64,000 nt of DNA from Bacteroidaceae bacterium. Lineage in GTDB: Bacteria > Bacteroidota > Bacteroidia > Bacteroidales > Bacteroidaceae. The stretch is from NCBI GenBank assembly GCA_017445925.1, contig JAFSRW010000057.1, positions 1-64,000 on the forward strand. Reading direction: 5' to 3'. The position numbers were made by a program, and so were the translations under genes. Positions 1-64,000 of the stretch are shown piece by piece; position 1 is the stretch's first letter, and each line of letters starts with the position of its first letter. The notes under the pieces were generated by a model. It made no database searches and had not been told where the DNA came from. It saw nothing but the letters and a program-made list of their open reading frames with translations.

Positions 1-960
1 TCCCTGGGGATCATTCACTTCCAAGCCGGGAATCTCCTTGGCCAACTTAACAATCAGGTTCTTACGGCGCTCGAAGGCCTGACGCATATCCTCTACGCAT
101 TGCTGAGGACCTGCAAAAGCAGCTTCGGCAGCCTTCTGGCTTACAGAACAGGGACCGCTGGTGTACTGGCCCTGCAACTTGTTACAGCCCTTTACAATCC
201 AGTCGGGAGCAGCAATGAAACCAATACGCCAACCAGTCATAGCGTATGCCTTGCTGACACCATTGATGATGACTACGCGCTCCTTGATGTCAGGGAACTG
301 AGCCATTGATGCGTGCTCGCCTACGTAGTTGATATGCTCGTAAATTTCGTCAGCTACAACAATTACATTGGGGTATTTCAACAGTACGTTTTTCAGTGCC
401 TCCAACTCCTTCTTGCTGTAAACAGAACCCGTGGGGTTGCTGGGAGAGCAAAGGATGAGGGCGCGAGTCTTGGGTGTGATGGCAGCCTCCAACTGAGCGG
501 GAGTAATCTTGAAGTCCTGTTCGATGGTAGCCTCTACGAAGACGGGAGTACCTTCTGCCAGCAAGACCATCTGAGGATAGCTTACCCAGTAGGGGGCAGG
601 AATGATAACCTCGTCGCCAGCATTCACCAATGCCATAATGGTGTTACAAACGCTCTGCTTGGCACCATTGCTACAAAGAATCTGACCAGGAGCATAGTCC
701 AAACCATTCTCGTTCTTCAGTTTAGCGCAGATAGCCTTTTTCAGTTCGGGGTAACCTGGAACAGGAGAGTAACGGCTCCAGTTGTCCTCAACTGCCTTGA
801 TGGCGGCGGCTTTAATATGGTCGGGGGTGTTGAAGTCGGGTTCACCCACGCTCATGTTAATAACATCAATGCCTTGCGCTTTCAGTTCACTGCTGCGCTG
901 ACTCATAGCCAGAGTGGCACTGGGTGCCAATCGGTTCAATCTGTCGGATAATGTATTCAT
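1..960 (-). CDS. aspC: Aspartate aminotransferase, PLP fold type I (C-terminus beyond the left edge)
   Basis: Class I/II aminotransferase that would interconvert aspartate and oxaloacetate using pyridoxal phosphate in the cytoplasm. The reading frame opens at ATG 960-958 (MNTLSDRLNRLAPSATLAMS) and stays open for 320 codons to position 1, so roughly the last 75 residues of a usual ~395-residue enzyme are missing. Visible family signatures are NMSVGEPDF near the start, YSPVPGYPELKKAI, the SPSNPTGSVYS motif, VVADEIYEHI and the PLP-lysine region VSKAYAMTGWRIG. It follows ribBA on the same strand after 108 bp of repeats and a hairpin, so co-transcription is possible but not shown. A related PLP aminotransferase with another amino-acid preference cannot be excluded. 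Confidence 0.9.
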   Translation of the reverse strand, partial: MNTLSDRLNRLAPSATLAMSQRSSELKAQGIDVINMSVGEPDFNTPDHIKAAAIKAVEDNWSRYSPVPGYPELKKAICAKLKNENGLDYAPGQILCSNGAKQSVCNTIMALVNAGDEVIIPAPYWVSYPQMVLLAEGTPVFVEATIEQDFKITPAQLEAAITPKTRALILCSPSNPTGSVYSKKELEALKNVLLKYPNVIVVADEIYEHINYVGEHASMAQFPDIKERVVIINGVSKAYAMTGWRIGFIAAPDWIVKGCNKLQGQYTSGPCSVSQKAAEAAFAGPQQCVEDMRQAFERRKNLIVKLAKEIPGLEVNDPQG

Positions 961-1068
961 ATTTTATTTGGTTTACAGTTTACGGTTTACGGTTTACAGT
1001 TTCCCGTCGACAAAATCGACGGGCACTGTAACTATTATTTTTCATTCTTCACTCTTCATTCTTCACTT
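961..1068. repeat. Intergenic tandem-word repeats plus hairpin between ribBA and aspC
   Basis: Positions 970-1002 hold four to five copies of a TTTACRG-type heptamer. Positions 1003-1023 form a perfect 8-bp stem (CCCGTCGA / TCGACGGG) with a CAAAA loop. Positions 1041-1075 hold TTCACTC / TTCATTC heptamers that run into the end of ribBA. The same words recur at 4237-4266, 10320-10363, 11625-11690 and 53737-53780. The hairpin has no T-run on the minus strand, so it is not an obvious intrinsic terminator. Confidence 0.75.
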
Positions 1069-2274
1069 TTACAACTTGTGTCCCATCCTTATCTTTTTTG
1101 TTTCCAGATAGCGACGGTTGTAAGGGTTGGGTTCAATGACAATGGGAATGTTTTCCACAATCTCCAAGCCATAGCTCTCCAATCCCACACGTTTTACGGG
1201 GTTGTTGGTGATGAGTCTAATCTTGCTTACGCCCATTTCCTGAAGAATCTGCGCACCAACACCGTATTCGCGCTCGTCGGGCTGGAACCCCAGGTGTATG
1301 TTGGCATCTACGGTATCATCGCCTTGCTCCTGAAGCTTATAGGCTGCAATCTTGTTCATTAGGCCAATACCTCTGCCTTCCTGATTCAGGTAAACCACCA
1401 TTCCCTTGCCTTCTTTCTCTATCATCTGCATAGCACGATGGAGCTGTTCTCCACAGTCGCAACGACAACTGCCAAAGATATCGCCTGTGGCGCAACTGCT
1501 GTGCATACGTACCAAGATGGGTTCGTTGGGTGCCCACTTGCCTTTGTAAAGCACCACGTGTTCCAGCCCGTTGCTCTTTTGGCGGAAAGGAATGATGTGG
1601 AAGTTTCCGTATGCTGTGGGAAGTTCTGCCTCAACACCTTTTTCCACAAGTGATTCTTGCAGTAGGCGATAAGCAATCAAATCGCGGATAGAGATAATCT
1701 TCAGTCCGTGTTCCTTAGCAACTACCTGCAACTGAGGCATACGAGCCATAGTTCCATCCTCGTTCAGGATTTCTATCAATGCGGCAGCTGGCTGCAAGCC
1801 GGAAAGGCGAGCCAGATCTATTGCAGCTTCTGTATGTCCTGCACGTCGCAGTACGCCTTTGTCCTGAGCGTAAAGGGGATTGATATGTCCTGGTCGGCCA
1901 AAATCTGAAGGCTTGCGTGTGGGATCGGCCAAAGCACGTATGGTGGCAGCGCGGTCGTGCGTGCTGACACCCGTAGTGCAACCTTCCAGCAAATCTACGG
2001 TTACCGTAAATGGTGTGCCCAGCATACTGGTATTGTCCTGAACCTGATGGTCCAATTCCAATTCTTTGGCACGACTTATGGTAATAGGTGCACAGAGCAC
2101 ACCGCGTCCATTGCGTAACATGAAGTTCACCTTCTCAGGTGTTATCATTTCCGCAGCAGTAATGAAGTCGCCCTCGTTCTCGCGATCCTCATCGTCTACC
2201 ACTATCAAGAATTTACCTTGGCGGAAGTCCTCCAAAGCTTCTTCTATCGTGCTTAGTTTAAATTCATCATTCAT
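1069..2274 (-). CDS. ribBA: Bifunctional DHBP synthase / GTP cyclohydrolase II
   Basis: Catalyses both entry reactions of riboflavin synthesis: ribulose 5-phosphate to 3,4-dihydroxy-2-butanone 4-phosphate, and GTP ring opening. The 401 residues show the two domains in order. Residues ~1-200 are RibB, with the acidic [12 protein letters not shown] loop and [12 protein letters not shown]. Residues ~205-401 are RibA, with the zinc cysteines in SSCATGD...SCRCDCGE, the [11 protein letters not shown] loop and ITNNPVKR. The length is normal for the fusion. The start ATG (2274-2272) overlaps the end of the upstream permease gene by 8 bp, which suggests translational coupling. No FMN riboswitch is visible, and the overlap leaves no room for one directly upstream. 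Confidence 0.95.
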
Positions 2275-4174
2275 ATTCTTGTTTGATTTTCTTCATTAAC
2301 ACTTGTCCCACCTCTTGCAACTTATCCAAGTCGATACTCAGGCGGAGCTGAAATCTCCATATTCTTAGCCAGAAGAATATGCCAACGGGCAAAACAATAC
2401 CGGCCCATTTGTTTCTTTTTGCATTTCTGAACGGACGGGTATGTGCATCTGGTATGATATATGGAATCATATTCAGTAAGGCAATAACATAATTTTGCCT
2501 GCTATTGTGTAATTCATCTACTAAAGCTTCCAGCCTTTCGCTGATTTCTCTGACGGTTGTGTCCTCCTGATAATGGAAGAAGATGTGCCAGTAGGATGGC
2601 ATCATCAGCAGATTATGGCTGGTCGAATAGGCTTTGCAGTCTTCTATTAACTGCGCCAACTCCCGATAGCATTTGGGGTAATCAGGGTCATAAATAATAA
2701 CTTCTTTACGACTGAGTTTTCTGGAGATACGCAATCCAAAGAGTTTCATAAAGAACTTTTTGTAACCCTCCATGTCAAATACCACACTATCTGAATTAGC
2801 CTTGTAAGTAAGCCATCCTCCAATAGGTAAGAGTACCATGCTGCTTAGCCATTCTCCAAAATATGCATCCCATGCGCCCACTTTGGCATTGTTCTCGCCA
2901 GCTACATTGATGATATAATAGAAGATGAAGAATAAGACGCTTACTACAACCGGAATTCCCAATCCTCCCTTGCGGATGATAGCTCCTAATGGTGCTCCGA
3001 TAAAGAAGAACAATAGGCAGGAAAGGCTTAGGGTATATTTTTTCTGCGATTCCATAAGATGCTTGCGTAGCTGGGTGTTCAAGTCTGCCGTATAGCAACT
3101 GGAACGGAACTCACATTCAGACCTCATGGTTTCAGCCCTGCTGAAAGCATTCTTCCAGGCAGTGGATTTTTGGTCGTCGCGTAACTGGGCAAAGAGCGAA
3201 TCAAAGGGCGCTATCTCTGCCGCTTCTTTAACAATCTTGGCAGAATCTTTTCTTCCAGGTGTGAGCATTCGGGCCAGATATGTTCTTTTGGCATTATCAT
3301 ATATGCTATGCCCTATGCTGTCTGTACGTGAGCGAATGGAATCAATGCCGCGATAAATTTCTTCCAGATTCTTGGCCTGAGCATTGCCGGCAAAGAGATT
3401 GGCATCCCAAAGGTTGAACTGTGTATTGAAAGCTATGTAGTCAATCTCCTCAATAAACGATTCTCTCATGTAAGGAATGTTGGCACGCAGCATAGCTCCC
3501 GACTGGTTGTCCATATTCTTAAACCTCTCCCCATCGTAGAGGGTTAGCTTCAGGTGGGTCTTGTCTGCTGTGCTTTGCAGGCGGCCGCTGTCGGCAATTA
3601 CAATCTGTGTATCTTCGTAGCTCTCTGTATTGGTGTAAATCATTACGCCATATAACATTCCCGTTTCTGCATCTTTTCGTTCAACATACAGATTATAGCC
3701 TGGAATGTCGCTATAGAAGATTCCTTCTGGGATATCCAACTCGGGAGATTTTTGTCTCATACTCCAGAGTAGGGTATAGAGTTGTTTGTTGGCCTCAGGA
3801 CTGATCTTGTTCTGAAAATAGAAGCTGCCTGAGCAAATCAGCACGACCAATATCAGTACAGGCATTAGAATACGTATTAGCGGAATGCCGGAAGCTTTCA
3901 TCGCCAATAACTCAAAGCGTTCACCAAAGTTTCCGTATGAAATCAGACAAGCCAGCAGGACGGCAAGGGGAACGGATAATGGTATAAGCGTCAGTGAGCA
4001 GTACCAAAAGAATTTGGCAAGGACGTCCCATGTGAGACCCTTGCCAACTAAGTCGTCAACGAATTTCCAGATGAACTGCATCAGGAAGATGAAAAGGCAG
4101 ATGAAGAATGTACCCGCAAAGAGTTGCAGGTACCCTTTCAGTATAAAGATGTCAAGCTTCTTTAATATTCTCAT
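2267..4174 (-). CDS. LptF/LptG (YjgP/YjgQ) family permease, long form
   Basis: Inner-membrane permease of the LPS transport type. In the Lpt system such subunits pair with the LptB ATPase and hand LPS to LptC/LptA. The 635 residues show N-terminal membrane helices (~10-125), a periplasmic domain (~125-370) and a second membrane block (~375-460), with the [22 protein letters not shown] signature near its start. After the last canonical helix comes an extension of about 175 residues with one more hydrophobic segment near residues 597-615 ([17 protein letters not shown]). That makes it much longer than the ~360-residue proteobacterial protein. Which of LptF or LptG it is cannot be decided from the sequence alone. 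It overlaps ribBA by 8 bp. Confidence 0.85.
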
Positions 4175-4195
4175 CGGCCTTTTTATCCGTCAGTT

Positions 4196-4266
4196 TTTCA
4201 TTGAGCATTGAACATTGAGCATTGAACATTATTATATTCTTCACTCTTCGTTCTTCACTCTTCACT
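4196..4266. repeat. Two families of short tandem words between manA and the permease gene
   Basis: Positions 4199-4230 are a GAGCATT/GAACATT tandem (12-bp period, about 2.5 copies). Positions 4237-4266 are TTCACTCTTCGTTC-type heptamers reaching the manA stop codon. The second word is the one seen at 1041-1075 and 53737-53780. No promoter was recognised in this gap. Confidence 0.7.
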
Positions 4267-5189
4267 TACTCTACGTAGCTTTCCAGCAACTTTGCCTGTT
4301 CGTCTGGGACGATGGTTACTGAAGGTGTGGAGGCAGGTACTACCAGTGACTCGCCGGCATGTAAGAAGATGCCCTGACCTTCAGGAGAGAGGAAAGCGCA
4401 CTCACCGCCCAGACACATGTAAACACGGAAGGAATCAATGCCTGTATAGTCTCTGACAAAACTCTTGGTGAGTTTCAGTTCGTTTGTGGTGAAGAAGGGA
4501 CTTTTAACCAAAGGTATAACAACGTCTCTCTCTTCTGTATAGTTTACCTTGGGATTATCTGTAATATCGTCAAAGTTGATGGCATCAAGGGCCAACTCTG
4601 TGTGAAGTTCGCGCAGGTTACCATCGCGGTCGCGACGCATATAATCGTAGATTCGATAGGTAACATCGCTGGTCTGCTGGATTTCGGCAATCACCATTCC
4701 TGCACCAATACCGTGAACACGGCCCGCTGGAATATAGAAGCAATCGCCTTCTGCAACATTAACTTTGTTCAGGTCGTTCTCAATGCTGCCGTCTGCCACT
4801 TTCTTGGCATAGTCGGCAATCTCTGTCTTCTTGGTAAATCCGGCAATCAACTGGCTACCGCGATCGGCATCTACTACGTACCACATCTCGTTCTTTCCCA
4901 TCTTTCCGTGACGTTTCTTGCTCAACTCATCATCGGGATGCACCTGAATAGAGAGATCCTGACGGGCATCAATGAACTTGATAAGCAGGGGAAAGTCCTT
5001 GCCAAACTTCTCTGTGTTCTTATTACCGAGGAAGTCGGCACCATATCGCTCAACAACCTCGGGAAGTGTAAGGCCTTTGTTCTCGCCATTCAGTACAATT
5101 GATTCTGAACCCTTAACAGCAGAGACCACCCATGTCTCAGAACCCCACAGTGTGGGTTTGAAGATTGGATTAAACTTTAAGATTTCCAT
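4266..5189 (-). CDS. manA: Mannose-6-phosphate isomerase, class I short type
   Basis: Zinc-dependent cupin enzyme that interconverts mannose 6-phosphate and fructose 6-phosphate, feeding GDP-mannose synthesis or mannose use. The 307 residues match the short Bacillus-type enzymes. Metal-site and active-site signatures are DLSIQVHPDDELSKKRHG, GKNEMWYVVDA and the downstream IPAGRVHGIGAG. The start METLKF-like MEILKFNPIFKPTLWGSETW is typical of the family. It lies 20 bp downstream of the RecQ-like gene on the same strand. Its presence fits a genome that also carries GH38 and GH2 mannosidases, though the link is only contextual. Confidence 0.93.
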   Translation of the reverse strand: MEILKFNPIFKPTLWGSETWVVSAVKGSESIVLNGENKGLTLPEVVERYGADFLGNKNTEKFGKDFPLLIKFIDARQDLSIQVHPDDELSKKRHGKMGKNEMWYVVDADRGSQLIAGFTKKTEIADYAKKVADGSIENDLNKVNVAEGDCFYIPAGRVHGIGAGMVIAEIQQTSDVTYRIYDYMRRDRDGNLRELHTELALDAINFDDITDNPKVNYTEERDVVIPLVKSPFFTTNELKLTKSFVRDYTGIDSFRVYMCLGGECAFLSPEGQGIFLHAGESLVVPASTPSVTIVPDEQAKLLESYVE

Positions 5190-5209
5190 ACAGATATGTA
5201 ATTTTAATA

Positions 5210-5944
5210 TTATTTCTTATGATGTATAAGATATACAATGTATGCCAAGCGGAGTTCTTCTTCGCTGTACACATCGCCATATTCGCTGATGACGTTCTCC
5301 ATGCTGAACTTCTTCATGCTGGCCATATAATCTACCAGTTCCTGTACGCATTCCTCACCCAGTACCTCGTTAGTGAAATACGTGATGTCCACATTCAGTC
5401 CCTGGCGGATTAGTTTTTCCAACTCATCCAACACCTCGTCGAACGATATGCTTTCGCTTTCGGCAAAGTCGTCCAGGGCAATCTTCCTGTCAATGGCATG
5501 AATCAGTTTTATCTGCTGCTTTGTTTTGGCAGAAGCTTTCTGTTCAGGATTATCAACTTCGGTGTTAGGAATTTGTACAATCAAGTCTTCCAGATCTTCC
5601 AATCCGGTAAGGTTCTCGTCTGTAGCCTCCTCTTCATCATCAATCATGAAGGTTGTTGGTTTTTTTGCAAACTTCTTTCCTTCTTTTGATGGTGCTAGTT
5701 TATTGCTCTTGGCTGGTTTAAGTTTCAGATATCCGCGTTCAAATGCCTTATCTATAACAGTCATCCAATAGTCTTCGTCATGAGCATCTCCTATGCCGTA
5801 TGTCTCGTTGTCATACAAGCCCAGTTCCTCTATTTCCCGACTTTCTTTTCCTGCCAGGTAATCGATGAGAATTTGGCGTGGGACTGATTGTCCTATTTCC
5901 AGTAGAGCCTTTATGATTTTTACAAGTGATTCTTTTGCATCCAT
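5210..5944 (-). CDS. Stand-alone RQC/HTH-like protein resembling the C-terminus of Bacteroidales RecQ
   Basis: 244 residues with no helicase motor. Residues ~1-75 resemble the winged-helix RQC domain of RecQ, including a YGIGDAHDEDYW stretch like the YGiGkdksekwW segment of RQC and then the FERGYLKL wing. Residues ~85-105 (PSKEGKKFAKKPTTFMI) match the post-RQC linker. Residues ~145-244 resemble the RecQ helix-turn-helix tail (IKLIHAIDRKIALDDFAESESISFDEVLDELEKLI cut short here, then YSEEELRLAYIVYL). A region at ~105-135 is acidic and probably flexible. Function is unknown; DNA binding is inferred. It may be a RecQ partner or regulator, or a remnant of a split RecQ. The start ATG 5944-5942 is supported by a promoter at 5972-6002. 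Confidence 0.65.
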   Translation of the reverse strand: MDAKESLVKIIKALLEIGQSVPRQILIDYLAGKESREIEELGLYDNETYGIGDAHDEDYWMTVIDKAFERGYLKLKPAKSNKLAPSKEGKKFAKKPTTFMIDDEEEATDENLTGLEDLEDLIVQIPNTEVDNPEQKASAKTKQQIKLIHAIDRKIALDDFAESESISFDEVLDELEKLIRQGLNVDITYFTNEVLGEECVQELVDYMASMKKFSMENVISEYGDVYSEEELRLAYIVYLIHHKK

Positions 5945-5971
5945 ATTTTGCTATCCTTTGTATTCGGGTTG

Positions 5972-6002
5972 CAAATATAAGGCAATTATCAATTGCCACA
6001 AA
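5972..6002 (-). promoter_or_regulatory. Promoter of the RecQ-like/manA gene group with a palindrome in the spacer
   Basis: On the minus strand a TTTG -33 element (6002-5999) lies 19 bp from a TATATTTG -7 element (5979-5972), matching the Bacteroidota consensus. Nearly the whole spacer is the perfect palindrome GGCAATT-ATC-AATTGCC (5981-5997), placed where a repressor would block the polymerase. Confidence 0.7.
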
Positions 6003-6028
6003 AGTTTTTATGCTTTTTTTTCAAAGTT

Positions 6029-6877
6029 TTATTCCAAGAACTTCTGCACAAGTTTTTCTGTCCTGTCCCAAAGCTCTTGCATTTGCTTATGGTGGACGTA
6101 TTTATCGCCTAATTTTACAATCTTGTTTGAACGGCAGAATGTGCCCGTCTGACCTTCCTTATCTGCGTCGAACATCAGATGAATGGCCGTATCTGCTCCT
6201 TGGCGGGGAGTACGGATAAGGGGACGGAAGAAGAGGTCGGCAATGGGGTCGAGCAATTTATGCTGCAGGTGGATGATTTTTGTGTTCACCACACCTGGGT
6301 CGGCGGCATTTACGGTAATACCCTGTCCTTTTATACGCTTTGCCAGATCTAAAGAGAAAAGGGTGAAAGCCAGTTTGGAGTTACTGTAAACCAGGATTCG
6401 CTGCCAGAAGCCTTTCCTTCCTCTGGTGAAGAATTCTGGGAACTTCAGTTTGCCTAAGAAATAGGAGCAAGAAGACATGTTGACAATTCTGCTTCCCTTT
6501 CCCATTAAGGGAACCAGTAGTCGGGTCAGCAGATAGGGCCCTACATAGTTTACGGCAACGGTACGTTCCAAACCATCTACTGTGGTGTGGAGCCCAGTCT
6601 CCAGGGTCCCTGCATTGTTCATCAGCACATCTACGTAGCCGAACTTTTCTTTTATCTGGTCTGCAAAATCGCGAACGCTCTGCAAGTTGGATAAATCCAA
6701 GGGGATGATTTCAACATCCGTTAGGCCGGTTTCTTCTATCATCTGCTGGCGTCGGGGTTCCGACCGACTGGGACAATAGCAGGCCATAACAGTATGGTAG
6801 CCTTGCAACAAAGCTTCCTTTGCCTCCTCATAGCCCATACCTCCGTTGGCACCTGTTATAATAGCAACTTTTTTCAT
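6029..6877 (-). CDS. Short-chain dehydrogenase/reductase, candidate hydroxysteroid dehydrogenase
   Basis: 282-residue Rossmann-fold oxidoreductase. Visible motifs are the cofactor loop TGANGGMGYE (residues ~8-17), NNAG (~91), the catalytic Ser region VNMSSCS, the YSNSKLA catalytic Tyr/Lys pair and the PG turn DPGVVNTKI. The sequence style is nearest the retinol-dehydrogenase-like SDRs. The start chosen is ATG 6877-6875 (MKKVAIITGANGG). An upstream in-frame start would add 26 residues lacking family character and would run deeper into the preceding gene. The ATG overlaps that gene's TGA by 4 bp, so the two are probably translationally coupled. In context with the 5-alpha-reductase and flavin reductase it may be a 3-beta-hydroxysteroid dehydrogenase. 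That substrate is inference. Confidence 0.85.
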   Translation of the reverse strand: MKKVAIITGANGGMGYEEAKEALLQGYHTVMACYCPSRSEPRRQQMIEETGLTDVEIIPLDLSNLQSVRDFADQIKEKFGYVDVLMNNAGTLETGLHTTVDGLERTVAVNYVGPYLLTRLLVPLMGKGSRIVNMSSCSYFLGKLKFPEFFTRGRKGFWQRILVYSNSKLAFTLFSLDLAKRIKGQGITVNAADPGVVNTKIIHLQHKLLDPIADLFFRPLIRTPRQGADTAIHLMFDADKEGQTGTFCRSNKIVKLGDKYVHHKQMQELWDRTEKLVQKFLE

Positions 6878-8118
6878 GCGTTCTGTTCTTTTTCTATTCT
6901 TTCGATTTCCTTGACTATCTTTTCTGGGAGTGCCTCTTCCATGTGCTGGTGACAAGCCATCTCCAAGGTGTACATACGGCCGATGCAGTAGTTACTATGT
7001 TTACAGCCGCAGCGGTGGTGAGGATCTTCCTTCAGCTTATTCACAAAATCGGGCTCGTTAAGCAGGCTTCGTGCCATCTGAACAGCCTCGAAACCATGAC
7101 CCAGCACCTCATTAATCTTATCGCCTGCAACCAGTCCGCCTACATAAATGAACTTCATGTCGGGCAGCGCCTCGCGGAACTTCAGCGCATCCTCCAGGAA
7201 GTAAGCCTCCTCATATTTGACAGGCTTAATCATGGTCTTACGGACGAGGGGTTTGCAGCAGCCGATACTGTATTTGAGCAAGGGGTCAGTCATGTAGTGT
7301 GTCAGGGTTGTAAGGGGTAGCTCGCCACGCATCACATACATTGGTGTGGCGCTTACCAAACCTCCGCTCAGCACGATACCATGTACGCCCAGTTCCTGAA
7401 GACGACGGGCAATGGGGATGCTGTGTTCTTCCAGCGAGATGCCGTTCTTCAGTCCGTCGCGCATATTCATCTTGCACACAACAGCCATATCGTCCTTGGC
7501 AGCCTTCATCACCTCTTCTATAATCATGCTCATGAAGCGCATACGGTTCTCCAGGGATCCTCCGAACTCGTCTTTTCTGTGATTGAAGTAGGGGTTCAGG
7601 AACTGATCAATCAGATATCCGTGTCCACAATGAATCTCCACTTCGTCGAAGCCAGCTTCACGAGCCAGATTGACGGCATCGCCGAATTTCTTTGCCATTG
7701 CCACCAGTTCGTCCTGACGAAGGCCACGAACGATGGTGGGGCTATACAGATTAAAGCCTGTACTGGCACTGACAGGCATACAGCCGCAGATGCTCTTGTG
7801 GCTCATGTTACCGCAATGTCCTAACTGGATGCCGGCTGCGGCTCCCTCGCGGTGAATGCCGTCGGTCAGATTGCGGAGGCCTGGCACTATTTCCTGACGC
7901 ATAATCAACTGGCGGTCAAAGCTCAGTCCGCTTTCTGTAACAGCAGCGTATGCTACGGTGGTCATTCCTACACCGCCCTTGGCTACACTGGTATGATAGT
8001 CGTACAGCATCTGACTGGGTTTGTGCCCAGGACACATACTCTCAAAAGCTGCGCTTCTGATGGTTCTGTTTCTTAAGGTTAGAGGACCAATATGAGCCTC
8101 TTCAAAGATTTTGTTCAT
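6874..8118 (-). CDS. Old-yellow-enzyme family NADH:flavin oxidoreductase (single-domain)
   Basis: 414-residue FMN TIM barrel that would reduce activated C=C bonds. Visible signatures are GPLTLRNRTIRSA at the N-terminus, AAGIQLGHCGN, the substrate/FMN segment EIHCGHGYLIDQFLNPYFNHRKDE (shortened here to its start EIHCGHGYLIDQFL), GGSLENRMRF and FIYVGGL...GFEAVQMARSLL. It lacks the ~230-residue NAD(P)/FAD part found in BaiCD and 2,4-dienoyl-CoA reductases. A C-terminal cysteine set (Cys 370, 372, 378 and 389) sits where those enzymes carry a 4Fe-4S cluster, but the spacing is not canonical. It lies between a steroid 5-alpha-reductase homologue and an SDR. Its likely role is a delta-4-3-ketosteroid or bile-acid 5-beta-type reductase, by context only. 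Confidence 0.85.
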   Translation of the reverse strand: MNKIFEEAHIGPLTLRNRTIRSAAFESMCPGHKPSQMLYDYHTSVAKGGVGMTTVAYAAVTESGLSFDRQLIMRQEIVPGLRNLTDGIHREGAAAGIQLGHCGNMSHKSICGCMPVSASTGFNLYSPTIVRGLRQDELVAMAKKFGDAVNLAREAGFDEVEIHCGHGYLIDQFLNPYFNHRKDEFGGSLENRMRFMSMIIEEVMKAAKDDMAVVCKMNMRDGLKNGISLEEHSIPIARRLQELGVHGIVLSGGLVSATPMYVMRGELPLTTLTHYMTDPLLKYSIGCCKPLVRKTMIKPVKYEEAYFLEDALKFREALPDMKFIYVGGLVAGDKINEVLGHGFEAVQMARSLLNEPDFVNKLKEDPHHRCGCKHSNYCIGRMYTLEMACHQHMEEALPEKIVKEIERIEKEQNA

Positions 8119-8134
8119 AATATCTTATCTTTTG

Positions 8135-8211
8135 GACCCTCCCGACCTCCCCCTTTGGGTGAGGGGATTATCGTTAGAGCACTCCCCCAAGGGGGAGCGG
8201 GGAGGGGGCTG
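8135..8211. repeat. Palindromic G/C-rich REP-like element between 5-alpha-reductase and flavin reductase genes
   Basis: Two arms, CCTCCCCCTTTGGGTGAGGGG and CTCCCCCAAGGGGGAGCGGGGAGG, are separated by ATTATCGTTAGAG. Each arm is itself a small palindrome. A closely related copy is at 12300-12346. It interrupts an otherwise tightly spaced gene set without encoding anything, and it may form an RNA hairpin between the two genes. Confidence 0.75.
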
Positions 8212-8214
8212 TTA

Positions 8215-8985
8215 TTAATATATAAACGGTATAATTCTCTTTCTGTTTCCTACGGCAGTGTTGCCAAACTCATTGCGGTATTTCTTATGGATAGCATGGG
8301 CACGAGGTACCAGATTAGCAGCTGTCCACCAAACGAATACCCAAGCAGCAGGTGAGCCTGCTATGATGGCAAAGCCTGTCCACTCTAACAATTCGCCCAA
8401 GTAGTTTCCGCTGGTGACAAGGTGGTACATACCGCCCTTGGGCAGATAGTGTTTGGTATCACCGGGCTTGCGCAAGTTGCGGATTACGTGGTCGGAATGC
8501 AGGTTGATGCCCATTCCTATAAAGAAGACAATGAATCCTATTATGGCTGTTCCATGTGTAAAGTAGCTCCAGCCCTCCTGGTATGCCTCTTGTGGGAACC
8601 AGTAGAGTCCGCCTCCCTGCATGATGCCGTTGATAACATTGAATGTTACACCAGAAAGCATGATGGTAACAGGCATTTTGCTTTCACCTGACATCAGGAA
8701 GGGGAAGATAAAACTGCGCTGGAAGTAATGCAATAGGAACAGTCCTAACAGCACTATCTGGGGAGCAACTGTAGAGCCTCCGCTTGTGAGCCAGATAATA
8801 ACCATAGTCAGGAAGGCAGGAGTTTCCATCAGCACCCACCCTACCTTATTATTGATACTCAAACCCCATTCCTTGGTGCGGAATTGTCCATAGCCGGCAG
8901 TAATAAAATACAGGCTAATGAAGACAATCAATCCTAAAACGGTCATACCTGCCAGCAGGTAGTTAAAAACTTCTTCTGTTATCAT
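8215..8985 (-). CDS. Steroid 5-alpha-reductase (SRD5A) homologue, integral membrane
   Basis: 256-residue membrane protein with about six to seven hydrophobic segments. Its C-terminal half matches the eukaryotic SRD5A family closely: FPFLMSGE, NVINGIMQGGGLYW, HSDHVIRNLRKPGDTKHYLP, GGMYHLVTSGNYLGELLEW and the final RKRIIPFIY. The NADPH- and substrate-site residues of that family (HSD...RKPGD, N-x3-E-x2-EW, RAH..H) are all present. It would reduce the delta-4 double bond of a 3-oxo-steroid or bile acid to the 5-alpha product. The gene starts 18 bp after the end of metY, suggesting one transcript. The downstream flavin reductase and SDR complete a set reported for bile-acid processing in gut Bacteroidales. 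Enzyme class is well supported; the natural substrate is not known. Confidence 0.88.
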   Translation of the reverse strand: MITEEVFNYLLAGMTVLGLIVFISLYFITAGYGQFRTKEWGLSINNKVGWVLMETPAFLTMVIIWLTSGGSTVAPQIVLLGLFLLHYFQRSFIFPFLMSGESKMPVTIMLSGVTFNVINGIMQGGGLYWFPQEAYQEGWSYFTHGTAIIGFIVFFIGMGINLHSDHVIRNLRKPGDTKHYLPKGGMYHLVTSGNYLGELLEWTGFAIIAGSPAAWVFVWWTAANLVPRAHAIHKKYRNEFGNTAVGNRKRIIPFIY

Positions 8986-9003
8986 GCTTCTTTATCAGGT
9001 ATT

Positions 9004-10284
9004 TTAGTCCATCTTGTTCATAGCCTGCTCTAAGTCGGCTATGATATCCTCTACGTTCTCTATGCCCACTGACAGGCGAACCAAGTCGGGGGCTACACCA
9101 GCCTCGAGCAACTGCTCGTCGCTGAGCTGACGGTGTGTATGACTGGCAGGATGCAGCACACAGGTGCGTGCATCAGCTACATGGGTAACAATGCTGATGA
9201 AATCCAGGTTGTCCATGAACTTGATGGCATCCTCGCGTGTACCCTTCAGACCGAAGGCAATTACGCCACATGAGCCGTTGGGCAGATATTTCTGTCCCAA
9301 CTCGTAGTATTTGTTGCCAGGCAGACCGCAGTAGTTTACCCAACCCACCTTGGGATTCTTTTCCAACCATTCAGCTACCTTCTGCGCATTAGCACAATGC
9401 TGACGCATACGCAGATGAAGGGTTTCCAGACCCAAGTTCAGCAGGAATGCGTTCTGGGGGCTGGGAATGCTACCTAAGTCGCGCATCAACTGGGCAACGA
9501 GCTTGGTCATGTAAGCCATTTTACCAAACGCCTTAGTGTAGGTCAGGCCGTGATAGCTCTCGTCAGGCGTAGTCAAACCAGGGAACTTGTCAGCGTGAGC
9601 ATCCCAGTCGAAGTTGCCGCTATCAACTATACAACCTCCTACCTGAGTAGCGTGGCCGTCCATATACTTGGTGGTGCTGTGGGTAACGATGTCGCAACCC
9701 CACTCAAATGGACGACAGTTGATGGGCGTAGCAAAGGTGTTATCTACAATCAGGGGCACACCATGCTTGTGAGCCATCTTGGCAAAACGCTCGATGTCGA
9801 ATACATTACCGCCAGGGTTGCTGATGGTCTCGCCGAAGAAGCACTTGGTGTTGGGACGGAACTCCTTCTCGATGCGCTCATCCTCCCAATCGGGGTCGAT
9901 GAATGTGCACTCGATGCCCAGTTTCTTCATCGTCACGCCAAAGAGATTATATGTTCCGCCATAGATGCTGTTGGAAGTGATAAAGTGGTCGCCAGCCTCG
10001 CAGATATTGAAGATAGCATAGAAGTTGGCTGCCTGTCCGCTTGAGGTAAGCATGGCGCCCACACCGCCTTCAAGGGCTGCAATCTTTTTGGCAACAGCAT
10101 CGTTGGTGGGATTGGCCAGACGGGTATAGAAGTAGCCGCTGTCCTTTAGGTCGAACAGACGGGCCATCTGCTCGCTGGTATCATATTTGAATGTTGTACT
10201 CTGATAGATGGGCAACTGCTGAGGTTCGCCCTTTGTTGGCTTCCATCCGCCATGAATGCAGATAGTCTCTAAGTTTCTTTTCAT
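9004..10284 (-). CDS. metY: O-acetylhomoserine sulfhydrylase (Cys/Met metabolism PLP enzyme)
   Basis: Makes homocysteine from O-acetylhomoserine and sulfide in methionine synthesis. The 426 residues carry the hallmarks of this fold: ETICIHGGWKP, YQSTTFKYDTSEQMA, SSGQAANFYAIFN, VDNTFATPINCRPFEWG and the PLP-lysine motif THSTTKYMDGHATQVGG. Near the C-terminus are HPASHTHRQL and VRLSVGIENVEDI. Length and motifs favour MetY over MetB or MetC. It is first in a close same-strand series with the 5-alpha-reductase gene 18 bp downstream. Upstream (10285-10371) are T-rich sequence and tandem TTTACGG-type repeats. No SAM riboswitch or clear -7 element was seen there. Confidence 0.93.
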   Translation of the reverse strand: MKRNLETICIHGGWKPTKGEPQQLPIYQSTTFKYDTSEQMARLFDLKDSGYFYTRLANPTNDAVAKKIAALEGGVGAMLTSSGQAANFYAIFNICEAGDHFITSNSIYGGTYNLFGVTMKKLGIECTFIDPDWEDERIEKEFRPNTKCFFGETISNPGGNVFDIERFAKMAHKHGVPLIVDNTFATPINCRPFEWGCDIVTHSTTKYMDGHATQVGGCIVDSGNFDWDAHADKFPGLTTPDESYHGLTYTKAFGKMAYMTKLVAQLMRDLGSIPSPQNAFLLNLGLETLHLRMRQHCANAQKVAEWLEKNPKVGWVNYCGLPGNKYYELGQKYLPNGSCGVIAFGLKGTREDAIKFMDNLDFISIVTHVADARTCVLHPASHTHRQLSDEQLLEAGVAPDLVRLSVGIENVEDIIADLEQAMNKMD

Positions 10285-10319
10285 CCTTTATTTTTATTTT
10301 TGTTTTTGTCTTATTATCA

Positions 10320-10363
10320 ACCGTAAACCGTAAACTGTAAACCGTAAACCGTAAACGGTAAAC
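10320..10363. repeat. Tandem CCGTAAA-word repeat upstream of metY
   Basis: About six heptamers of CCGTAAA and near variants (CTGTAAA, CGGTAAA) in head-to-tail order between metY and the GH43 lipoprotein gene. It is the reverse complement of the TTTACGG word at 970-1002 and 11625-11650. Confidence 0.75.
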
Positions 10364-10371
10364 TAATTCAG

Positions 10372-11610
10372 TTATTCTTCGTCTTCAATGTCAAAATCGT
10401 CCTCCTCCTCATCTTCTTCATCCACTTCCATTTCTTCCTCATCATTGTCCTCGTCGTCATCTACATCAAAGCTTAATGTCTTCTGTTTATGGAATTTGGT
10501 AACTCCTTGCTTTACGGTTAGAACTCCGTCATCGTTTATCTCCAGCGGACTGATCAGCACCACGCGTTCTGCTGGGTTGTCTGTCATACGTCCGTGATAG
10601 ACACAGTAACGTTCTTCATCGGGCAGAGTAATAACCATACAGTGGCCTGTGCCCAGCACATCTCCATGTTTCTGCAGCACGGGATTGTTGGCTGCTTTCT
10701 TGAAGGGGCCCAAGGGGCTCTTGCTGGTAGCATAACCTACGGCATAGTATTCGCCACCATAGTGGTTGGCGCTATACATTATATAATAGGTATCTCCTTC
10801 GCGGAAGATGTAGCTTCCTTCTGTCCATCGGCGGTTCACCTCTTTGTGTGTAGCGCTACGGCTTTCCCATTCTGCCTGGGCATCGTTCAGTTTCTTGGGA
10901 GGACACAGCAACAATTGAGGTTCACCTATCACGCCGCTAAAGTCGGGTTCCATCTCCACACCATACACCCAGCTCTCTTCTATGTTGTCATAGACGCCAG
11001 CTTTCTTCAGACTATCGGCAATCTCACTCTCCACACTGTGCTTGTAGCAGCAACGACTGAAGTACAGGTAGCATTTGCCCGTCTCATCATCGAAGTAAAC
11101 ATTGGCATCGATAATGGGATATTCAGGATTAAAGATGGGACGGTCGTAGAGATCCTCGAAAGGACCTGTTGGCGAATCGCTCACAGCCACGCCAATCTTG
11201 AAGTTCTCTCCCTCGTTGGTGGGATTCTCCTTGTAGTTGGCGCTGAAGAACATATAGTATCTGCCGTCGCGCTCGTATACCTCAGGTGCCCAGAAGCAGT
11301 TTACGTTCCACTGGTCGGTCTGACCTCCCTGATAAACCTTGCCGCAGGGTACCCAGTCGCTTAGGCTGTCGCTTACGTAAGCCTCAAAGCCATCCTCCAA
11401 GGATGTGCCGTACATATAATATTTGCCGTCGCTGGCGTGCAGCAGGAAGGGGTCGCCAAACTTCAGGGGCAACGGGTTGCTCCACGAAAAGTTGTAATCC
11501 TCACTTTCAAGAAAGCTCTCAATCTTTTTCTCATAACTGCAACCAATGCAGCCAGTCAGTACACAACTTGCCATAAGGCAAAGCATCAGGCTAATACTCT
11601 TGTAATTCAT
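10372..11610 (-). CDS. GH43-family glycoside hydrolase lipoprotein with an acidic tail
   Basis: 412 residues. A lipoprotein signal ends in LTGC (Cys ~21), so the enzyme should be membrane-anchored and outside the cytoplasm. The five-bladed propeller family signatures are FGDPFLLHASDGKYYMYGTS (general-base Asp), YPIIDANVYFDDETGKCYLYF and RRWTEGSYIFREGDTYYIMY (acid Glu), followed by GTGHCMVITLPDEERYCVYHG. The likely activity is on arabinose- or xylose-containing glycans; the exact substrate cannot be read from the motifs. Residues ~382-412 are almost entirely Asp/Glu, which is unusual for a secreted hydrolase. Tandem-word repeats lie on both sides of the gene. Confidence 0.85.
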   Translation of the reverse strand: MNYKSISLMLCLMASCVLTGCIGCSYEKKIESFLESEDYNFSWSNPLPLKFGDPFLLHASDGKYYMYGTSLEDGFEAYVSDSLSDWVPCGKVYQGGQTDQWNVNCFWAPEVYERDGRYYMFFSANYKENPTNEGENFKIGVAVSDSPTGPFEDLYDRPIFNPEYPIIDANVYFDDETGKCYLYFSRCCYKHSVESEIADSLKKAGVYDNIEESWVYGVEMEPDFSGVIGEPQLLLCPPKKLNDAQAEWESRSATHKEVNRRWTEGSYIFREGDTYYIMYSANHYGGEYYAVGYATSKSPLGPFKKAANNPVLQKHGDVLGTGHCMVITLPDEERYCVYHGRMTDNPAERVVLISPLEINDDGVLTVKQGVTKFHKQKTLSFDVDDDEDNDEEEMEVDEEDEEEDDFDIEDEE

Positions 11611-11690
11611 AATTCATAATTAATTTACCGTTTACCGTTTAGCGTTTAGCGAATAATTTTCAACTTGAAAAATTCTTCACTTTTCACTTC
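11603..11690. repeat. Cluster of three tandem-word repeats upstream of the GH43 lipoprotein gene
   Basis: Positions 11603-11625 are AATTCAT repeats, 11625-11651 are TTACCGT/TTAGCGT repeats, and 11673-11690 are TTCACTT repeats. They overlap the start of the GH43 lipoprotein gene on one side and reach the end of the carbonic-anhydrase-like gene on the other. No promoter consensus was recognised in the gap. Confidence 0.7.
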
Positions 11691-12292
11691 TCTCCTCTCC
11701 CCGGAGAGGGGTTGGGGGTGAGGCTGTATTCTTCACTCGTGGTTACTATTTGGGTGTTAGCTGGGTCGGAATCCGCTTTGCGGAACCAGTCGCTATACTC
11801 TATGTAATGAGCCGCGTAGGTCTTGTTCAAGGCTTGCGCCTGAGCGGGATCTACCTTCTTGATGAACTTGGCAGGCACGCCGCCCCAGAGTTCACCATCG
11901 CCAATCTGCGTGTTGCTTAGCACCAAGGCACCAGCAGCTACAATGGCTCCTTTGCCCACAACGGCGTGGTCCAAAACTGTAGCACCCATTCCCACCAAGG
12001 CACCGTCCTTAATCTCGCATCCGTGCAGGGTTACGCTATGGCCGATGGTCACATCGTCGCCCAAGATGCAGGGAGCCTTACCGTTTAGGGTATGAATGCA
12101 GGAATTGTCCTGTATGTTGGTTCGGTTTCCAATCTTCACAAAGTGGACATCGCCTCTGACCACCGCATTGAACCACACGGTGCAGTCGTCGCCCATTTCC
12201 ACATCGCCTACTATCACGGCACCTTCGCTAAAATAGCAGTGCTTGCCAAAACGGGGAGCAGGCATCCCCTCAAGTCGTTTTATTATTGCCAT
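11684..12292 (-). CDS. Gamma-carbonic-anhydrase-like left-handed beta-helix protein
   Basis: 202-residue hexapeptide-repeat protein. The core (~1-175) resembles the YrdA/gamma-CA family, with a VVRGDVHFVKIGNRTNIQDNS stretch shortened here to VVRGDVHFVKIGN, then SCIHTLN, DDVTIGHSVTLHGCEI and GMGATVLDHAVV. The three zinc histidines of the family map to His in CIHTLN, IGHSV and LHGCEI. It may bind metal and act as a trimer; carbonic anhydrase activity is not certain for this subgroup. The last ~12 residues (SLTPNPSPGRGEK) are encoded by a dispersed palindromic DNA element (11691-11725). They are not part of the fold, so the tail was probably acquired by insertion at the stop codon. Confidence 0.88.
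   Translation of the reverse strand: MAIIKRLEGMPAPRFGKHCYFSEGAVIVGDVEMGDDCTVWFNAVVRGDVHFVKIGNRTNIQDNSCIHTLNGKAPCILGDDVTIGHSVTLHGCEIKDGALVGMGATVLDHAVVGKGAIVAAGALVLSNTQIGDGELWGGVPAKFIKKVDPAQAQALNKTYAAHYIEYSDWFRKADSDPANTQIVTTSEEYSLTPNPSPGRGEK
11691..11725. repeat. REP-like palindromic element forming the C-terminus of the gamma-CA-like gene
   Basis: CTCTCCCCGGAGAGGGG followed by TTGGGGGTGAGGCT. On the minus strand it is read as LTPNPSPGRGE. Related copies are at 12371-12411, 29278-29312 and, degraded, 54783-54816. Confidence 0.8.
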
Positions 12293-12299
12293 ATTAAGG

Positions 12300-12346
12300 C
12301 CCCCTTCCTACCTCCCCCTTTGGGTGAGGAGATTATCGTTTGGGGA
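12300..12346. repeat. REP-like palindromic element between pepP and the gamma-CA-like gene
   Basis: CTACCTCCCCCTTTGGGTGAGG followed by AGATTATCGTTTGGGG. It is nearly the same as the left arm of the element at 8135-8211, including the ATTATCGTT joint, so the two are copies of one dispersed sequence. Confidence 0.75.
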
Positions 12347-12363
12347 TATTATGATTAAACATT

Positions 12364-14169
12364 CTACATTTTCTCTCCCTCGCCTTTGGAGAGGGTTGGG
12401 GTGAGGCTGTTTCTCTCTTCCTCATTCAGATAGGGGGAGAGCTCATCATATACCCGCTTGTGATACGCATTCAGATATGCAATCTCATCGGGCAGCATCA
12501 TTTCCCAGATGATGGGAGTGGTGTCTATGGGACAGAGGGTCAGCGGCTCCAACTGCAGGAATTCGCCGAACTCCGTCTTCTTGTATTCCGTTATAAGCAT
12601 GGTGTTCTCTGTGCGTGCACCATGTTCGCCGGCACGATAGATGCCTGGCTCTACGGTTACCGTCATTCCTGGGAGTAGGGGAGCCGGCATGTAGTTCATA
12701 CGGAACTGGTGAGGTCCCTCGTGTACATTCAGGTAAGAACCCACACCATGACCTGTTCCGTGCAGATAGTTGATGCCGTCCTGCCACATAGCGTAACGGG
12801 CCAGCACATCTAACTGCGTGCCGCAAGTTCCTTTGGGGAATTTGGCCATCGCCAGACGGATGTGTCCCTTCAGTACAAGGGTATAGTCCCTCTTTTCCGA
12901 TTCGGTAAGCGGACCAAGGGCGATGGTTCGTGTGATATCCGTTGTTCCATCCTGATACTGAGCTCCACTGTCCAAGAGAAGCAAGCCTTTCGGTTCCAAC
13001 TTGACATCCGTTTCAGGCGTAGCCTCGTAATGTACAATGGCACCATGAGGTCCGTATCCGGCAATCGTGTCGAACGAGATATCGCGGAACAGCGGTTGTT
13101 CTGCCCTAAGTGCAGTCAGCTTTTGGTCAACATCTATTTCCGTGGGGTAGTTGCCGCTCTTCATTGCCTGCTTCAGCCAGATGAGGAACTTCACCATAGC
13201 TACGCCATCGCGAATCATGGCGTTGCGGAAGCCCTTGATCTCTGCCTCGTTCTTGATAGCCTTCATAGGGGCAATCAGCGAGTTGTGGTCTATAACCTTG
13301 CAGGTTTCAGGCAGATGGGCTTGCAAATTCCAGTTGCTGCTGTTAGGAGCCAGCAGGAGTGTTTCACCCTTGTAAGCCTCCAACGCTTCTGTAAGGGCAG
13401 AGTAGGGTAGGGCCTTGATATTGTTCTCCTTCAGGTAGGCAACTACCTCAGGAGTAATCTTCTCGGGGTTGGTAAAGAGGGTAACCTCGCTTTGGGTCAA
13501 CAGCACGTAAGCCACAAACACAGGGTTGCAATGAACATCTGTACCACGCAGGTTCAGCAGCCAGGCTATTTCGTCCAACTGACTGACAACCGTTCCTTCG
13601 GCTCCTGCCTCTTGCAGCGCCTCACGGAGTCGTGCAATCTTGCTTTCGCAAGTCTCGCCAGCAAATTCAAGGGGGTGAATCTCAATGGGATTGGTAGGAA
13701 TGTCGGGACGGTTCTCCCAAAGTTCGTCAGCTGGATCGCCGCTTATGCACAGATGCAGATTAGCTTTTTGCAGTTCATCCATCAGACCTCTTACATCAGC
13801 CATCGTATTCACCCAACCGTCCATACCTACGTTGCTTCCTGCAGGCAGCACCTCTTGCAGCCATCGGCTGATGGTAGGTGTTTCCTCCAGTTTATCCTTC
13901 ATCAGGCGGAAAGGCGTGCCGCTCAGTTGGTCGGCAGCAGCTAAGAAGTATCTGCTATCCGTCCACAGGGCTGCATCATTCATCGTGACGACTGCCGTTC
14001 CTGCGCTGCCATCAAATCCGCTTATCCACTTGCGCGTCATCCAATGGTCAGGCACATACTCGCCGCAATGAGGGTCGGTGCTGGGGAAGATAAAGGCTTG
14101 CAATCCTTTCTCTTGCATGTATGCACGTAGCGCCTGCACGCGCGTTCCTATTTCTATGTTTTCTGCCAT
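12364..14169 (-). CDS. pepP: Xaa-Pro aminopeptidase (M24B, aminopeptidase P family)
   Basis: 601-residue cytoplasmic metallopeptidase that removes an N-terminal residue preceding proline. It has the long three-domain form: creatinase-like domains (~1-315) and the pita-bread catalytic domain (~315-570). The dinuclear metal ligands are visible as the Asp pair in LLLDSGAQYQDGTTDITRT, the His in LHGTGHGVGSYLNVHEGP, and the Glu residues in VTVEPGIYRAG and ARTENTMLI. The start chosen is ATG 14169-14167 (MAENIEIGTRVQALR). An upstream in-frame alternative adds 16 unrelated residues and would overlap the promoter. The last ~15 residues (SLTPTLSKGEGEKM) come from a dispersed palindromic element. Confidence 0.92.
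   Translation of the reverse strand: MAENIEIGTRVQALRAYMQEKGLQAFIFPSTDPHCGEYVPDHWMTRKWISGFDGSAGTAVVTMNDAALWTDSRYFLAAADQLSGTPFRLMKDKLEETPTISRWLQEVLPAGSNVGMDGWVNTMADVRGLMDELQKANLHLCISGDPADELWENRPDIPTNPIEIHPLEFAGETCESKIARLREALQEAGAEGTVVSQLDEIAWLLNLRGTDVHCNPVFVAYVLLTQSEVTLFTNPEKITPEVVAYLKENNIKALPYSALTEALEAYKGETLLLAPNSSNWNLQAHLPETCKVIDHNSLIAPMKAIKNEAEIKGFRNAMIRDGVAMVKFLIWLKQAMKSGNYPTEIDVDQKLTALRAEQPLFRDISFDTIAGYGPHGAIVHYEATPETDVKLEPKGLLLLDSGAQYQDGTTDITRTIALGPLTESEKRDYTLVLKGHIRLAMAKFPKGTCGTQLDVLARYAMWQDGINYLHGTGHGVGSYLNVHEGPHQFRMNYMPAPLLPGMTVTVEPGIYRAGEHGARTENTMLITEYKKTEFGEFLQLEPLTLCPIDTTPIIWEMMLPDEIAYLNAYHKRVYDELSPYLNEEERNSLTPTLSKGEGEKM
12371..12411. repeat. REP-like palindromic element forming the C-terminus of pepP
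   Basis: CTCTCCCTCGCCTTTGGAGAGGG followed by TTGGGGTGAGGCTG, read on the minus strand as SLTPTLSKGEGE at the end of the aminopeptidase. It is the same kind of element as at 11691-11725, only ~700 bp away. Confidence 0.8.
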
Positions 14170-14182
14170 ATTAACCCAATTT

Positions 14183-14223
14183 GGGGGCGAAGTTACGATT
14201 AAGTGAGCGGAATACAAAATAAA
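14183..14223 (-). promoter_or_regulatory. Extended promoter of pepP, shared almost exactly with the T9SS operon
   Basis: On the minus strand TTTG (14218-14215) lies 19 bp from TAACTTCG (14195-14188). The -7 is one base off TAnnTTTG. The 31 bp at 14193-14223 match 57453-57483 at 30 of 31 positions, including the whole spacer. Conservation of the spacer is far more than a -33/-7 match needs. Confidence 0.65.
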
Positions 14224-14228
14224 AGCCC

Positions 14229-14266
14229 AAAAAAAACTGCTACCCGATTCAAAAGGTAGCAGTTTT
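14229..14266 (-). terminator. Intrinsic terminator after the VanX-like gene
   Basis: Perfect 12-bp stem (AAAACTGCTACC / GGTAGCAGTTTT, 14233-14244 with 14255-14266) and a 10-nt loop. On the minus strand it is followed by a run of eight T (complement of 14229-14236). It lies 17 bp past the dipeptidase stop codon. Confidence 0.88.
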
Positions 14267-14283
14267 GCTGAAAGTCTTATGCT

Positions 14284-15084
14284 TTATTTATCCAATTGTT
14301 TCACAGGAAAGTTGAAGTAGGTGTCTGGGAAAGGTTCATCCTTTAATGTAAAGTGCCACCACTCGCTCTCTAAGCCTTTGAAACCGTGACGTAACATGGC
14401 TGCACGCAGAATCATACGATTGTGGAACTGCTCGGGAGTAATAGCACGACCAACGGGACTCTTGCTGTTATCGCCCGTAAATTCTGCCGATTCGGGATTG
14501 CCGCAGAAGTCGGGGTGACTTTCTGGTCCGAACCAGTCGAACGTGCCGCCCATATCCAACTCCTTTTCTGTTTCCATATCAAAGAGTGTCAGGTCAACGG
14601 TCGAACCTCTCGAATGACCGCTCTTGGCCATAATGTATTCCTGGTCAAAGAGAACACTCTTGTCGAGGTCGGGATAGAAATAATGCTTCATCAGCGTATC
14701 GGGTATGTCAGCCGCCCAACGCACGAAGTGGTCAACGGCCTGCTGGGGACGGTAAGCATCGTAAATCTTCAGTCGGTAGCCCAATGCCTCCACATCGTCG
14801 CTAACAGCCTTCAGGCTATCGGCAGCTATTTTGGTAAGCAGTGCCGTAGGTTCCAGATAGCCATCTACTCTTGTACCTACAAAGTTATAGGTACCAAAGT
14901 ATCTAATCTCCAGGATGGCATCGGGGACAGCATCTGTGAGGGTTACAAACTGGCTGGCATCTTCCGAGATTTCGGTCTCAGCTGTTTTCTTGTGGTTTTT
15001 ACTATCTATGCCAATGGTCACTATTACTATACCAACGGTTAACAGAGTGAGGGCAATAAGCATTCCAATTTTTGACCTATTCAT
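14284..15084 (-). CDS. D-Ala-D-Ala dipeptidase, VanX/DdpX type (M15D)
   Basis: 266 residues with an N-terminal hydrophobic segment (~6-27) that should anchor or export it to the periplasm. Family signatures are the zinc motif SGHSRGSTVDLTLFDM (the SxHxxGxAxD pattern with Thr for Ala), an Asp after it, and ESEWWHFTLKDE with the Glu and third zinc His. YDAYRPQQAVDHFVRWA is the family's YRP segment. It would hydrolyse D-Ala-D-Ala or related dipeptides released from peptidoglycan. No vanHA neighbours are present, so vancomycin resistance is not implied. A turnover or recycling role is more likely. A -7 element lies at 15120-15127 and an intrinsic terminator follows. Confidence 0.88.
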   Translation of the reverse strand: MNRSKIGMLIALTLLTVGIVIVTIGIDSKNHKKTAETEISEDASQFVTLTDAVPDAILEIRYFGTYNFVGTRVDGYLEPTALLTKIAADSLKAVSDDVEALGYRLKIYDAYRPQQAVDHFVRWAADIPDTLMKHYFYPDLDKSVLFDQEYIMAKSGHSRGSTVDLTLFDMETEKELDMGGTFDWFGPESHPDFCGNPESAEFTGDNSKSPVGRAITPEQFHNRMILRAAMLRHGFKGLESEWWHFTLKDEPFPDTYFNFPVKQLDK

Positions 15085-15119
15085 GTTAGTTTCTGGTTAA
15101 AAGTATTCGTTTGATAGGG

Positions 15120-15197
15120 CAAAGGTAGATAAAAAAGGAAAAAGGAAAAAATGAAAGAATGAAAAAATGGGAATAAACCAAAATTATTGTACCTTTG
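15120..15197. promoter_or_regulatory. Divergent -7 elements for the dipeptidase and the sialate esterase
   Basis: Minus strand: TACCTTTG at 15127-15120, 36 bp from the dipeptidase ATG. Plus strand: TACCTTTG at 15190-15197, 37 bp before the esterase ATG at 15234. The two boxes are identical octamers facing opposite ways across a 62-bp A-rich stretch. Neither has a clear -33 TTG at the usual distance. Confidence 0.55.
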
Positions 15198-15233
15198 CCA
15201 AGGAAGTGTACATTTTTAACCACTATTTTACCA

Positions 15234-17324
15234 ATGAAACGAGTATTTGTAATGTTTGCGGCCTCTCTCTGCGCCGCTGTGACATGGGCAGATGTAACGT
15301 TGCCCGGATGGATGACCTCCAACATGGTCTTGCAGCAGAAAACCAAGGTTCACCTTCAGGCTACGGCCAAGAAGGGCGCCATAGTGAAGATTACCCCATC
15401 TTGGGACAAGAATACCACTAAGGTGGTAGCCGACAAGGAAACCGGAGCCTTTGAGTTCGACCTTCGGGTGCCCTCTGCCGGAGGCCCTTACACGCTGACT
15501 TTCGATGATGGAAAGAAACTCGTCCTTGAGAATGTGATGGCTGGCGAGGTATGGTTCTGTAGCGGTCAGTCCAATATGGAAATGCCCGTCAAGGGGTGGG
15601 GGATGGTCAATAACTACGAGCAGGAAGTGGCCGATGCCAAACACCCTATGGTGCGCCTGTTCCAGGTGGAGCACGTGGTGGCTCACACTCCTCAGACCAA
15701 CGTGCCCCTGGGCTATACGAAGGGTTGGGTAGAATGTTCGCCCGAGACGGTAGGGGAGTTTTCCGCAGCCGCTTATTTCTTTGCTCGCGAGGTATCACAG
15801 AAACTGGGCATCGCCATTGGCGTAGTCAACAGCTCTTGGGGCGGCACACCTGCCGAGAGTTGGGTAAGTCTGGATAAGTTGCAGGGCGTGATAGGATTTC
15901 AGGAGCACGCCAAGAAAGTCTTTGCTACGGGCTTCGATGAAGAGAAGATAAACCAACTCTATCAGGACGAACGGGCAGAATGGATGCAGGCAGTCTATAA
16001 TGACGACCAAGGGCTTGAGAAGGGCAATATCGACAAAGCACTATGGGCTGCCGCCGACTATAACGATAGCAATTGGGAACAAATCACGGAGCCAGCGCTT
16101 TGGAGTAAGAACAATGGCCTGAAGGACTTTGACGGCATTGTATGGATGCGTCATACAGTGGACGTTCCTGCATCGTTAGCCGGTAAGGAACTGAAGTTGG
16201 ATCTTGGTGCCATCGATGATGAAGACATTACCTATTGGAACGGACAGCGCGTAGGCACGACATCCGGTTGGAATGCCGGTCGTAGCTATACTGTGCCAGG
16301 CAAACTGGTAAAGGCTGGTAAGAATGTGCTTGCCATTCGTATTAACGATACAGGCGGCGACGGTGGCTTTTACATCGAGGGAAAGGATTTCAATGTAAAG
16401 GCAGGTGCCACAAGCATTTCTCTTGTCGGTAATTGGAGTTGGAAGGCAAGTATGGATGCTGCCAGCATAAAGACACCCGCTAATATGACGGAACCCGTAG
16501 CACCCAATAGTTCATGGTATCCTGCCGGGCTCTACAATAGCATGGTGGCTCCTTTCCTGACAATGCCCGTTCGCGGATTCCTATGGTATCAGGGTTGCTC
16601 TAACGTAGGCAGGGCTGTGCAGTACGAGAGTCTTTTCCAAGCACTGATTCTGGATTGGCAGGCTCGCTTCAATAAGAACTCCGAGGTGGCACCCTTCCCC
16701 AAGCCAGAGCCTCAGGACAACCGTCGCCGTTGGATGCAGCCCACAGAATCCAAGGCGCTACCCTTCTATTTTGTTCAGTTAGCCAACTATCTGCAGCGCA
16801 AAGACCTCCAGCCTCAGTCTGGCTGGGCAGCATTACGCGATGTACAGCGCAAGGCACAGAAGCTGGATGGTGTAGGCATGATGGTGAATATCGACATAGG
16901 TATGGCCAATGATATTCATCCCAAGAATAAGCAAGAAGTGGGTCGCCGTTTGGCTTTGCTGGCCCTTAACCGTACTTACGGCCGCGAGGAAGCCTGCTCT
17001 GCTCCCGAATATCTTCAGATGAATGTTTCCGACGGGAAGGCCGTTCTTTCCTTCCTGCCTGGTTTCGGCAACGACATGTTGGCCGGGAATTCAGATATCA
17101 AGGGCTTCACCGTAGCAGGTCCCGACCATCAGTGGCACGTGGCCAAAGCCCATACAGAAGGTAACGGCCAGTTCATTTGGCGTGTAGTAGTGGAATGCCC
17201 AGAAGTGCCGCATCCTGTAGCTGTTCGCTATGCGTGGGCCGACAATCCCGAGTGCAACTTCAAGACCGTTTCCGGTCTTCCCGTAGGTCCCTTCCGCACC
17301 GACGACTGGGATGATATAAAGTAA
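15234..17324 (+). CDS. Secreted sialate O-acetylesterase-like SGNH hydrolase
   Basis: 696 residues beginning with a signal peptide (MKRVFVMFAASLCAAVTWA). The start at 15234 is chosen because the upstream in-frame TTG at 15195 lies inside the -7 promoter element. The SGNH nucleophile motif is WFCSGQSNMEMPVKG (~residue 100). The family's SSWGGTPAESW block follows, and the catalytic Asp/His pair is in DIGMANDIHPKNKQEVGRRL. Between the two halves sits a GH2-like beta-sandwich insertion (~residues 290-400, VWMRHTVDVPASLAG...LAIRINDTGGDGG). It would remove acetyl groups from sialic acids or from plant glycans; the substrate is not fixed by the motifs. It ends 66 bp from the convergent DUF4419 gene. 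Confidence 0.88.
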   Translation: MKRVFVMFAASLCAAVTWADVTLPGWMTSNMVLQQKTKVHLQATAKKGAIVKITPSWDKNTTKVVADKETGAFEFDLRVPSAGGPYTLTFDDGKKLVLENVMAGEVWFCSGQSNMEMPVKGWGMVNNYEQEVADAKHPMVRLFQVEHVVAHTPQTNVPLGYTKGWVECSPETVGEFSAAAYFFAREVSQKLGIAIGVVNSSWGGTPAESWVSLDKLQGVIGFQEHAKKVFATGFDEEKINQLYQDERAEWMQAVYNDDQGLEKGNIDKALWAAADYNDSNWEQITEPALWSKNNGLKDFDGIVWMRHTVDVPASLAGKELKLDLGAIDDEDITYWNGQRVGTTSGWNAGRSYTVPGKLVKAGKNVLAIRINDTGGDGGFYIEGKDFNVKAGATSISLVGNWSWKASMDAASIKTPANMTEPVAPNSSWYPAGLYNSMVAPFLTMPVRGFLWYQGCSNVGRAVQYESLFQALILDWQARFNKNSEVAPFPKPEPQDNRRRWMQPTESKALPFYFVQLANYLQRKDLQPQSGWAALRDVQRKAQKLDGVGMMVNIDIGMANDIHPKNKQEVGRRLALLALNRTYGREEACSAPEYLQMNVSDGKAVLSFLPGFGNDMLAGNSDIKGFTVAGPDHQWHVAKAHTEGNGQFIWRVVVECPEVPHPVAVRYAWADNPECNFKTVSGLPVGPFRTDDWDDIK

Positions 17325-17334
17325 TTAAGAATTA

Positions 17335-17373
17335 GTCCGTCCTTTACGAACTTCGTGTCCGTAGGGGACGGAC
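17335..17373. terminator. Hairpin between convergent genes (possible bidirectional terminator)
   Basis: Perfect 8-bp G/C-rich outer stem GTCCGTCC (17335-17342) with GGACGGAC (17366-17373), and a small inner CGAA/TTCG pairing. It sits between the stops of the sialate esterase (plus) and DUF4419 (minus) genes. No T-run follows on either strand. Confidence 0.6.
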
Positions 17374-17390
17374 GATACTTACCATAGGGA

Positions 17391-18818
17391 TTATTCAGAA
17401 ACTATTGTTACGGTATTACCTTCCCCCTTGTTCGTGATTTCTTTGGCATTTGGCAGGCGTTTCAGAATGTCGGCCTTCACGCTTTCTGACATTTTTCCAT
17501 TGATGAATAGATTGTCTATGGGAATGCGATAGAACCATTCAGGGATGACGACATCATCGGTGAAATACAGATGCAGTGATTTGATGTGCTCCATACGACC
17601 AAGAATCTCTGGCACTTCTTTTACACGAAGCCACAGACCAAGGAAGCCATCATCATTCTTTTTCAAGCCATTTAGCACTTTATCATCCTCTTGCGCTACA
17701 TTTACCAACCAACCAATCTTGGGCGTTAGCGTATTGGTAAGCGTATCTTCCTCTGCTCCGATGAATCCTGCACGGAGCTCCATAGGTATCTCGCTGACAA
17801 CAGAACCTTGGGTAGGGTCAACGATATGATATTTGAAGCTGACACCCACCATTTCTGAGGGCATGTTTTGGGTGTGTGCTATGCTATCAAGTGTCTGCCC
17901 ATTTTCATCAGGGAAGAGTTTCAGGAACCATCCGTCCAGTTGGGTTGGCTTGTCCATACTGCATGCACCGCCCTTTAACTTGTCCAATGGCTGTTGCTTT
18001 ACCATACACTTCCAAAATTGCTGATTGGGCTTCCCTTCTGAGGCGCGAATGAATTCCTGGAGTATCGGTTCCAAATTCTTTGTCCATTTACCCAGACCGT
18101 ATTTCTCCAGTTTTTTGACCTTTGAGAGTACGGCTTTCCAGTCTTTAGGGGCTCCCTTTATTGTAATGCTTGGGATACCGCATGAAATGCTCATGGCGAT
18201 GTATTCGAAGTAAGACTTTACGCTCTCCATCAACGTAATCTGAGAGGCAACACGCTCCACAGGTCCTGTTGTTGTAAAATCAGCTGTAACGGTCTTGGCT
18301 ATATCGCCTTTGGTGTATTGGTCTATTTGCGAGGCGAAGCCGTTTATCAGCTTTGGCCAGTCTGCGTTTTCAGAGAAAAGGGATTCTTCAGACTCAACAA
18401 CCAAATCCATCTTACCTGTATGATCCACAAGTTTAGGCCGCAATTCCTCAGCATGGGCGTTCACATAGCGGGCAAAGCCTTGACTGATTAGCAGCCAGAT
18501 CATATCTGGCGAGAGAGTGAGGGACTTATGGTTGCCGTAAGCTCTAACGACACACTGGTAGAAGTTGTCCTTGCCCCAGGTTTTCAGATTCTTAAGGTCG
18601 GAAAAGCTATTTGTCACAAGGTTATCTATGGGCACATTTTCCTCACGCAGAATATTTTGCGCCACTTCCTGACCATCAAACAGGTATTTATAACGCTCCT
18701 CAACGGGTTGTAATCCTTCGTCCACAGTAAACGTGATGCTACTCTCTGTTTGGGCGTTCATCACCATTGGCAGGGTTAGGATTGCTGCTGCCATCAGCGT
18801 TTTCAATGTAATTTTCAT
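17391..18818 (-). CDS. DUF4419-family secreted protein
   Basis: 475 residues with a signal peptide (cleavage near VMNAQ, residue ~22). The body matches the DUF4419 family, seen in the segments VVRAYGNHKSLTLSPDMIWLL, ISQGFARYVNAHAEELRP and ISCGIPSITIKGAPKDWKAV (each a recognisable block of that family). Biochemical function is unknown. The gene begins 7 bp after the stop of the plug-domain membrane protein, which itself starts 1 bp after the sigma factor. The three are therefore almost certainly one transcript, and this protein may be an output or partner of that regulatory pair. That role is inferred from position only. Confidence 0.8.
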   Translation of the reverse strand: MKITLKTLMAAAILTLPMVMNAQTESSITFTVDEGLQPVEERYKYLFDGQEVAQNILREENVPIDNLVTNSFSDLKNLKTWGKDNFYQCVVRAYGNHKSLTLSPDMIWLLISQGFARYVNAHAEELRPKLVDHTGKMDLVVESEESLFSENADWPKLINGFASQIDQYTKGDIAKTVTADFTTTGPVERVASQITLMESVKSYFEYIAMSISCGIPSITIKGAPKDWKAVLSKVKKLEKYGLGKWTKNLEPILQEFIRASEGKPNQQFWKCMVKQQPLDKLKGGACSMDKPTQLDGWFLKLFPDENGQTLDSIAHTQNMPSEMVGVSFKYHIVDPTQGSVVSEIPMELRAGFIGAEEDTLTNTLTPKIGWLVNVAQEDDKVLNGLKKNDDGFLGLWLRVKEVPEILGRMEHIKSLHLYFTDDVVIPEWFYRIPIDNLFINGKMSESVKADILKRLPNAKEITNKGEGNTVTIVSE

Positions 18819-18825
18819 AATTGCA

Positions 18826-20901
18826 TTATTTTTTGCTCTTCTTAAATGATTCTCTTAGTCCTTTCCAATCAATCTCTTTTAGACGGATGGTGAGGACGGA
18901 GTCGGTGGGAAGGACGTGAATCTTTTGTGTTTGATAACCGATCCAATTTGCGCGTATTGTGTCGATGTGATTGGGGAGCATCAGTTCGAAGCGTCCCAGG
19001 CTATCGACAGAAACACTATGGGAGAAGTAAGGACGGTCGCGATAGCCGACGATACCACCGTTTATCGGTTTTCCCTCCTCATTCTGCACGACACCAGTCA
19101 GGCGTTTGTAGTGAATGTTAAGAATATCCGGGCAGTCGGAAGCATACAGTTTGTCAACGGAGCACAGCTCCACATCCATGTGTCTTGGGAATTGAGTGGA
19201 GTAATAAATCTCTGCAGTCCAGTAGGACGGTGCATCCTCGTCGGGCAGAAATTCGAAAGTACTTTTTCCCTTCACCATCTTGTACAGGATCTTATTTCTA
19301 ATATTCGATTCATGCGGAGCTCCCTTTTTGACCTTTCCGCCAAAGATAAATGCAATCTTGACGATGCTGTCGGTACGTTCTATCAGGGATGAAGGAGCCT
19401 TGGCCGCAGCCTTCTTGAGTTCGTCACGGATAGCATTGAACAGCTCATCGTTCTCCATCCCCAGCCATTCTCCATCTCTTTCCCAAATCTCATCCTGGGC
19501 TTGAAAATACACAAGGCGATGTAATGGGATATAAGTACCTCGGCTGTCGTGGCTAACGTGGCCGAACCATTCTGTCGGCCCTACACCATGACACTTGTTT
19601 GGCAGCAAGCCGAAGATGCGTTCCTCGGTAGGTGTATCGAAGAGTTCAGGAGTGTTTATACCACGTAATTCTGGGCTTTTATTGCCTTCCTGATAGCAAC
19701 GGAGGAGGTATGCCAGACGGCGTGCCTTGAGCTCCTCGGGAGTTAACTGCCTGACGGGTGTGAACGGAAAGGTTTGATAATCTATCACCCTTCGGATGTC
19801 CCGGCCATTAAACAGGTGAGCGTATTTTTTCGCATCATCGCCCTCAAGCCAATTGGTTCTAAGGTATAGTTGATTATTGTCATAGAAATACTCATGGATG
19901 AAGTCGTACGACCAGAAGGGCATTTTCCTGTAAAACTTCAGGAATTTTTTATCCTCCTTGCCATTCACAACAATAAGAATGGTATCCATCCCCTGCTTGT
20001 TGGGGGGGCGACGGAAGTTTTTCTTCACCTTACGGATATCGGTGATAGGAGGCAATCCTGCAATCTGTCCTTGTAATTCATCCTCAGAGAGATTAAGTAA
20101 ATTCTGAGGGACTGATGGACCATGACCCGTATCTTCAGAGTCGGAATGGGCTAATAGCGGTTGTTCATCTTCTGAGATGGGTTTAGTTTCGGGAACCTTC
20201 TTGGTTTTGCCGTTCGTGTTTGTGCTTATTTCTATTACACCGTTTGCACCTTTTTCACCCCATTTTGCAGTTGCTTTGCTGTCTTTTATCACAACGATGC
20301 TCTTAATGTCCTCTGGCTTAACACCCAGAAGGGAAGAAAACTGCTCTTCAGTATCGTAGTTTCCAATTTTTACACTATCGGGAATCTCCAGAATCTTGCC
20401 GTCCATGACAACCAGAGGCTGTTTACTATCGTCAATAGTTGTCATACCACGCAGTCGCATAGTTACGCCTTTACCCAAATTTGAGGGATTGGGTACAACA
20501 TCCAATCCTGCGATTTGACCCTGCAAGGCTTGGTCAACAGACTCAAAAGCGAGATTTGTTGAAGCCAACTCTTTGCGTGGAGCCTTCTTGGGTTGGGATA
20601 TATTAACGATGTGAACGATAGGTTCCTTCTGAATCTCTTTCACCTCTGCTGCTGCTGATTGCTGAACAGGTTGTGGTTCTGCTTGCTCAGCTACAACGGG
20701 TGTTTCTGGCTGTGGTTCATCCCCTATATTAATAAGGAAGAATAGCAGGAGGCAGGCAGCAATGCCCAAACCACCTATCCATGAATATATGGAGCGCTTG
20801 TTAGTCTTTGGCTCCTTGCCAATGACTTCCCGCTCGAAGCGTGCCCACTCCTTATCTACGTCGGGCATGCCTATTCTTTTATCAATATCTTCTGTTTTCA
20901 T
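18826..20901 (-). CDS. Single-pass membrane protein with TonB-receptor-like plug domain, candidate anti-sigma
   Basis: 691 residues. Residues 1-37 are a short charged cytoplasmic part containing DKEWARFEREV, like the start of Bacteroidota anti-sigma factors. Residues ~40-61 are one membrane helix. Residues ~65-100 are a Pro/Glu/Gln-rich spacer. Residues ~115-235 resemble the SusC/TonB plug: LQGQIAGLDVVPNPSNLGKG, MRLRGMTTIDDSKQPLVVMDG and KSIVVIKDSKATAKWGEKGANGVIEI. No beta-barrel follows. A second LQGQIAGL occurs near residue 275. Residues ~605-685 form a carboxypeptidase-regulatory-like domain (LTGVVQNEEGKPINGG...GYQTQKIHV). The gene starts 1 bp after the sigma-factor stop. It may sense a periplasmic partner and hold the sigma factor. 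The architecture is unusual and its function is inferred. Confidence 0.6.
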   Translation of the reverse strand: MKTEDIDKRIGMPDVDKEWARFEREVIGKEPKTNKRSIYSWIGGLGIAACLLLFFLINIGDEPQPETPVVAEQAEPQPVQQSAAAEVKEIQKEPIVHIVNISQPKKAPRKELASTNLAFESVDQALQGQIAGLDVVPNPSNLGKGVTMRLRGMTTIDDSKQPLVVMDGKILEIPDSVKIGNYDTEEQFSSLLGVKPEDIKSIVVIKDSKATAKWGEKGANGVIEISTNTNGKTKKVPETKPISEDEQPLLAHSDSEDTGHGPSVPQNLLNLSEDELQGQIAGLPPITDIRKVKKNFRRPPNKQGMDTILIVVNGKEDKKFLKFYRKMPFWSYDFIHEYFYDNNQLYLRTNWLEGDDAKKYAHLFNGRDIRRVIDYQTFPFTPVRQLTPEELKARRLAYLLRCYQEGNKSPELRGINTPELFDTPTEERIFGLLPNKCHGVGPTEWFGHVSHDSRGTYIPLHRLVYFQAQDEIWERDGEWLGMENDELFNAIRDELKKAAAKAPSSLIERTDSIVKIAFIFGGKVKKGAPHESNIRNKILYKMVKGKSTFEFLPDEDAPSYWTAEIYYSTQFPRHMDVELCSVDKLYASDCPDILNIHYKRLTGVVQNEEGKPINGGIVGYRDRPYFSHSVSVDSLGRFELMLPNHIDTIRANWIGYQTQKIHVLPTDSVLTIRLKEIDWKGLRESFKKSKK

Positions 20902-20902
20902 C

Positions 20903-21394
20903 TTACTTAGCGATTTTAAGGGTGGTTCTGATTTTTGCCAATGAATGTGTGATGTGCTTGTTGACTGCCGAGGCGCTGATACCCAACACGGAAGCTGTTT
21001 CCTGATAGGTCATCTCATCCTCGTAATGCAGTTGCAAGACCCGTCGGTCTTGTTCCGTCAGGTTGTCGTTGATTACCTGCTTGAGTTGTTGCAGCAACTC
21101 TTCGCGTTCCTCACTTAGGGTTTCTTCTGTCTCACGCTGCAGTTCCTCCTCCATCTTACGTTGTAGCTGTCTGGAGCGCAGCATGTGCAGGCATTGGTTG
21201 CGAGTGGCAGCCAGCAGATAGCCTCTGAAGCTGTCCTCGCTAATCTGGGGTTTGCCTCGCCAGATTTGTGCAAACACCTGATGCACGGCATCCTTGGCAT
21301 CGTCGGCATTCTCTACCAGCGAGAAGGCCATCCGATACATGTGCGGATAGTTGTCCTTGAACAGGCGTTCAAACTTTTGTTTACTGTAATCCAT
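20903..21394 (-). CDS. ECF-type RNA polymerase sigma factor
   Basis: 163-residue sigma-70-like factor. Region 2 is seen in FKDNYPHMYRMAFSLVENADDAKDAVHQVFAQIW, of which the DAKDAVHQVF segment is diagnostic. Region 4 is the helix-turn-helix at LQLHYEDEMTYQETASVLGI followed by SASAVNKHI. The start is placed at ATG 21394-21392 (MDYSKQKFERLF). An in-frame upstream start would add 17 residues without family similarity. It would direct RNA polymerase to a small set of promoters and is probably controlled by the membrane protein encoded 1 bp downstream. Confidence 0.9.
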   Translation of the reverse strand: MDYSKQKFERLFKDNYPHMYRMAFSLVENADDAKDAVHQVFAQIWRGKPQISEDSFRGYLLAATRNQCLHMLRSRQLQRKMEEELQRETEETLSEEREELLQQLKQVINDNLTEQDRRVLQLHYEDEMTYQETASVLGISASAVNKHITHSLAKIRTTLKIAK

Positions 21395-21715
21395 AATGTT
21401 TGTTTGGTCTCTTTTGTCTATTAGACCATCGAGCGGCAAAACCAAATACCCTTTTTTTGAAAAAATGAAAACATCAACCCGAAACAGTTCAAGAGTTCAA
21501 GAAGTTCAAGAGTTCAAGACGTTCAAGAAACATTAAATCATATACTGTAATCGGATTCTGACGCAAAGATAAGCTAAATCATGAATATAAGGTGAGAACA
21601 GAGGGGCATTTTTCCTTCCAAATGGTATTTTTTGGGGAAGAGGGTGGGGAAGTTTCACTTTTTTTGCCTACATTTGTGCACAAAATAATGAATATTTGCT
21701 CAAATAACTATGCTA
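21395..21715. other. 321-bp divergent intergenic region between the sigma factor and the GH43-GLUG gene
   Basis: Positions 21486-21530 hold five GTTCAAGA-type direct repeats (alternating 8- and 9-bp spacing). TACATTTG at 21669-21676 fits the -7 consensus for the plus-strand GH43 gene 40 bp downstream, with no clear -33. No consensus promoter was found for the sigma gene. No ORF or RNA gene was recognised. Confidence 0.6.
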
Positions 21716-24700
21716 ATGAAAAGGTTTTTAACCCCAATGATATGTGCATTGATTGCAATTTCTGCCTCTGCACAGAAAACGTATAAAAATCCTGTATACG
21801 GCTCTGACTTCCCTGACCCTACCGTTCAGCGTGCTCCAGACGGAACGTTCTATGCTTACGCCACTGGGTGTAAGGCCAAGAAGAGTACCGACTTGGTGAA
21901 ATGGTCGGATGTGCCTGGTGTGATATCGCGCCCAACGTGGAACGATAGCGTTAAGGCAGACGGATCAAAAGATTATTATAGCCTCTGGGCTGCCGATGTA
22001 AGCTACGTGGACGGCAAATACGTCTGCTTCTATGCTTCGGCTCTCTGGGGCAATGGCACCAGAACGGGTATAGGTGTGGCTGTAGGCGATACGCCCACCA
22101 AGTTTACAGATAAGGGTAAGGTGTTCCGTAGTACGGAGATTGGTGTGAAGAACAGCATCGACCCCTGCTATGTGGAGGAGTTCGACAAGAAATACCTCGT
22201 ATGGGGCAGCTTTAATGATATATGTATTGTAGAATTGACAGACGATGCATTGGCCGTAAAGAACTTCACGCCCATTAATAATCCTCAGCCAAACGGCAGT
22301 TGGAAACGCCACAAGGGTGTAACCAAGTTGGCTGGCGGAGCTTTTGAGGGCGCCATGATTTACAAGCGCGGTCAATACTATTATCTGTTCTGTTCGGTGG
22401 GCAGTTGTTGCGAGGGCGAGAAGAGTACCTACAAGACGGTGGTAGGACGCTCTACCAAACTGATGGGGCCCTATACCAGCAAAGCGGGTGGTGATATGAA
22501 AAGCGACAACTACACGACCATCATCAGCGGCAACGACCGTTGGAAAGGCCCTGGCCACAACTCCGAGATTATAACGGATGATAATGGTGACGACTGGTTG
22601 TTGTACCACTCATACGACAGGAACAATAATTTCAACGGGCGTCTGATGCTGCTGGATAAGATTACGTGGAGCAAGGACGGATGGCCCACCATTAACGACG
22701 GTCACCCCAGTAGTGATGCTATGCCTGCCCCTGTCTTCTACTCGGGCGATGGTGCCAACATCACTTATAAGTTCCAGAACATGGACTTAATGAAGAGCGG
22801 TTGGAAGTACTGGACCCTGACGGCCAGCGACAACTGCGATACGGGTTCTGGCAAGGGAACCGCTTTTATGCCCCTCGGATATGCCAAGACAGCAGGTAGC
22901 TTTGATGTGCAGCAGACCGTATCAGGAGTGAAGAATGGTGTATATGAACTTACACTGGAAGAATTCTCCACAGAGGGCAGCGTGGATATGTATATAAACA
23001 ATGCTGCGACGCCAACGTTTAACACCACGGCAAATGGCATCACGGCTCCTTCTACCGAATCAGTTGTCAGCAGCAACTTTCTCCGGAACAAATTTACTCA
23101 GAAGGTTTACGGACTGGTAACCAACGGCAAGTTGACCATAGGTGCCCGTACTCGTGACAGCCTGGTAGCAGGCGAGCGTTTCTATATGGGTAACCTGAAG
23201 GTGGTGTACCGTGAGAGGAACGAAGAGGCTATGCAGAGCCTGATGAATACCTATACTGCTATGATGGACTCCATAAAGGTGAGAGGCCAGAAGCATTATG
23301 CAGGCTATGATGCCAGCATGGAGGCATATAAAGAACAGTTCGCCGCATCGGAGAGTGCCACCGAACGTTACAACATCCTGGTAAAATCCAGCAAGACCAT
23401 CGATAGCGTTCAGACCAGCATAGAAGACTATAAGAAACTGGATGAACAGACTATCATTCTGCAAGCCGAAATAGAAAAGGCCATTGAGGGCAACTATCTG
23501 AGCCAAGAGGCACAAGCTACGCTGGCAGAAGCGGAGGAAGTGGCTGCACAGGCGTCTTATAACACGGTTCAGATGAAGGACTTGCTGACTCGTATGCAGA
23601 CCGTAGCGCATGATATGGTGTATGACTATCAGCAGGGCGACGGAACGAAGGAGAATCCTTACATCATCTCGCGTCCTGAGCAATTGGACAACATGCACAA
23701 TGTGCTGGTAAAGAGCCAGATGGTGTACTTCGAGATGGATAACGACGTAGACATGGCGGGCTTTACTTGGGAACAGTTGAATACATCCAGCAACAGCTAT
23801 CTGTATTGGATATCATTCGATGGCAAAGGCCACATCATTTATAATCTTACTCCCGAAGGCAGCAAGAACTATCCCAGTTTCTTCGGTGCTATGTGTGGAG
23901 AGATTCGTAATGTGGGTTTTGTGAATGCCAAGGTGGAGGCTTCTGCTTCCGGCGCAGGTATTATATGCGGTTATATGGGGCACAGCTCATTCAAGGATGC
24001 AGAGGAGAATATGTATCCCGTTATTGTGGAGAACTGCTATGTAACGGGCGAGATTATCAGCAAGGGATACGTGGGTGCCATAGGTGGTGCCCTCAACTCA
24101 TCGCCCATCACCATACGCAACTGCTACAGTGCCGTAAATATAGTGGGTAATGGCGGCTCTGCCAATTATTCAGGCGGTCTGGTGGGCAGAATCCGCTCCG
24201 ACCTTACCATCGAGAACTGCTATGCAGCTGGCACCATAAACTCTCCTGTGGCTGGCGGTGTGGTAGCAGGAGCACGAACCAGTACAAATTTCCCCTCGAT
24301 ATATAATAATGTTATAGCATGGAACCCCAGCGTAACAGGCAACACGGCATCGGCTTTTGGCGCAACGCTGGAGGGCGATGTGTTGCAGAATGTATATGTT
24401 CTGGCTGATATGAAGGTAAACGATGCACCTGTGGAGGACGGCAAGACGCATGCTGAGTTGCAGCAGATAGCTGGCACATGGGGTGCTCCCTGGTATGCCG
24501 ACCCTACGGCTGGCAATGGATATCCCATCCTGCAGTGGCAATACGACAGGGGTGACTATCGCCAAATCTGCGGATTCCCAGATGACGAAACCACTTCGTT
24601 AAATGAAGAGTTAAGAGTGAAGAGTGAAGAATTTGCTCCCGCGGTGTATGATTTGAGTGGAAGAAGAATTAACTTTCAACTTTCAACTTTCAACTATCAA

Positions 24701-24748
24701 CTAAAAAAGGGTATTTACATCGTAAACGGGAAAAAGGTGCTGTATTAA
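21716..24748 (+). CDS. Secreted GH43 (arabinanase-like) enzyme with GLUG repeats and T9SS tail
   Basis: 1010 residues with a signal peptide (MKRFLTPMICALIAISASAQ). The N-terminal GH43 propeller (~22-345) shows the base Asp in YGSDFPDPTVQRAPDGTFY, the second Asp in NSIDPCYVEEF, the acid Glu in GGAFEGAMIYKRGQYYY, and GPGHNSEIITDDNGDDWLLY as in arabinanases. A beta-sandwich (~345-505) and a helical linker (~505-640) follow. Residues ~645-930 contain GLUG-type repeats (RNVGFVNAKVEASASGAG, IRNCYSAVNIVGNGG, GGLVGRI, IENCYAAGTI). The last ~35 residues (YDLSGRRIN...KKGIYIVNGKKVLY) are a T9SS-like sorting tail. The tail linker is encoded by tandem words at 24604-24630 and 24667-24702. It heads an operon with the next two genes. 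Confidence 0.85.
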   Translation: MKRFLTPMICALIAISASAQKTYKNPVYGSDFPDPTVQRAPDGTFYAYATGCKAKKSTDLVKWSDVPGVISRPTWNDSVKADGSKDYYSLWAADVSYVDGKYVCFYASALWGNGTRTGIGVAVGDTPTKFTDKGKVFRSTEIGVKNSIDPCYVEEFDKKYLVWGSFNDICIVELTDDALAVKNFTPINNPQPNGSWKRHKGVTKLAGGAFEGAMIYKRGQYYYLFCSVGSCCEGEKSTYKTVVGRSTKLMGPYTSKAGGDMKSDNYTTIISGNDRWKGPGHNSEIITDDNGDDWLLYHSYDRNNNFNGRLMLLDKITWSKDGWPTINDGHPSSDAMPAPVFYSGDGANITYKFQNMDLMKSGWKYWTLTASDNCDTGSGKGTAFMPLGYAKTAGSFDVQQTVSGVKNGVYELTLEEFSTEGSVDMYINNAATPTFNTTANGITAPSTESVVSSNFLRNKFTQKVYGLVTNGKLTIGARTRDSLVAGERFYMGNLKVVYRERNEEAMQSLMNTYTAMMDSIKVRGQKHYAGYDASMEAYKEQFAASESATERYNILVKSSKTIDSVQTSIEDYKKLDEQTIILQAEIEKAIEGNYLSQEAQATLAEAEEVAAQASYNTVQMKDLLTRMQTVAHDMVYDYQQGDGTKENPYIISRPEQLDNMHNVLVKSQMVYFEMDNDVDMAGFTWEQLNTSSNSYLYWISFDGKGHIIYNLTPEGSKNYPSFFGAMCGEIRNVGFVNAKVEASASGAGIICGYMGHSSFKDAEENMYPVIVENCYVTGEIISKGYVGAIGGALNSSPITIRNCYSAVNIVGNGGSANYSGGLVGRIRSDLTIENCYAAGTINSPVAGGVVAGARTSTNFPSIYNNVIAWNPSVTGNTASAFGATLEGDVLQNVYVLADMKVNDAPVEDGKTHAELQQIAGTWGAPWYADPTAGNGYPILQWQYDRGDYRQICGFPDDETTSLNEELRVKSEEFAPAVYDLSGRRINFQLSTFNYQLKKGIYIVNGKKVLY

Positions 24749-24776
24749 AGTCTAACATCTAAAACTACAAAGACTC

Positions 24777-25595
24777 ATGAAAACTGTATTAACTTGTTTG
24801 CTACTGCTCGTGTCTACATCATTGTTGGCACAAAGGCAGAATGTAAGTGGGCAGATAAACGGGCCCGACGGACGTGTACCAAACGTCTCCATTAGAGAGG
24901 TGGATGCCAACCACCGTGTGTACAATCATACTAAGGCAGACCAGAACGGCCTTTTCTCTTTTACCGTGAGGGATGCCCAGCATTCGTTGCAGTTCTATGC
25001 TCCAGGCTACAGAACATTCACCCATAAAATGCTGGGGCAGAAATCGTTCCGCGTAACGCTGGAGCGAAGAAGGATGTCGCCTTATGTCGGGAACGAACGT
25101 CTGGTGCTGAAGTCAGACCGTCTTTTCTCTGGTCATTATATGATGACAGAGGTTAGGCAGATGGCGTGGATAGAGCAGATGAACGATACCCTCTTCACGT
25201 TGATTCTGCCAATAAAAGTGGATTTGGCAATCAATGAGTATCCAGCAGGTAGGACGCTATTGGTGTTAGGCGAAAGGGATACACAACTGATGCAGTGGGA
25301 AAATGTGGTAGATGCCAGTCCCACAGATATTGCTCCACATGAGGCGAGCGATGTACATCTGGCTCAGTCATATACCGGTTCTATCTATCTGCCAGGAGGA
25401 ACTAAGGAAGAGAAAACTTTGTATGCTTATCCTCACTTCCAGTTCACTAAGGCCAATCTGGAGTATCTGGTAGCTCATCCGGACGAACTGCGACGATTGG
25501 CCGTAGATACTTATAAGGCAGATAATTATTGGAACCTCTATCCAACAGACCAAACGGCTGACTTGCTGAAACAGGTTTTGGGTGTGGCCCGCTAA
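24777..25595 (+). CDS. Secreted protein with carboxypeptidase-regulatory-like domain
   Basis: 272 residues. A signal peptide ends near LLAQ (residue ~19). Residues ~23-100 form a beta-sandwich of the carboxypeptidase-regulatory type (VSGQINGPDGRVPNVSIREVD...FSFTVRDAQHSLQFYAPGYRTF). Residues ~100-272 show no family I recognise. A stretch near 120-200 (MTEVRQMAWIEQMNDTLFTLI) may be a second beta domain. It lies 28 bp after the GH43-GLUG gene and 9 bp before the GH38 gene, so it is probably co-expressed with both. A surface accessory or binding role is possible but unproven. Confidence 0.75.
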   Translation: MKTVLTCLLLLVSTSLLAQRQNVSGQINGPDGRVPNVSIREVDANHRVYNHTKADQNGLFSFTVRDAQHSLQFYAPGYRTFTHKMLGQKSFRVTLERRRMSPYVGNERLVLKSDRLFSGHYMMTEVRQMAWIEQMNDTLFTLILPIKVDLAINEYPAGRTLLVLGERDTQLMQWENVVDASPTDIAPHEASDVHLAQSYTGSIYLPGGTKEEKTLYAYPHFQFTKANLEYLVAHPDELRRLAVDTYKADNYWNLYPTDQTADLLKQVLGVAR

Positions 25596-25604
25596 AAATT
25601 GTAT

Positions 25605-28600
25605 ATGAAGAAAATCCTGATACTTCTCTTTGCTATCTGCACCCTGGCTTATGGGCAGGCTGACAAGGAAACATTGTTCCTGATTTCCAATACTCATCTG
25701 GACACCCAGTGGAACTGGGACGTGAAGACTACCATCAATGAGTATATCAAGAATACCCTTACACAGAACATGGCCTTGATGGATAAGTACCCTAACTTCA
25801 ATCTCAATTACGAAGGGGCTATCAAGTACATGTGGATGAAGGAATACTATCCTGCTGAGTTCGAGAAGATGAAGCAGTATGTTTCCCGAGGCCAGTGGCA
25901 TGTGAGCGGCATGTCGGTTGATGCCACTGACGTAATGATGTCATCGGCAGAGAGCATTCTGCACAGTATGCTCTATGCAAACAAGTTCTATCAGCATGAG
26001 TTGGGCGTTCGAGGCGGATACGACATCATGTTGCCCGACTGTTTCGGCTTCTCTTACGCATTGCCTTCGCTGGCCAGACACGCAGGAATAAAGGGATTCC
26101 ACACGGCCAAGTTGGGGTGGGGGGCTGCGGCCTATGACGGTTTGCCTCCTTTCGGTATCTGGCAAGGTGTGGACGGCAGTCAGATTTATGCGGTGTATAA
26201 GCCTGGTGCATACGATTCGCACGAAGAGTTCAATAAGGATCTGACCTCGGATGCTGAAACCCTGAAGAAGATTCAACAGAATTACAACAACTACGGACTG
26301 GCGGCACACGTCAGGTATGTGGGGCCTCGGAGTGATCATGGCGGCGGCTTGCAGGACAAAGCTGACAAGGAAGGCGAGAATACACCCTATTGGCTGAACT
26401 ACAATGTCGGGAAGTCCGATGGTAAGATTCAGGTGAGACTGGTGAGCCCTGATGAGTTTTTCGACTACATGGATCAGTACAAGAACGCCAAGTATAAGGT
26501 TTGGAACAGCGAACTCCCTATGCGTACACACGGTGTGGGTGCCTATACCAGTTGGGGTTTGCTGAAAAGATGGAACCGCAAGAACGAACTTCTTGCCGAT
26601 GCCGCCGAGAAGGCTTCCTCGTTATCCTATTGGTTAGGTACGGCTGATTATCCTACCGAAGCATTGCGCGATGCATGGGTCAGAACCATCTGGCAGCAGC
26701 ATCACGATGGTATAACAGGGACGTCAACGCTGAAAGCCAATGAATATTCCTACAACGAATACTACATGGCCAACCGTTCCTTCGGCCGGCAACTGATGAA
26801 TGCGGTGGGAGCAGCTTCGCAAACACTGGATACGCAGGTAGAGGGTATCCCTATGGTGGTCTATAATCCGCTGTCGCACGACCGCACGGATGTCGTGGAA
26901 GGAAATATGGTATGCCCTCAGCGTCCGTTCAATATGAGGGTCATGGGTCCTGATGGCAATGAGGTATTGTCCCAGATTACCGGCTATAATGAGAAAACGG
27001 GTCAGGTAAGTTTTATCTTTGTAGCAACTGTCCCGTCACTGGGCTATGCCGTCTATGATATCCGTTTGGGAGAAAAAAGTGAACTGTCATCCGACCTTCA
27101 GGCAGAGGAGGCAAGCCGACAACTGTTCAATGGCAGGTACAGGGTGACCATCAATGCAAACGGTGATATTCAGAAACTCTATGATGAGTCAAATGCCCGC
27201 ACACTTATCAACAGTGCGGTACGCCAGCAGTTGATCTACGACCACGAGGATACTTGGCCAGCCTGGGAGATAAGCTATACGGATGTTTGCCGTACCCCTT
27301 CGGCTTATGTCGGCGGGGAGGCGGATATCCGATTGGTAGAGGACGGCCCTTTACGTAAATCCTTCCGCATCGAAAGGCATATGGCAGGTTCCGCTTTTAT
27401 ACAATATGTAAGGATGACTGCCATATCCGACAGGATAGATTGTGTGAATGAGGTGGACTGGCAAACACCGGAACGCATGCTCAAGGTAAACTTCCCGTTC
27501 TACTTCAGTGCCACTAAGGATACCTACGATATCTCATTGGGCACCATACAGCGGGGTGTGCGCTCCAGTCAGGAGTATGAGGTTTGCGGTCATCAGTGGG
27601 CCGACCACAGTTCCAGTTTATACGGCGTATCTGTCCTGAACGATTGTAAGTACGGTTGGGACAAGCCGGATGCCAAGAGCCTTCGGCTGACGTTGCTGCA
27701 TACACCCTCGTGCAAGAATTACGACCATCAGGCCAATATGGACATCGGTCCTAACCATTTCACTTATTCTCTTTTTCCGCACGATGGTAAGTGGAATGAG
27801 CAAACACAGATGGAGGCTGCCCGTCTTAACCAGCCGCTGCTGGCGTTCGCAGCCCCTAAGCACTTGGGGCAGATGGGACGATTACTGCCGTTTGTTTCCC
27901 TTAATACCGACAAGGTGAGTATAAAGGCTCTGAAGAAGGCCGAGGAGACAGACGAACTGATAGTACGTGTGTACGAGTGGAGCGGCCAGGACCAACAAGA
28001 TGTAACACTTCGTTTCCCAACGGAAATCGTCTCGGCCCGAGAGGTGAATGCCTTGGAAGAAGAAATCTCTAACGCTCAACTCTCAACGCTCAACTCTCAA
28101 CTGACCTTCTCCATTGGCCATTATCAGCCCAAGACTTTTGCTGTCAGGCTGAAGACTCCCGAATTGACTCCTGTTGAAGGTGCAGGAGGTACTCCTGCCT
28201 CGTTCACTTACAACACCGATTTGATGAGCTACGACAAACAACGTGGTAATGCCAATGCTACCTATAGCACTTACGCATATCCGGCAGAGCTGATACCAGA
28301 TACAATGATGGTGGACGGCGTACGTTTTGCGATGGGTAACCGTACCGATGGAAAGACCAATGCCATGAGGATAGCAACTACAAGTACGATTACCTTGGAC
28401 AGGAAGGATGGCGAGAATTGCCTTTACCTTCTTATGGCCAGCGCAACAGAAACGGGCAGTACGGTATCTGTTGGTATAGGTGAAGAGGAACCGGTTACCA
28501 TAGATGTTCCTTATTACTCGGGTAAGATAGGAGAGCCGCTCTCATGTACCAACATGGGTAGCTCGTATCGGAAGCAGAATGTGGCCTTCGCTTCTTCCCA

Positions 28601-29423
28601 CGCACATTATATAAGCAGTAAAAGTAACGAGACGTTTACTCTTATGTATATGTATAAGTATTGTGTTCCGTTGCCGGAGGGAGTCAAGGAAGTTAAGCTG
28701 ACCAGTTCGGACCGCAAGACCTTTGTCTTTGCCGCTACCACCTCGGCTAGCCATGCGGATGATGTGACAGCTTTCACACCTATAACAACGGAGATAGACT
28801 ACAATGAGTTAGGCGCTAATACGGAGGATAATCGTCTGACACCTAAAACCGTATCTGCCTCGCATCAGAACGGAACCAATGAAGCCGGAAAGTTTGCCAA
28901 CGACAAGAATCCGACTACAAAGTGGTGCGCTACCAGTTCGCAGAGTAAGACTCCCTACTTGCAATATACCTTTGCCGAACCTGTTCGCATAGACCGTTGG
29001 ATGGTGCTTTGCGCCGCCCGTGAGAGTGGAGGCTATGTAGCGGAGGCTTTTAAGTTGCAGTATCAGGCCGATAATGGTACATGGGTAGATTTTGCTGACA
29101 TCACCTCGAACCAAATGAATAAGGTTTCGCGCTTGCTGGAAGAGCCTATTGTTGCACAGAGTTTCCGCCTGCAGATGGTTCATGGGGAGCAGGGCGACGG
29201 TTACACAACCCGTATTTATGAGTTCGCTCTTTATGGACAAACGGTTGCGGAATATGAGACATCTTTAAGTGAAGAAAGTCTTACCCCTAACCCATCTTCG
29301 AGAGAGAGGGGGAATCTATACGACCTCCAAGGACGCAAAGTTAATTCTCAACCCTCAACTCTCAACTCTCGATTAAAAAAGGGAATTTACATCGTTAACG
29401 GCCGTAAAAAGATATTGCCCTGA
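25605..29423 (+). CDS. Secreted GH38 alpha-mannosidase with discoidin domain and T9SS tail
   Basis: 1272 residues. The start is ATG 25605 (MKKILILLFAICTLAYGQ, a signal peptide), not the TTG two codons upstream. The catalytic domain shows the zinc His/Asp in SNTHLDTQWNWD (~residue 30), the nucleophile Asp in MLPDCFGFSYALPSLARHAG, and QQHHDGITGTSTLKANEY. Middle and C-terminal mannosidase domains run to ~900. A discoidin (F5/8 type C) domain lies at ~1085-1215 (NPTTKWCATSSQSKTPYLQY). The last 35 residues (LYDLQGRKVN...KKGIYIVNGRKKILP) form a T9SS-like tail. It would trim alpha-mannose from glycans at the cell surface. Dispersed repeats have entered the frame at 28072-28102 and 29278-29370. Confidence 0.9.
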   Translation: MKKILILLFAICTLAYGQADKETLFLISNTHLDTQWNWDVKTTINEYIKNTLTQNMALMDKYPNFNLNYEGAIKYMWMKEYYPAEFEKMKQYVSRGQWHVSGMSVDATDVMMSSAESILHSMLYANKFYQHELGVRGGYDIMLPDCFGFSYALPSLARHAGIKGFHTAKLGWGAAAYDGLPPFGIWQGVDGSQIYAVYKPGAYDSHEEFNKDLTSDAETLKKIQQNYNNYGLAAHVRYVGPRSDHGGGLQDKADKEGENTPYWLNYNVGKSDGKIQVRLVSPDEFFDYMDQYKNAKYKVWNSELPMRTHGVGAYTSWGLLKRWNRKNELLADAAEKASSLSYWLGTADYPTEALRDAWVRTIWQQHHDGITGTSTLKANEYSYNEYYMANRSFGRQLMNAVGAASQTLDTQVEGIPMVVYNPLSHDRTDVVEGNMVCPQRPFNMRVMGPDGNEVLSQITGYNEKTGQVSFIFVATVPSLGYAVYDIRLGEKSELSSDLQAEEASRQLFNGRYRVTINANGDIQKLYDESNARTLINSAVRQQLIYDHEDTWPAWEISYTDVCRTPSAYVGGEADIRLVEDGPLRKSFRIERHMAGSAFIQYVRMTAISDRIDCVNEVDWQTPERMLKVNFPFYFSATKDTYDISLGTIQRGVRSSQEYEVCGHQWADHSSSLYGVSVLNDCKYGWDKPDAKSLRLTLLHTPSCKNYDHQANMDIGPNHFTYSLFPHDGKWNEQTQMEAARLNQPLLAFAAPKHLGQMGRLLPFVSLNTDKVSIKALKKAEETDELIVRVYEWSGQDQQDVTLRFPTEIVSAREVNALEEEISNAQLSTLNSQLTFSIGHYQPKTFAVRLKTPELTPVEGAGGTPASFTYNTDLMSYDKQRGNANATYSTYAYPAELIPDTMMVDGVRFAMGNRTDGKTNAMRIATTSTITLDRKDGENCLYLLMASATETGSTVSVGIGEEEPVTIDVPYYSGKIGEPLSCTNMGSSYRKQNVAFASSHAHYISSKSNETFTLMYMYKYCVPLPEGVKEVKLTSSDRKTFVFAATTSASHADDVTAFTPITTEIDYNELGANTEDNRLTPKTVSASHQNGTNEAGKFANDKNPTTKWCATSSQSKTPYLQYTFAEPVRIDRWMVLCAARESGGYVAEAFKLQYQADNGTWVDFADITSNQMNKVSRLLEEPIVAQSFRLQMVHGEQGDGYTTRIYEFALYGQTVAEYETSLSEESLTPNPSSRERGNLYDLQGRKVNSQPSTLNSRLKKGIYIVNGRKKILP
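28072..28102. repeat. CAACTCT tandem words inside the GH38 coding region
   Basis: Four copies of CTCAACTCT/CTCAACGCT, read in frame as NAQLSTLNSQLT. The same word recurs at 29345-29370, and a CAACTTT variant at 24667-24702, both in T9SS-tail linkers. Here it sits between predicted domains, so it probably lengthens a linker. Confidence 0.75.
29278..29312. repeat. REP-like element encoding LTPNPSSRERG before the GH38 sorting tail
   Basis: Read on the plus strand as SLTPNPSSRERGN, between the discoidin domain and the T9SS tail. It is a member of the element family at 11691-11725 and 12371-12411. Confidence 0.7.
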
Positions 29424-29437
29424 TGCTACAGGGCAAT
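29414..29437. terminator. Shared hairpin overlapping the stop codons of convergent GH38 and GH2 genes
   Basis: Perfect 9-bp stem ATTGCCCTG / CAGGGCAAT with the 6-nt loop ATGCTA. The GH38 stop (29421-29423) and the GH2 stop (29426-29428) both lie inside the hairpin, only 2 bp apart. On the minus strand it is followed by TCTTTTTAC, a weak T-run. Confidence 0.7.
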
Positions 29438-32107
29438 AATCTTGGACGATTGCATATTCTCGTTGAACTTAAACTGGTACTTTGTGCCTTCTGTAATGGG
29501 CGTACGTACCACTATGGTTTCCTGCTCTCCTGGGAGTAAGCTAATGAAATTGTCGGAATAATGAGTCCGATGAACGGCATTCCCGTTCTCGTCTGTTAGC
29601 AGGAGTTGGCAGAAGAAAGCTATCTTATTACTGCTGTTTCTTATGACCACTTGCCATTGGCGCATGTTGTCTTGGTCAGCCAAGGCTTTCACCCTGACGG
29701 TAGGTTTGGCTGCTGCCATATTGCCTAAAGGCTCGAAGCCGGCAGTACAAGGACCGGTTATGGTATTTTTCCCTTCGTATTTGTTGGTGGAGCGCCAATA
29801 GAAGTTCTTGCTCACCACATTACCTTTGGCATCCTTCACTTGTAGAGCTATGAAATGAACAGGTGATATGTTTTCCGGAAAGTCTATCTTCAGCACATCG
29901 TTTGCAACTCCATCAGAAGGGACATCGGTTTTGTTTTGAAGCGTTAGTAACCGCTTACTATTAATATTGTATACATGAGCGATTACGGTAAGGCCTTTTT
30001 GCTCTTGCAGATAATCATTGGCAACGGAGACCGTATTTGTCAGATAATCATATTGTACGTGTACCGGTTCCAGCGCATGCATGGTGTGAAAGAGTGAAGC
30101 GGTAGGCTCCAGCATCCAGTCCCACATGCGGGAACAAACCTGTGGATGCGGACAGTTGTGATACCAGAAGAGAAGGCCGGAGCACCAGCGGTCGCCGTAA
30201 CCCAGTTTGTTCTCGTTCCACACTTCCCAGATGCTCTTGCTATTGATAGCGCCAACCATCTGCCCACGACGGGCAAACTCCTCAATAGTCTTGGATTCAC
30301 CATAATGGTTTGTCATCTCTGTATATACGGTAGTCATCAGATGGAATCCGCTTCCGTCCATATAGTCCCAAGTCTCCTTATTGATGGGCCAAAGGTCTTG
30401 TGCTGGCATCATCTCTCGAAGGCTTTCGGCAATGGGTAGGGTGGGGGCTCCATACTCAGGGTTGAAACCATCTACACGGCTACCACGCTCCGATGCGGTA
30501 TTCTCATAATGACGCATGGGGTTTACCTGTTTATAGGGACTGCCATCATGAACGCCATCGCATTCACTCTGCATCTGATAGGGACGTGTGTCGTCTAATC
30601 GGTTTATCAGTTCCTCGGCTCCGGCAACACAGGTACTTTCGTTGCTACTTACATAGAATATGATGCTGGGATGATTGCGGATTCGCTTAACGGTATTTTC
30701 CACGTTGGCCAGATAGAGTGGCTCGTCAAGAGGGTGACGGGTATCGCCAGTCATCCAGAATTCCTGCCAAACCATTATACCATATTCATCACAGAGTTCG
30801 TAGAAGCGGTCACTCTCGGCAATGCCGCCGCCCCATAGTCGTAAGAGGTTAATGCCACACTGGTCTGTGTAAGCCAGCTCTGTTTCCATACGGCTGTCGT
30901 CTGTGCGTAACATTGCTTCGGGAATCCAGTTGCTGCCTCGGATAAAAGTCTTATGACCATTGATCATGAACATCTTGGACTTATCCGGTGTCTCGCGTGT
31001 AGCTACCACCTCGCGAATACCAAAGCGTGTCTGTAGACTGTCAGACAGCTCGTTGGAAAGATTTGACAGTGTCAGTTGCAGGGTGTACAAATGCTGTTCT
31101 CCCTTGTTCTTTGGCCACCACAGGTGAGGATTGTCTATATTTAACTGAGGAAATTCCTCTGGGGTAAAGGTTATGGTCTTATGCTCGCCCCGTATTAGCT
31201 TTATCTTCTTTTCCAATTGGATATCCGTATTCAGAATCTTTCCTCGTACAATTCCCTCAAACGTTTGTGTGTTGGGATTGAAGACGTCTACGCTAACGGT
31301 TTCAGCAGCCTTATCATAATTAGGATGAGAAAGCCTGGATGTTACAAACGGGTTACGCAACTGAATGTTGCCTGTGCTGTAGAGGCGTATGCTCTTCCAG
31401 ATGCCTGTATTGCGATCGCGAATGCCATCCTTATAGGTAAAGTCCCATCCAACGGTCATAAGTTGGCTTACGTTTTGTCCCATCCATCCGTCGCCACCAT
31501 TGTGCCACTCGCCTACGGCTCCCCACGACTTAGGCAGACTGGTGCCAGGTACATCAACAGGATAAACACGAATGGCCAAGACTGCCTTCTCTCCTGCTTT
31601 AACTTTGTCTGTAATATCATAGGGCTGATTGTTGAACATACCAGCCATATTGCCCATCAAGCAACCGTTTACCCATATTTCGGCACGGTAGTTGATACCT
31701 TCTGGCTCCAACCAGATACGGCGCCCCTTGAATGAAGCGGGAACTTCGAATTCTGTACGGAACCAATAGGTATAGAATTCTCGACCTGCATTTGCTAAAT
31801 CGGGGATAAGATTGTTCTTGAGGTAATTATTCTGTCCGTAATAGGGTTCTGGATAAACTTTCTGTTCCACCAAATTGGTCAGAACAGTTCCGGGTACGAT
31901 AGCCTCTTTCCACGCATCTGTGTTGAAACTTACAGAGGAAATCTCCGTTCCTTTTCCCTCGGTATCAGAGGCTTTTATCATTAGCCAGGTCTGTTGTCCT
32001 CCGTGTCCTAATTTAGAGTCTAAGGTAATGTACTCTCTTTCGGCAGCATTTATGCTTTGTGCCAATATTATGAATAATACTGCAGTTAAGGTGTTCTTAA
32101 TTTTCAT
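29426..32107 (-). CDS. GH2 beta-mannosidase/exo-beta-glucosaminidase-like enzyme
   Basis: 893 residues. The start is ATG 32107-32105, giving a signal peptide (MKIKNTLTAVLFIILAQSINA). The longer upstream in-frame start would run over the promoter. Domains in order are the GH2 sugar-binding sandwich (FYTYWFRTEFEVPASFKGRR, WVNGCLMGNMAGMF), the immunoglobulin-like domain, and the TIM barrel with LLRLWGGGIAESDRFYELCDE, the acid/base Glu in FYVSSNESTC and a likely nucleophile Glu in FNPEYGAPTLP. The long form and WGGG motif favour beta-mannosidase or exo-beta-D-glucosaminidase over beta-galactosidase. It converges on the GH38 alpha-mannosidase gene, so both may act on mannose-rich glycans. It has no T9SS tail and is probably periplasmic. 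Confidence 0.85.
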   Translation of the reverse strand: MKIKNTLTAVLFIILAQSINAAEREYITLDSKLGHGGQQTWLMIKASDTEGKGTEISSVSFNTDAWKEAIVPGTVLTNLVEQKVYPEPYYGQNNYLKNNLIPDLANAGREFYTYWFRTEFEVPASFKGRRIWLEPEGINYRAEIWVNGCLMGNMAGMFNNQPYDITDKVKAGEKAVLAIRVYPVDVPGTSLPKSWGAVGEWHNGGDGWMGQNVSQLMTVGWDFTYKDGIRDRNTGIWKSIRLYSTGNIQLRNPFVTSRLSHPNYDKAAETVSVDVFNPNTQTFEGIVRGKILNTDIQLEKKIKLIRGEHKTITFTPEEFPQLNIDNPHLWWPKNKGEQHLYTLQLTLSNLSNELSDSLQTRFGIREVVATRETPDKSKMFMINGHKTFIRGSNWIPEAMLRTDDSRMETELAYTDQCGINLLRLWGGGIAESDRFYELCDEYGIMVWQEFWMTGDTRHPLDEPLYLANVENTVKRIRNHPSIIFYVSSNESTCVAGAEELINRLDDTRPYQMQSECDGVHDGSPYKQVNPMRHYENTASERGSRVDGFNPEYGAPTLPIAESLREMMPAQDLWPINKETWDYMDGSGFHLMTTVYTEMTNHYGESKTIEEFARRGQMVGAINSKSIWEVWNENKLGYGDRWCSGLLFWYHNCPHPQVCSRMWDWMLEPTASLFHTMHALEPVHVQYDYLTNTVSVANDYLQEQKGLTVIAHVYNINSKRLLTLQNKTDVPSDGVANDVLKIDFPENISPVHFIALQVKDAKGNVVSKNFYWRSTNKYEGKNTITGPCTAGFEPLGNMAAAKPTVRVKALADQDNMRQWQVVIRNSSNKIAFFCQLLLTDENGNAVHRTHYSDNFISLLPGEQETIVVRTPITEGTKYQFKFNENMQSSKIIAL

Positions 32108-32137
32108 CTTTATTATGATCTTGGTTAAACTCCTCTG

Positions 32138-32169
32138 CAAATTTATTGATATGTGCAATATTATGCAAA
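32138..32169 (-). promoter_or_regulatory. Promoter of the GH2 gene
   Basis: On the minus strand TTTG (32169-32166), a 20-bp spacer and TAAATTTG (32145-32138) give a full match to the Bacteroidota consensus, 31 bp before the ATG at 32107. Confidence 0.75.
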
Positions 32170-32216
32170 CAATATGGGAAAATATGTGTTTTATTGAACA
32201 TCTTTTACTTGTTTGC

Positions 32217-32247
32217 TTGTTCGGATATATAAAAAAATGTACTTTTG
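32217..32247 (+). promoter_or_regulatory. Promoter of the acid phosphatase gene
   Basis: TTG (32217-32219), 20 bp, TACTTTTG (32240-32247), 31 bp before the start at 32278. It diverges from the GH2 promoter at 32138-32169. Confidence 0.7.
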
Positions 32248-32277
32248 TCAGGGAAATAACTGAAATATCAAAATGCT

Positions 32278-33018
32278 ATGAACAAAATGAATAAGAAAAT
32301 TCTCTCTTTGGCAGTAATGCTGCCCATGTTTTTGTGCTCTTTTGCTCAGAACGATGTGACAAAAGAAAAGTTCACACCTTTTTATCAGATGGCTGATGCT
32401 CCACACATGGAGAAGGTGCTGCCTGCACCGCCAGCACTTACTGATTCCCGATTCTTTTACGATTGGACTCAGTACCAGTGGGGAAAGTCAATCCGCGAGA
32501 CTGAACGCGGCATACAGGCGATAGCAGATGCAGGCATCTGTGCCCGTTACTTTATGGAGCGTTATGGTGAGGCTATCGGCATTGAGTTGACAGCCGATAA
32601 GTATCCCGAAATGTTCCGTCTGTTTTCACGTCTGCACCTGACAGAGCAGCAGGGTGGAGCCAGTGCGAAGGCTTTCTTCCATCGTGTACGTCCTTATCAG
32701 CAGTATAAGGAGCCTACAAGTGTCCCCCAGCATGAAAACCCAGAGGATTTTACCAGCTATCCCTCCGGTCATACTCATGCTTCGTGGTTGGTAGGCTTGG
32801 CACTAATGGTTATTGACCCTGCTCATGCAGAGGAGATAATGAAGGTGGCTTACGAGTTGGGACAGAGTCGTGTTATTGTTGGATTCCATTACCAGAGTGA
32901 TGTGGATGCCGGTCGTCTTTGCGGCAGCGTTACCTTTGCCCGTCTGCAGAGTATGCCTGAGTATCAGAAGATGATGGAGAAGGCCATTAAGGAATTCCAA
33001 AAGAATCAGAAGAAATAA
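32278..33018 (+). CDS. Class A nonspecific acid phosphatase (PAP2 superfamily)
   Basis: 246 residues. The signal peptide ends near LCSFAQ (~residue 22), so it acts in the periplasm. The three-part PAP2 phosphatase signature is present: AKAFFHRVRPYQQY (the KxxxxxxRP type block), the SYPSGHTHASW block with the catalytic His, and GQSRVIVGFHYQSDVDAG (the SRxxxxxHxxxD block with the nucleophile His). Length and motif style match bacterial PhoN/PhoC-type enzymes. It would release phosphate from many organic phosphomonoesters. ATG codons at 32278 and 32287 are both possible starts; both keep the signal peptide. It is a single gene with its own promoter. Confidence 0.9.
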   Translation: MNKMNKKILSLAVMLPMFLCSFAQNDVTKEKFTPFYQMADAPHMEKVLPAPPALTDSRFFYDWTQYQWGKSIRETERGIQAIADAGICARYFMERYGEAIGIELTADKYPEMFRLFSRLHLTEQQGGASAKAFFHRVRPYQQYKEPTSVPQHENPEDFTSYPSGHTHASWLVGLALMVIDPAHAEEIMKVAYELGQSRVIVGFHYQSDVDAGRLCGSVTFARLQSMPEYQKMMEKAIKEFQKNQKK

Positions 33019-33021
33019 TCC

Positions 33022-33120
33022 TTAAAGGCGAGAGCCCTTAACGAGAAAAAAATTACTGGTACGTGTGGAAAAAATATTTTCTACGTGTACCAGTAAATTT
33101 TTCTACGTGTAGGAGTAAAT
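33022..33120. repeat. 22-bp tandem repeat and hairpin between acid phosphatase and RNase R genes
   Basis: Two exact-length units at 33077-33098 and 33099-33120 share TTTTCTACGTGTA, then CC or GG, then AGTAAAT. A partial inverted copy (TTACTGGTAC, near 33052) pairs with the first unit's GTACCAGTAA to make a 10-bp stem. A weaker hairpin lies at 33022-33041 just past the phosphatase stop. The word ACGTG(TA)GGAGTAA(A)TAG recurs at 57515-57530. Confidence 0.7.
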
Positions 33121-33127
33121 AGCCCCT

Positions 33128-35344
33128 CTATCGAACCAATTTATAATCCAGCTGTTTGCGGTAAAGATCAGCACGGGCCACTTGAATCTTAACGGTATCG
33201 CCCAAGTTGTAGCAATGGTGTCGGCTTCTTCCGCGTAGGCGATAGTTCTTCTCGTCGAACTCGTAGTAGTCATCGTCGAGGTCGCGCAGCGGAATCATTC
33301 CTTCGCACTTGTTCTCGTTAACCTCTACGTAAATGCCGAATTCTGTAACACCGCTGATGGTTCCTTCGAAGGTCTCACCCATGTGGTCGCTCATAAATTC
33401 CACCTGCTTGTACTTGATGCTGGCGCGTTCTGCCTGGGCAGCCGTCTGTTCCATATCGCTGCAATGCTCGCAAAGTTCTTCGTATTTGTCCTGATTTGCA
33501 GATCTGCCTCCTTGAGCATATTTGGTTAGGAGACGATGAACCATTAGGTCGGGATAACGACGGATGGGCGAAGTGAAATGCGTGTAGTAGTCGAACGCCA
33601 AACCGTAATGCCCGACATTGTGGGTGCTGTACTTGGCTTTCATCATGGCGCGAAGGGTAATCATTTCTATCATGTTCTGTTCCTTCTTGCCTTTTACCTC
33701 GGTAAGCATCCGGTTCAGGTTTTTGCTCATTTCACCTTTATTGCCACGTGTTTTAAGCTTATATCCGAACTTACCTACGAAATCCGACAGGTTCATCAGC
33801 TTGGCAGGGTCGGGCGACTCATGAATACGATAAGGTAATACCTTGGGTTTCTGGTTCTTGGGAACCTTTCCGATGCTTTCTGCTACTGTGCGGTTGGCCA
33901 GCAGCATAAATTCCTCTACCAGTTTGTTGGCATCCTTGGCCACCTTGAAGTAAACGCTGGTGGGTTTGCCTTTTTCGTCTATCTCGAAGCGTACTTCGCA
34001 GCGGTCAAAATCTACGGCTCCGCCTGCAAAGCGTTTCTTACGCAACTCCTTAGCTAAGCGGTTCAGGATGATTAGTTCGTCGGCAAAGTTTTCTGCAGGA
34101 GCCCCCTCCTCGCTCCCCCTTTGGGGGAGTGCCCAATCTCCAGGTGCTTTATAATCCTCCTCGCTTGCCTCGTGGTGATTCTCCAACACCTCTTGAACCT
34201 CCTCGTAGGTAAAGCGGCGGTTACTCTTAATAACGGTGTGGGCTAAATGCCAGTCTTTCACCTCGGCCTTCTCGTTCATCTTAAAGATAACGCTGTAGGT
34301 AAGTTTCTCCTCGTCGGGGCGCAGTGAGCAGACATAGTTGCAAAGATGCTCGGGCAACATGGGAACGGTGCGGTCAACCAGGTAAACGCTGGTAGAACGT
34401 TTCTGCGCTTCCTTATCTATAATAGATCCTTCTGTAACATAGTGGCTGACGTCGGCAATATGAACGCCAATCTCCCAAAGGCCCGCCTTTAACTTACGAA
34501 TGCTCAGTGCATCGTCAAAGTCCTTGGCATCGCGCGGGTCGATGGTAAAGGTCATGACATCTCGCATATCTTCGCGGCGAGCAATCTCTTCCTTAGTTAT
34601 GCCAGGCTTCAACTTAGCGGCAGCCTTCTCAACAGCAGCAGGATATACGTACGGAAGACCGTATTCGGCAAGAATGGCATGCATTTCGGCATTATTCTCG
34701 CCTGTCTTGCCTAAAATGTCTACAACCTTTCCAATAGGATTCTTGGCATTGTCAGGCCATTCCACAATTTTTACAATGGCCTTGTCGCCCGTCTGTCCTT
34801 TCTTGAGATTGGTTTTAGGAATAAAGATATCATTGGCCAGCGTACGATCCTCAGTCAGAAGATACGCATAGTTCTTGCTTACCTGCAAGGTTCCTACAAA
34901 CTGTTTCTCGCTTCGTTTCAGAATTTCTGTTACAGAGGCTTCACGTACGTGATGCTTTCGACGTGCCAACATGGTTACCTGCACCTTGTCGCCATCCATA
35001 GCATGCATACTGTTACGTTCGGCTACCAGAACAGGCTCTCCACCGTCTTCAGGCTCAAAAGTGTTCTTGCCGTTTGCCTTTCGGTGAAAGATTCCCACCA
35101 TCACCTGAGTGGGGTTGTTGAGCGTGTAGCAGAAACGGGGATGTTCCTTAATATAATCATCCATCAGCAGCATTTCCAACACATCCATCAGCAGCATTTT
35201 AGCAGGATGCGTATTCAGGTGAAGCTCCCGATACAGGGTTTTCAGTTCATAGACCTGGGTTGGATTCTCTTCGAACAGGGTGATTACCATCTGTTCCAGA
35301 TTTTTCTTCTTGAGGCGTCCGCCTCCGCTTTTCTTCTTTCCCAT
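33128..35344 (-). CDS. rnr: Ribonuclease R (RNB-family 3'-5' exoribonuclease)
   Basis: 738 residues. N-terminal cold-shock-like OB domains (~75-215) precede the RNB catalytic domain (~255-590), whose metal-binding Asp residues are in TIDPRDAKDFDDALSIRK. A C-terminal S1 domain (~640-735) includes FEGTISGVTEFGIYVEVNEN. It degrades structured RNA processively in the cytoplasm. An Arg/Lys-rich start (MGKKKSGGGRLKKKN) fits RNA binding. Residues ~400-416 (APGDWALPQRGSEEGAPAENF region) are not typical of the family and are encoded by a palindromic G/C-rich element at 34096-34145, in frame within a loop of the RNB domain. Its promoter is at 35373-35403. Confidence 0.93.
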   Translation of the reverse strand: MGKKKSGGGRLKKKNLEQMVITLFEENPTQVYELKTLYRELHLNTHPAKMLLMDVLEMLLMDDYIKEHPRFCYTLNNPTQVMVGIFHRKANGKNTFEPEDGGEPVLVAERNSMHAMDGDKVQVTMLARRKHHVREASVTEILKRSEKQFVGTLQVSKNYAYLLTEDRTLANDIFIPKTNLKKGQTGDKAIVKIVEWPDNAKNPIGKVVDILGKTGENNAEMHAILAEYGLPYVYPAAVEKAAAKLKPGITKEEIARREDMRDVMTFTIDPRDAKDFDDALSIRKLKAGLWEIGVHIADVSHYVTEGSIIDKEAQKRSTSVYLVDRTVPMLPEHLCNYVCSLRPDEEKLTYSVIFKMNEKAEVKDWHLAHTVIKSNRRFTYEEVQEVLENHHEASEEDYKAPGDWALPQRGSEEGAPAENFADELIILNRLAKELRKKRFAGGAVDFDRCEVRFEIDEKGKPTSVYFKVAKDANKLVEEFMLLANRTVAESIGKVPKNQKPKVLPYRIHESPDPAKLMNLSDFVGKFGYKLKTRGNKGEMSKNLNRMLTEVKGKKEQNMIEMITLRAMMKAKYSTHNVGHYGLAFDYYTHFTSPIRRYPDLMVHRLLTKYAQGGRSANQDKYEELCEHCSDMEQTAAQAERASIKYKQVEFMSDHMGETFEGTISGVTEFGIYVEVNENKCEGMIPLRDLDDDYYEFDEKNYRLRGRSRHHCYNLGDTVKIQVARADLYRKQLDYKLVR
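34096..34145. repeat. REP-like palindromic element inserted in frame in the RNase R gene
   Basis: The core is CTCGCTCCCCCTTTGGGGGAG plus AGCCCCCTCC, like the right arm of the element at 8135-8211 and the elements near 48446 and 54690. It adds about 15 codons and no stop. Confidence 0.75.
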
Positions 35345-35372
35345 GATTGTGCGTTATTAGATGATTTCTCTG

Positions 35373-35403
35373 CAAAGATAGAAAGTTTTTTGCTTGTTCC
35401 AAA
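35373..35403 (-). promoter_or_regulatory. Promoter of the RNase R gene
   Basis: On the minus strand TTTG (35403-35400), 19 bp, TATCTTTG (35380-35373), 29 bp before the ATG at 35344. It is interleaved with the opposite promoter at 35389-35420. Confidence 0.7.
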
Positions 35404-35420
35404 AATTATTTTTATTTTTG
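35389..35420 (+). promoter_or_regulatory. Promoter of the CotH-domain gene
   Basis: TTTG (35389-35392), 20 bp, TATTTTTG (35413-35420), 55 bp before the ATG at 35475. Its -33 element lies between the -33 and -7 of the RNase R promoter, so the two polymerases cannot occupy both at once. Confidence 0.7.
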
Positions 35421-35474
35421 CGCCCGAAATAAAAGTAAACAGGCCTGAAAACCTGCTTGAATTAGGTATTTGGT

Positions 35475-38400
35475 ATGAATTATGAAAAGGTTTTGAAAGC
35501 ATTTTTTATATTGCTTTTGTTTAATCTGGATGTATCGGCTTACGATTCCAGTACAGACAAGTTGTTGACGGGAAACATCCTGGCATCATCTAATCAGTCG
35601 ACTGCCGTGAAGGCCTTCGACGACGATCCTTCAACTTATTTCTCTACTACAAACGGTACCCGACAATGGGTAGGACTGGATTTAGGTTCGCCTCATGTGA
35701 TTACGCGCATCAGTTTTATGCCTGCAGCAAATTATATAGGCCCTGACCGTATGTTACTCTCTCTCTTTGAGGGAGGTAACGACCCCAATTTCATGGATGC
35801 TCTCCCTCTATATTTGATAGGCTCAAAGCCTGCGGCAAATACCGAAACAAGGGTTGATGTGAATGTGAGCAGAGGTGTAAGGTATATCAGATACGTTGGC
35901 GGTGCCAATTCGTACTGTAACGTGGCTGAACTTAAATTTTACGGCCATGAAGGCGAGGGCGATGATAGCCAGTTCTATCAGGTAACCAACATTCCTACCC
36001 TCAGCGTTCATGTTCAGGATGGCATCATGCCACAGGAAAGAGGCGAGGATTTTGAGTCGCAGTCCGTTTTAATATATGAAAACGGGAAGATGCTTCAGGA
36101 ATATCCCATTCTGTTCCGTGTCCGAGGTAATTACTCTGCTACCCATGAGAACAAAGCCTTCCGCATGAAATACAACGATGGGAAGAGCCATCACGTGATG
36201 AAGGGCGGGCATAACGAATCGCCCGTTAAAGCTAAGAAGTGGGTGCTGATTAACAGCTATCGTGACAAATCGTTGATGCGCAATCCTGTGGCGTGGGCGA
36301 TGTCGAAGCGTGGCGAGATGAAGTGGACTCCGTGGAGTCAGGTGGTTGACTTGATTGTAAACGGTGACTATCATGGCACTTATACCCTTGCTGACCATGT
36401 GGATGTGCATGAAGGACGAATAGAGATTACGGAAATGACGGAAACAGATGTCGATGATGAAAACATTACGGGTGGTTATTATGTAGAGGTGGATAATAAT
36501 GCCAGTCGTGAGCCTTACTATTTCTACTCCACCTACGGCAACCCGATTTCCATTCATGACCCGGACGAAGACATTATGCAGCCTGAGCAGTTCTGGTACA
36601 TACAGAACACTTGGAACAATATGGAAGAAGTTGTTTACAGTCCTGATTATACAGATAGCGAGAAGGGAATGCGTTCTGTCCTCGACATGGAGACATTCCT
36701 CAGGCACTTTCTTGTGAGCGAGTTCAATGGCAATACTGATATGCTTTGTCAGGTGTTCCTGTATAAGGACCGTGGCGACGACCACTTCTATGTGGGTCCT
36801 GTATGGGATGCAGACCTTGCTCTTGAGAACGACCAGACTACCTATCCCGCAAATGAACGGATGGACTGGACCTATAAGGTTCGTGATACGGGAAATTGGA
36901 CAGATTTTGTGGACCGAGTCCTTTCTGACCCTTCTGTGTTCGCCCAATTGCAGAGTATGTGGGTGAAGCTTCGCAAAAAAGGATCTTTCGAACCGAGTTT
37001 GGTTGCTGCGGATGTTGATTCCTTACGCAAGGAAATACGGGCATCTGCCAACCTCAACTTTATCCGTTGGCCCTATTTGAACCAGTGGCTTTCGCTCAAT
37101 CCTGTTGTTCCTGGCTCATGGGAAAAGGAAGTGGATCGTGTTCGCGATTTTGTGTATAATCGTGTGGCGTGGATGGACGAAATGCTCTCTTATGGGGCGT
37201 TACGTCAGATAGATGGTGTTTACCAGATAAATACGCCGTTAGACCTTTGTTCTTTTGCAGAGATTGTTAATAGCGGAGAGAAAGATGCCAATGCGGTTTT
37301 GAATGCTGACTTGGATATGACTGAATTCCAATCAGATTTTGTTCCTATAGGTACCAACAAGTTTCACTTTAGTGGCAAGTTCAACGGTCAGGGACATACC
37401 ATCAGTAATTTGAACATAACAGGAAAGGACTATGTGGGTTTCTTTGGTGTGGCAGGTTCGGGTGCTGAAATACAGAATCTGAATTTGGACGCTTCTTGCT
37501 CGGTATCGGGCAATAATTATGTGGGAGGCCTGGTAGGATATGCGCTTACGGGAAATGTTAAGATTAAGCAGTGTGGCACAGCAGCAACTGTTACGGCAAC
37601 AGGAAAGGGTGCGGCAGGATTTGTAGGGTTTGTCCGTTTGATAGCTAATGTTTATGTGCAGGAGTCATACAATTTGGGTATGATTCAAGCCGGCAGTTTG
37701 GCTTCTGCCATTGTAGCATACTCAAAGGGGAAATCGTACATTTCTGATTGTTACAATGCCGGTAAGGTTACTGGGGCTTCTCAGGGTGTGGAGTTTGCAA
37801 ATAGTGATAATGTGTTGGAATTGCAGAACTGTTATGATGTTTATTCCAGTCAGGTCGAAAAGGTGACCCCGGTTGATGTGATGTCGGGTGCCCTCTGTTT
37901 CCTTCTGAATACTGGCATTGGAGGAAATGTCTGGAGACAGAACATTGATAACGGACGAACACCCGACAAGCATCCCGTAGTGAAGGCTTCAAGTGGTATC
38001 GTCTATTATAAGAATGGCGTCTACACAAACATTGACAAAGACAAAGTGATAAAGAGTTATCGCTACTATAAGTGGGAGATATTTGCTATCAGAGGTGGAA
38101 AGAGGGGAACGATCCAGTTTGCCGAATTCGACATCTTAGACGAGATGGGTGAAGAGTATCCCGACTTATATATATATAATGGTACGGAAAGCGATATCTC
38201 ATACGAAGATTGGGACAATGCCGGTGATAACAATATATATACCAAGTATTGCAGCGATTCGTTCCGTGGCTATGCTTACTTCCTTTATGATGCAAATGAG
38301 GAGGTTGTACCGTACGGATATCGCATTTATACGGCGAATGATACGCGTATCAATCCTACCCGTAATCCATGCACTTGGAAATTGTATGGAAGCAATACTT

Positions 38401-38654
38401 ATACAAAAGACCCTGATGACGGATGTTGGGAGTTAATAGACGAACAAACCAACAACTATAACATACAGGCTGTGAATTATACGCCCTTTGATTTCTTCTT
38501 GTCGGTTAAGGATAATAAAACTGCAATGGAATTTTGTGAGTCAAATAAGTCCCATAGGTCCTATGAGACTTACGACTTAACAGGCCGCAGGGTTAATTCT
38601 CAGATTAAAGGCGGTATTTACATCGTCAATGGCAAGAAAGTGGTAGTCCGGTAG
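35475..38654 (+). CDS. Surface protein: discoidin-like, CotH-kinase, GLUG, and T9SS tail
   Basis: 1059 residues with a signal peptide (~1-22). Residues ~30-155 are a discoidin-like domain (AFDDDPSTYFSTTNGTRQW). Residues ~165-575 match the CotH family: FRVRGNYSATHENKAFRMK, NGDYHGTYTLADHVDV and the catalytic-type GPVWDADLALEN. CotH in spore formers is a protein kinase; in Bacteroidota its substrate is unknown. Residues ~580-830 carry GLUG repeats (GLVGYALTGNVKIKQCG, GFVGFVRLIANV). Residues ~870-1020 resemble the TGNDT..RNW module of the giant proteins (YTANDTRINPTRNPCTWKLYG). The end (TYDLTGRRVNSQIKGGIYIVNGKKVVVR, shortened) is a T9SS-like tail. It stands alone with its own promoter. Confidence 0.8.
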   Translation: MNYEKVLKAFFILLLFNLDVSAYDSSTDKLLTGNILASSNQSTAVKAFDDDPSTYFSTTNGTRQWVGLDLGSPHVITRISFMPAANYIGPDRMLLSLFEGGNDPNFMDALPLYLIGSKPAANTETRVDVNVSRGVRYIRYVGGANSYCNVAELKFYGHEGEGDDSQFYQVTNIPTLSVHVQDGIMPQERGEDFESQSVLIYENGKMLQEYPILFRVRGNYSATHENKAFRMKYNDGKSHHVMKGGHNESPVKAKKWVLINSYRDKSLMRNPVAWAMSKRGEMKWTPWSQVVDLIVNGDYHGTYTLADHVDVHEGRIEITEMTETDVDDENITGGYYVEVDNNASREPYYFYSTYGNPISIHDPDEDIMQPEQFWYIQNTWNNMEEVVYSPDYTDSEKGMRSVLDMETFLRHFLVSEFNGNTDMLCQVFLYKDRGDDHFYVGPVWDADLALENDQTTYPANERMDWTYKVRDTGNWTDFVDRVLSDPSVFAQLQSMWVKLRKKGSFEPSLVAADVDSLRKEIRASANLNFIRWPYLNQWLSLNPVVPGSWEKEVDRVRDFVYNRVAWMDEMLSYGALRQIDGVYQINTPLDLCSFAEIVNSGEKDANAVLNADLDMTEFQSDFVPIGTNKFHFSGKFNGQGHTISNLNITGKDYVGFFGVAGSGAEIQNLNLDASCSVSGNNYVGGLVGYALTGNVKIKQCGTAATVTATGKGAAGFVGFVRLIANVYVQESYNLGMIQAGSLASAIVAYSKGKSYISDCYNAGKVTGASQGVEFANSDNVLELQNCYDVYSSQVEKVTPVDVMSGALCFLLNTGIGGNVWRQNIDNGRTPDKHPVVKASSGIVYYKNGVYTNIDKDKVIKSYRYYKWEIFAIRGGKRGTIQFAEFDILDEMGEEYPDLYIYNGTESDISYEDWDNAGDNNIYTKYCSDSFRGYAYFLYDANEEVVPYGYRIYTANDTRINPTRNPCTWKLYGSNTYTKDPDDGCWELIDEQTNNYNIQAVNYTPFDFFLSVKDNKTAMEFCESNKSHRSYETYDLTGRRVNSQIKGGIYIVNGKKVVVR

Positions 38655-38747
38655 GTTGATTGAGCAAATTAGTATCAGTGCCAGTTAAATAATGTTAAAC
38701 AAGCGGGCAAAAGTTTGTAAATTGGTTAAAGTATAAGGTAAAATTCT

Positions 38748-38755
38748 TATTTTTG
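38748..38755 (+). promoter_or_regulatory. Probable -7 element for the 1703-residue modular protein gene
   Basis: TATTTTTG fits TAnnTTTG. The nearest TTG (38722-38724) is 23 bp upstream, slightly long. It implies a leader of about 115 nt before the ATG at 38878; the leader is A/T-rich, and I see no riboswitch or ORF in it. Confidence 0.5.
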
Positions 38756-38877
38756 TATGCTTTTAGGGCAATATGCCGGTAAATATTTTGTCGATAAAGA
38801 GGTTGAAACGTTTAAGATAAAAACAATAGTAACAACAAATATTTTTAACTTTATTATTAATTAAAAACCAAAAAGTG

Positions 38878-41800
38878 ATGAAAAGATTTACTCTTAAGCG
38901 AATGGTTCTTTCACTGGCGACAGCTGTGATGTTGTTATCCAGTCAGAGTTCCATGGCACAGTACGTAAAGCTCACGGCTTTGGACGGAATGTTATCCTAT
39001 GGGCAAACCGACCGGAGCCACTCTGAGTCTTTTGAGAAACTGGTTGATGCAAACGACCAAACCAAGTGGGGAGGTTGGTTTAATCCAGAATTGACCGATG
39101 AGGATTCATGGCCTCTAAACTCCGGAGAATCTGCCAACAAGATGTACATCATTGTAAAGGCAGAAGAAGCTGTAGTTCCAACCTTCTATTTCCTGATTAC
39201 GGGTAATGATACTGGCAGCTACCCTGGTCGTAACTGGGCTTCATGGAAAATTTATGGTGCTAACTTTGACAACGATGAAGCAGCTACACGTAATGGAGAA
39301 GGCTGGACGTTGATTGATGAGCGTGAGGACGAACCTCTTCCTGCATCAAGCTTTGGAACCAAGGACTTGGATTTCAACAAGGCTGACGGCCAGACTGCTT
39401 ACCAGTATTTTTGGATTGAAATTACAAAGTCTGTTGAAAATGCAGATATTTATCTGCAGATGTCAGAATGGGGCTTGGGTACCTATGGTTCCTTCCTTGA
39501 ATGGCTGAAAAAAGAAAAGGAGAAACCCACTTCTACAGACGAGCCAGTTAAGTATTATTATCTGAGTGGTGCCCCTGATGGCTTTGGCGGTGAAGGCCAG
39601 GGTAATCTGTTTGATGGCCTCAGCACAACTAAGTGGTGCTGTAGTTTTACAAATAGAGAGAAAGGTGCAACTGCAAATGGTGGTTATATCATTTTCAAGG
39701 CTTCCCGTTTTATGGCTCCTGCATACTATGCTTTGACAACAGCTAACGATACTCAGGGTAATCCCGGTCGTAACTGGAAGCAGTGGCAACTTTATGGAAT
39801 GAATGCTACTGATGATGAAAGTGTTACTCGTGACGCTTCTGGTTGGGTATTGCTCGACGATAAGGCTAACGTTCCTGAAGGTAGCGGAATGAACCAACTT
39901 CCTGCTGCTAACTATACCCAGTCTTACTTCACTCTTTCTGAGCCGAATACTACTGAGTACAGATACTTCAAGGTTGAGTTGGATCAGGTTGTAACAAGTG
40001 GCTTGATGCAGATGTCTGAACTTGTACTTGGTGACAATTATACAGTCATCCTTGACCGTGACGCAATTGCTGATGCAGCAGCAAACAACTATGATCCAGA
40101 TATCTTCGCAGAGAAGACTCTCTTGGACGAGATGGGTTCACTTATTGAACAGGTTAGAGGATGTTCTGATTTTGCCAAGTTGAGCGAGTTGAGCTCTGCT
40201 ATTGATGAACTGACAACTAAGATTAATATTTCTGCCAGCAATTATGCAGAGTTGCAGACAGCTCGCAATCAGGCTTTGCTTGCTATCAGTGGAGGTAAGC
40301 TCAGCGCAGAGGCAGTTACATACCTTACAAACTGGTGTAGTGAAACAGATGCTATTGCTCCCAACAATGATTATCCTGTTGGTAACTTTGGCTATATTAA
40401 GGCAAACCGCCAGATTACCGGCGAGCAGGCTTTGACAGAGGCAAACCGCATCAATGCATTTATTATCAACAATACAGAAATACCTGAACCTATTACTTCT
40501 GTATATCAGTTCATCAGTGGTACCACCGATAACTGGAATGATGCAGAGGGGCCTGAGTTCTTGATTGATGGTCAGTCTGGTCTTAATGGTACAGAAAGTA
40601 CCAAGTGGGGTACAGCTACCTCTCAAGATCGTTTCGTTATCTTCAAGAGTGTAAATGCTGATACACAGGAGAACGAAGCTATCCAGCCAACTTATTATGG
40701 TCTTGTAACAGGTAATGATACTGATACTTACAAAGAACGTAACTGGAAGAACTGGAAGATTTGGGGTGCAAACTTCGCAAGCGATGAAGAGGCTACCAAG
40801 GATGCTTCAGGTTGGGTGCTGATTGATGTTAAGCAGAATGTTGGTACAGATGTTTTGAAGACTACCAACATGTTCGAGAGCTACATATATCTTTCTGAAG
40901 GATGTGCAGAACCTTATACATACTTTAAGATAGAGGTTTACCATGAGGGTGGTATGCAGATGAACGAGTTTACCTTCTACAACACCGGTAACTTGGCTGA
41001 ATATCGCGAAACATTTGCTGAACAGTTTGCCGGCTACGATCCTGAAGAGCGTCCTGCCTACAAGGGATTTGTTGATGCTTACAAGGCTAAGTATGAGGAG
41101 TTGAAGACTACGGTTAATGCTCCTGACGTGATGAAGTTAAAGAACCAGTTGGTTGACTTGCAGAATGATATTGCTTCCTCTGCTGACTTGTATGAGAAGT
41201 ATGATTCTGTTTACAATGAGGTATTGTCACTTTCCATTACTTCTGAGAGTTTGCAGGCATGGTATGAGGGTTACACTTCAGAGAATATAGCTCCTTGTGC
41301 TAAGTATATCCGTGGTACTCATGCTTACATCGTAGAAAATCTCAATCTGGATAATGATGCCATCAATGCAGAGATGGATTATCTTGGCAATATTATCACC
41401 GCAGTTCAGAAGGATCTTTATATCTTGTTAGGTGGTCATACTGTAAACCAGTGGGGTGACGGATTCTATGGTCATCTTATCGACGGTATCGCATTGAATA
41501 CAACAGAGAAGCAGATTGATCCCGAAACGGGTGAAGAAGTAGAAGTTGAGGTTAAGGCTACCAAGTGGGGTGGTGATGCAAGTGCCAGTGGTGATACTTA
41601 CATTATCTTCCGTACTCAAGACAAGACCAATCCATTCTTCTATACACTGACAACTGGTAACGATACAGGCTCTTATCCTGGCCGTAACTGGGGTACTTGG
41701 TACATTTATGGTGCAAACTTTGAAGGTGATGGTGATGCTACTAAGGATTCTGAGGGTTGGGTGCTCATCGATTCTAAGGAGGATATCGGACAGGATCGTT

Positions 41801-43989
41801 TGCATCCTGTTAATGCACAACCTTCTTACTTCGGCTTCAGTACTGAGACAACTGAGCAGTATACATATTATAAGGTAGTAGTAACCAAGGCTTATAATGG
41901 CAATGCTATTCAGATGAACGAACTCCACTTCGGTACACCTGAGGAGTTTGAGGAAATCAAGAGTGATTATACAAATGCAGCCAACGAGTTCGATGCTGAC
42001 GTTGTTGCAGAGCAGGCTCTTATCGATAAGTATAAGGAAATCATTCCCGAAATTGAGGAGTGTGCTAATATGGAGGCTCTGTTCCGTGTTAACTATAAGC
42101 TCGAAACGCTTCGTGACTCTATTACTGCAAGTGCTAAGGTATATAGCAAGCTCAATGAAGATGTAGAAGCTGTTAAGCAGTATCTCCAGGATTACAAACT
42201 GGAAGAGTCTGAGGCTTTGGCTACTTTGAACTCTTATATTAATGACGACCTTGAACCTAACGAGACATTTGTTCACGGTTCATTCTCAACTATCTGGGAT
42301 GAGCATGTTCTTGCTGACAGCGTAGTTGCAGAGGAGATAGAATTCCTTGAGTCTCTGAAGAAGGCTGCTGTAGCTGCCGGTTATGTAGCAGGTACTGATA
42401 TTTCTTCTTTGATTGTTAACCGTAGCTTTGCTAAGGCTGAGCAGGTGGTTGACGCTGATGGCAATAATGTTTCCGGAACCAAGCAGCCTGAGGGTTGGGA
42501 TGGTTATGTATATAGCAACGGAACCAACGCAGAAGGTACGATGTCTGCTGCAGAATTCTGCAACGAGCAGTCGAAGTTCACTATCAGCCAGACATTGAAG
42601 GATCTGAAGAACGGTTACTATGAATTGAAACTGAATGCAGGTTTCCGTCCCAATGGTGACATCAGAAGTCTCAATTATACTGCTATGGCATTTGCCAACA
42701 ATACCAAGACATACGTTCCCGTTGTACGTGAGGGTATGACTGCTAAGGAGAATGCTTGGTTTGGCGAACATGCCGACAAGGAAATCTATGCTTGTGACGT
42801 ACAAGAGGCTATTGGTGATCCTGAAGTAGACTCTGTAGTTGTAGGTTATGTAATCTGGGGTGTTCAGGGTACAATCAATGCTATTCTGCAAGACCGTTAT
42901 GAGATTACCATGGTTGCTCAGGTAACTGACGGAACTTTGAAGCTTGGTTTGAAGAATGAGGGTACACTGGTTGGTGGTGACTGGTTAGGTGCTGGTAACT
43001 TCCGTCTGACATACCTCGGTGAAGAGGCAACTGCAGAGGCAATTGCTGCTGCTGCCGCATGCAATGGTGAAAGGGTTGTTACCCTGAATTCTTATGTTGC
43101 TGGTGATTTCGGTAATGATATTAATGAATTCAAGGCAGCTCCTAACTTTGGTGCCGCTCAGAAGGAGGCTGTAGCAGATGCCGCTAATCGCACTACTGTA
43201 GAGCAGTTGGTTGCTGATGGTAACACCTTCGAAGAGATCAATGCTACTAAGGCTGCATACTACAATCTCTGTGATTATATGATTAAGGTATCTGAGAAGT
43301 GGTTGGTTCATGCAGCTGCTGATAGTGACTTCGATGTTGATATTGAGGCCGTTCAGAGCGGTTTGAATAATGGTCTGTATGCTGATGTTGCTGCTACCAA
43401 TGCTGCCCTGGCTGCACTTCTTGAGAAATATCCTGATTATCTGGAACTCACAGAGGAGATTGTAAGTAATGCTGATTGGGCAGAAGTTGGCGAGTTCGAC
43501 TATGAGTTTACTGCTCTTAAGAATGCTAGAATTATTCCAAGACTTGGTAAGTTGTACGATGATCTGAAAGCTAACGAGACTATCATTGAGTTCGAGTACA
43601 CTTCTGAGAATCCTATCGAGGGTGCTTTGCTTTACAACATGACAACAGCAAAGAGCCTCACTCTGGAGACATTAGAGGCAACCGCTGAATACAAGAAGGT
43701 TTCAGTTGATGTTAAGGAACTTGGCTTCACCAAGGCTACCGATATTGTAGGTTTGGGTCTGACTCTCAAAGAAGGTGAAAAGGTGAATATCCGCCGCATG
43801 CGCTTCGTTGAAGCTCCTGGTGCTAATGGTGACTTGACAGGTGATGGTGAAGTTAACGCTGCTGATATCCAGGCTCTTCTGAACATTATTGCTTCTGGCG
43901 AGTTCAATCCTGCTGCAGACCTGACAGGTGATGGTGATGTTAATGCTGGTGATATCCAGGCTCTCTTGAATATCATCGCTGAGCAGTAA
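38878..43989 (+). CDS. Giant modular surface protein with four TGNDT-RNW modules and a dockerin-like end
   Basis: 1703 residues. The start is ATG 38878, with a signal peptide ending near SMAQ. Four copies of a ~160-residue discoidin-like module each have the core [TA]NDT..YPGRNWxxWxIYGANF...A...GWVLID and end in MQMSE or similar, centred near residues 116, 296, 620 and 935. Helical linkers of 60-110 residues separate them. Residues ~1180-1390 form a beta-sandwich (KNGYYELKLNAGFRPNGD...LGLKNEG). Another helical part (~1390-1560) and a sandwich (~1565-1645) follow. The last ~50 residues are two EF-like loops of dockerin type I (DLTGDGEVNAADIQALLNII, then DLTGDGDVNAGDIQALLNII). No T9SS tail is present. 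The modules probably bind glycans; that is inference. Confidence 0.8.
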   Translation: MKRFTLKRMVLSLATAVMLLSSQSSMAQYVKLTALDGMLSYGQTDRSHSESFEKLVDANDQTKWGGWFNPELTDEDSWPLNSGESANKMYIIVKAEEAVVPTFYFLITGNDTGSYPGRNWASWKIYGANFDNDEAATRNGEGWTLIDEREDEPLPASSFGTKDLDFNKADGQTAYQYFWIEITKSVENADIYLQMSEWGLGTYGSFLEWLKKEKEKPTSTDEPVKYYYLSGAPDGFGGEGQGNLFDGLSTTKWCCSFTNREKGATANGGYIIFKASRFMAPAYYALTTANDTQGNPGRNWKQWQLYGMNATDDESVTRDASGWVLLDDKANVPEGSGMNQLPAANYTQSYFTLSEPNTTEYRYFKVELDQVVTSGLMQMSELVLGDNYTVILDRDAIADAAANNYDPDIFAEKTLLDEMGSLIEQVRGCSDFAKLSELSSAIDELTTKINISASNYAELQTARNQALLAISGGKLSAEAVTYLTNWCSETDAIAPNNDYPVGNFGYIKANRQITGEQALTEANRINAFIINNTEIPEPITSVYQFISGTTDNWNDAEGPEFLIDGQSGLNGTESTKWGTATSQDRFVIFKSVNADTQENEAIQPTYYGLVTGNDTDTYKERNWKNWKIWGANFASDEEATKDASGWVLIDVKQNVGTDVLKTTNMFESYIYLSEGCAEPYTYFKIEVYHEGGMQMNEFTFYNTGNLAEYRETFAEQFAGYDPEERPAYKGFVDAYKAKYEELKTTVNAPDVMKLKNQLVDLQNDIASSADLYEKYDSVYNEVLSLSITSESLQAWYEGYTSENIAPCAKYIRGTHAYIVENLNLDNDAINAEMDYLGNIITAVQKDLYILLGGHTVNQWGDGFYGHLIDGIALNTTEKQIDPETGEEVEVEVKATKWGGDASASGDTYIIFRTQDKTNPFFYTLTTGNDTGSYPGRNWGTWYIYGANFEGDGDATKDSEGWVLIDSKEDIGQDRLHPVNAQPSYFGFSTETTEQYTYYKVVVTKAYNGNAIQMNELHFGTPEEFEEIKSDYTNAANEFDADVVAEQALIDKYKEIIPEIEECANMEALFRVNYKLETLRDSITASAKVYSKLNEDVEAVKQYLQDYKLEESEALATLNSYINDDLEPNETFVHGSFSTIWDEHVLADSVVAEEIEFLESLKKAAVAAGYVAGTDISSLIVNRSFAKAEQVVDADGNNVSGTKQPEGWDGYVYSNGTNAEGTMSAAEFCNEQSKFTISQTLKDLKNGYYELKLNAGFRPNGDIRSLNYTAMAFANNTKTYVPVVREGMTAKENAWFGEHADKEIYACDVQEAIGDPEVDSVVVGYVIWGVQGTINAILQDRYEITMVAQVTDGTLKLGLKNEGTLVGGDWLGAGNFRLTYLGEEATAEAIAAAAACNGERVVTLNSYVAGDFGNDINEFKAAPNFGAAQKEAVADAANRTTVEQLVADGNTFEEINATKAAYYNLCDYMIKVSEKWLVHAAADSDFDVDIEAVQSGLNNGLYADVAATNAALAALLEKYPDYLELTEEIVSNADWAEVGEFDYEFTALKNARIIPRLGKLYDDLKANETIIEFEYTSENPIEGALLYNMTTAKSLTLETLEATAEYKKVSVDVKELGFTKATDIVGLGLTLKEGEKVNIRRMRFVEAPGANGDLTGDGEVNAADIQALLNIIASGEFNPAADLTGDGDVNAGDIQALLNIIAEQ

Positions 43990-44026
43990 TCATCAATGAT
44001 TCAGTTTGATAAATAGATCTCTATAC

Positions 44027-44067
44027 ATTCTCCTGGCCTGGGGCCATGGCTACCAGGTCAGGAGAAT
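44027..44067 (+). terminator. Strong hairpin between the modular protein and fasciclin genes
   Basis: ATTCTCCTG-GCCTGG pairs with CCAGG-TCAGGAGAAT around a GGCCATGGCTA loop. No T-run follows (AAATACAAAAAG), so it may be a partial terminator, processing site or stabiliser that sets different expression of the genes on either side. Confidence 0.55.
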
Positions 44068-44105
44068 AAATACAAAAAGAAACACATAATAAAAAGATTG
44101 AAATT

Positions 44106-46250
44106 ATGAGAAAGCTGTTTTTCTCTTTTACCGCGTTGCTTTTAATGGTTTGTGCCTGCTCTGAGCAGATTGACACCTCGTCGAGATATGTATTCCAGTA
44201 CCATACTATAGCCAGTTATCTGGAGGCACACCCCGTGTATTCAGAGTATGTTGACTTGCTAAAGAAGGTTAAGATTAATCCGTATAAGGAAACATCAACT
44301 GTTTATCAGTTGTTGACGGCTCGTGGTAACTATACCGTATTTGCTATTACCAATGATGCTATTGAAGCTTATCTTCAGGATTTGGTTGATGAAGGTTTAA
44401 TATCAGAACCTTCTTGGGATGCTTTCACGGATTCCACGAAATTGGATTCTATCCGTGCTGTCATTGTCAGGAACAGTGTCATTGATGGTTTTGACAGAGA
44501 AGATCAGCGTTATGCCATTAACATGGTTGATAAAAACACTGAGTTGTCGCTTCCAACACTTAGTGATCACCGACTTACTATTAATGATAGTAAAAACAGT
44601 CCGGACAGTTTCTTTGTAAACAAGGTCTGTCCTATTGACCCTATTAATCATGATATTCCTGTGATTAATGGTTATATTCATCAATTGCATAAGGTTATCG
44701 CTCCCTTAGATGAATCTTGTGCAAGATACTTGCAGAACATTCTGGATAACAAGACAGAGGGCTATTTGATGATGGCTCGCGTTATTCAGGCATGTAAGTT
44801 GCTGGATATGCTTGGCATGGTACGTGACGATGTGTACGAACAAATGTATCTTAGGGGTGAGATTCCCGACATGAAGGATTATCAGGCAAAATCAGGTGGC
44901 GATAAGTCTGCTACTCCTGGTGATCCCGATGCACATGCACCCGAACATCGTAAATATGGTTATACCATCTTTGCTGAGACTGATGATTACTGGCGTTCGC
45001 AGGGAATAGATCCTGCAGCTCCAGATGCATTGCAGCAGCTCATTAACTGGCTTCAGACGAATAAAATGTATTTCTCGGAAGAAGCAAATAAAACTGACGA
45101 CAATTATGCCTCACCCGAACATATTCTGTATCGGTGGGTAACTTATCATATTCTCCCCATGCGTATTCCTGCCAACAAGTTGGTTTATAATTGTAATGAG
45201 ATTGGCAGTCCGTATACCCGTCCTGTTCTTTCACTCCCGATTTATGAATGGTATTGTACTGTCGGTGAAGGTCTTCGCCGTTTGTTGAAGATTTATGAGA
45301 GTAAGGAAAGTCAGGGCGTTTACCTGAATCGCTTCCCAGTTTTGGACAATGCCCTCAGTGGTACGGGTCATGAAGTATCCTGCGATCCTCATAAAGTGGG
45401 TATTTTAATTGGTCGTGAAAGTGATATGGCCGTTTTAAACGACATCACCAATGCCTGCATCTATCCTCTTGATGGTCCTTTGGCATATACAGATGCAGTG
45501 CGTGATGAATTAGCCAAGGAACGTATCCGTTTCGACCTTTTTGCCATGTTCCCTGAAGCCATATCAAATAATCTCCGTCGTGCTGATTCTGCAGAAGGCA
45601 AGTACCAGCATGTATATGTTCCACAGGATCAAACCTATAAGTATTTCGAGAATTGTAGTATTCTGAACGAAGAGACTCATTTTATTCACTATAATGGCTA
45701 TCGTACTGACTGGCCTAACTATTGTCAGGACGAGGACAAGGTATTCGGCAAATATGATATCATGTTCACTTTGCCCCCTGTTCCTAAGCGTGGCACATAC
45801 GAGCTCAGATATAAGGTGCTTGCTACTTCTGCCCGTGGTATTACACAGGTTTACTTTGGTTCCGACCCTGGCAACCTTCCTGCTGCCGGAATTCCTGTTA
45901 ACATGGCAGAAGGTATTGCTATCACTTATGGTGGTGAAGGTGCTTCATGGGGCGATTTGACTGATACCGGTCGTGACGAGGATGAAATAATTGAGATTGA
46001 CCACAAGTTGAGAAATCATGGTCTGATGAAGGCTGGCAGACATGAGTATGGCGAGAGTAAGACTGCACGTGATGACGAGCGTCAGAAACGCCACATCTTA
46101 GTTCGTCAGACTTTGGATCCTAAGTACACTTATTATATTCGTTTCAAGTCAGTTCTTGACACAGATAAGAAGGAGTTGTATCTCGACTATTTCGAATGGT
46201 GTCCTAAGGAGATATATGACAACCCCTCTAAGCCTGAGGATGTTTGGTGA
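44106..46250 (+). CDS. Fasciclin-domain surface lipoprotein
   Basis: 714 residues. The lipoprotein signal ends at LLMVCAC (Cys ~19), so it is expected in the outer membrane. Residues ~30-200 resemble a FAS1 fold (TVYQLLTARGNYTVFAITNDAIEAYLQDL, of which GNYTVFAITNDA is the diagnostic turn, and INGYIHQLHKVIAPL at its end). A second, more divergent FAS1-like region may lie at ~215-500 (VLNDITNACIYPLDGPLAYTD). The C-terminal ~180 residues look like a beta-sandwich (RGTYELRYKVLATSARGITQ). Fasciclin lipoproteins often occur with polysaccharide-use genes in Bacteroidota. Here the gene sits between the giant modular protein and a GH36 enzyme. Confidence 0.75.
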   Translation: MRKLFFSFTALLLMVCACSEQIDTSSRYVFQYHTIASYLEAHPVYSEYVDLLKKVKINPYKETSTVYQLLTARGNYTVFAITNDAIEAYLQDLVDEGLISEPSWDAFTDSTKLDSIRAVIVRNSVIDGFDREDQRYAINMVDKNTELSLPTLSDHRLTINDSKNSPDSFFVNKVCPIDPINHDIPVINGYIHQLHKVIAPLDESCARYLQNILDNKTEGYLMMARVIQACKLLDMLGMVRDDVYEQMYLRGEIPDMKDYQAKSGGDKSATPGDPDAHAPEHRKYGYTIFAETDDYWRSQGIDPAAPDALQQLINWLQTNKMYFSEEANKTDDNYASPEHILYRWVTYHILPMRIPANKLVYNCNEIGSPYTRPVLSLPIYEWYCTVGEGLRRLLKIYESKESQGVYLNRFPVLDNALSGTGHEVSCDPHKVGILIGRESDMAVLNDITNACIYPLDGPLAYTDAVRDELAKERIRFDLFAMFPEAISNNLRRADSAEGKYQHVYVPQDQTYKYFENCSILNEETHFIHYNGYRTDWPNYCQDEDKVFGKYDIMFTLPPVPKRGTYELRYKVLATSARGITQVYFGSDPGNLPAAGIPVNMAEGIAITYGGEGASWGDLTDTGRDEDEIIEIDHKLRNHGLMKAGRHEYGESKTARDDERQKRHILVRQTLDPKYTYYIRFKSVLDTDKKELYLDYFEWCPKEIYDNPSKPEDVW

Positions 46251-46276
46251 TTATTAATTATGAAAACCATATACCC

Positions 46277-48445
46277 ATGAGAAGAACAATCTATTTAATC
46301 TTATCTTTGCTGACAGCAAATCTTCTGCCGGCAAAGGATATTTATGTGAATACCCCACATACCACATTGTTGTTAAAGGCAGAACAGGGTAGCCCCCTCC
46401 ATATCAGCTATTATGGAGAAAGTGTAACAGATGCGGAACAGGTATATCGTGCCTATAGCCTTTGGGAGGATGCCTATCCCGCCTTTGGCTTGGGTAATTA
46501 TGACATTACTGCTCTTAGTGTTCGTCATGCCGATGGCAACATGTCTACAGAACTTGTGTTTCAGCAGGATGCGGTAGCTACAGAAGGAAATGCTACAGTT
46601 TATACGATGACGCTGAAGGATAAGTTGTATGATTTCTATGTGGATGTTTGTTATCGTACCTATAACAATTGTGATGTGATAGAGACTTGGTCTGTAATCC
46701 GTAACAATGAGAAAAAGCCCATTAACATGCTTAAGTTTGCTAGCGGTTTCCTTCCTATTCGTCAGGGAAACGTTTGGGTTCAGCACGAGCATGGTTCATG
46801 GGGTGCAGAAGCTCAGGTTTCAGAAGAGGCGCTAAAACCGGGCATTTTTGAGATTCATGACCTTACAGGAACAAAGAACGCTTATATGAATCGTCCTAAC
46901 CTGATGATTTCTTTGGATGGCAAACCTCAGGAGAACCAAGGTCGTGTTATTGGTGCTGCTTTATGTTGGAGCGGTAATTTCCGTATGACCATCGATACGC
47001 AGGGTAAGAAGGTTCATCGCTTTATAGCCGGTATTGATGACACCAACTCACAATATACGCTCAAAAAGGGTGAGACTTTCACTACTCCGGTTTTGGCAGT
47101 TACCTATAGCAACGAAGGCTTGGGTGGTGCCAGTCGTAGCTTCCATCGCTGGGCTCGCAAGAATAATATGGTACATAATGGAACAGCCTTGCGTAAGACG
47201 CTCCTTAACTCCTGGGAAGGTGTATACCTGAATGTCAGCCAGGACGGTATGGAGAAGATGATGGATGGCGTGAAGCAGTTGGGTGGTGAGCTCTTTGTAA
47301 TGGACGATGGATGGTTTGGTAACAAATACAAGCGTTCTGTTGATGATTGTGCTTTGGGCGATTGGGTTACTGATACAGAGAAACTTCCTAAGGGTGTTCC
47401 TGCACTTGAAAAGGCTTGTGCTGAACGCGGCCTCAAGTGGGGTATATGGATTGAGCCTGAAATGACCAATACCAAGAGTGAACTGTTTGAGAAACATCCC
47501 GACTGGGTAGTGTGCCATCCTTCACGTGACCTCAGCACAGGTCGTGGTGGTACACAGCTTGTCTTGGATATGAGTAATCCTGCTGTTCAGGACTTTGTAT
47601 ATAAGGTAGTTGATGACATCATGACAGAGACGCCCAATACCTATTATATTAAGTGGGACTGCAACATGGAGACCAAGAACTTTGGCTCACACTATTTGAG
47701 TGCAGATAACCAGAGTCATCTTTATGTTGACTATCATTTGGGACTCATTAAGACACTTCAACGCATACGTGCCAAGTATCCTGATTTAGTTATCCAATGC
47801 TGTGCCAGCGGTGGTGGTCGTGTCAACTATGGTTTGATGCCTTACTTTGATGAGTTCTGGGTTAGTGACAATACCGATGCCAAGCAGCGTCTCTTTATTC
47901 AGTGGGGAACCAGTATGTTCTTCCCTGCTTGCGCTATGGCTCAGCACGTAAGTGCAAGTCCTAACCACCAAACACATCGCTCCCTGCCTCTTAAGTTCCG
48001 CTTTGATGTTGCTATGACGGGACGCCTTGGTATGGAGATGAAGCCTTCTGACCTTTCTGCAGACGAGATGAAGTTTGCCCAGTCTTGTTTTAAGACCTAC
48101 AAGGAGACCATTCGCCCAATTGTTCAACAGGGCGATTTATACCGACTGATTTCTCCCTACGAGGGTAATGGCTATTGTAGTGAGATGTATGTGAAAGAGG
48201 ATAAATCAGAGGCTATCTTCTTTGCTTACAAGTTTGAACATTTCGTTGACTTCTTCCGTCCTCGCTTCTACTTTGCTGGATTGGATCCAGATGCTACTTA
48301 TACGCTGACTGAAATATGCCGTCAGGATTCCCCTGATCATTGGGAAGGTGCTACCTTCACCGGTCGTTTCCTAATGCAGCAAGGTATCGAAATCGGTTTC
48401 CGTGGAGAATACTCCAGCAAAGTCATCAGACTTGTACGCAAGTAA
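46277..48445 (+). CDS. Exported GH36 alpha-galactosidase
   Basis: 722 residues. The start is ATG 46277 (MRRTIYLILSLLTANLLPA, a signal peptide). The in-frame GTG at 46244 would overlap the fasciclin gene and add 11 polar residues ahead of the signal. GH36 signatures are LLNSWEGVYLNVSQDGMEKM, VMDDGWFG, WGIWIEPEMTNTKSELFEKH (shortened to WGIWIEPEM), the nucleophile Asp in YYIKWDCNMET (~residue 461) and the acid/base Asp in FWVSDNTDAKQRL (~530). It would release alpha-linked galactose from raffinose-type sugars or galactomannan. It follows the fasciclin gene by 26 bp. It has no T9SS tail and is probably periplasmic. Confidence 0.92.
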   Translation: MRRTIYLILSLLTANLLPAKDIYVNTPHTTLLLKAEQGSPLHISYYGESVTDAEQVYRAYSLWEDAYPAFGLGNYDITALSVRHADGNMSTELVFQQDAVATEGNATVYTMTLKDKLYDFYVDVCYRTYNNCDVIETWSVIRNNEKKPINMLKFASGFLPIRQGNVWVQHEHGSWGAEAQVSEEALKPGIFEIHDLTGTKNAYMNRPNLMISLDGKPQENQGRVIGAALCWSGNFRMTIDTQGKKVHRFIAGIDDTNSQYTLKKGETFTTPVLAVTYSNEGLGGASRSFHRWARKNNMVHNGTALRKTLLNSWEGVYLNVSQDGMEKMMDGVKQLGGELFVMDDGWFGNKYKRSVDDCALGDWVTDTEKLPKGVPALEKACAERGLKWGIWIEPEMTNTKSELFEKHPDWVVCHPSRDLSTGRGGTQLVLDMSNPAVQDFVYKVVDDIMTETPNTYYIKWDCNMETKNFGSHYLSADNQSHLYVDYHLGLIKTLQRIRAKYPDLVIQCCASGGGRVNYGLMPYFDEFWVSDNTDAKQRLFIQWGTSMFFPACAMAQHVSASPNHQTHRSLPLKFRFDVAMTGRLGMEMKPSDLSADEMKFAQSCFKTYKETIRPIVQQGDLYRLISPYEGNGYCSEMYVKEDKSEAIFFAYKFEHFVDFFRPRFYFAGLDPDATYTLTEICRQDSPDHWEGATFTGRFLMQQGIEIGFRGEYSSKVIRLVRK

Positions 48446-48483
48446 AAAGCCTCCCCCGCCCTCCCCCAAGAGGGAGGGGGCTT
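48446..48483. terminator. REP-like palindrome between convergent GH36 and priA genes
   Basis: AAGCCTCCCCC...GGGAGGGGGCTT forms a G/C-rich hairpin directly after the GH36 stop and overlapping the priA stop (48482-48484). The sequence belongs to the dispersed G/C-rich element family (see 8135-8211), here placed where a bidirectional terminator would be. Confidence 0.65.
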
Positions 48484-50953
48484 AATCTACATCATAATAG
48501 ATTAAGGCTGATTTGTATTGTGGCAAGCCTGTTATGTAGCGCTGTGTTTCGCGCAGTCTCTTACGTGCTTCTGCTAACGAAGCTGTAAGTTCTATCTTAA
48601 TAATGATTTTCCGGATATGCATCATTTGTACTCTGGCAATGGGAGGCGTGTCTGGTCCGAGTATTCTTGTACCGAAGATCTGCCTTAGTAAAGTTGCATA
48701 GTCTCTTGCAAGGTTATCCAGTACCCTTTCATCTTTGTGCTTCATGTATACATAAATCAGACGGCAGAAGGGAGGATAGTTGAAAAGACTTCTTTCTTGC
48801 ATTTGTTCTTCGTACATGGCAGTATAGTTGTGTTGTACTACCTGTTTGATAGCTGATGCATCTGCGTCTTGTGTCTGTAGCACAACATACCCTTGTTCTT
48901 TTTTTCTTCCGGCTCTTCCTGCCACCTGCTCCATCATTTGGAAGGCATGTTCATAGCTTCTGAAGTCCGGTTGGTTCAGCATGGTACTGGCATTCAATAT
49001 ACCAACTAAGCTTACACGTTCAAAGTCCAACCCTTTGGTCACCATTTGTGTACCCACCAGGATGTCTGTCTTATGATGTTGGAAATCAGAGATGATCTGT
49101 TCGTAATGCAGTCTGCTTCTTGTCGTATCCAAATCCATTCTGGCAATTCTTGCAGTAGGAAAGATGTTTTGCAGGCAGTCCTCTATGCGTTCCGTTCCAT
49201 ACCCCTTTCCCATGAGGTTCTGTTCCTCGCAGTTGGGACATTTTTGCGGGATAGGGTAGGTTGCGCCACAGTAATGACAGGTAAGTTGTCGCATGTTTCT
49301 GTGAAGGGTCAGGCTCACATCGCACTTTTGGCATCGGGGAACCCATCCGCAGGTTTTACATTCCATCATGGGGGCATAGCCTCGCCTGTTTTGAAACAGG
49401 ATGACCTGCTTGTTAAATTGTAATGCCTCTCTTATCCTTTCTAACAGTTGTGGAGTGAATGGCCCGTTCATCAATTTCTTCTTAGCCATTTCGCGCATGT
49501 TTACCACCTCTATCTGAGGTGGTTGTACGTTGCCGTATCTCTTATGTATTTGAACAAGCCCGTATTTCCCCATCTGAGCGTTGTAGTAGGATTCCAGACT
49601 GGGTGTGGCAGAACCCAATAGTGTTTTAGCTCTATTTGCCTTAGCCATTACCAATGCAACGTTTCGTGCTTGGTATCTGGGTGCAGGATCTTGTTGTTTG
49701 AAACTTGTCTCATGTTCCTCATCAATGATGATAAGTCCTAAATTCTTGAACGGCAGGAAGATGCTACTCCTAACACCTACAATTATCTCATAAGGCTTAT
49801 CGGAAAGCATTTTCTGATACACTTCCACTCGTTCTGCATCTGGGTAACGAGAATGATATACGCCTAAGCGGTCGCCAAAGACTCGTTTTAGACGGTCTGT
49901 CAGTTGAGCGGTTAGCACTATCTCGGGCAACATGAAAAGCACTTGTTTCCCCTCTTCTATGGTTTCTTTTATTAGATGAATATATACTTCCGTCTTTCCG
50001 CTGCTTGTTACGCCATGCAGTAAGCAAATATCGTGTTGTTTCCAGGTTTCTTTTATCTCTCTCTTAGCTCGTGATTGGTCTTCACTTAACGGATGCATAA
50101 CCAACTCAGCAGGAAGGTTCTGTTGTGCTAAACGTCCAATAGGTTTCTGGTATTGTTCTATGATGCCTTTCTGGCATAGTGCTTTCAGAACATTAGGAGT
50201 GCAGGATGTACTTTCCATGAGTTCCTGTTTGGTGATTTCTTTCACCAACTGTCTGTTTTTCAAAGCTAATGCTGCAGAAAGACCGGATAATGATGCATAC
50301 TTTAGGAGAAGATCAACTTGTTTCGTTGACCGTTTCATTTGTGTCAGTGTTTCGTTGAGTATTGTTTCATTAAAGAAAGGTTCTGTAATCCTGACGTATG
50401 TGGCAAAGCGAGGCTTGTATATTCTTTTAACTTCTTCCTTTATGTGGACGGCACCTTTCTCAAGTAGCCTTTTAATAATAGGCAGAATATTCTTTATGCC
50501 CGTCTTCTTTTGGAGGCTTGATAGCGTTTGTGCTGTTTCCTCTTCTAATGCTTGAATGATTTTATGCTCAGAAGGTGAGAGTGTATCTTCCGCAATGAAT
50601 TCATCATTGTATATTACGCTTGATTCACTCTCCAGTTTCATTCCACTGGGAAGAGCTGCTTTATAGACATCCCCAATAGTACACAGGTAATAGTCTGCTA
50701 TCCATTCCCATAGATTTAGTTGAGAGGGGGTTATGATTGGAGAAATGTCAAGTAATTCTGTAACCTCCTTGGTTTTATAGGGTGGATTATCATTGTGCAA
50801 TTTTACTACGATTGCACTATAATACTTTGCCGTTCCAAAAGGTATAATAACCCTACAACCTACCTGGACAAGGTTGGAGAAACTCTTGGGTAAGCTATAG
50901 GTGAAAGTACCTTCTAGGGGTAGAGGTAGTATGACATCGGCAAACTGTGCCAT
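48482..50953 (-). CDS. priA: Primosomal protein N', replication-restart helicase
   Basis: 823 residues. The N-terminal DNA-binding part is typical (MAQFADVILPLPLEGTFTYSLP). The helicase motifs are Walker A LHGVTSSGKTEVYIHLI, the DEEH box in LIIIDEEHETSFKQQD, LLGSATPSLES and GTQMVTKGLDFERVSLVGI. Zinc-binding cysteine pairs are in CKTCGWVPRCQKCD and CHYCGATYPIPQKCPNCEE. It reloads the replisome at stalled forks. The gene starts 6 bp after the gldN stop, so it is probably transcribed from the T9SS operon promoter, an uncommon partner for a replication gene. Confidence 0.95.
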   Translation of the reverse strand: MAQFADVILPLPLEGTFTYSLPKSFSNLVQVGCRVIIPFGTAKYYSAIVVKLHNDNPPYKTKEVTELLDISPIITPSQLNLWEWIADYYLCTIGDVYKAALPSGMKLESESSVIYNDEFIAEDTLSPSEHKIIQALEEETAQTLSSLQKKTGIKNILPIIKRLLEKGAVHIKEEVKRIYKPRFATYVRITEPFFNETILNETLTQMKRSTKQVDLLLKYASLSGLSAALALKNRQLVKEITKQELMESTSCTPNVLKALCQKGIIEQYQKPIGRLAQQNLPAELVMHPLSEDQSRAKREIKETWKQHDICLLHGVTSSGKTEVYIHLIKETIEEGKQVLFMLPEIVLTAQLTDRLKRVFGDRLGVYHSRYPDAERVEVYQKMLSDKPYEIIVGVRSSIFLPFKNLGLIIIDEEHETSFKQQDPAPRYQARNVALVMAKANRAKTLLGSATPSLESYYNAQMGKYGLVQIHKRYGNVQPPQIEVVNMREMAKKKLMNGPFTPQLLERIREALQFNKQVILFQNRRGYAPMMECKTCGWVPRCQKCDVSLTLHRNMRQLTCHYCGATYPIPQKCPNCEEQNLMGKGYGTERIEDCLQNIFPTARIARMDLDTTRSRLHYEQIISDFQHHKTDILVGTQMVTKGLDFERVSLVGILNASTMLNQPDFRSYEHAFQMMEQVAGRAGRKKEQGYVVLQTQDADASAIKQVVQHNYTAMYEEQMQERSLFNYPPFCRLIYVYMKHKDERVLDNLARDYATLLRQIFGTRILGPDTPPIARVQMMHIRKIIIKIELTASLAEARKRLRETQRYITGLPQYKSALIYYDVD

Positions 50954-50959
50954 CTGTCT

Positions 50960-52060
50960 TTACCTCCTCTGTCTGCGAGCACTTACGCGTGCTGCAGCTG
51001 GGGCAGCCTCCTTTCCTTTCTTAGTATCAGTTGTACTGGTTGTGGGTGTTTTCGTCTTTCTTCCCCAGATGCTTGACGACTTCTTTTCTGTCTTTTCAGC
51101 AGCCATTTTCGCCAGTGTTATGCTGTCTAACTTTGTGCTATCAATAATCTCATGCCCCCAAACGCCTTCTTCGAAGTCGACAATCTGCTTTTCAATTTTC
51201 AACTGCTCTTTTTTCATGGCGCTGTCGGTTTCGCAATAGTTCGCTAACACTTTGCCTTGCAGATTATTCGTTTTATAGATTTTACCTTCATAGCGGTTTA
51301 GTGTAAAGTAGTCGTCAGCTGTCAAGTTAGAAACATTGTTCAGGTTACTGCCCATCATAGGCAGTTTTGCCAGCCAAGGTGCTATGTCATCATATTTGAG
51401 CCAGAAGAGAGGGTAGGGGGTTGCGGCATCTGTGCTGAACTCATCGGCTCCGCGCATCAGAATGGGGCAGAGTGCTGTTACCTTCGTGCTGAAGGTTCCT
51501 GTTCGCTGATCCAGATAGACGCTTTCTTTGATATAATAACGCGTGGCTTCTGCACTGGGCACGTCAGCATCGGCAACGACAATCTTGCCGTCTTTTTCTT
51601 CGTAGTAGATGCCGTAGCGCTCCAACATGTCTTTAACGCTTAGTTTGTCCTTTTCTTCAAACGACTCATTTCCATCCAATTTGTAGGTATAGGCTGTCAC
51701 ACGTCCCGTCTGAATCAGGCGGAACAAGTAAGTAAACAGGTTCACCTGCTTGCCTATAGGTTCTACAGGATAGTACATAGGTGCGTTTTTGTCTTTCATC
51801 AGGTCGAGCTGACGATAGATATCACGCTTCCATACCACATCTTCGGGCATCACTGCTGATGTAGGGAATTGCAGGGATGCACGGTCGCTGGTTTGTTTGG
51901 CTTCCGTAGTTTTTGCAGTAGTGGTTGTACTTGCAGCGGATGATGTAGTACGACGTTTTGCAGGCTGCGCATTGGCTGTGCCAATTGACAATGGGTAATC
52001 GACAATGGATAATGCACCCATGCCAAACATTAGAATCAGGAACAGGGTTATGCGTTTCAT
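50960..52060 (-). CDS. gldN: Type IX secretion/gliding protein GldN (PorN)
   Basis: 366 residues. It is the periplasmic part of the T9SS ring with GldK/PorK. The start is ATG 52060-52058 (MKRITLFLILMFGMGALS), because the longer in-frame start is a TTG. The core from residue ~65 onward shows the family's DVVWKRDIYRQLDLMKDKNAPMYYPVEP (shortened to DVVWKRDIYRQLDL), LFRLIQTGRVTAYTY and PYPLFWLKYDDIAPWL. The region between the signal peptide core and the mature protein (LSIVDYPLSIGTANAQ) is encoded by a tandem AATTGACAATGG-type repeat (51982-52013). A Lys/Arg/Ala-rich tail ends the protein. It is the fifth gene of the operon. Confidence 0.92.
   Translation of the reverse strand: MKRITLFLILMFGMGALSIVDYPLSIGTANAQPAKRRTTSSAASTTTTAKTTEAKQTSDRASLQFPTSAVMPEDVVWKRDIYRQLDLMKDKNAPMYYPVEPIGKQVNLFTYLFRLIQTGRVTAYTYKLDGNESFEEKDKLSVKDMLERYGIYYEEKDGKIVVADADVPSAEATRYYIKESVYLDQRTGTFSTKVTALCPILMRGADEFSTDAATPYPLFWLKYDDIAPWLAKLPMMGSNLNNVSNLTADDYFTLNRYEGKIYKTNNLQGKVLANYCETDSAMKKEQLKIEKQIVDFEEGVWGHEIIDSTKLDSITLAKMAAEKTEKKSSSIWGRKTKTPTTSTTDTKKGKEAAPAAARVSARRQRR
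51982..52013. repeat. Tandem GACAATGG words inside the GldN signal-peptide region
   Basis: AATTGACAATGGGTAATCGACAATGGATAATG contains two and a half copies of a GACAATGGxTAAT word (13-bp period), a type common between genes in this group, here read in frame. It places several residues between the hydrophobic core and the Ala-x-Ala-like cleavage site. Confidence 0.65.
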
Positions 52061-52135
52061 ATATCTTTTAATTTTCAATGTTATTCATTTATAATTCGTT
52101 TCCGTCTCTTCTGGGAGAGTTAGGATGTGACTACA

Positions 52136-53701
52136 TTAATTAATCTTAACTTCCATGGCTCCGTCCAATTTTCTTTCTATGCCGTCAGGTCCAACAGCAC
52201 GGACTTCAGTGATATAGAATCGTTTGTTACGTGCTAAGCCTCTGATTTGGTTTTTCTGTTGGTCTGAAAAGTTGGCTCCATTGCTCTTATAAGGAACGGC
52301 GTTACCCATTGCGTCATAGAAGACAGTTTCAAAACCCTGAACGCGGAAGGTAATATTGAGAAGTCCATCGTCGATGGCTGCACCAACACCTTCTGTTCCC
52401 ATCAGTATCTGTTTGCTCAGACTTCCACCCTTAAAATGGTTTTCTCCACCATTTCCGTCAGAATATGCGATAAAGGCTGTTGGATCGGGCAACTTCCTAA
52501 CACGGAAGGTGAATTTTCCCATTTCCTGAGTACGCCCCTCATTTTGGGCAGACACCGTAAATACTGCTTCTCCGCCTGGATTGGAAGGACGTGCAATGTA
52601 ATGCCCATCACCTTTTTGGGTAAGTGTACCTCCTGTCATGGTCACTTGCAGTTTGTTACTGGGGATTCCCGGAACGGAAACGCTCATGGGGTTGTCATAA
52701 CCGGCATACAATACGTTCATAATGTCAGCACTAACGGTGGCACTTGGAGCTACAACAGTATATTTCTGTGAAAAATCGCGCTTTACCTTTTCACCATCAC
52801 CGTTAAGCATCTCAATGAAGCCACTCAGTGTAAAATCACCCGTTTTATTACAAATGGTTTCATAGAGTCCATGTTCACTTTTTATCGGTTGTCCGCCGAT
52901 GTAGATGGTGGGTCTGCGTGTGGTATCCACAGCTGCCATAATAATCTGTGCGCTGAATTTGCCACCTTGTACTACAGTCTGTGAACTGGGGATAACATAG
53001 GCATTCAGTTGGTTCACACGTATATCCTTTACGTCCACATTACTGATAAGGTTGTGAAGAATCTCGCCTTCAGCGTAGCGCACATCACCTTGCAGTTTGG
53101 TCAACAGGGTAACAGCAGCTGCGGTGGGCATACTCTCAAACATATACTCCTGCCAGTTCTTTCCCATCAAACGTGCTTTTGTGGGCACTTCTGTGCTAAA
53201 GTTGCTTGAGATGATTTCTCTCTTCTCCTTGTCCGTTACCATCTTTATTATCTTCTCACGATAATTATTTATGGCTTGACGGAGTTCTTTGCCGCGACCA
53301 GTACCAGGTGCCAGCATTACCTGTGTGCTGGCTTCCAGATCTTCGCGGTTCTTGATATTATTTACGTCACCCTCTTCACCGTCGCTTTCCCTTACGATGG
53401 CTTCCTTCAGTTCTTCAGCCAGATTGTAGAGCGAATCGCTGATGCCACGCACATACTGGGCCTTATCATACCATTGCTTTACTTTGGCAGGGTTGTTCTT
53501 CATCTGCTCATCAAAGGCCTTGTATATGTCATTGTTTACATGACTGGCATTCTGGGTAGTTTTGCTTAGGCTGTCCGACACCAGCGAGAAACCATTCAGC
53601 ACATCGCTTGATACATTCAGGGCCAACATGGCCATCAGTACCAAGTACATCAGGTTTATCATTTTTTGGCGAGGAGAGACCCTCTTCTTCTGTATAGGCA
53701 T
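52136..53701 (-). CDS. gldM: Type IX secretion motor protein GldM (PorM)
   Basis: 521 residues. It starts MPIQKKRVSPRQKMINLMYLV and has one membrane helix at ~15-35, characteristic of GldM. The long periplasmic part (~40-521) contains four beta domains in known homologues. Seen here are NNYREKIIKM, AYVIPSSQTVVQGGKFSAQI, RPTIYIGGQPIKSEHGLYE and VFTVSAQNEGRTQEMGKF. With GldL it forms the proton-driven motor that powers the T9SS. The end of gldM is 58 bp from the gldN region and its start is 44 bp from the gldL stop, with tandem AATTATG words between. Confidence 0.95.
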   Translation of the reverse strand: MPIQKKRVSPRQKMINLMYLVLMAMLALNVSSDVLNGFSLVSDSLSKTTQNASHVNNDIYKAFDEQMKNNPAKVKQWYDKAQYVRGISDSLYNLAEELKEAIVRESDGEEGDVNNIKNREDLEASTQVMLAPGTGRGKELRQAINNYREKIIKMVTDKEKREIISSNFSTEVPTKARLMGKNWQEYMFESMPTAAAVTLLTKLQGDVRYAEGEILHNLISNVDVKDIRVNQLNAYVIPSSQTVVQGGKFSAQIIMAAVDTTRRPTIYIGGQPIKSEHGLYETICNKTGDFTLSGFIEMLNGDGEKVKRDFSQKYTVVAPSATVSADIMNVLYAGYDNPMSVSVPGIPSNKLQVTMTGGTLTQKGDGHYIARPSNPGGEAVFTVSAQNEGRTQEMGKFTFRVRKLPDPTAFIAYSDGNGGENHFKGGSLSKQILMGTEGVGAAIDDGLLNITFRVQGFETVFYDAMGNAVPYKSNGANFSDQQKNQIRGLARNKRFYITEVRAVGPDGIERKLDGAMEVKIN

Positions 53702-53703
53702 CG

Positions 53704-53780
53704 TAATTATGAATTAAGAATTATGAATTAAGAATTCTTCACTTTTCATTTTTCACTTTCTCCCTCTTCACTCTTCACTC
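53704..53780. repeat. AATTATGAATTAAG and TTCACTT tandem words at the gldL-gldM junction
   Basis: Positions 53704-53736 repeat AATTATGAATTAAGA. Positions 53737-53780 repeat TTCACTT/TTCACTC and run into the 3' end of gldL, where they encode the tail VKSEEGESEK. The second word matches 1041-1075 and 4237-4266. Confidence 0.7.
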
Positions 53781-54675
53781 CAGCTACGGGTCCCATATTA
53801 ACGGTGAGCGCCTTAATCATACGGCTGTATACCTCGTTCAGTTCCTGAATCTGCTGAGCCATCTTGCGTGTCTGTTCATCAATCTGCTCAATGGTGCTAA
53901 CTTGCTTGCTGATATTGCGTAACTGTAATTCGTAAACAGTAGCGATACCTGTGAGGGTGCGATTCAGGTTCTCCATTTCTTCGCTGTCGGTACTCATGCG
54001 TGCCGCCTGAGCTTTTACGCGTCCCAGAACTTCTGTCAGTTCTGTGAGTTCCTCGGCATAATTCTTTACAGCTTCTTCTATGGCTGCTGGGTCCGTAGCT
54101 TTTATCTGGTTGGGGTCGATAGTAGGACCGCCATTCTGTATCTGTTCCAGTGCCAATTGTGCCTGTGCGGCAGCTTGTCCAGCTGCAGCTAAGTTTGCTG
54201 CTGCTGCGCTCAGTCCTGTTCCTGCTGCTAATGCATCTGGATCTATGTTACCAACAGGAGCACCAGCAATTACAGGAGCACCGCCAGCAATCACAGGGCC
54301 ACCGCCAGCAACCACAGGACCTCCTCCTATAACCGGAGCACCACCACCTATAACAATAGGACCTTCAGGAATTTCTGCACCTTCGGGTAAGGGTGTTCCA
54401 CCGCCACCGGCCACAACAACAGTCGGACCGCCAATAGCTTCTGCCCCCTCTGTTTTGGGAGTTTTCTCGTATGTCTTTTCAAATCCAGAGATAAAGAACA
54501 CAATTGCCTCAACAATCATACCTATGAAGAGCATGACATTAGCACCAGTAATGTGTGTTAGCTTAAACAATGCTCCCAAGATAACGACTGAAGCACCCCA
54601 ACTGTAGGCATAGTTCATAAATAACTGACCTGCAGGGGAGTCCATCCATTTTTGCAGTTTTATTATAGGATTCAT
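53746..54675 (-). CDS. gldL: Type IX secretion motor protein GldL (PorL)
   Basis: 309 residues. The N-terminal part shows the family's two membrane helices (~20-75): QLFMNYAYSWGASVVILGALFK (shortened to NYAYSWGASVVILGALFK), THITGANVML and FIGMIVEAIVFFISGFE, with the conserved Glu of the second helix. Residues ~85-150 are a Gly/Pro/Ala/Val repeat (xVIGGGAPVIGGGP style, about six units), unlike the usual acidic linker. The C-terminal part is helical (LTELTEVLGRVKAQAARMS, EQTRKMAQQIQELNEVYSRM). It acts in the inner membrane with GldM. Confidence 0.93.
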   Translation of the reverse strand: MNPIIKLQKWMDSPAGQLFMNYAYSWGASVVILGALFKLTHITGANVMLFIGMIVEAIVFFISGFEKTYEKTPKTEGAEAIGGPTVVVAGGGGTPLPEGAEIPEGPIVIGGGAPVIGGGPVVAGGGPVIAGGAPVIAGAPVGNIDPDALAAGTGLSAAAANLAAAGQAAAQAQLALEQIQNGGPTIDPNQIKATDPAAIEEAVKNYAEELTELTEVLGRVKAQAARMSTDSEEMENLNRTLTGIATVYELQLRNISKQVSTIEQIDEQTRKMAQQIQELNEVYSRMIKALTVNMGPVAGVKSEEGESEK

Positions 54676-54686
54676 ATCTTTATATT

Positions 54687-54816
54687 TGGCCTCTCTCCAC
54701 CGCTCTCCCCCAAGAGGGAGGGTTCCAAGGTTCTGAGGACTTTTTTATTTGTTTTACATTATTATTTCTTCGTCTTTAAGTTCCCCATTCGCGACGGTGT
54801 TCGGGTTGGGGGTGAG
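54687..54816. repeat. Degraded REP-like elements between gldK and gldL
   Basis: Positions 54690-54720 hold CTCCACCGCTCTCCCCCAAGAGGGAGGG. Positions 54783-54816 hold CGGTGTTCGGGTTGGGGGTGAGGC, half of the LTPNPSP-type element. About 60 bp of T-rich sequence lies between. They separate two genes that are tightly spaced in many relatives. Confidence 0.65.
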
Positions 54817-54822
54817 GCTTTT

Positions 54823-56343
54823 TTATCTCCTTGTTTTACGTGTACTTACTGTTGCACCGCCTGAGCTCTTACCGCCTCCGCCTTTTCCACTTGCTTTACC
54901 GCCTTTCTGGGCTCCAGCAGTTCCTCTATCACTTACCATAGTTCTAACACAGCGGAAGCCTACATAGCAGCGGGGCTGATTCTGGTATTCGTAAGAACGC
55001 CATGCACTGCGAATCATGCTCTCGGGGTCCTTCCAGGAACCACCTCTTACGCTTTTCTTTTTCAGGCGATAGGGGTCTTCTTTGGCTGCATTGTATTTAA
55101 GGTCGGGGTTCATGTCGCTCATGCTTTCTACACCGGCCTCTGTATATACAGTGCTTGTCCATTCTGCCACGTTGCCTGCCATATCATAAAGCCCATTGCT
55201 ATTGGCACTGAAAATGCCGCATTTGCTGGTAATAAGACTACCGTCCTTGGTATAATTCCCCCTGTCAGGTTTAAAGTTGGCGTAGTAGCAACCTTTGTCG
55301 CTTTTAACCTCAAGACTTGTCCAAGGGAAGGGATTCCCCTCTTTTCCTCGAGCGGCATACTCCCATTCAACCTCGCTTGGTAGACGATAACGCTGAATCT
55401 GCTTGGCATAACCGCCCAGTCCTTTCATTAGGAAGTTGGTGCGCCATGCGCAAAATGCATTTGCTTGATCCCATGAGATACCTACTACGGGATAATCGTC
55501 GTAGGCAGGATTACTGAAGTATAACTTCATGTATCGCTCGTTGTCGGCATTCTGGAAATCGTTTACCCAACAAGTGGTATCAGGATAGATATTTACAATA
55601 TATGTATTCAGGAAGTCCCATGGTCCGCTCAGTGGGCGTGTAATAGTCTGTCGGATAATCTTTCCGTCATCATCAATCCATGCGGTATCCTTGCTAATCA
55701 TTACTTGCTCGTTGCTGATAGCGTGGTCAGTGTTCAAGTCACGCTCTTCGGGATCCAGACGATACTTGCGCTGAGCAGCTGCTACGTAGTCATAAACTTC
55801 ATAGCGATAGTTCATCTGCTTGGCGTCCAGCATCTTGGTGCCGTCAATGGGGTGAATGACATATACACTTTGAATGGCGCGGTCTTCGTCCTCATTTGCC
55901 TTACGCCAAGGAATGGGCTTGCTCCAGTTCAGATAAGGTGTAATAGGATTACCCTCCTTATCTTCCTCAATTTTGTAAGTTTCATCACCACCATAGGCGG
56001 GGTCGGCTAAACGCTCACGGATAATACTGTCTCGAACCCAGTTTACAAACTGACGGTATTTGGCATTGCTTACCTCGTGCTCATCCATCCAGAAACCGTC
56101 AACACTGATGTCTCTGATGGGGAATTCGGCACCCCAAAGGGTATCGTTTTCCTGAAGTCCCACCTTTAATGAACCTTTGTGAACGGCCACCATACCGTAT
56201 GGTGTAGGTTCTGACATTGCAGATCCTCTGACCCCTGTCAGTTCACCTCCAACTGCATTAGCCGAAGAGTTCGACCCCATACATGCAGCCAAGGTCAGGC
56301 AAAGAATTGCCATCAAGAAAAATCCCAGACTTTTTGTCTTCAT
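54823..56343 (-). CDS. gldK: Type IX secretion lipoprotein GldK (PorK)
   Basis: 506 residues. The lipoprotein signal ends at LTLAAC (Cys ~21), so it is anchored in the outer membrane, where it forms the large periplasmic ring with GldN. The FGE-sulfatase-like fold shows DGFWMDEHEVSNAKYRQFVNW, YPVVGISWDQANAFCAWR, YRLPSEVEWEYAARG, YDMAGNVAEWTS, VRGGSWKDPESMIRSAWR and CYVGFRCVRT. Formylglycine-generating activity is not expected in GldK. A Gly/Lys/Ser-rich tail (~480-506) follows. It is the second gene of the operon after porP. Confidence 0.95.
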   Translation of the reverse strand: MKTKSLGFFLMAILCLTLAACMGSNSSANAVGGELTGVRGSAMSEPTPYGMVAVHKGSLKVGLQENDTLWGAEFPIRDISVDGFWMDEHEVSNAKYRQFVNWVRDSIIRERLADPAYGGDETYKIEEDKEGNPITPYLNWSKPIPWRKANEDEDRAIQSVYVIHPIDGTKMLDAKQMNYRYEVYDYVAAAQRKYRLDPEERDLNTDHAISNEQVMISKDTAWIDDDGKIIRQTITRPLSGPWDFLNTYIVNIYPDTTCWVNDFQNADNERYMKLYFSNPAYDDYPVVGISWDQANAFCAWRTNFLMKGLGGYAKQIQRYRLPSEVEWEYAARGKEGNPFPWTSLEVKSDKGCYYANFKPDRGNYTKDGSLITSKCGIFSANSNGLYDMAGNVAEWTSTVYTEAGVESMSDMNPDLKYNAAKEDPYRLKKKSVRGGSWKDPESMIRSAWRSYEYQNQPRCYVGFRCVRTMVSDRGTAGAQKGGKASGKGGGGKSSGGATVSTRKTRR

Positions 56344-56377
56344 ATATTATACCTTATTTATATATAATTCAATTTTT

Positions 56378-56455
56378 AAACGTTAACGTTAACGATAACG
56401 ATAACCTTCTTTTTCTTTATTTTATTTGTTCACGTTCACGTTGACGTTCCCGTTT
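56378..56455. repeat. CGTTAACG and GTTCACG tandem words between porP and gldK
   Basis: Positions 56380-56405 are ACGTTA/ACGATA hexamers, and 56428-56453 are GTTCACG/GTTGACG repeats. Both words are hexamer-like, unlike the heptamers elsewhere in the window. No promoter was recognised between these genes. Confidence 0.65.
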
Positions 56456-56459
56456 TTAC

Positions 56460-57398
56460 CTACAGCAGTCGCACGCTCTTATGCAGGTTTTTCCCTTTCT
56501 TTCCCAGATTCAGGTCGGTTTGGTATCCTATCATTATCTCGTGCGTTCCGTTCAGCACTCCTATTCCCCCTGTGTACACCTCGTAAGAGTATCCAATGTT
56601 TATGCCCTGGAAATTGTATCCCAACAGTATTCCAACACTGTTCATGGGGCTGTACAAGATGCCACCGTACATTTTATGTTTCTCGCCATCATATTCCAGT
56701 CGGGCAGTTATGTCTCCTCTCCATGATTGTAGGTCAGTCCTCAGAATGGCATCTGCTGCTATGGCATAGCGTGGGTAGCGGAGCTTATACCTGTATCCTC
56801 CTGTCATAAAGAAAACGGGATCAATGCTAACCTCATGCTTCTTGTCATCTCCCACTGTAATGGTAGGCCCCATAAGATGATGTACGCTGGCTCCAGCATA
56901 CCATATTTTCTTATGGGTGTATCGGAGGCCGAGGTCCAAGTCTATGGTCTGCCCCTTTCCTTCACTTGTTGTAAAGGCCGGGTCGTTCGGGTCATTCAGA
57001 TCCAGTTTGGAGCCATCCGTCTTTTCAACCAGTAGTGCAGGCTTTACGCCTATGCTCATGATTCCGCCCCACAATTTGTGGTGGTAGGCATACGTCAGAG
57101 ATATTTTTTGCGTGGAGAAAATGGCCGCTTTGTCGTTATACAGTCCAAGTCCGACACCGTGACTGGGTCCCAGAAAGAATAGAGGCATGTCTGCTGTTAC
57201 CAGAATGGTCTTGGGGGCATCCTCGAAACCAACCATCTGCATATTGTATGCAGCTCTGACGTTTAGCAGACCATCCAATCCTGCCGCTGCAGGGTTGAAG
57301 TGGGATTGAAGAGCCCAGGCGTTGGTGAATGCCGCATCAAACTGAGCTCTTGCACCCAGACTGATTAACAGCAGACCTATCCAGAGTATTCTTTTCAT
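56460..57398 (-). CDS. PorP/SprF-family type IX secretion outer-membrane protein
   Basis: 312 residues. The start is ATG 57398-57396 (MKRILWIGLLLISLGARAQF, a signal peptide). The body is a beta-rich membrane barrel of the PorP/SprF family, with AFTNAWALQSHFNPAAAGLDG, MVGFEDAPKTILVTADMPLFF, GVGLGLYNDKAAIFSTQKI and a C-terminal GTHEIMIGYQTDLNLG. The C-terminal aromatic residue expected of barrel proteins is not the last residue; the chain ends SVRLL. It is first in the operon porP-gldK-gldL-gldM-gldN-priA, transcribed from the promoter at 57448-57478. In other genera PorP is needed for export of some T9SS cargo. Confidence 0.9.
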   Translation of the reverse strand: MKRILWIGLLLISLGARAQFDAAFTNAWALQSHFNPAAAGLDGLLNVRAAYNMQMVGFEDAPKTILVTADMPLFFLGPSHGVGLGLYNDKAAIFSTQKISLTYAYHHKLWGGIMSIGVKPALLVEKTDGSKLDLNDPNDPAFTTSEGKGQTIDLDLGLRYTHKKIWYAGASVHHLMGPTITVGDDKKHEVSIDPVFFMTGGYRYKLRYPRYAIAADAILRTDLQSWRGDITARLEYDGEKHKMYGGILYSPMNSVGILLGYNFQGINIGYSYEVYTGGIGVLNGTHEIMIGYQTDLNLGKKGKNLHKSVRLL

Positions 57399-57447
57399 CC
57401 TAATGTTAATAACGTCAGAAAACATACATTTATTGTATAATTGGGTG

Positions 57448-57483
57448 CAAAATTACGATTTAGTGAGCGGAATACAAAATAAA
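57448..57483 (-). promoter_or_regulatory. Promoter of the T9SS operon, near-identical to the pepP promoter
   Basis: On the minus strand TTTG (57478-57475), 19 bp, TAATTTTG (57455-57448) is a full consensus match, 50 bp before the porP ATG. The spacer and flank (57453-57483) match 14193-14223 at 30 of 31 positions. Confidence 0.78.
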
Positions 57484-57508
57484 CAGAAATATTTTTTCAT
57501 TCATTTTT

Positions 57509-57574
57509 CTTTCACACGTGGGAGTAATAGCTATTAATACTAGCAATTGTTACTATTAATACTAGCAGTTTTTA
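57509..57574. repeat. 22-bp tandem repeat upstream of the giant-protein gene
   Basis: Units at 57531-57552 and 57553-57574 share CTATTAATACTAGCA with variable ends. The preceding 22 bp contain ACGTGGGAGTAATAG, a shortened form of ACGTGTAGGAGTAAATAG at 33104-33122. Both loci therefore carry 22-bp-period repeats and a common word. Confidence 0.65.
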
Positions 57575-57615
57575 CATTTAATACCCCCTCCAAGATTGAA
57601 AAAACGAGTTAATTC

Positions 57616-57647
57616 TTGGGTTGTATTAAAAAAAAATGTATCTTTGC
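57616..57647 (+). promoter_or_regulatory. Promoter of the 1473-residue modular protein gene
   Basis: TTG (57616-57618), 20 bp, TATCTTTGC (57639-57647). It implies a 5' leader of about 115 nt. Confidence 0.72.
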
Positions 57648-57765
57648 CCTGATTTTTTGGCTAAATACAAAAGCAATATAATAATTAACCGCCTGTTTTG
57701 GAACCATATCCATGTCAAAAAAGGTTTCCTCTCAGGTAAAATATTAACTTAACAACACTTGTTTT

Positions 57766-60700
57766 ATGAAAAGAAACAAACTTTTGATGTTGTTTGCTGC
57801 AACCCTATTGTGGTTGGGTGGACAAAGTGCAAGTGCCGTCACGCTTACTGCTGTGGCAGGTAATCACTGGGGATCTAATGAGAGCCCAGTACAATTGGTG
57901 GACGGTAAAAAAGGAACCAAATGGGGAAATGGCGGCGATTGCCCGCATTATGCAATCTTTAAATCAGATTTACCTCTTACCCCCGCATCGTATGTCCTGA
58001 GAATTGCCAATGACACAAACTCTAACACAGGTCGTAACTGGAAGTCTTGGAAGATTTATGGTGGCAACTTTGCTTCTGACGAAGAGGCTCAGAGCGAAGC
58101 CGCAGTATGGAATTTGATTGATACTCAAACTGATGTTGAGCTTCCGACAGCTCAGTACGAAGAATGTACTATCACAGTTTCTGGTGACAATAGCAATTTT
58201 TATTCTTATTTCAAGATTGTTGTTGAGCATCTGGTTTCTGATGGTCAGTATATGCAGATGGATGAATTCTGGTTCAAAGATTATACTGTTGACACCAGCG
58301 CTTTCGATGAGCAAATTCAGAACTGTAAGGTTTTCGACTTGACAGGAGTGGATGAAGACATTACTGCTGAGTACAATGGTAAGCTGAATGAACTTATAAA
58401 TTCCGAAGACCCTGCTGTTATTGAGAAATTAATCAGTGAATTGAACAGCCTGCAAGCTTTCATCACAGAATATAAGGATAAGGTATTTGCTCCACTGTCT
58501 GCTGTAGGAGAAAGTGTTTGGGGCGATGGTTCTTGGACAAACTTGATCGATGGCAATATGGATACCAAGTGTGGTGGTGGTCTTCCCGCAGGTGGTGCAT
58601 GGCTGGTATTCCGTGCTAATGGTGGTGCTGATCCATTTGTATATACGCTGACAACAGGTAAGGACACAAAGCAGTATCCTGGCCGTAACTGGAAGTCTTG
58701 GAAGATTTATGGTGCTAACTTTGCAACTCTTGCCGAAGCAACTCGTGATGCAGAGGGTTGGGTATTGCTCGACAGCCGCGAGAATGTAGGTCAGGATTTG
58801 TTCCCTGCAGAGAACCTGAGTCCTGCAGCATTTAGTTTCAGCGAATTCCCTGACGGTTTGGACAAGAAATACTATTACTTCCGCGTTGAGTTGTCTGCTG
58901 CTTATGATGGCACAGCTTATCAGATGACTGAGATTGAGTTCCTTACAAAGCAACAGGTGGAAGATACAAGAAAGAGCTTCTTGGCAGAATTTGATGACTT
59001 TGATGTTGAGGCACTTAATATTGAGGCCTCTATGGCCAATGTCAAGGCAGAGTATCTCGCCAGGTTAGAGGAATTGAAGACAACCTCTGATGTCGTAGCT
59101 ATGTCTAAGGCATACAATGCATTGAAAGAACTGAGAAAGCAGCTTCAGGCCTCTGCTGATTACGTTGCAGGTGATCTTTACAAGGTATTGTCAGGTAATA
59201 CTGCTTGGGGCGATGGTGAAAACTGGACCAAGTTGCTTGATGGCGACATAAGCACCAAGTGGGGTGGTGGTATGCCTGAGGATGGATCATACGTTATCTT
59301 CAGAACCTATGCTGCCAACACATCAGTTGCATATACATTGGTAACGGGTAATGATACAGGCAATAGCCCTGGCCGTAACTGGAAGACTTGGAAGATTTAC
59401 GGAGCTAATATTAAGGGCGACATGGATGAATCGGCAGTTCGCAACTTCAGCAACTGGAAGTTGATTGACCAAAAGAGTGACATCGGCCAGGATCAACTGC
59501 CTCCAGCTAACTTTGCTCCCGCTTTCTTCAGCTTCAGTGAAGAATGGAGTAAGTATAAGTACTTTAAGATTGAGGTAGAAGCAGCATACGATGGTGGCAA
59601 TATCCAGATGTCAGAGTTCAAGATGTACTCAGACGAAGAGTGGAAACTTGTATGTCAGGAGTATGCAGACTCTCTGAATAGATTGCTGATAAAAGTTATA
59701 GACAATAAGCCACTTACAGAGCCTGTTGCAACAGAAGTTTCATCTGCTATTACTGCTGTAAGCGAGGCTACACCTGAAGAGTTGCTGACTAAGTTTGCTG
59801 CTGCTCATGAGGTTATCAATAATGCTCTTAAGAAGAGTTATGCTGAAGTTGCTGCTGGTGATGCAGACTGCATCCTTCCTTCTATGAAGTGGGGTGGCGA
59901 TTATAAGGCATTCACCTATCTGGCTCAAGGTGACTTCGAATATGGTGACTGGAACGACCAGAATCCCAACTATAACAAGATCATCGGTGTGCCTGAGGCA
60001 CAGGATGGTAAGGATTGGTATTCACCTGACTATGCTGTAGGTTCTTGGAACTATGGCCAGGATCTGCCTAACTTTGGTGATGGACGTCCTGCTGACGTAT
60101 ATGCCGTTCGCTACTTTACAGTTAATGGTGAGATTCCTTCTACCGTTTATATGCCTGCTGCTCACGATGATGCTCCTTGCGAGTACTACATCAATGGTGA
60201 GTTGATTTGGGCAGAGACCGATGGTTGGAAGGAAGATGAGGTCGTTCGTTTGACCGACTCTCAGAAGGCTCTTATCAAGACCGACGGTAGTGTAAACGTA
60301 TTTGCATTCCATGTTCACCAGAACTGGGGTGGCCGCTATGCTGACGGTGGTCTCTATACTGCTGGTAATATGGTTAACGATTTTAACAATACCGCACCTG
60401 CTGTAGATGCTACACTTGCTTTGGCAGAAAAAGAAGGCATCGATGCAGAGGTAATAGAATTTGCAAAGTCAAAAGTTAATTATCGTGCCGGAAGAGACCA
60501 GGCTCTTACTAAATTACGTCAGGCTCGTCGCTTTGCAGCAGATTCGCGTACAGAAAACTTCAAGGGTACTGCACCTACAGATGGCCTGACAGTTTATATC
60601 TTCAACGTAGGTGCCAAGATGTTCTTGGCTGGTGGTAACGATTGGGGTACACACGCTTCTTTGAACCACATGGGTGCTAAGTGCGTTCTCCGCGCTAACT

Positions 60701-62187
60701 CTTCAGGCGAGAACCGCTATGCTATCAAGACCAACCTGCCTAATGGTAGTCGCAACGACTATGATGGTCTTGGCCATAACGGATATGTTGACTGCCAATA
60801 TGGTGCTGACTTCACAACTGCAGAAGGTTGGGCTTGGACATTCGAGGCTTTGGAAGATGGCACATACCACATTATCAACTCTCAGAACAGTGGCGCTAAC
60901 ATTTATTTGGGTATGACAGATGACGATCGTCTGCAGGTTGATACCGACAAGTCTGGTGCTGACAATCCGTTCAACAAGTGGTTGCTGGTTACTCCAGAAG
61001 AGTTCCTTGCTTTGGCAGAGGAAGCAACAGCTGAGAATCCTGTTGACCTTGGTCATCTGATTCATCAGGCAACCTTCTCTCAGAACGACTTCGAAGGTGA
61101 TGATAAGGGTCCAGCCAATCTGTATGAGGACAACAATGAGATTTGGGAAAAATATTCTAAGTGGGAACGTAACGCTGGTTCAATCTGGAATTATAAGGGT
61201 AATGCTGCCGGTGGCGACTACATGTTTGAGCAGTGGAATACTGCTGACAGGGGTAAGGTATATCTGATTCAGGAGGTTGAAGGCCTGCCCGCTGGTAAGT
61301 ATACCGTATCTATGAACGGTTACTATCGTGATGGTAACTATGAGGACGCTATTGGTGGCAACGTTCGTCAGTTGGCATACCTGTTTGCAGGTTCTGAGGA
61401 GAACTGTGTTCCTCTGGCAAGTATTATGGAAGGCGAAGGTAATGCACCCGGTTACGGACGTGATGGCAGAATACCTGATGGCTGTTATGATGCTGCTAAA
61501 TTCTTCCAGGTAGGTACATATACCAACACGATTGATGCTGTAGTAGGTGCTGACGGCAAGTTGAAGATTGGCGTATTCCGCGATGCTGAAGACGTTAAGG
61601 GTGGTGACTGGATTACCACTGACAACTGGCGTCTCTTCTATAAGGGTAATTCCGTTGATGTAACTATCTCTGATGCTGGCTATGCAACCTTTGTTGCTCC
61701 TGGATACATCGACGAGATGCCTGAGGGCGTAGAGGCATTTGCCGCTAAGGTTCAAGAGGGTTATGTTCATCTGGAGCCTGTAACAGCTATTCCTACTGAT
61801 GCTGCCGTTGTATTGAAGGGTGATGAAGGTACTTATTCATTCTATCCAAAGGCTGTTGGTGTAGACCTTGTTCTTGATAACGATTTGGTTGCTGCCAAGG
61901 AAGAGGTTACAGCTAATGGTGGTCAGTTCATTTTGGCTAAGTTGGACGGCAAGGCAGGTTTTGCTAAGGCTGCTCCCGGCACCGTTATTCCTGCTGGTAA
62001 GGGCTACTTGGTATTCTTGAATGCTGTGAAGGCCTTCTATCCTTTCGGCGAAGAAGAAACAGGCATTGAGAACGTTAATGCTAACCTTAACCTTAACGAG
62101 GGTCCTATTTACAACATAGCAGGTCAGCGTGTGAACAAGGCTCAGAAAGGTATTTATATTATTAACGGCAAAAAAATACTTAAGTAA
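57766..62187 (+). CDS. Giant modular surface protein with three TGNDT-RNW modules and a T9SS tail
   Basis: 1473 residues with a signal peptide (MKRNKLLMLFAATLLWLGG...). Three discoidin-like modules are centred near residues 88, 305 and 535 (each with GRNWKSWKIYGANF or close, then GWVLLD and QM.E). A helical linker (~640-700) follows. Next is a beta-sandwich (~700-870, STVYMPAAHDDAPCEYYING), then a beta-trefoil-like part (~935-1090, GLTVYIFNVGAKMFLAGGND, IINSQNSGANIYLGM). Then come a second sandwich (~1100-1290, GLPAGKYTVSMNGYYRDG) and a domain common in this group (~1295-1430, SDAGYATFVAPGYIDEMPEG). The last 27 residues (IYNIAGQRVNKAQKGIYIIN) are a T9SS-like tail. Catalytic motifs were not found. 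A large glycan-binding or adhesive surface protein is likely. Confidence 0.8.
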   Translation: MKRNKLLMLFAATLLWLGGQSASAVTLTAVAGNHWGSNESPVQLVDGKKGTKWGNGGDCPHYAIFKSDLPLTPASYVLRIANDTNSNTGRNWKSWKIYGGNFASDEEAQSEAAVWNLIDTQTDVELPTAQYEECTITVSGDNSNFYSYFKIVVEHLVSDGQYMQMDEFWFKDYTVDTSAFDEQIQNCKVFDLTGVDEDITAEYNGKLNELINSEDPAVIEKLISELNSLQAFITEYKDKVFAPLSAVGESVWGDGSWTNLIDGNMDTKCGGGLPAGGAWLVFRANGGADPFVYTLTTGKDTKQYPGRNWKSWKIYGANFATLAEATRDAEGWVLLDSRENVGQDLFPAENLSPAAFSFSEFPDGLDKKYYYFRVELSAAYDGTAYQMTEIEFLTKQQVEDTRKSFLAEFDDFDVEALNIEASMANVKAEYLARLEELKTTSDVVAMSKAYNALKELRKQLQASADYVAGDLYKVLSGNTAWGDGENWTKLLDGDISTKWGGGMPEDGSYVIFRTYAANTSVAYTLVTGNDTGNSPGRNWKTWKIYGANIKGDMDESAVRNFSNWKLIDQKSDIGQDQLPPANFAPAFFSFSEEWSKYKYFKIEVEAAYDGGNIQMSEFKMYSDEEWKLVCQEYADSLNRLLIKVIDNKPLTEPVATEVSSAITAVSEATPEELLTKFAAAHEVINNALKKSYAEVAAGDADCILPSMKWGGDYKAFTYLAQGDFEYGDWNDQNPNYNKIIGVPEAQDGKDWYSPDYAVGSWNYGQDLPNFGDGRPADVYAVRYFTVNGEIPSTVYMPAAHDDAPCEYYINGELIWAETDGWKEDEVVRLTDSQKALIKTDGSVNVFAFHVHQNWGGRYADGGLYTAGNMVNDFNNTAPAVDATLALAEKEGIDAEVIEFAKSKVNYRAGRDQALTKLRQARRFAADSRTENFKGTAPTDGLTVYIFNVGAKMFLAGGNDWGTHASLNHMGAKCVLRANSSGENRYAIKTNLPNGSRNDYDGLGHNGYVDCQYGADFTTAEGWAWTFEALEDGTYHIINSQNSGANIYLGMTDDDRLQVDTDKSGADNPFNKWLLVTPEEFLALAEEATAENPVDLGHLIHQATFSQNDFEGDDKGPANLYEDNNEIWEKYSKWERNAGSIWNYKGNAAGGDYMFEQWNTADRGKVYLIQEVEGLPAGKYTVSMNGYYRDGNYEDAIGGNVRQLAYLFAGSEENCVPLASIMEGEGNAPGYGRDGRIPDGCYDAAKFFQVGTYTNTIDAVVGADGKLKIGVFRDAEDVKGGDWITTDNWRLFYKGNSVDVTISDAGYATFVAPGYIDEMPEGVEAFAAKVQEGYVHLEPVTAIPTDAAVVLKGDEGTYSFYPKAVGVDLVLDNDLVAAKEEVTANGGQFILAKLDGKAGFAKAAPGTVIPAGKGYLVFLNAVKAFYPFGEEETGIENVNANLNLNEGPIYNIAGQRVNKAQKGIYIINGKKILK

Positions 62188-62188
62188 T

Positions 62189-62347
62189 ATGATGAAATAT
62201 ATTAAACCCGCTCTGCGGGTAGAAGAGGCAGAAGTTGTCAGCATGCTGGCAGAGAGTCTGCCAATCGATAGTGACACCACAGTAGATGGTGGTGAAGCAT
62301 TGACAAAGGAAAGTTCTTGGGAGATTTGGTCTGATGATAAGGAATAA
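62189..62347 (+). CDS. Small 52-residue acidic protein of unknown function
   Basis: ATG 62189 (overlapping nothing, 1 bp after the giant protein's TAA) to TAA 62345-62347, beginning MMKYIKPALRVEEAEVVSML and ending SSWEIWSDDKE. A second ATG follows at once, so the protein may have 51 or 52 residues. It has a basic start, a hydrophobic-acidic middle (AEVVSMLAESLPIDSDTTV) and an acidic end with two Trp. No signal peptide or membrane helix is visible. The 1-bp spacing and the terminator 38 bp downstream indicate co-transcription with the giant protein. Short proteins of this MKYIKP...L..SLPI type seem familiar to me from Prevotella-group genomes, but no function is known to me. A peptide precursor or translation-coupled regulator is possible. 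Confidence 0.6.
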   Translation: MMKYIKPALRVEEAEVVSMLAESLPIDSDTTVDGGEALTKESSWEIWSDDKE

Positions 62348-62385
62348 TCTCATGTCAATGACATAATCATTTAATATTCTAAGTG

Positions 62386-62422
62386 AGAGACTGGTGCTAA
62401 GTTTAGTGCCAGTCTCTTTTTG
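62386..62422 (+). terminator. Intrinsic terminator after the giant protein/small protein pair
   Basis: Stem AGAGACTGG(T)GCT with AGTGCCAGTCTCT around a short loop, followed by TTTTTGTT. Confidence 0.85.
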
Positions 62423-62442
62423 TTGAAAAAAAACGGTTTTTA

Positions 62443-62475
62443 TTTGGGGCGTAATAAAAAAAAACATATCTTTGC
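62443..62475 (+). promoter_or_regulatory. Promoter of the second giant-protein gene
   Basis: TTTG (62443-62446), 20 bp, TATCTTTGC (62467-62475). The downstream 156-nt leader ends AACTTAACAACATTTGTTTT, nearly identical to the leader end at 57746-57765. Confidence 0.78.
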
Positions 62476-62631
62476 GCAGTAGAATGGCAATAATTTGCTT
62501 TTGATCTGGTTGTGATATACAATGTAGTGCGCAGGTCGGCATACCCATAAGTAACCTTAAACAATGCTTTCGAGTGGTGTTAATTTCGCACTAACTGACC
62601 CATTCCGAGCAAACTTAACAACATTTGTTTT

Positions 62632-64000
62632 ATGAAAAGAAACAAACTTTTGATGTTGTTCACTGCAGTACTGTTGTGGCTGGGTGGACAAAGTGCAAAT
62701 GCAGGTGTCACGCTTACGTGCTTAAGCGGTTCCGGCTTTGGCGGTAATGAAGGTCCCGCCAAGTTGGTAGATGGCACCCAGGACACCAAGTGGGGTACTT
62801 GGGCAGGTTGGTATCATACTTATGAAAGTAATGATAATCTGCCGAATGCTATCTTCAAGGCTGCTCTTCCTATTGCAGTCGCTGACTATGAGTTGGTCAT
62901 TGCCAACGACACCAATGGGCATCCCGGTCGTAACTGGAAATCTTGGAGAATCTATGGTGGCAACTTTGCATCTGATGCAGATGCTGTTTACAGTGAAACG
63001 GGAGAAGGCTGGGTATTGCTTGACCAGAAGGTGGATCAGGCAATGACAACAGATCAGTTTGCTGTAGTGCCTCTGACTGTTTCAAATCCCGACGGTAAGT
63101 TCTATTCTTATTTCATGATTATCGTTGATGCTATTTGTTCAGATGCAGCTTTTGATGACTACACACAGATGGACGAGTTCCGTTTTGTGAACGAGAAGGT
63201 TGACACATCTGCTGGTCAGGTTTATTTGGATTACAATCCAACAGATGTTGATGCAGACCTCGTGGAAGCATACGCTGCAAAGAAGGCAGCTTTGCAGGCA
63301 GCTTATGATGCTGTTGATGTAGAGGCAATCATCGCCGCAACGAGCGAATGTGCTCAATTAAAGGATAAGATTACTACTCTTCAGAACGGAGGATTCATCG
63401 CTCTTGATTGGACTGCTGCTTGGGGTGACGGTCCCGGCTCAAACCTTGTGGACAAGGATGATTACACCAAGTGGGGTGGTAACTTCCCTGACGAAGGTGA
63501 GCATGTTCAGTATGTAGTATTCCGCTGTCAGTCACAGCAGCCCTATTTTTATAAGTTAGTGACTGGTGGTGATACAGAAAGATGGAACACACGTAACTGG
63601 AAGACATGGAAGGTGTTTGGTGGAAACTTTGCCTCTGAAGCTGAGGCAACAAGAAGTGCTGAGGGATGGGTAGTGCTTGATGACAGAACGGACATTAGCA
63701 CCGATTACCTGCCCAATAAGAACAATTATCCTGCTACCCTTACCTTTACCAATGGCGTAACAGCAGCTTATTCTTTCTACAAGGTGGAGGTTTATGCTTC
63801 TGGTGGCAGCCAGCAGCAGATGTCTGAGATTTATCTCTGCACAGAGGAAGAGTTCAATGCTATCCGTCAGGGTTTGGTGGATGAGCTGGCAGAGTTTGCT
63901 GCCGGTTTGGAAAACCTGGTTGTTACTTCCGACATGGAAGCAAGCAAGACAACCTTCGCAGAGAAGTATGCAGAGTTGCAGACCACAACCAATGCTGACG
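62632..64000 (+). CDS. Second giant modular surface protein, paralogue of 57766-62187 (C-terminus beyond the right edge)
   Basis: The frame opens at ATG 62632 and stays open for 456 codons to the window end. The signal peptide (MKRNKLLMLFTAVLLWLGG...) differs from that of the 57766 protein by only a few residues. Two TGNDT-RNW modules are visible, centred near residues 98 (HPGRNWKSWRIYGGNFASD) and 320 (TRNWKTWKVFGGNFASEAE), each followed by GWVLLD or GWVVLD and a QMSE-type end. Helical linkers lie at ~195-245 and ~405 onward. The paralogy extends upstream into the 5' leader, so the whole gene start was duplicated. The rest, including any sorting tail, is out of view. Confidence 0.85.
   Translation, partial: MKRNKLLMLFTAVLLWLGGQSANAGVTLTCLSGSGFGGNEGPAKLVDGTQDTKWGTWAGWYHTYESNDNLPNAIFKAALPIAVADYELVIANDTNGHPGRNWKSWRIYGGNFASDADAVYSETGEGWVLLDQKVDQAMTTDQFAVVPLTVSNPDGKFYSYFMIIVDAICSDAAFDDYTQMDEFRFVNEKVDTSAGQVYLDYNPTDVDADLVEAYAAKKAALQAAYDAVDVEAIIAATSECAQLKDKITTLQNGGFIALDWTAAWGDGPGSNLVDKDDYTKWGGNFPDEGEHVQYVVFRCQSQQPYFYKLVTGGDTERWNTRNWKTWKVFGGNFASEAEATRSAEGWVVLDDRTDISTDYLPNKNNYPATLTFTNGVTAAYSFYKVEVYASGGSQQQMSEIYLCTEEEFNAIRQGLVDELAEFAAGLENLVVTSDMEASKTTFAEKYAELQTTTNAD

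What the first reader, a model, noticed from the sequence alone, without database searches (positions are those of the whole stretch)
6029..8985. Candidate steroid or bile-acid reduction operon in a Prevotella-like genome
A strikingly close SRD5A-type 5-alpha-reductase is followed by a single-domain old-yellow-enzyme reductase and an SDR, the last two overlapping by 4 bp. Reported gut Bacteroidales clusters for 5-alpha/5-beta reduction and 3-beta-hydroxysteroid formation combine the same three enzyme families. Here the set directly follows metY (18-bp gap).
Basis: partly seen in the sequence, partly recalled or inferred. Interest (0 to 1): 0.82.

Follow-up and report, generated by a model that had tools for sequence, protein, structure and literature searches.

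The report
Steroid-reduction gene trio, rumen bacterium
This uncultured bacterium, apparently from the ruminant stomach, carries the same three-gene set that intestinal Bacteroides-type bacteria are thought to use to flatten and reduce steroids; the set is already known, but its presence in stomach compartments that bile does not reach raises the question of which steroid it works on.

Summary
On the minus strand lie a 256-aa SRD5A-type 5-alpha-reductase (8215-8985), a 414-aa single-domain old yellow enzyme (OYE; 6874-8118) and a 282-aa SDR (6029-6877). It is not chance: 68 of 80 named relatives carry all three in this order, and across 139 genomes of the window's genus they come and go together (62 have all three; Fisher p 2.7e-26 or lower, not corrected for kinship). 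The 5AR keeps the catalytic Glu-Tyr pair and groups with gut Bacteroides/Parabacteroides enzymes. A review describes the same set around the Parabacteroides merdae 5AR, whose disruption prevents alloLCA derivatives. So this is a new member of a known kind. Corrections: metY is an incidental neighbour (3 of 80); identity to human SRD5A2 is 34%; the OYE is not BaiCD but a distinct family with a helical insert, no FAD domain and a shifted cysteine motif. Several named genus members come from rumen, omasum or reticulum, upstream of bile entry, and bile-salt-hydrolase-family genes are rare in the genus (7 of 139). Plant steroids are therefore a real alternative to bile acids. No activity was measured.

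The parts
8215..8985 (-). SRD5A-type steroid 5-alpha-reductase (5AR), probable integral membrane protein, 256 aa
   Evidence: PF02544 2.8e-37; PDB 7c83 8.9e-50 and 7bw1 1e-39; E54, Y87, R90, N161, D165, R172, N194, E198, R228, Y236 match human E57, Y91, R94, N160, D164, R171, N193, E197, R227, Y235
8119..8214 (-). 96-bp spacer largely filled by a GC-rich inverted-repeat element (repetitive in the window; probably not specific to the cluster)
   Evidence: 6 matches in window against 0.17 expected, two of them here; fold z -2.48
6874..8118 (-). single-domain old-yellow-enzyme-family flavoprotein, 414 aa; putative Delta4-3-ketosteroid 5-beta-reductase/dehydrogenase
   Evidence: PF00724 6.1e-50; NCBIfam BaiCD 176.6 bits over residues 2-258 only, cut-off 825; model pLDDT 91.1
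7186..7323 (-). helical insert of about 40 residues (within residues 266-311) in the OYE barrel, absent from the genome's other, two-domain OYE
   Evidence: alignment; helices 269-275, 279-287, 289-295 in the model
6952..7011 (-). C-terminal cysteine motif C370-x-C372-x5-C378-x10-C389, candidate Fe-S site with shifted spacing
   Evidence: C372, C378, C389 in 111 of 111 rows, C370 in 97 of 111; C372, C378, C389 align with three of the four cysteines of the two-domain OYE
6029..6877 (-). SDR-family oxidoreductase, 282 aa, putative 3-beta-hydroxysteroid dehydrogenase
   Evidence: PF00106 5.7e-32; N110, S136, Y164, K168 in 68 of 68 rows; best solved relatives are 3rd5 and other SDRs including protochlorophyllide reductases

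Best explanation
A three-gene module that reduces ring A of 3-oxo-Delta4 steroids. The membrane 5AR takes hydride from NADPH and reduces the Delta4 double bond to the flat 5-alpha 3-ketone. The SDR then reduces the 3-ketone, probably to the 3-beta alcohol. The OYE handles the 5-beta side, either opening 5-beta 3-ketones to the Delta4-3-ketone or reducing that ketone to 5-beta, so that together the three enzymes can turn bent 5-beta steroids into flat 3-beta,5-alpha ones. Shown here: the families, intact core catalytic residues, gene order and co-inheritance. Inferred: substrates, direction of the OYE, stereochemistry of the SDR, and the natural substrate in this host.
For: Families and core residues. 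68 of 80 named loci have all three genes in the same order and strand. In 139 genomes of the genus 5AR, OYE and SDR occur in 67, 70 and 67, all three in 62; 5AR with OYE 63 of 67, Fisher p 2.7e-26. Seven genomes have 5AR on a different contig from the OYE, so retention seems not to be physical linkage alone. The 5AR lies in a starred (98) clade of 27 rows with Bacteroides, Mediterranea, Phocaeicola and Parabacteroides sp. An277 in a quick tree. Review PMC10382948, one passage read: P. merdae 5AR disruption prevented alloLCA derivatives, and the 5AR gene is clustered with a predicted 3-beta-HSDH and a BaiCD/BaiH-like NADH:flavin oxidoreductase. PMC11193847, passages read: sheep rumen fluid given bile acids gained alloCA, 3-beta-CA, isoHDCA and DHLCA, products named as distinct from the added acids.
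Against: No activity was measured here, and I saw none reported for this genus. The SDR is nearest by sequence to 3rd5 and protochlorophyllide-type SDRs, not to a solved 3-beta-HSDH. The OYE scores far under the BaiCD cut-off and lacks the FAD/NAD domain, so its electron source is unknown. P. merdae's own genes were not retrieved; the comparison rests on a review passage and on Parabacteroides sp. An277. Four genus genomes keep 5AR alone, and 7 and 5 have OYE or SDR without 5AR, although the assemblies are incomplete; the Fisher tests ignore kinship. Flanks of the 5AR were looked at for only two of the seven split genomes (G107 as L103, G099 as L030). More distant Bacteroidales 5ARs that keep the same core residues lack the partners, so those residues alone do not prove membership of the gut system. 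14 of 32 positions compared with human SRD5A2 differ, some of them in the steroid pocket.
Confidence: 0.8

Rival explanations
1. Bile-acid isomerisation specifically: the module's natural substrates are unconjugated secondary bile acids (3-oxo-LCA, 3-oxo-Delta4-LCA, DCA analogues), as reported for gut Bacteroidota.
For: Review passage on the P. merdae cluster; grouping with gut 5ARs and no fixed residue difference from them at 32 compared positions; rumen fluid given bile acids gained alloCA and 3-beta-CA; a row from horse faeces (L098) lies in the same starred group of 15 rows as the genus rows.
Against: Five named genus members come from sheep rumen, roe deer omasum or yak reticulum, upstream of bile entry. 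The bile-salt-hydrolase family PF02275 is found in 7 of 139 genus genomes, 3 of them with 5AR, no association (p = 1), and not in the window genome, which is 84% complete.
Confidence: 0.35
2. Plant-steroid processing in the forestomach: the module works on sapogenins, phytosterol ketones or other dietary steroids, making flat 3-beta,5-alpha products such as tigogenin and 5-beta products such as smilagenone and smilagenin.
For: Forestomach origin of five named genus members. PMC10385484, passages read: oxidation and reduction of sapogenins in sheep gives epismilagenin, smilagenone, smilagenin and tigogenin. Tigogenin being 5-alpha,3-beta and smilagenin 5-beta,3-beta (recalled) fits 5AR plus SDR and OYE plus SDR.
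Against: Circumstantial. No residue at the 32 compared positions separates the window's group from the intestinal rows in a fixed way; position 111 is S in 5 of 12 and M in 7 of 12, against M in 21 of 21. A step that oxidises and isomerises Delta5 3-beta-ols would also be needed and was not sought. Habitat was not scored for the 139 genomes, and the gene set is also in many intestinal genomes.
Confidence: 0.35
3. A non-steroid lipid module: the SRD5A fold, OYE and SDR reduce an endogenous enone such as a polyprenoid or carotenoid-like lipid.
For: Wide spread in the order (105 of 393 genomes at E 1e-3, 15 of them only weak hits); no obvious transporter or regulator among the immediate neighbours examined; SRD5A-fold enzymes elsewhere act on polyprenols and enoyl-CoA (family knowledge; an enoyl-CoA-reductase chain matches at 4.4e-6).
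Against: The SRD5A-type solved proteins are far better matches than the enoyl-CoA-reductase type (8.9e-50 and 1e-39 against 4.4e-6); E57, Y91, W53, F118 and L224 of the human enzyme are kept, though S31, R114, F219 and F223 are not; P. merdae 5AR disruption affects bile-acid products; presence in about half of one genus argues against an essential lipid step.
Confidence: 0.1

Closest known systems
Bacteroidota 5AR / flavin oxidoreductase (5BR) / 3-beta-HSDH cluster reported for Parabacteroides merdae (described in PMC10382948)
   Same: Same three families, same linkage; homologues in the same order in Bacteroides, Mediterranea, Phocaeicola and Parabacteroides sp. An277
   Different: Apparently a ruminant-forestomach genus; 51-55% 5AR identity to five named Bacteroides, Phocaeicola and Parabacteroides rows compared; substrate not tested
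Human SRD5A2 (7bw1) and the bacterial SRD5A of PDB 7c83
   Same: Nearly whole-length homologue; catalytic Glu/Tyr and NADPH-core residues kept
   Different: 34-35% identity; 14 of 32 compared positions differ from SRD5A2, among them Y98 to F and Y178 to H
BaiCD / BaiH and related 5-beta-reductases of Firmicutes
   Same: OYE barrel; BaiCD is the best NCBIfam profile
   Different: No FAD/NAD domain, 176.6 bits against a cut-off of 825, helical insert, shifted cysteine motif
PRK06197-type and protochlorophyllide-reductase-like SDRs
   Same: Among the closest sequence groups to the SDR
   Different: Linked with 5AR and OYE in most relatives seen; function inferred from context

Membership tests
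SRD5A family (PF02544) | Score over the Pfam cut-off and near whole-length match to solved members | tested here: met
   128.4 bits against 22.6; 7c83 over residues 6-255 of the query
SRD5A family (PF02544) | Catalytic Glu57/Tyr91 and NADPH-contact residues (roles recalled) | tested here: met
   Ten core residues kept, Y98 and Y178 changed; E54, Y87, R90 and E198 in 122 of 122 rows
Bacteroidota 5AR-5BR-3betaHSDH cluster | OYE-family flavin oxidoreductase and SDR next to a 5AR | tested here: met
   68 of 80 named relatives the same
Bacteroidota 5AR-5BR-3betaHSDH cluster | 5AR groups with the partner-linked gut enzymes rather than with the distant stand-alone ones | tested here: met
   Starred (98) branch for 50 rows apart from 10 distant stand-alone ones; window in a starred (98) clade of 27; quick tree, 5 of the 50 rows without partners plus 3 without OYE
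Bacteroidota 5AR-5BR-3betaHSDH cluster | Orthology to the experimentally tested P. merdae, O. laneus and B. dorei genes | tested here: inconclusive
   Those species were not among the 80 loci kept of 575; Parabacteroides sp. An277 stands in
Bacteroidota 5AR-5BR-3betaHSDH cluster | Converts 3-oxo-Delta4-LCA to 3-oxoalloLCA and isoalloLCA | not testable with these tools
   Needs enzyme or strain assays
BaiCD | NCBIfam equivalog score of 825 or more | tested here: not met
   176.6 bits
BaiCD | C-terminal FAD/NAD(P) domain | tested here: not met
   Protein ends at 414 aa; profile matched 2-258 of 642; no second Pfam domain
BaiCD / dienoyl-CoA-reductase-type Fe-S OYE | Four-cysteine Fe-S motif | tested here: inconclusive
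   Three of four cysteines align, the second is missing, C370 may replace it
3-beta-HSDH | SDR catalytic Asn-Ser-Tyr-Lys and Rossmann-type fold | tested here: met
   In 68 of 68 rows; model pLDDT 90.8 with alternating strands and helices
3-beta-HSDH | Similarity to characterised gut 3-beta-HSDHs | not tested
   Their sequences were not fetched
3-beta-HSDH | 3-beta stereospecificity on steroids | not testable with these tools
   Not readable from sequence

The most novel reading that the evidence does not exclude
In an uncultured ruminant-forestomach genus the isoallo-steroid cluster has been turned to dietary plant steroids: it supplies ruminal enzymes that reduce sapogenin-type 3-oxo-Delta4 ketones to 5-alpha (tigogenin-like) and 5-beta (smilagenin-like) products, using an unusual single-domain, possibly Fe-S-bearing old yellow enzyme that needs an external electron donor.
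Probability: 0.25. Interest if true: 0.65.

Novelty: new member of a known kind. Interest (0 to 1): 0.4.

Why it matters
Gut bacterial 5-alpha-reductase genes are associated with androgen ratios in women (PMC12589954, passages), and the P. merdae gene is needed for alloLCA derivatives (PMC10382948, passage). Finding the complete, co-inherited module in a genus with forestomach members suggests that the trait is not tied to the bile-bathed gut, and gives candidate enzymes for ruminal steroid and sapogenin reduction. The terms 5AR and 5BR do not occur in the main text of the rumen bile-acid survey PMC11193847 (its supplementary list of 82 orthologues was not seen). The conserved OYE family, with its insert, missing FAD domain and shifted cysteine motif, is the least understood part and is directly testable.

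Tried and rejected
Rejected: a functional link to metY (3 of 80 named relatives have it). Rejected: naming the OYE BaiCD. Rejected: pairing of 5AR with the bile-salt-hydrolase family in the genus (5AR in 3 of 7 genomes with it and 64 of 132 without, p = 1). Tried without result: residues that separate the window's group from intestinal 5ARs (the 12-row group included L098 from horse faeces, which I did not match to the genus). Papers not held: Sato 2021 and Li 2021. Structure comparison of the OYE and SDR models could not be run, so the models are used for secondary structure only. The first tree grouping counted L103, L131 and L136 as linked although they lack an adjacent OYE; with corrected labels the tree needs 6 changes, 0 of 500 shuffles as low. 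A search round another genome, G396, found a 5AR hit in 42 of 100 and is not used further.

Print search: no report of this cluster in rumen or Prevotella-type bacteria was seen in the listings of searches. Several listings were partial: 20 of 76 (15), 20 of 42 (36), 15 of 375 (37), 12 of 48 (49), 10 of 33 (73). Passages, not whole papers, were read. PMC6069880 reports the gene in the chicken Bacteroidetes isolates except two Odoribacter and a Parabacteroides (passage).
Full report
What is there. The minus strand of 6029-8985 holds three open genes in one direction. First, a 256-aa protein of the SRD5A family (PF02544, 128.4 bits), whose best solved relatives are the bacterial 7c83 (8.9e-50) and human SRD5A2 7bw1 (1e-39). 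Second, after a 96-bp spacer, a 414-aa old-yellow-enzyme-family protein (OYE). Third, overlapping it by four bases, a 282-aa SDR.

The 5AR. Identity is 35.0% to 7c83 and 34.4% to SRD5A2, so it is a clear but not a striking relative. Of 32 positions compared with SRD5A2, 18 are identical. Among them are ten that I recall as catalytic or cofactor contacts (E57, Y91, R94, N160, D164, R171, N193, E197, R227, Y235). Fourteen differ, among them S31, Y98 (F here), R105, R114, Y178 (H here), F219 and F223, some of which line the steroid pocket by recall. In 122 aligned rows E54, Y87, R90 and E198 are invariant. In a quick maximum-likelihood tree of 62 rows the window protein sits in a starred (98) clade of 27 rows with Bacteroides, Mediterranea, Phocaeicola, Prevotella and Parabacteroides sp. 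An277. Other Bacteroides (xylanisolvens, fragilis, oleiciplenus, timonensis) fall outside the 27 but inside a starred (98) group of 50 rows, which lies apart from 10 distant stand-alone Bacteroidales 5ARs of unknown habitat. The outgroup branches are long, the root is unsure, and the tool warns that stars of a quick tree deserve less trust when long rows are present.

The partners. Of 80 named relatives (575 found, the best 80 kept, ranked against a Bacteroidaceae sequence), 68 have 5AR, OYE and SDR in that order on one strand. Of these 68, L081, L114 and L128 have a gap of 0.8 to 2.3 kb before the SDR, L085, L123 and L132 have an SDR cut by the end of the contig, and L135 has an OYE that matches in two pieces. 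The 12 misses: L077 and L125 lie at contig ends; L082, L083 and L086 have no SDR in the stretch; L103, L105, L117 and L126 have 5AR alone; L131, L136 and L137 have 5AR and SDR without OYE. Of 17 further, more distant loci (35-50% identity), 15 have neither partner within the stretch fetched, one has the OYE and one has both. With labels for an adjacent OYE (42 with, 18 without) the tree needs 6 changes, against 15.6 on average in shuffles, 0 of 500 as low.

Co-inheritance. In 139 genomes of the window's genus a 5AR hit is found in 68 (67 without one weak partial hit, G125), an OYE hit at E 1e-60 in 70 and an SDR hit at E 1e-40 in 67. All three occur in 62. The 2x2 tables (both, first only, second only, neither) are 63/4/7/65 (5AR, OYE), 62/5/5/67 (5AR, SDR) and 66/4/1/68 (OYE, SDR), Fisher p from 2.7e-26 to 1.6e-33. 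Related species count separately, so these p-values overstate independence. In 56 genomes the 5AR and OYE matches are 6-157 bp apart on one contig (distances by match ends, stop codon included); in 7 they lie on different contigs, yet both are kept. For two of these seven the fetched flanks of the 5AR hold no OYE (L103 for G107, 6 kb; L030 for G099, 1.5 kb); for the other five I did not check the contig ends.

The OYE. BaiCD is the best NCBIfam profile, but only residues 2-258 match and the score is 176.6 against a cut-off of 825. There is no FAD/NAD domain. Relative to the genome's other OYE, a 650-aa two-domain protein, it has a helical insert of about 40 residues and a cysteine motif C-x-C-x5-C-x10-C in which three of the other protein's four cysteines align, the second is missing and C370 lies two residues before C372. 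C372, C378 and C389 are in 111 of 111 rows, C370 in 97. The AlphaFold2 model is confident (pLDDT 91.1, pTM 0.91). My reading is an FMN ene-reductase that may carry an Fe-S cluster and takes electrons from a separate donor; this is inference.

The SDR. It has the Asn, Ser, Tyr and Lys of SDR enzymes in 68 of 68 rows and a confident model (pLDDT 90.8). Its closest solved relatives are 3rd5 and other SDRs including protochlorophyllide reductases. That it makes a 3-beta alcohol rests on context alone.

Literature. PMC10382948 (one passage read) reports work by Honda and colleagues: disruption of the P. [quoted passage not shown] PMC6069880 (passages) finds the 5AR gene in the chicken Bacteroidetes isolates except two Odoribacter and a Parabacteroides. 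PMC12589954 (passages) associates gut 5AR genes with the dihydrotestosterone ratio in women. The original papers are not held. The kind of cluster is therefore already described.

Habitat. Of these 13, five titles name the forestomach (sheep rumen L089 and L090, roe deer omasum L095 and L099, yak reticulum L108), two are RUG isolates (rumen genomes by recall of the label), and six titles do not state the site. The closest named relative, 91% in 5AR, is from sheep rumen. L098 from horse faeces, a hindgut sample, lies in the same starred group of 15 rows as the genus rows, so the type is not confined to the forestomach. Bile enters after the forestomach (general knowledge). PF02275, the bile-salt-hydrolase family, occurs in 7 of 139 genus genomes and not in the window genome (84% complete), with no association with 5AR. 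Yet sheep rumen fluid given bile acids gained alloCA, 3-beta-CA, isoHDCA and DHLCA (PMC11193847, passages), and sapogenin metabolism in sheep is said to yield epismilagenin, smilagenone, smilagenin and tigogenin (PMC10385484, passages). Both fit the module. The substrate is open.

Verdict. Observation confirmed. It is a new member of a known kind, with a forestomach setting and an under-described OYE as its points of interest.

Noticed in passing
window 5210-5944, minus strand: Next gene downstream of the SDR encodes a stand-alone RQC domain (57.3 bits) plus RecQ-1-like HTH domain without a helicase part; it follows the cluster in the three closest named relatives too.
   Followed up: partly
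window 8147-8198, 12312-12329, 34113-34130, 48460-48477, 54704-54721: A GC-rich inverted-repeat element (CTCCCCCTTTGGGTGAGG-like), 6 matches against 0.17 expected; two matches in opposite orientation lie in the 5AR-OYE spacer.
   Followed up: partly
L162 3113-5065 (G000 contig 21): The only other PF00724 match in the genome is a 650-aa two-domain enzyme scoring about equally with mycofactocin-OYE and BaiCD profiles, below both cut-offs.
   Followed up: partly
L135 about 6780-7986: The OYE in the Bacteroides fragilis S82 record matches in two separate pieces, as if the gene were interrupted there or misassembled.
   Followed up: no
L131, L136, L137: Bacteroidales loci with 5AR directly followed by the SDR and no OYE between.
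   Followed up: no
L152-L155 (genomes G139, G258): Two genomes of one family (f2) of the order carry two 5AR paralogues each, none with OYE or SDR beside it in the stretch fetched; three other f2 genomes had one match.
   Followed up: partly
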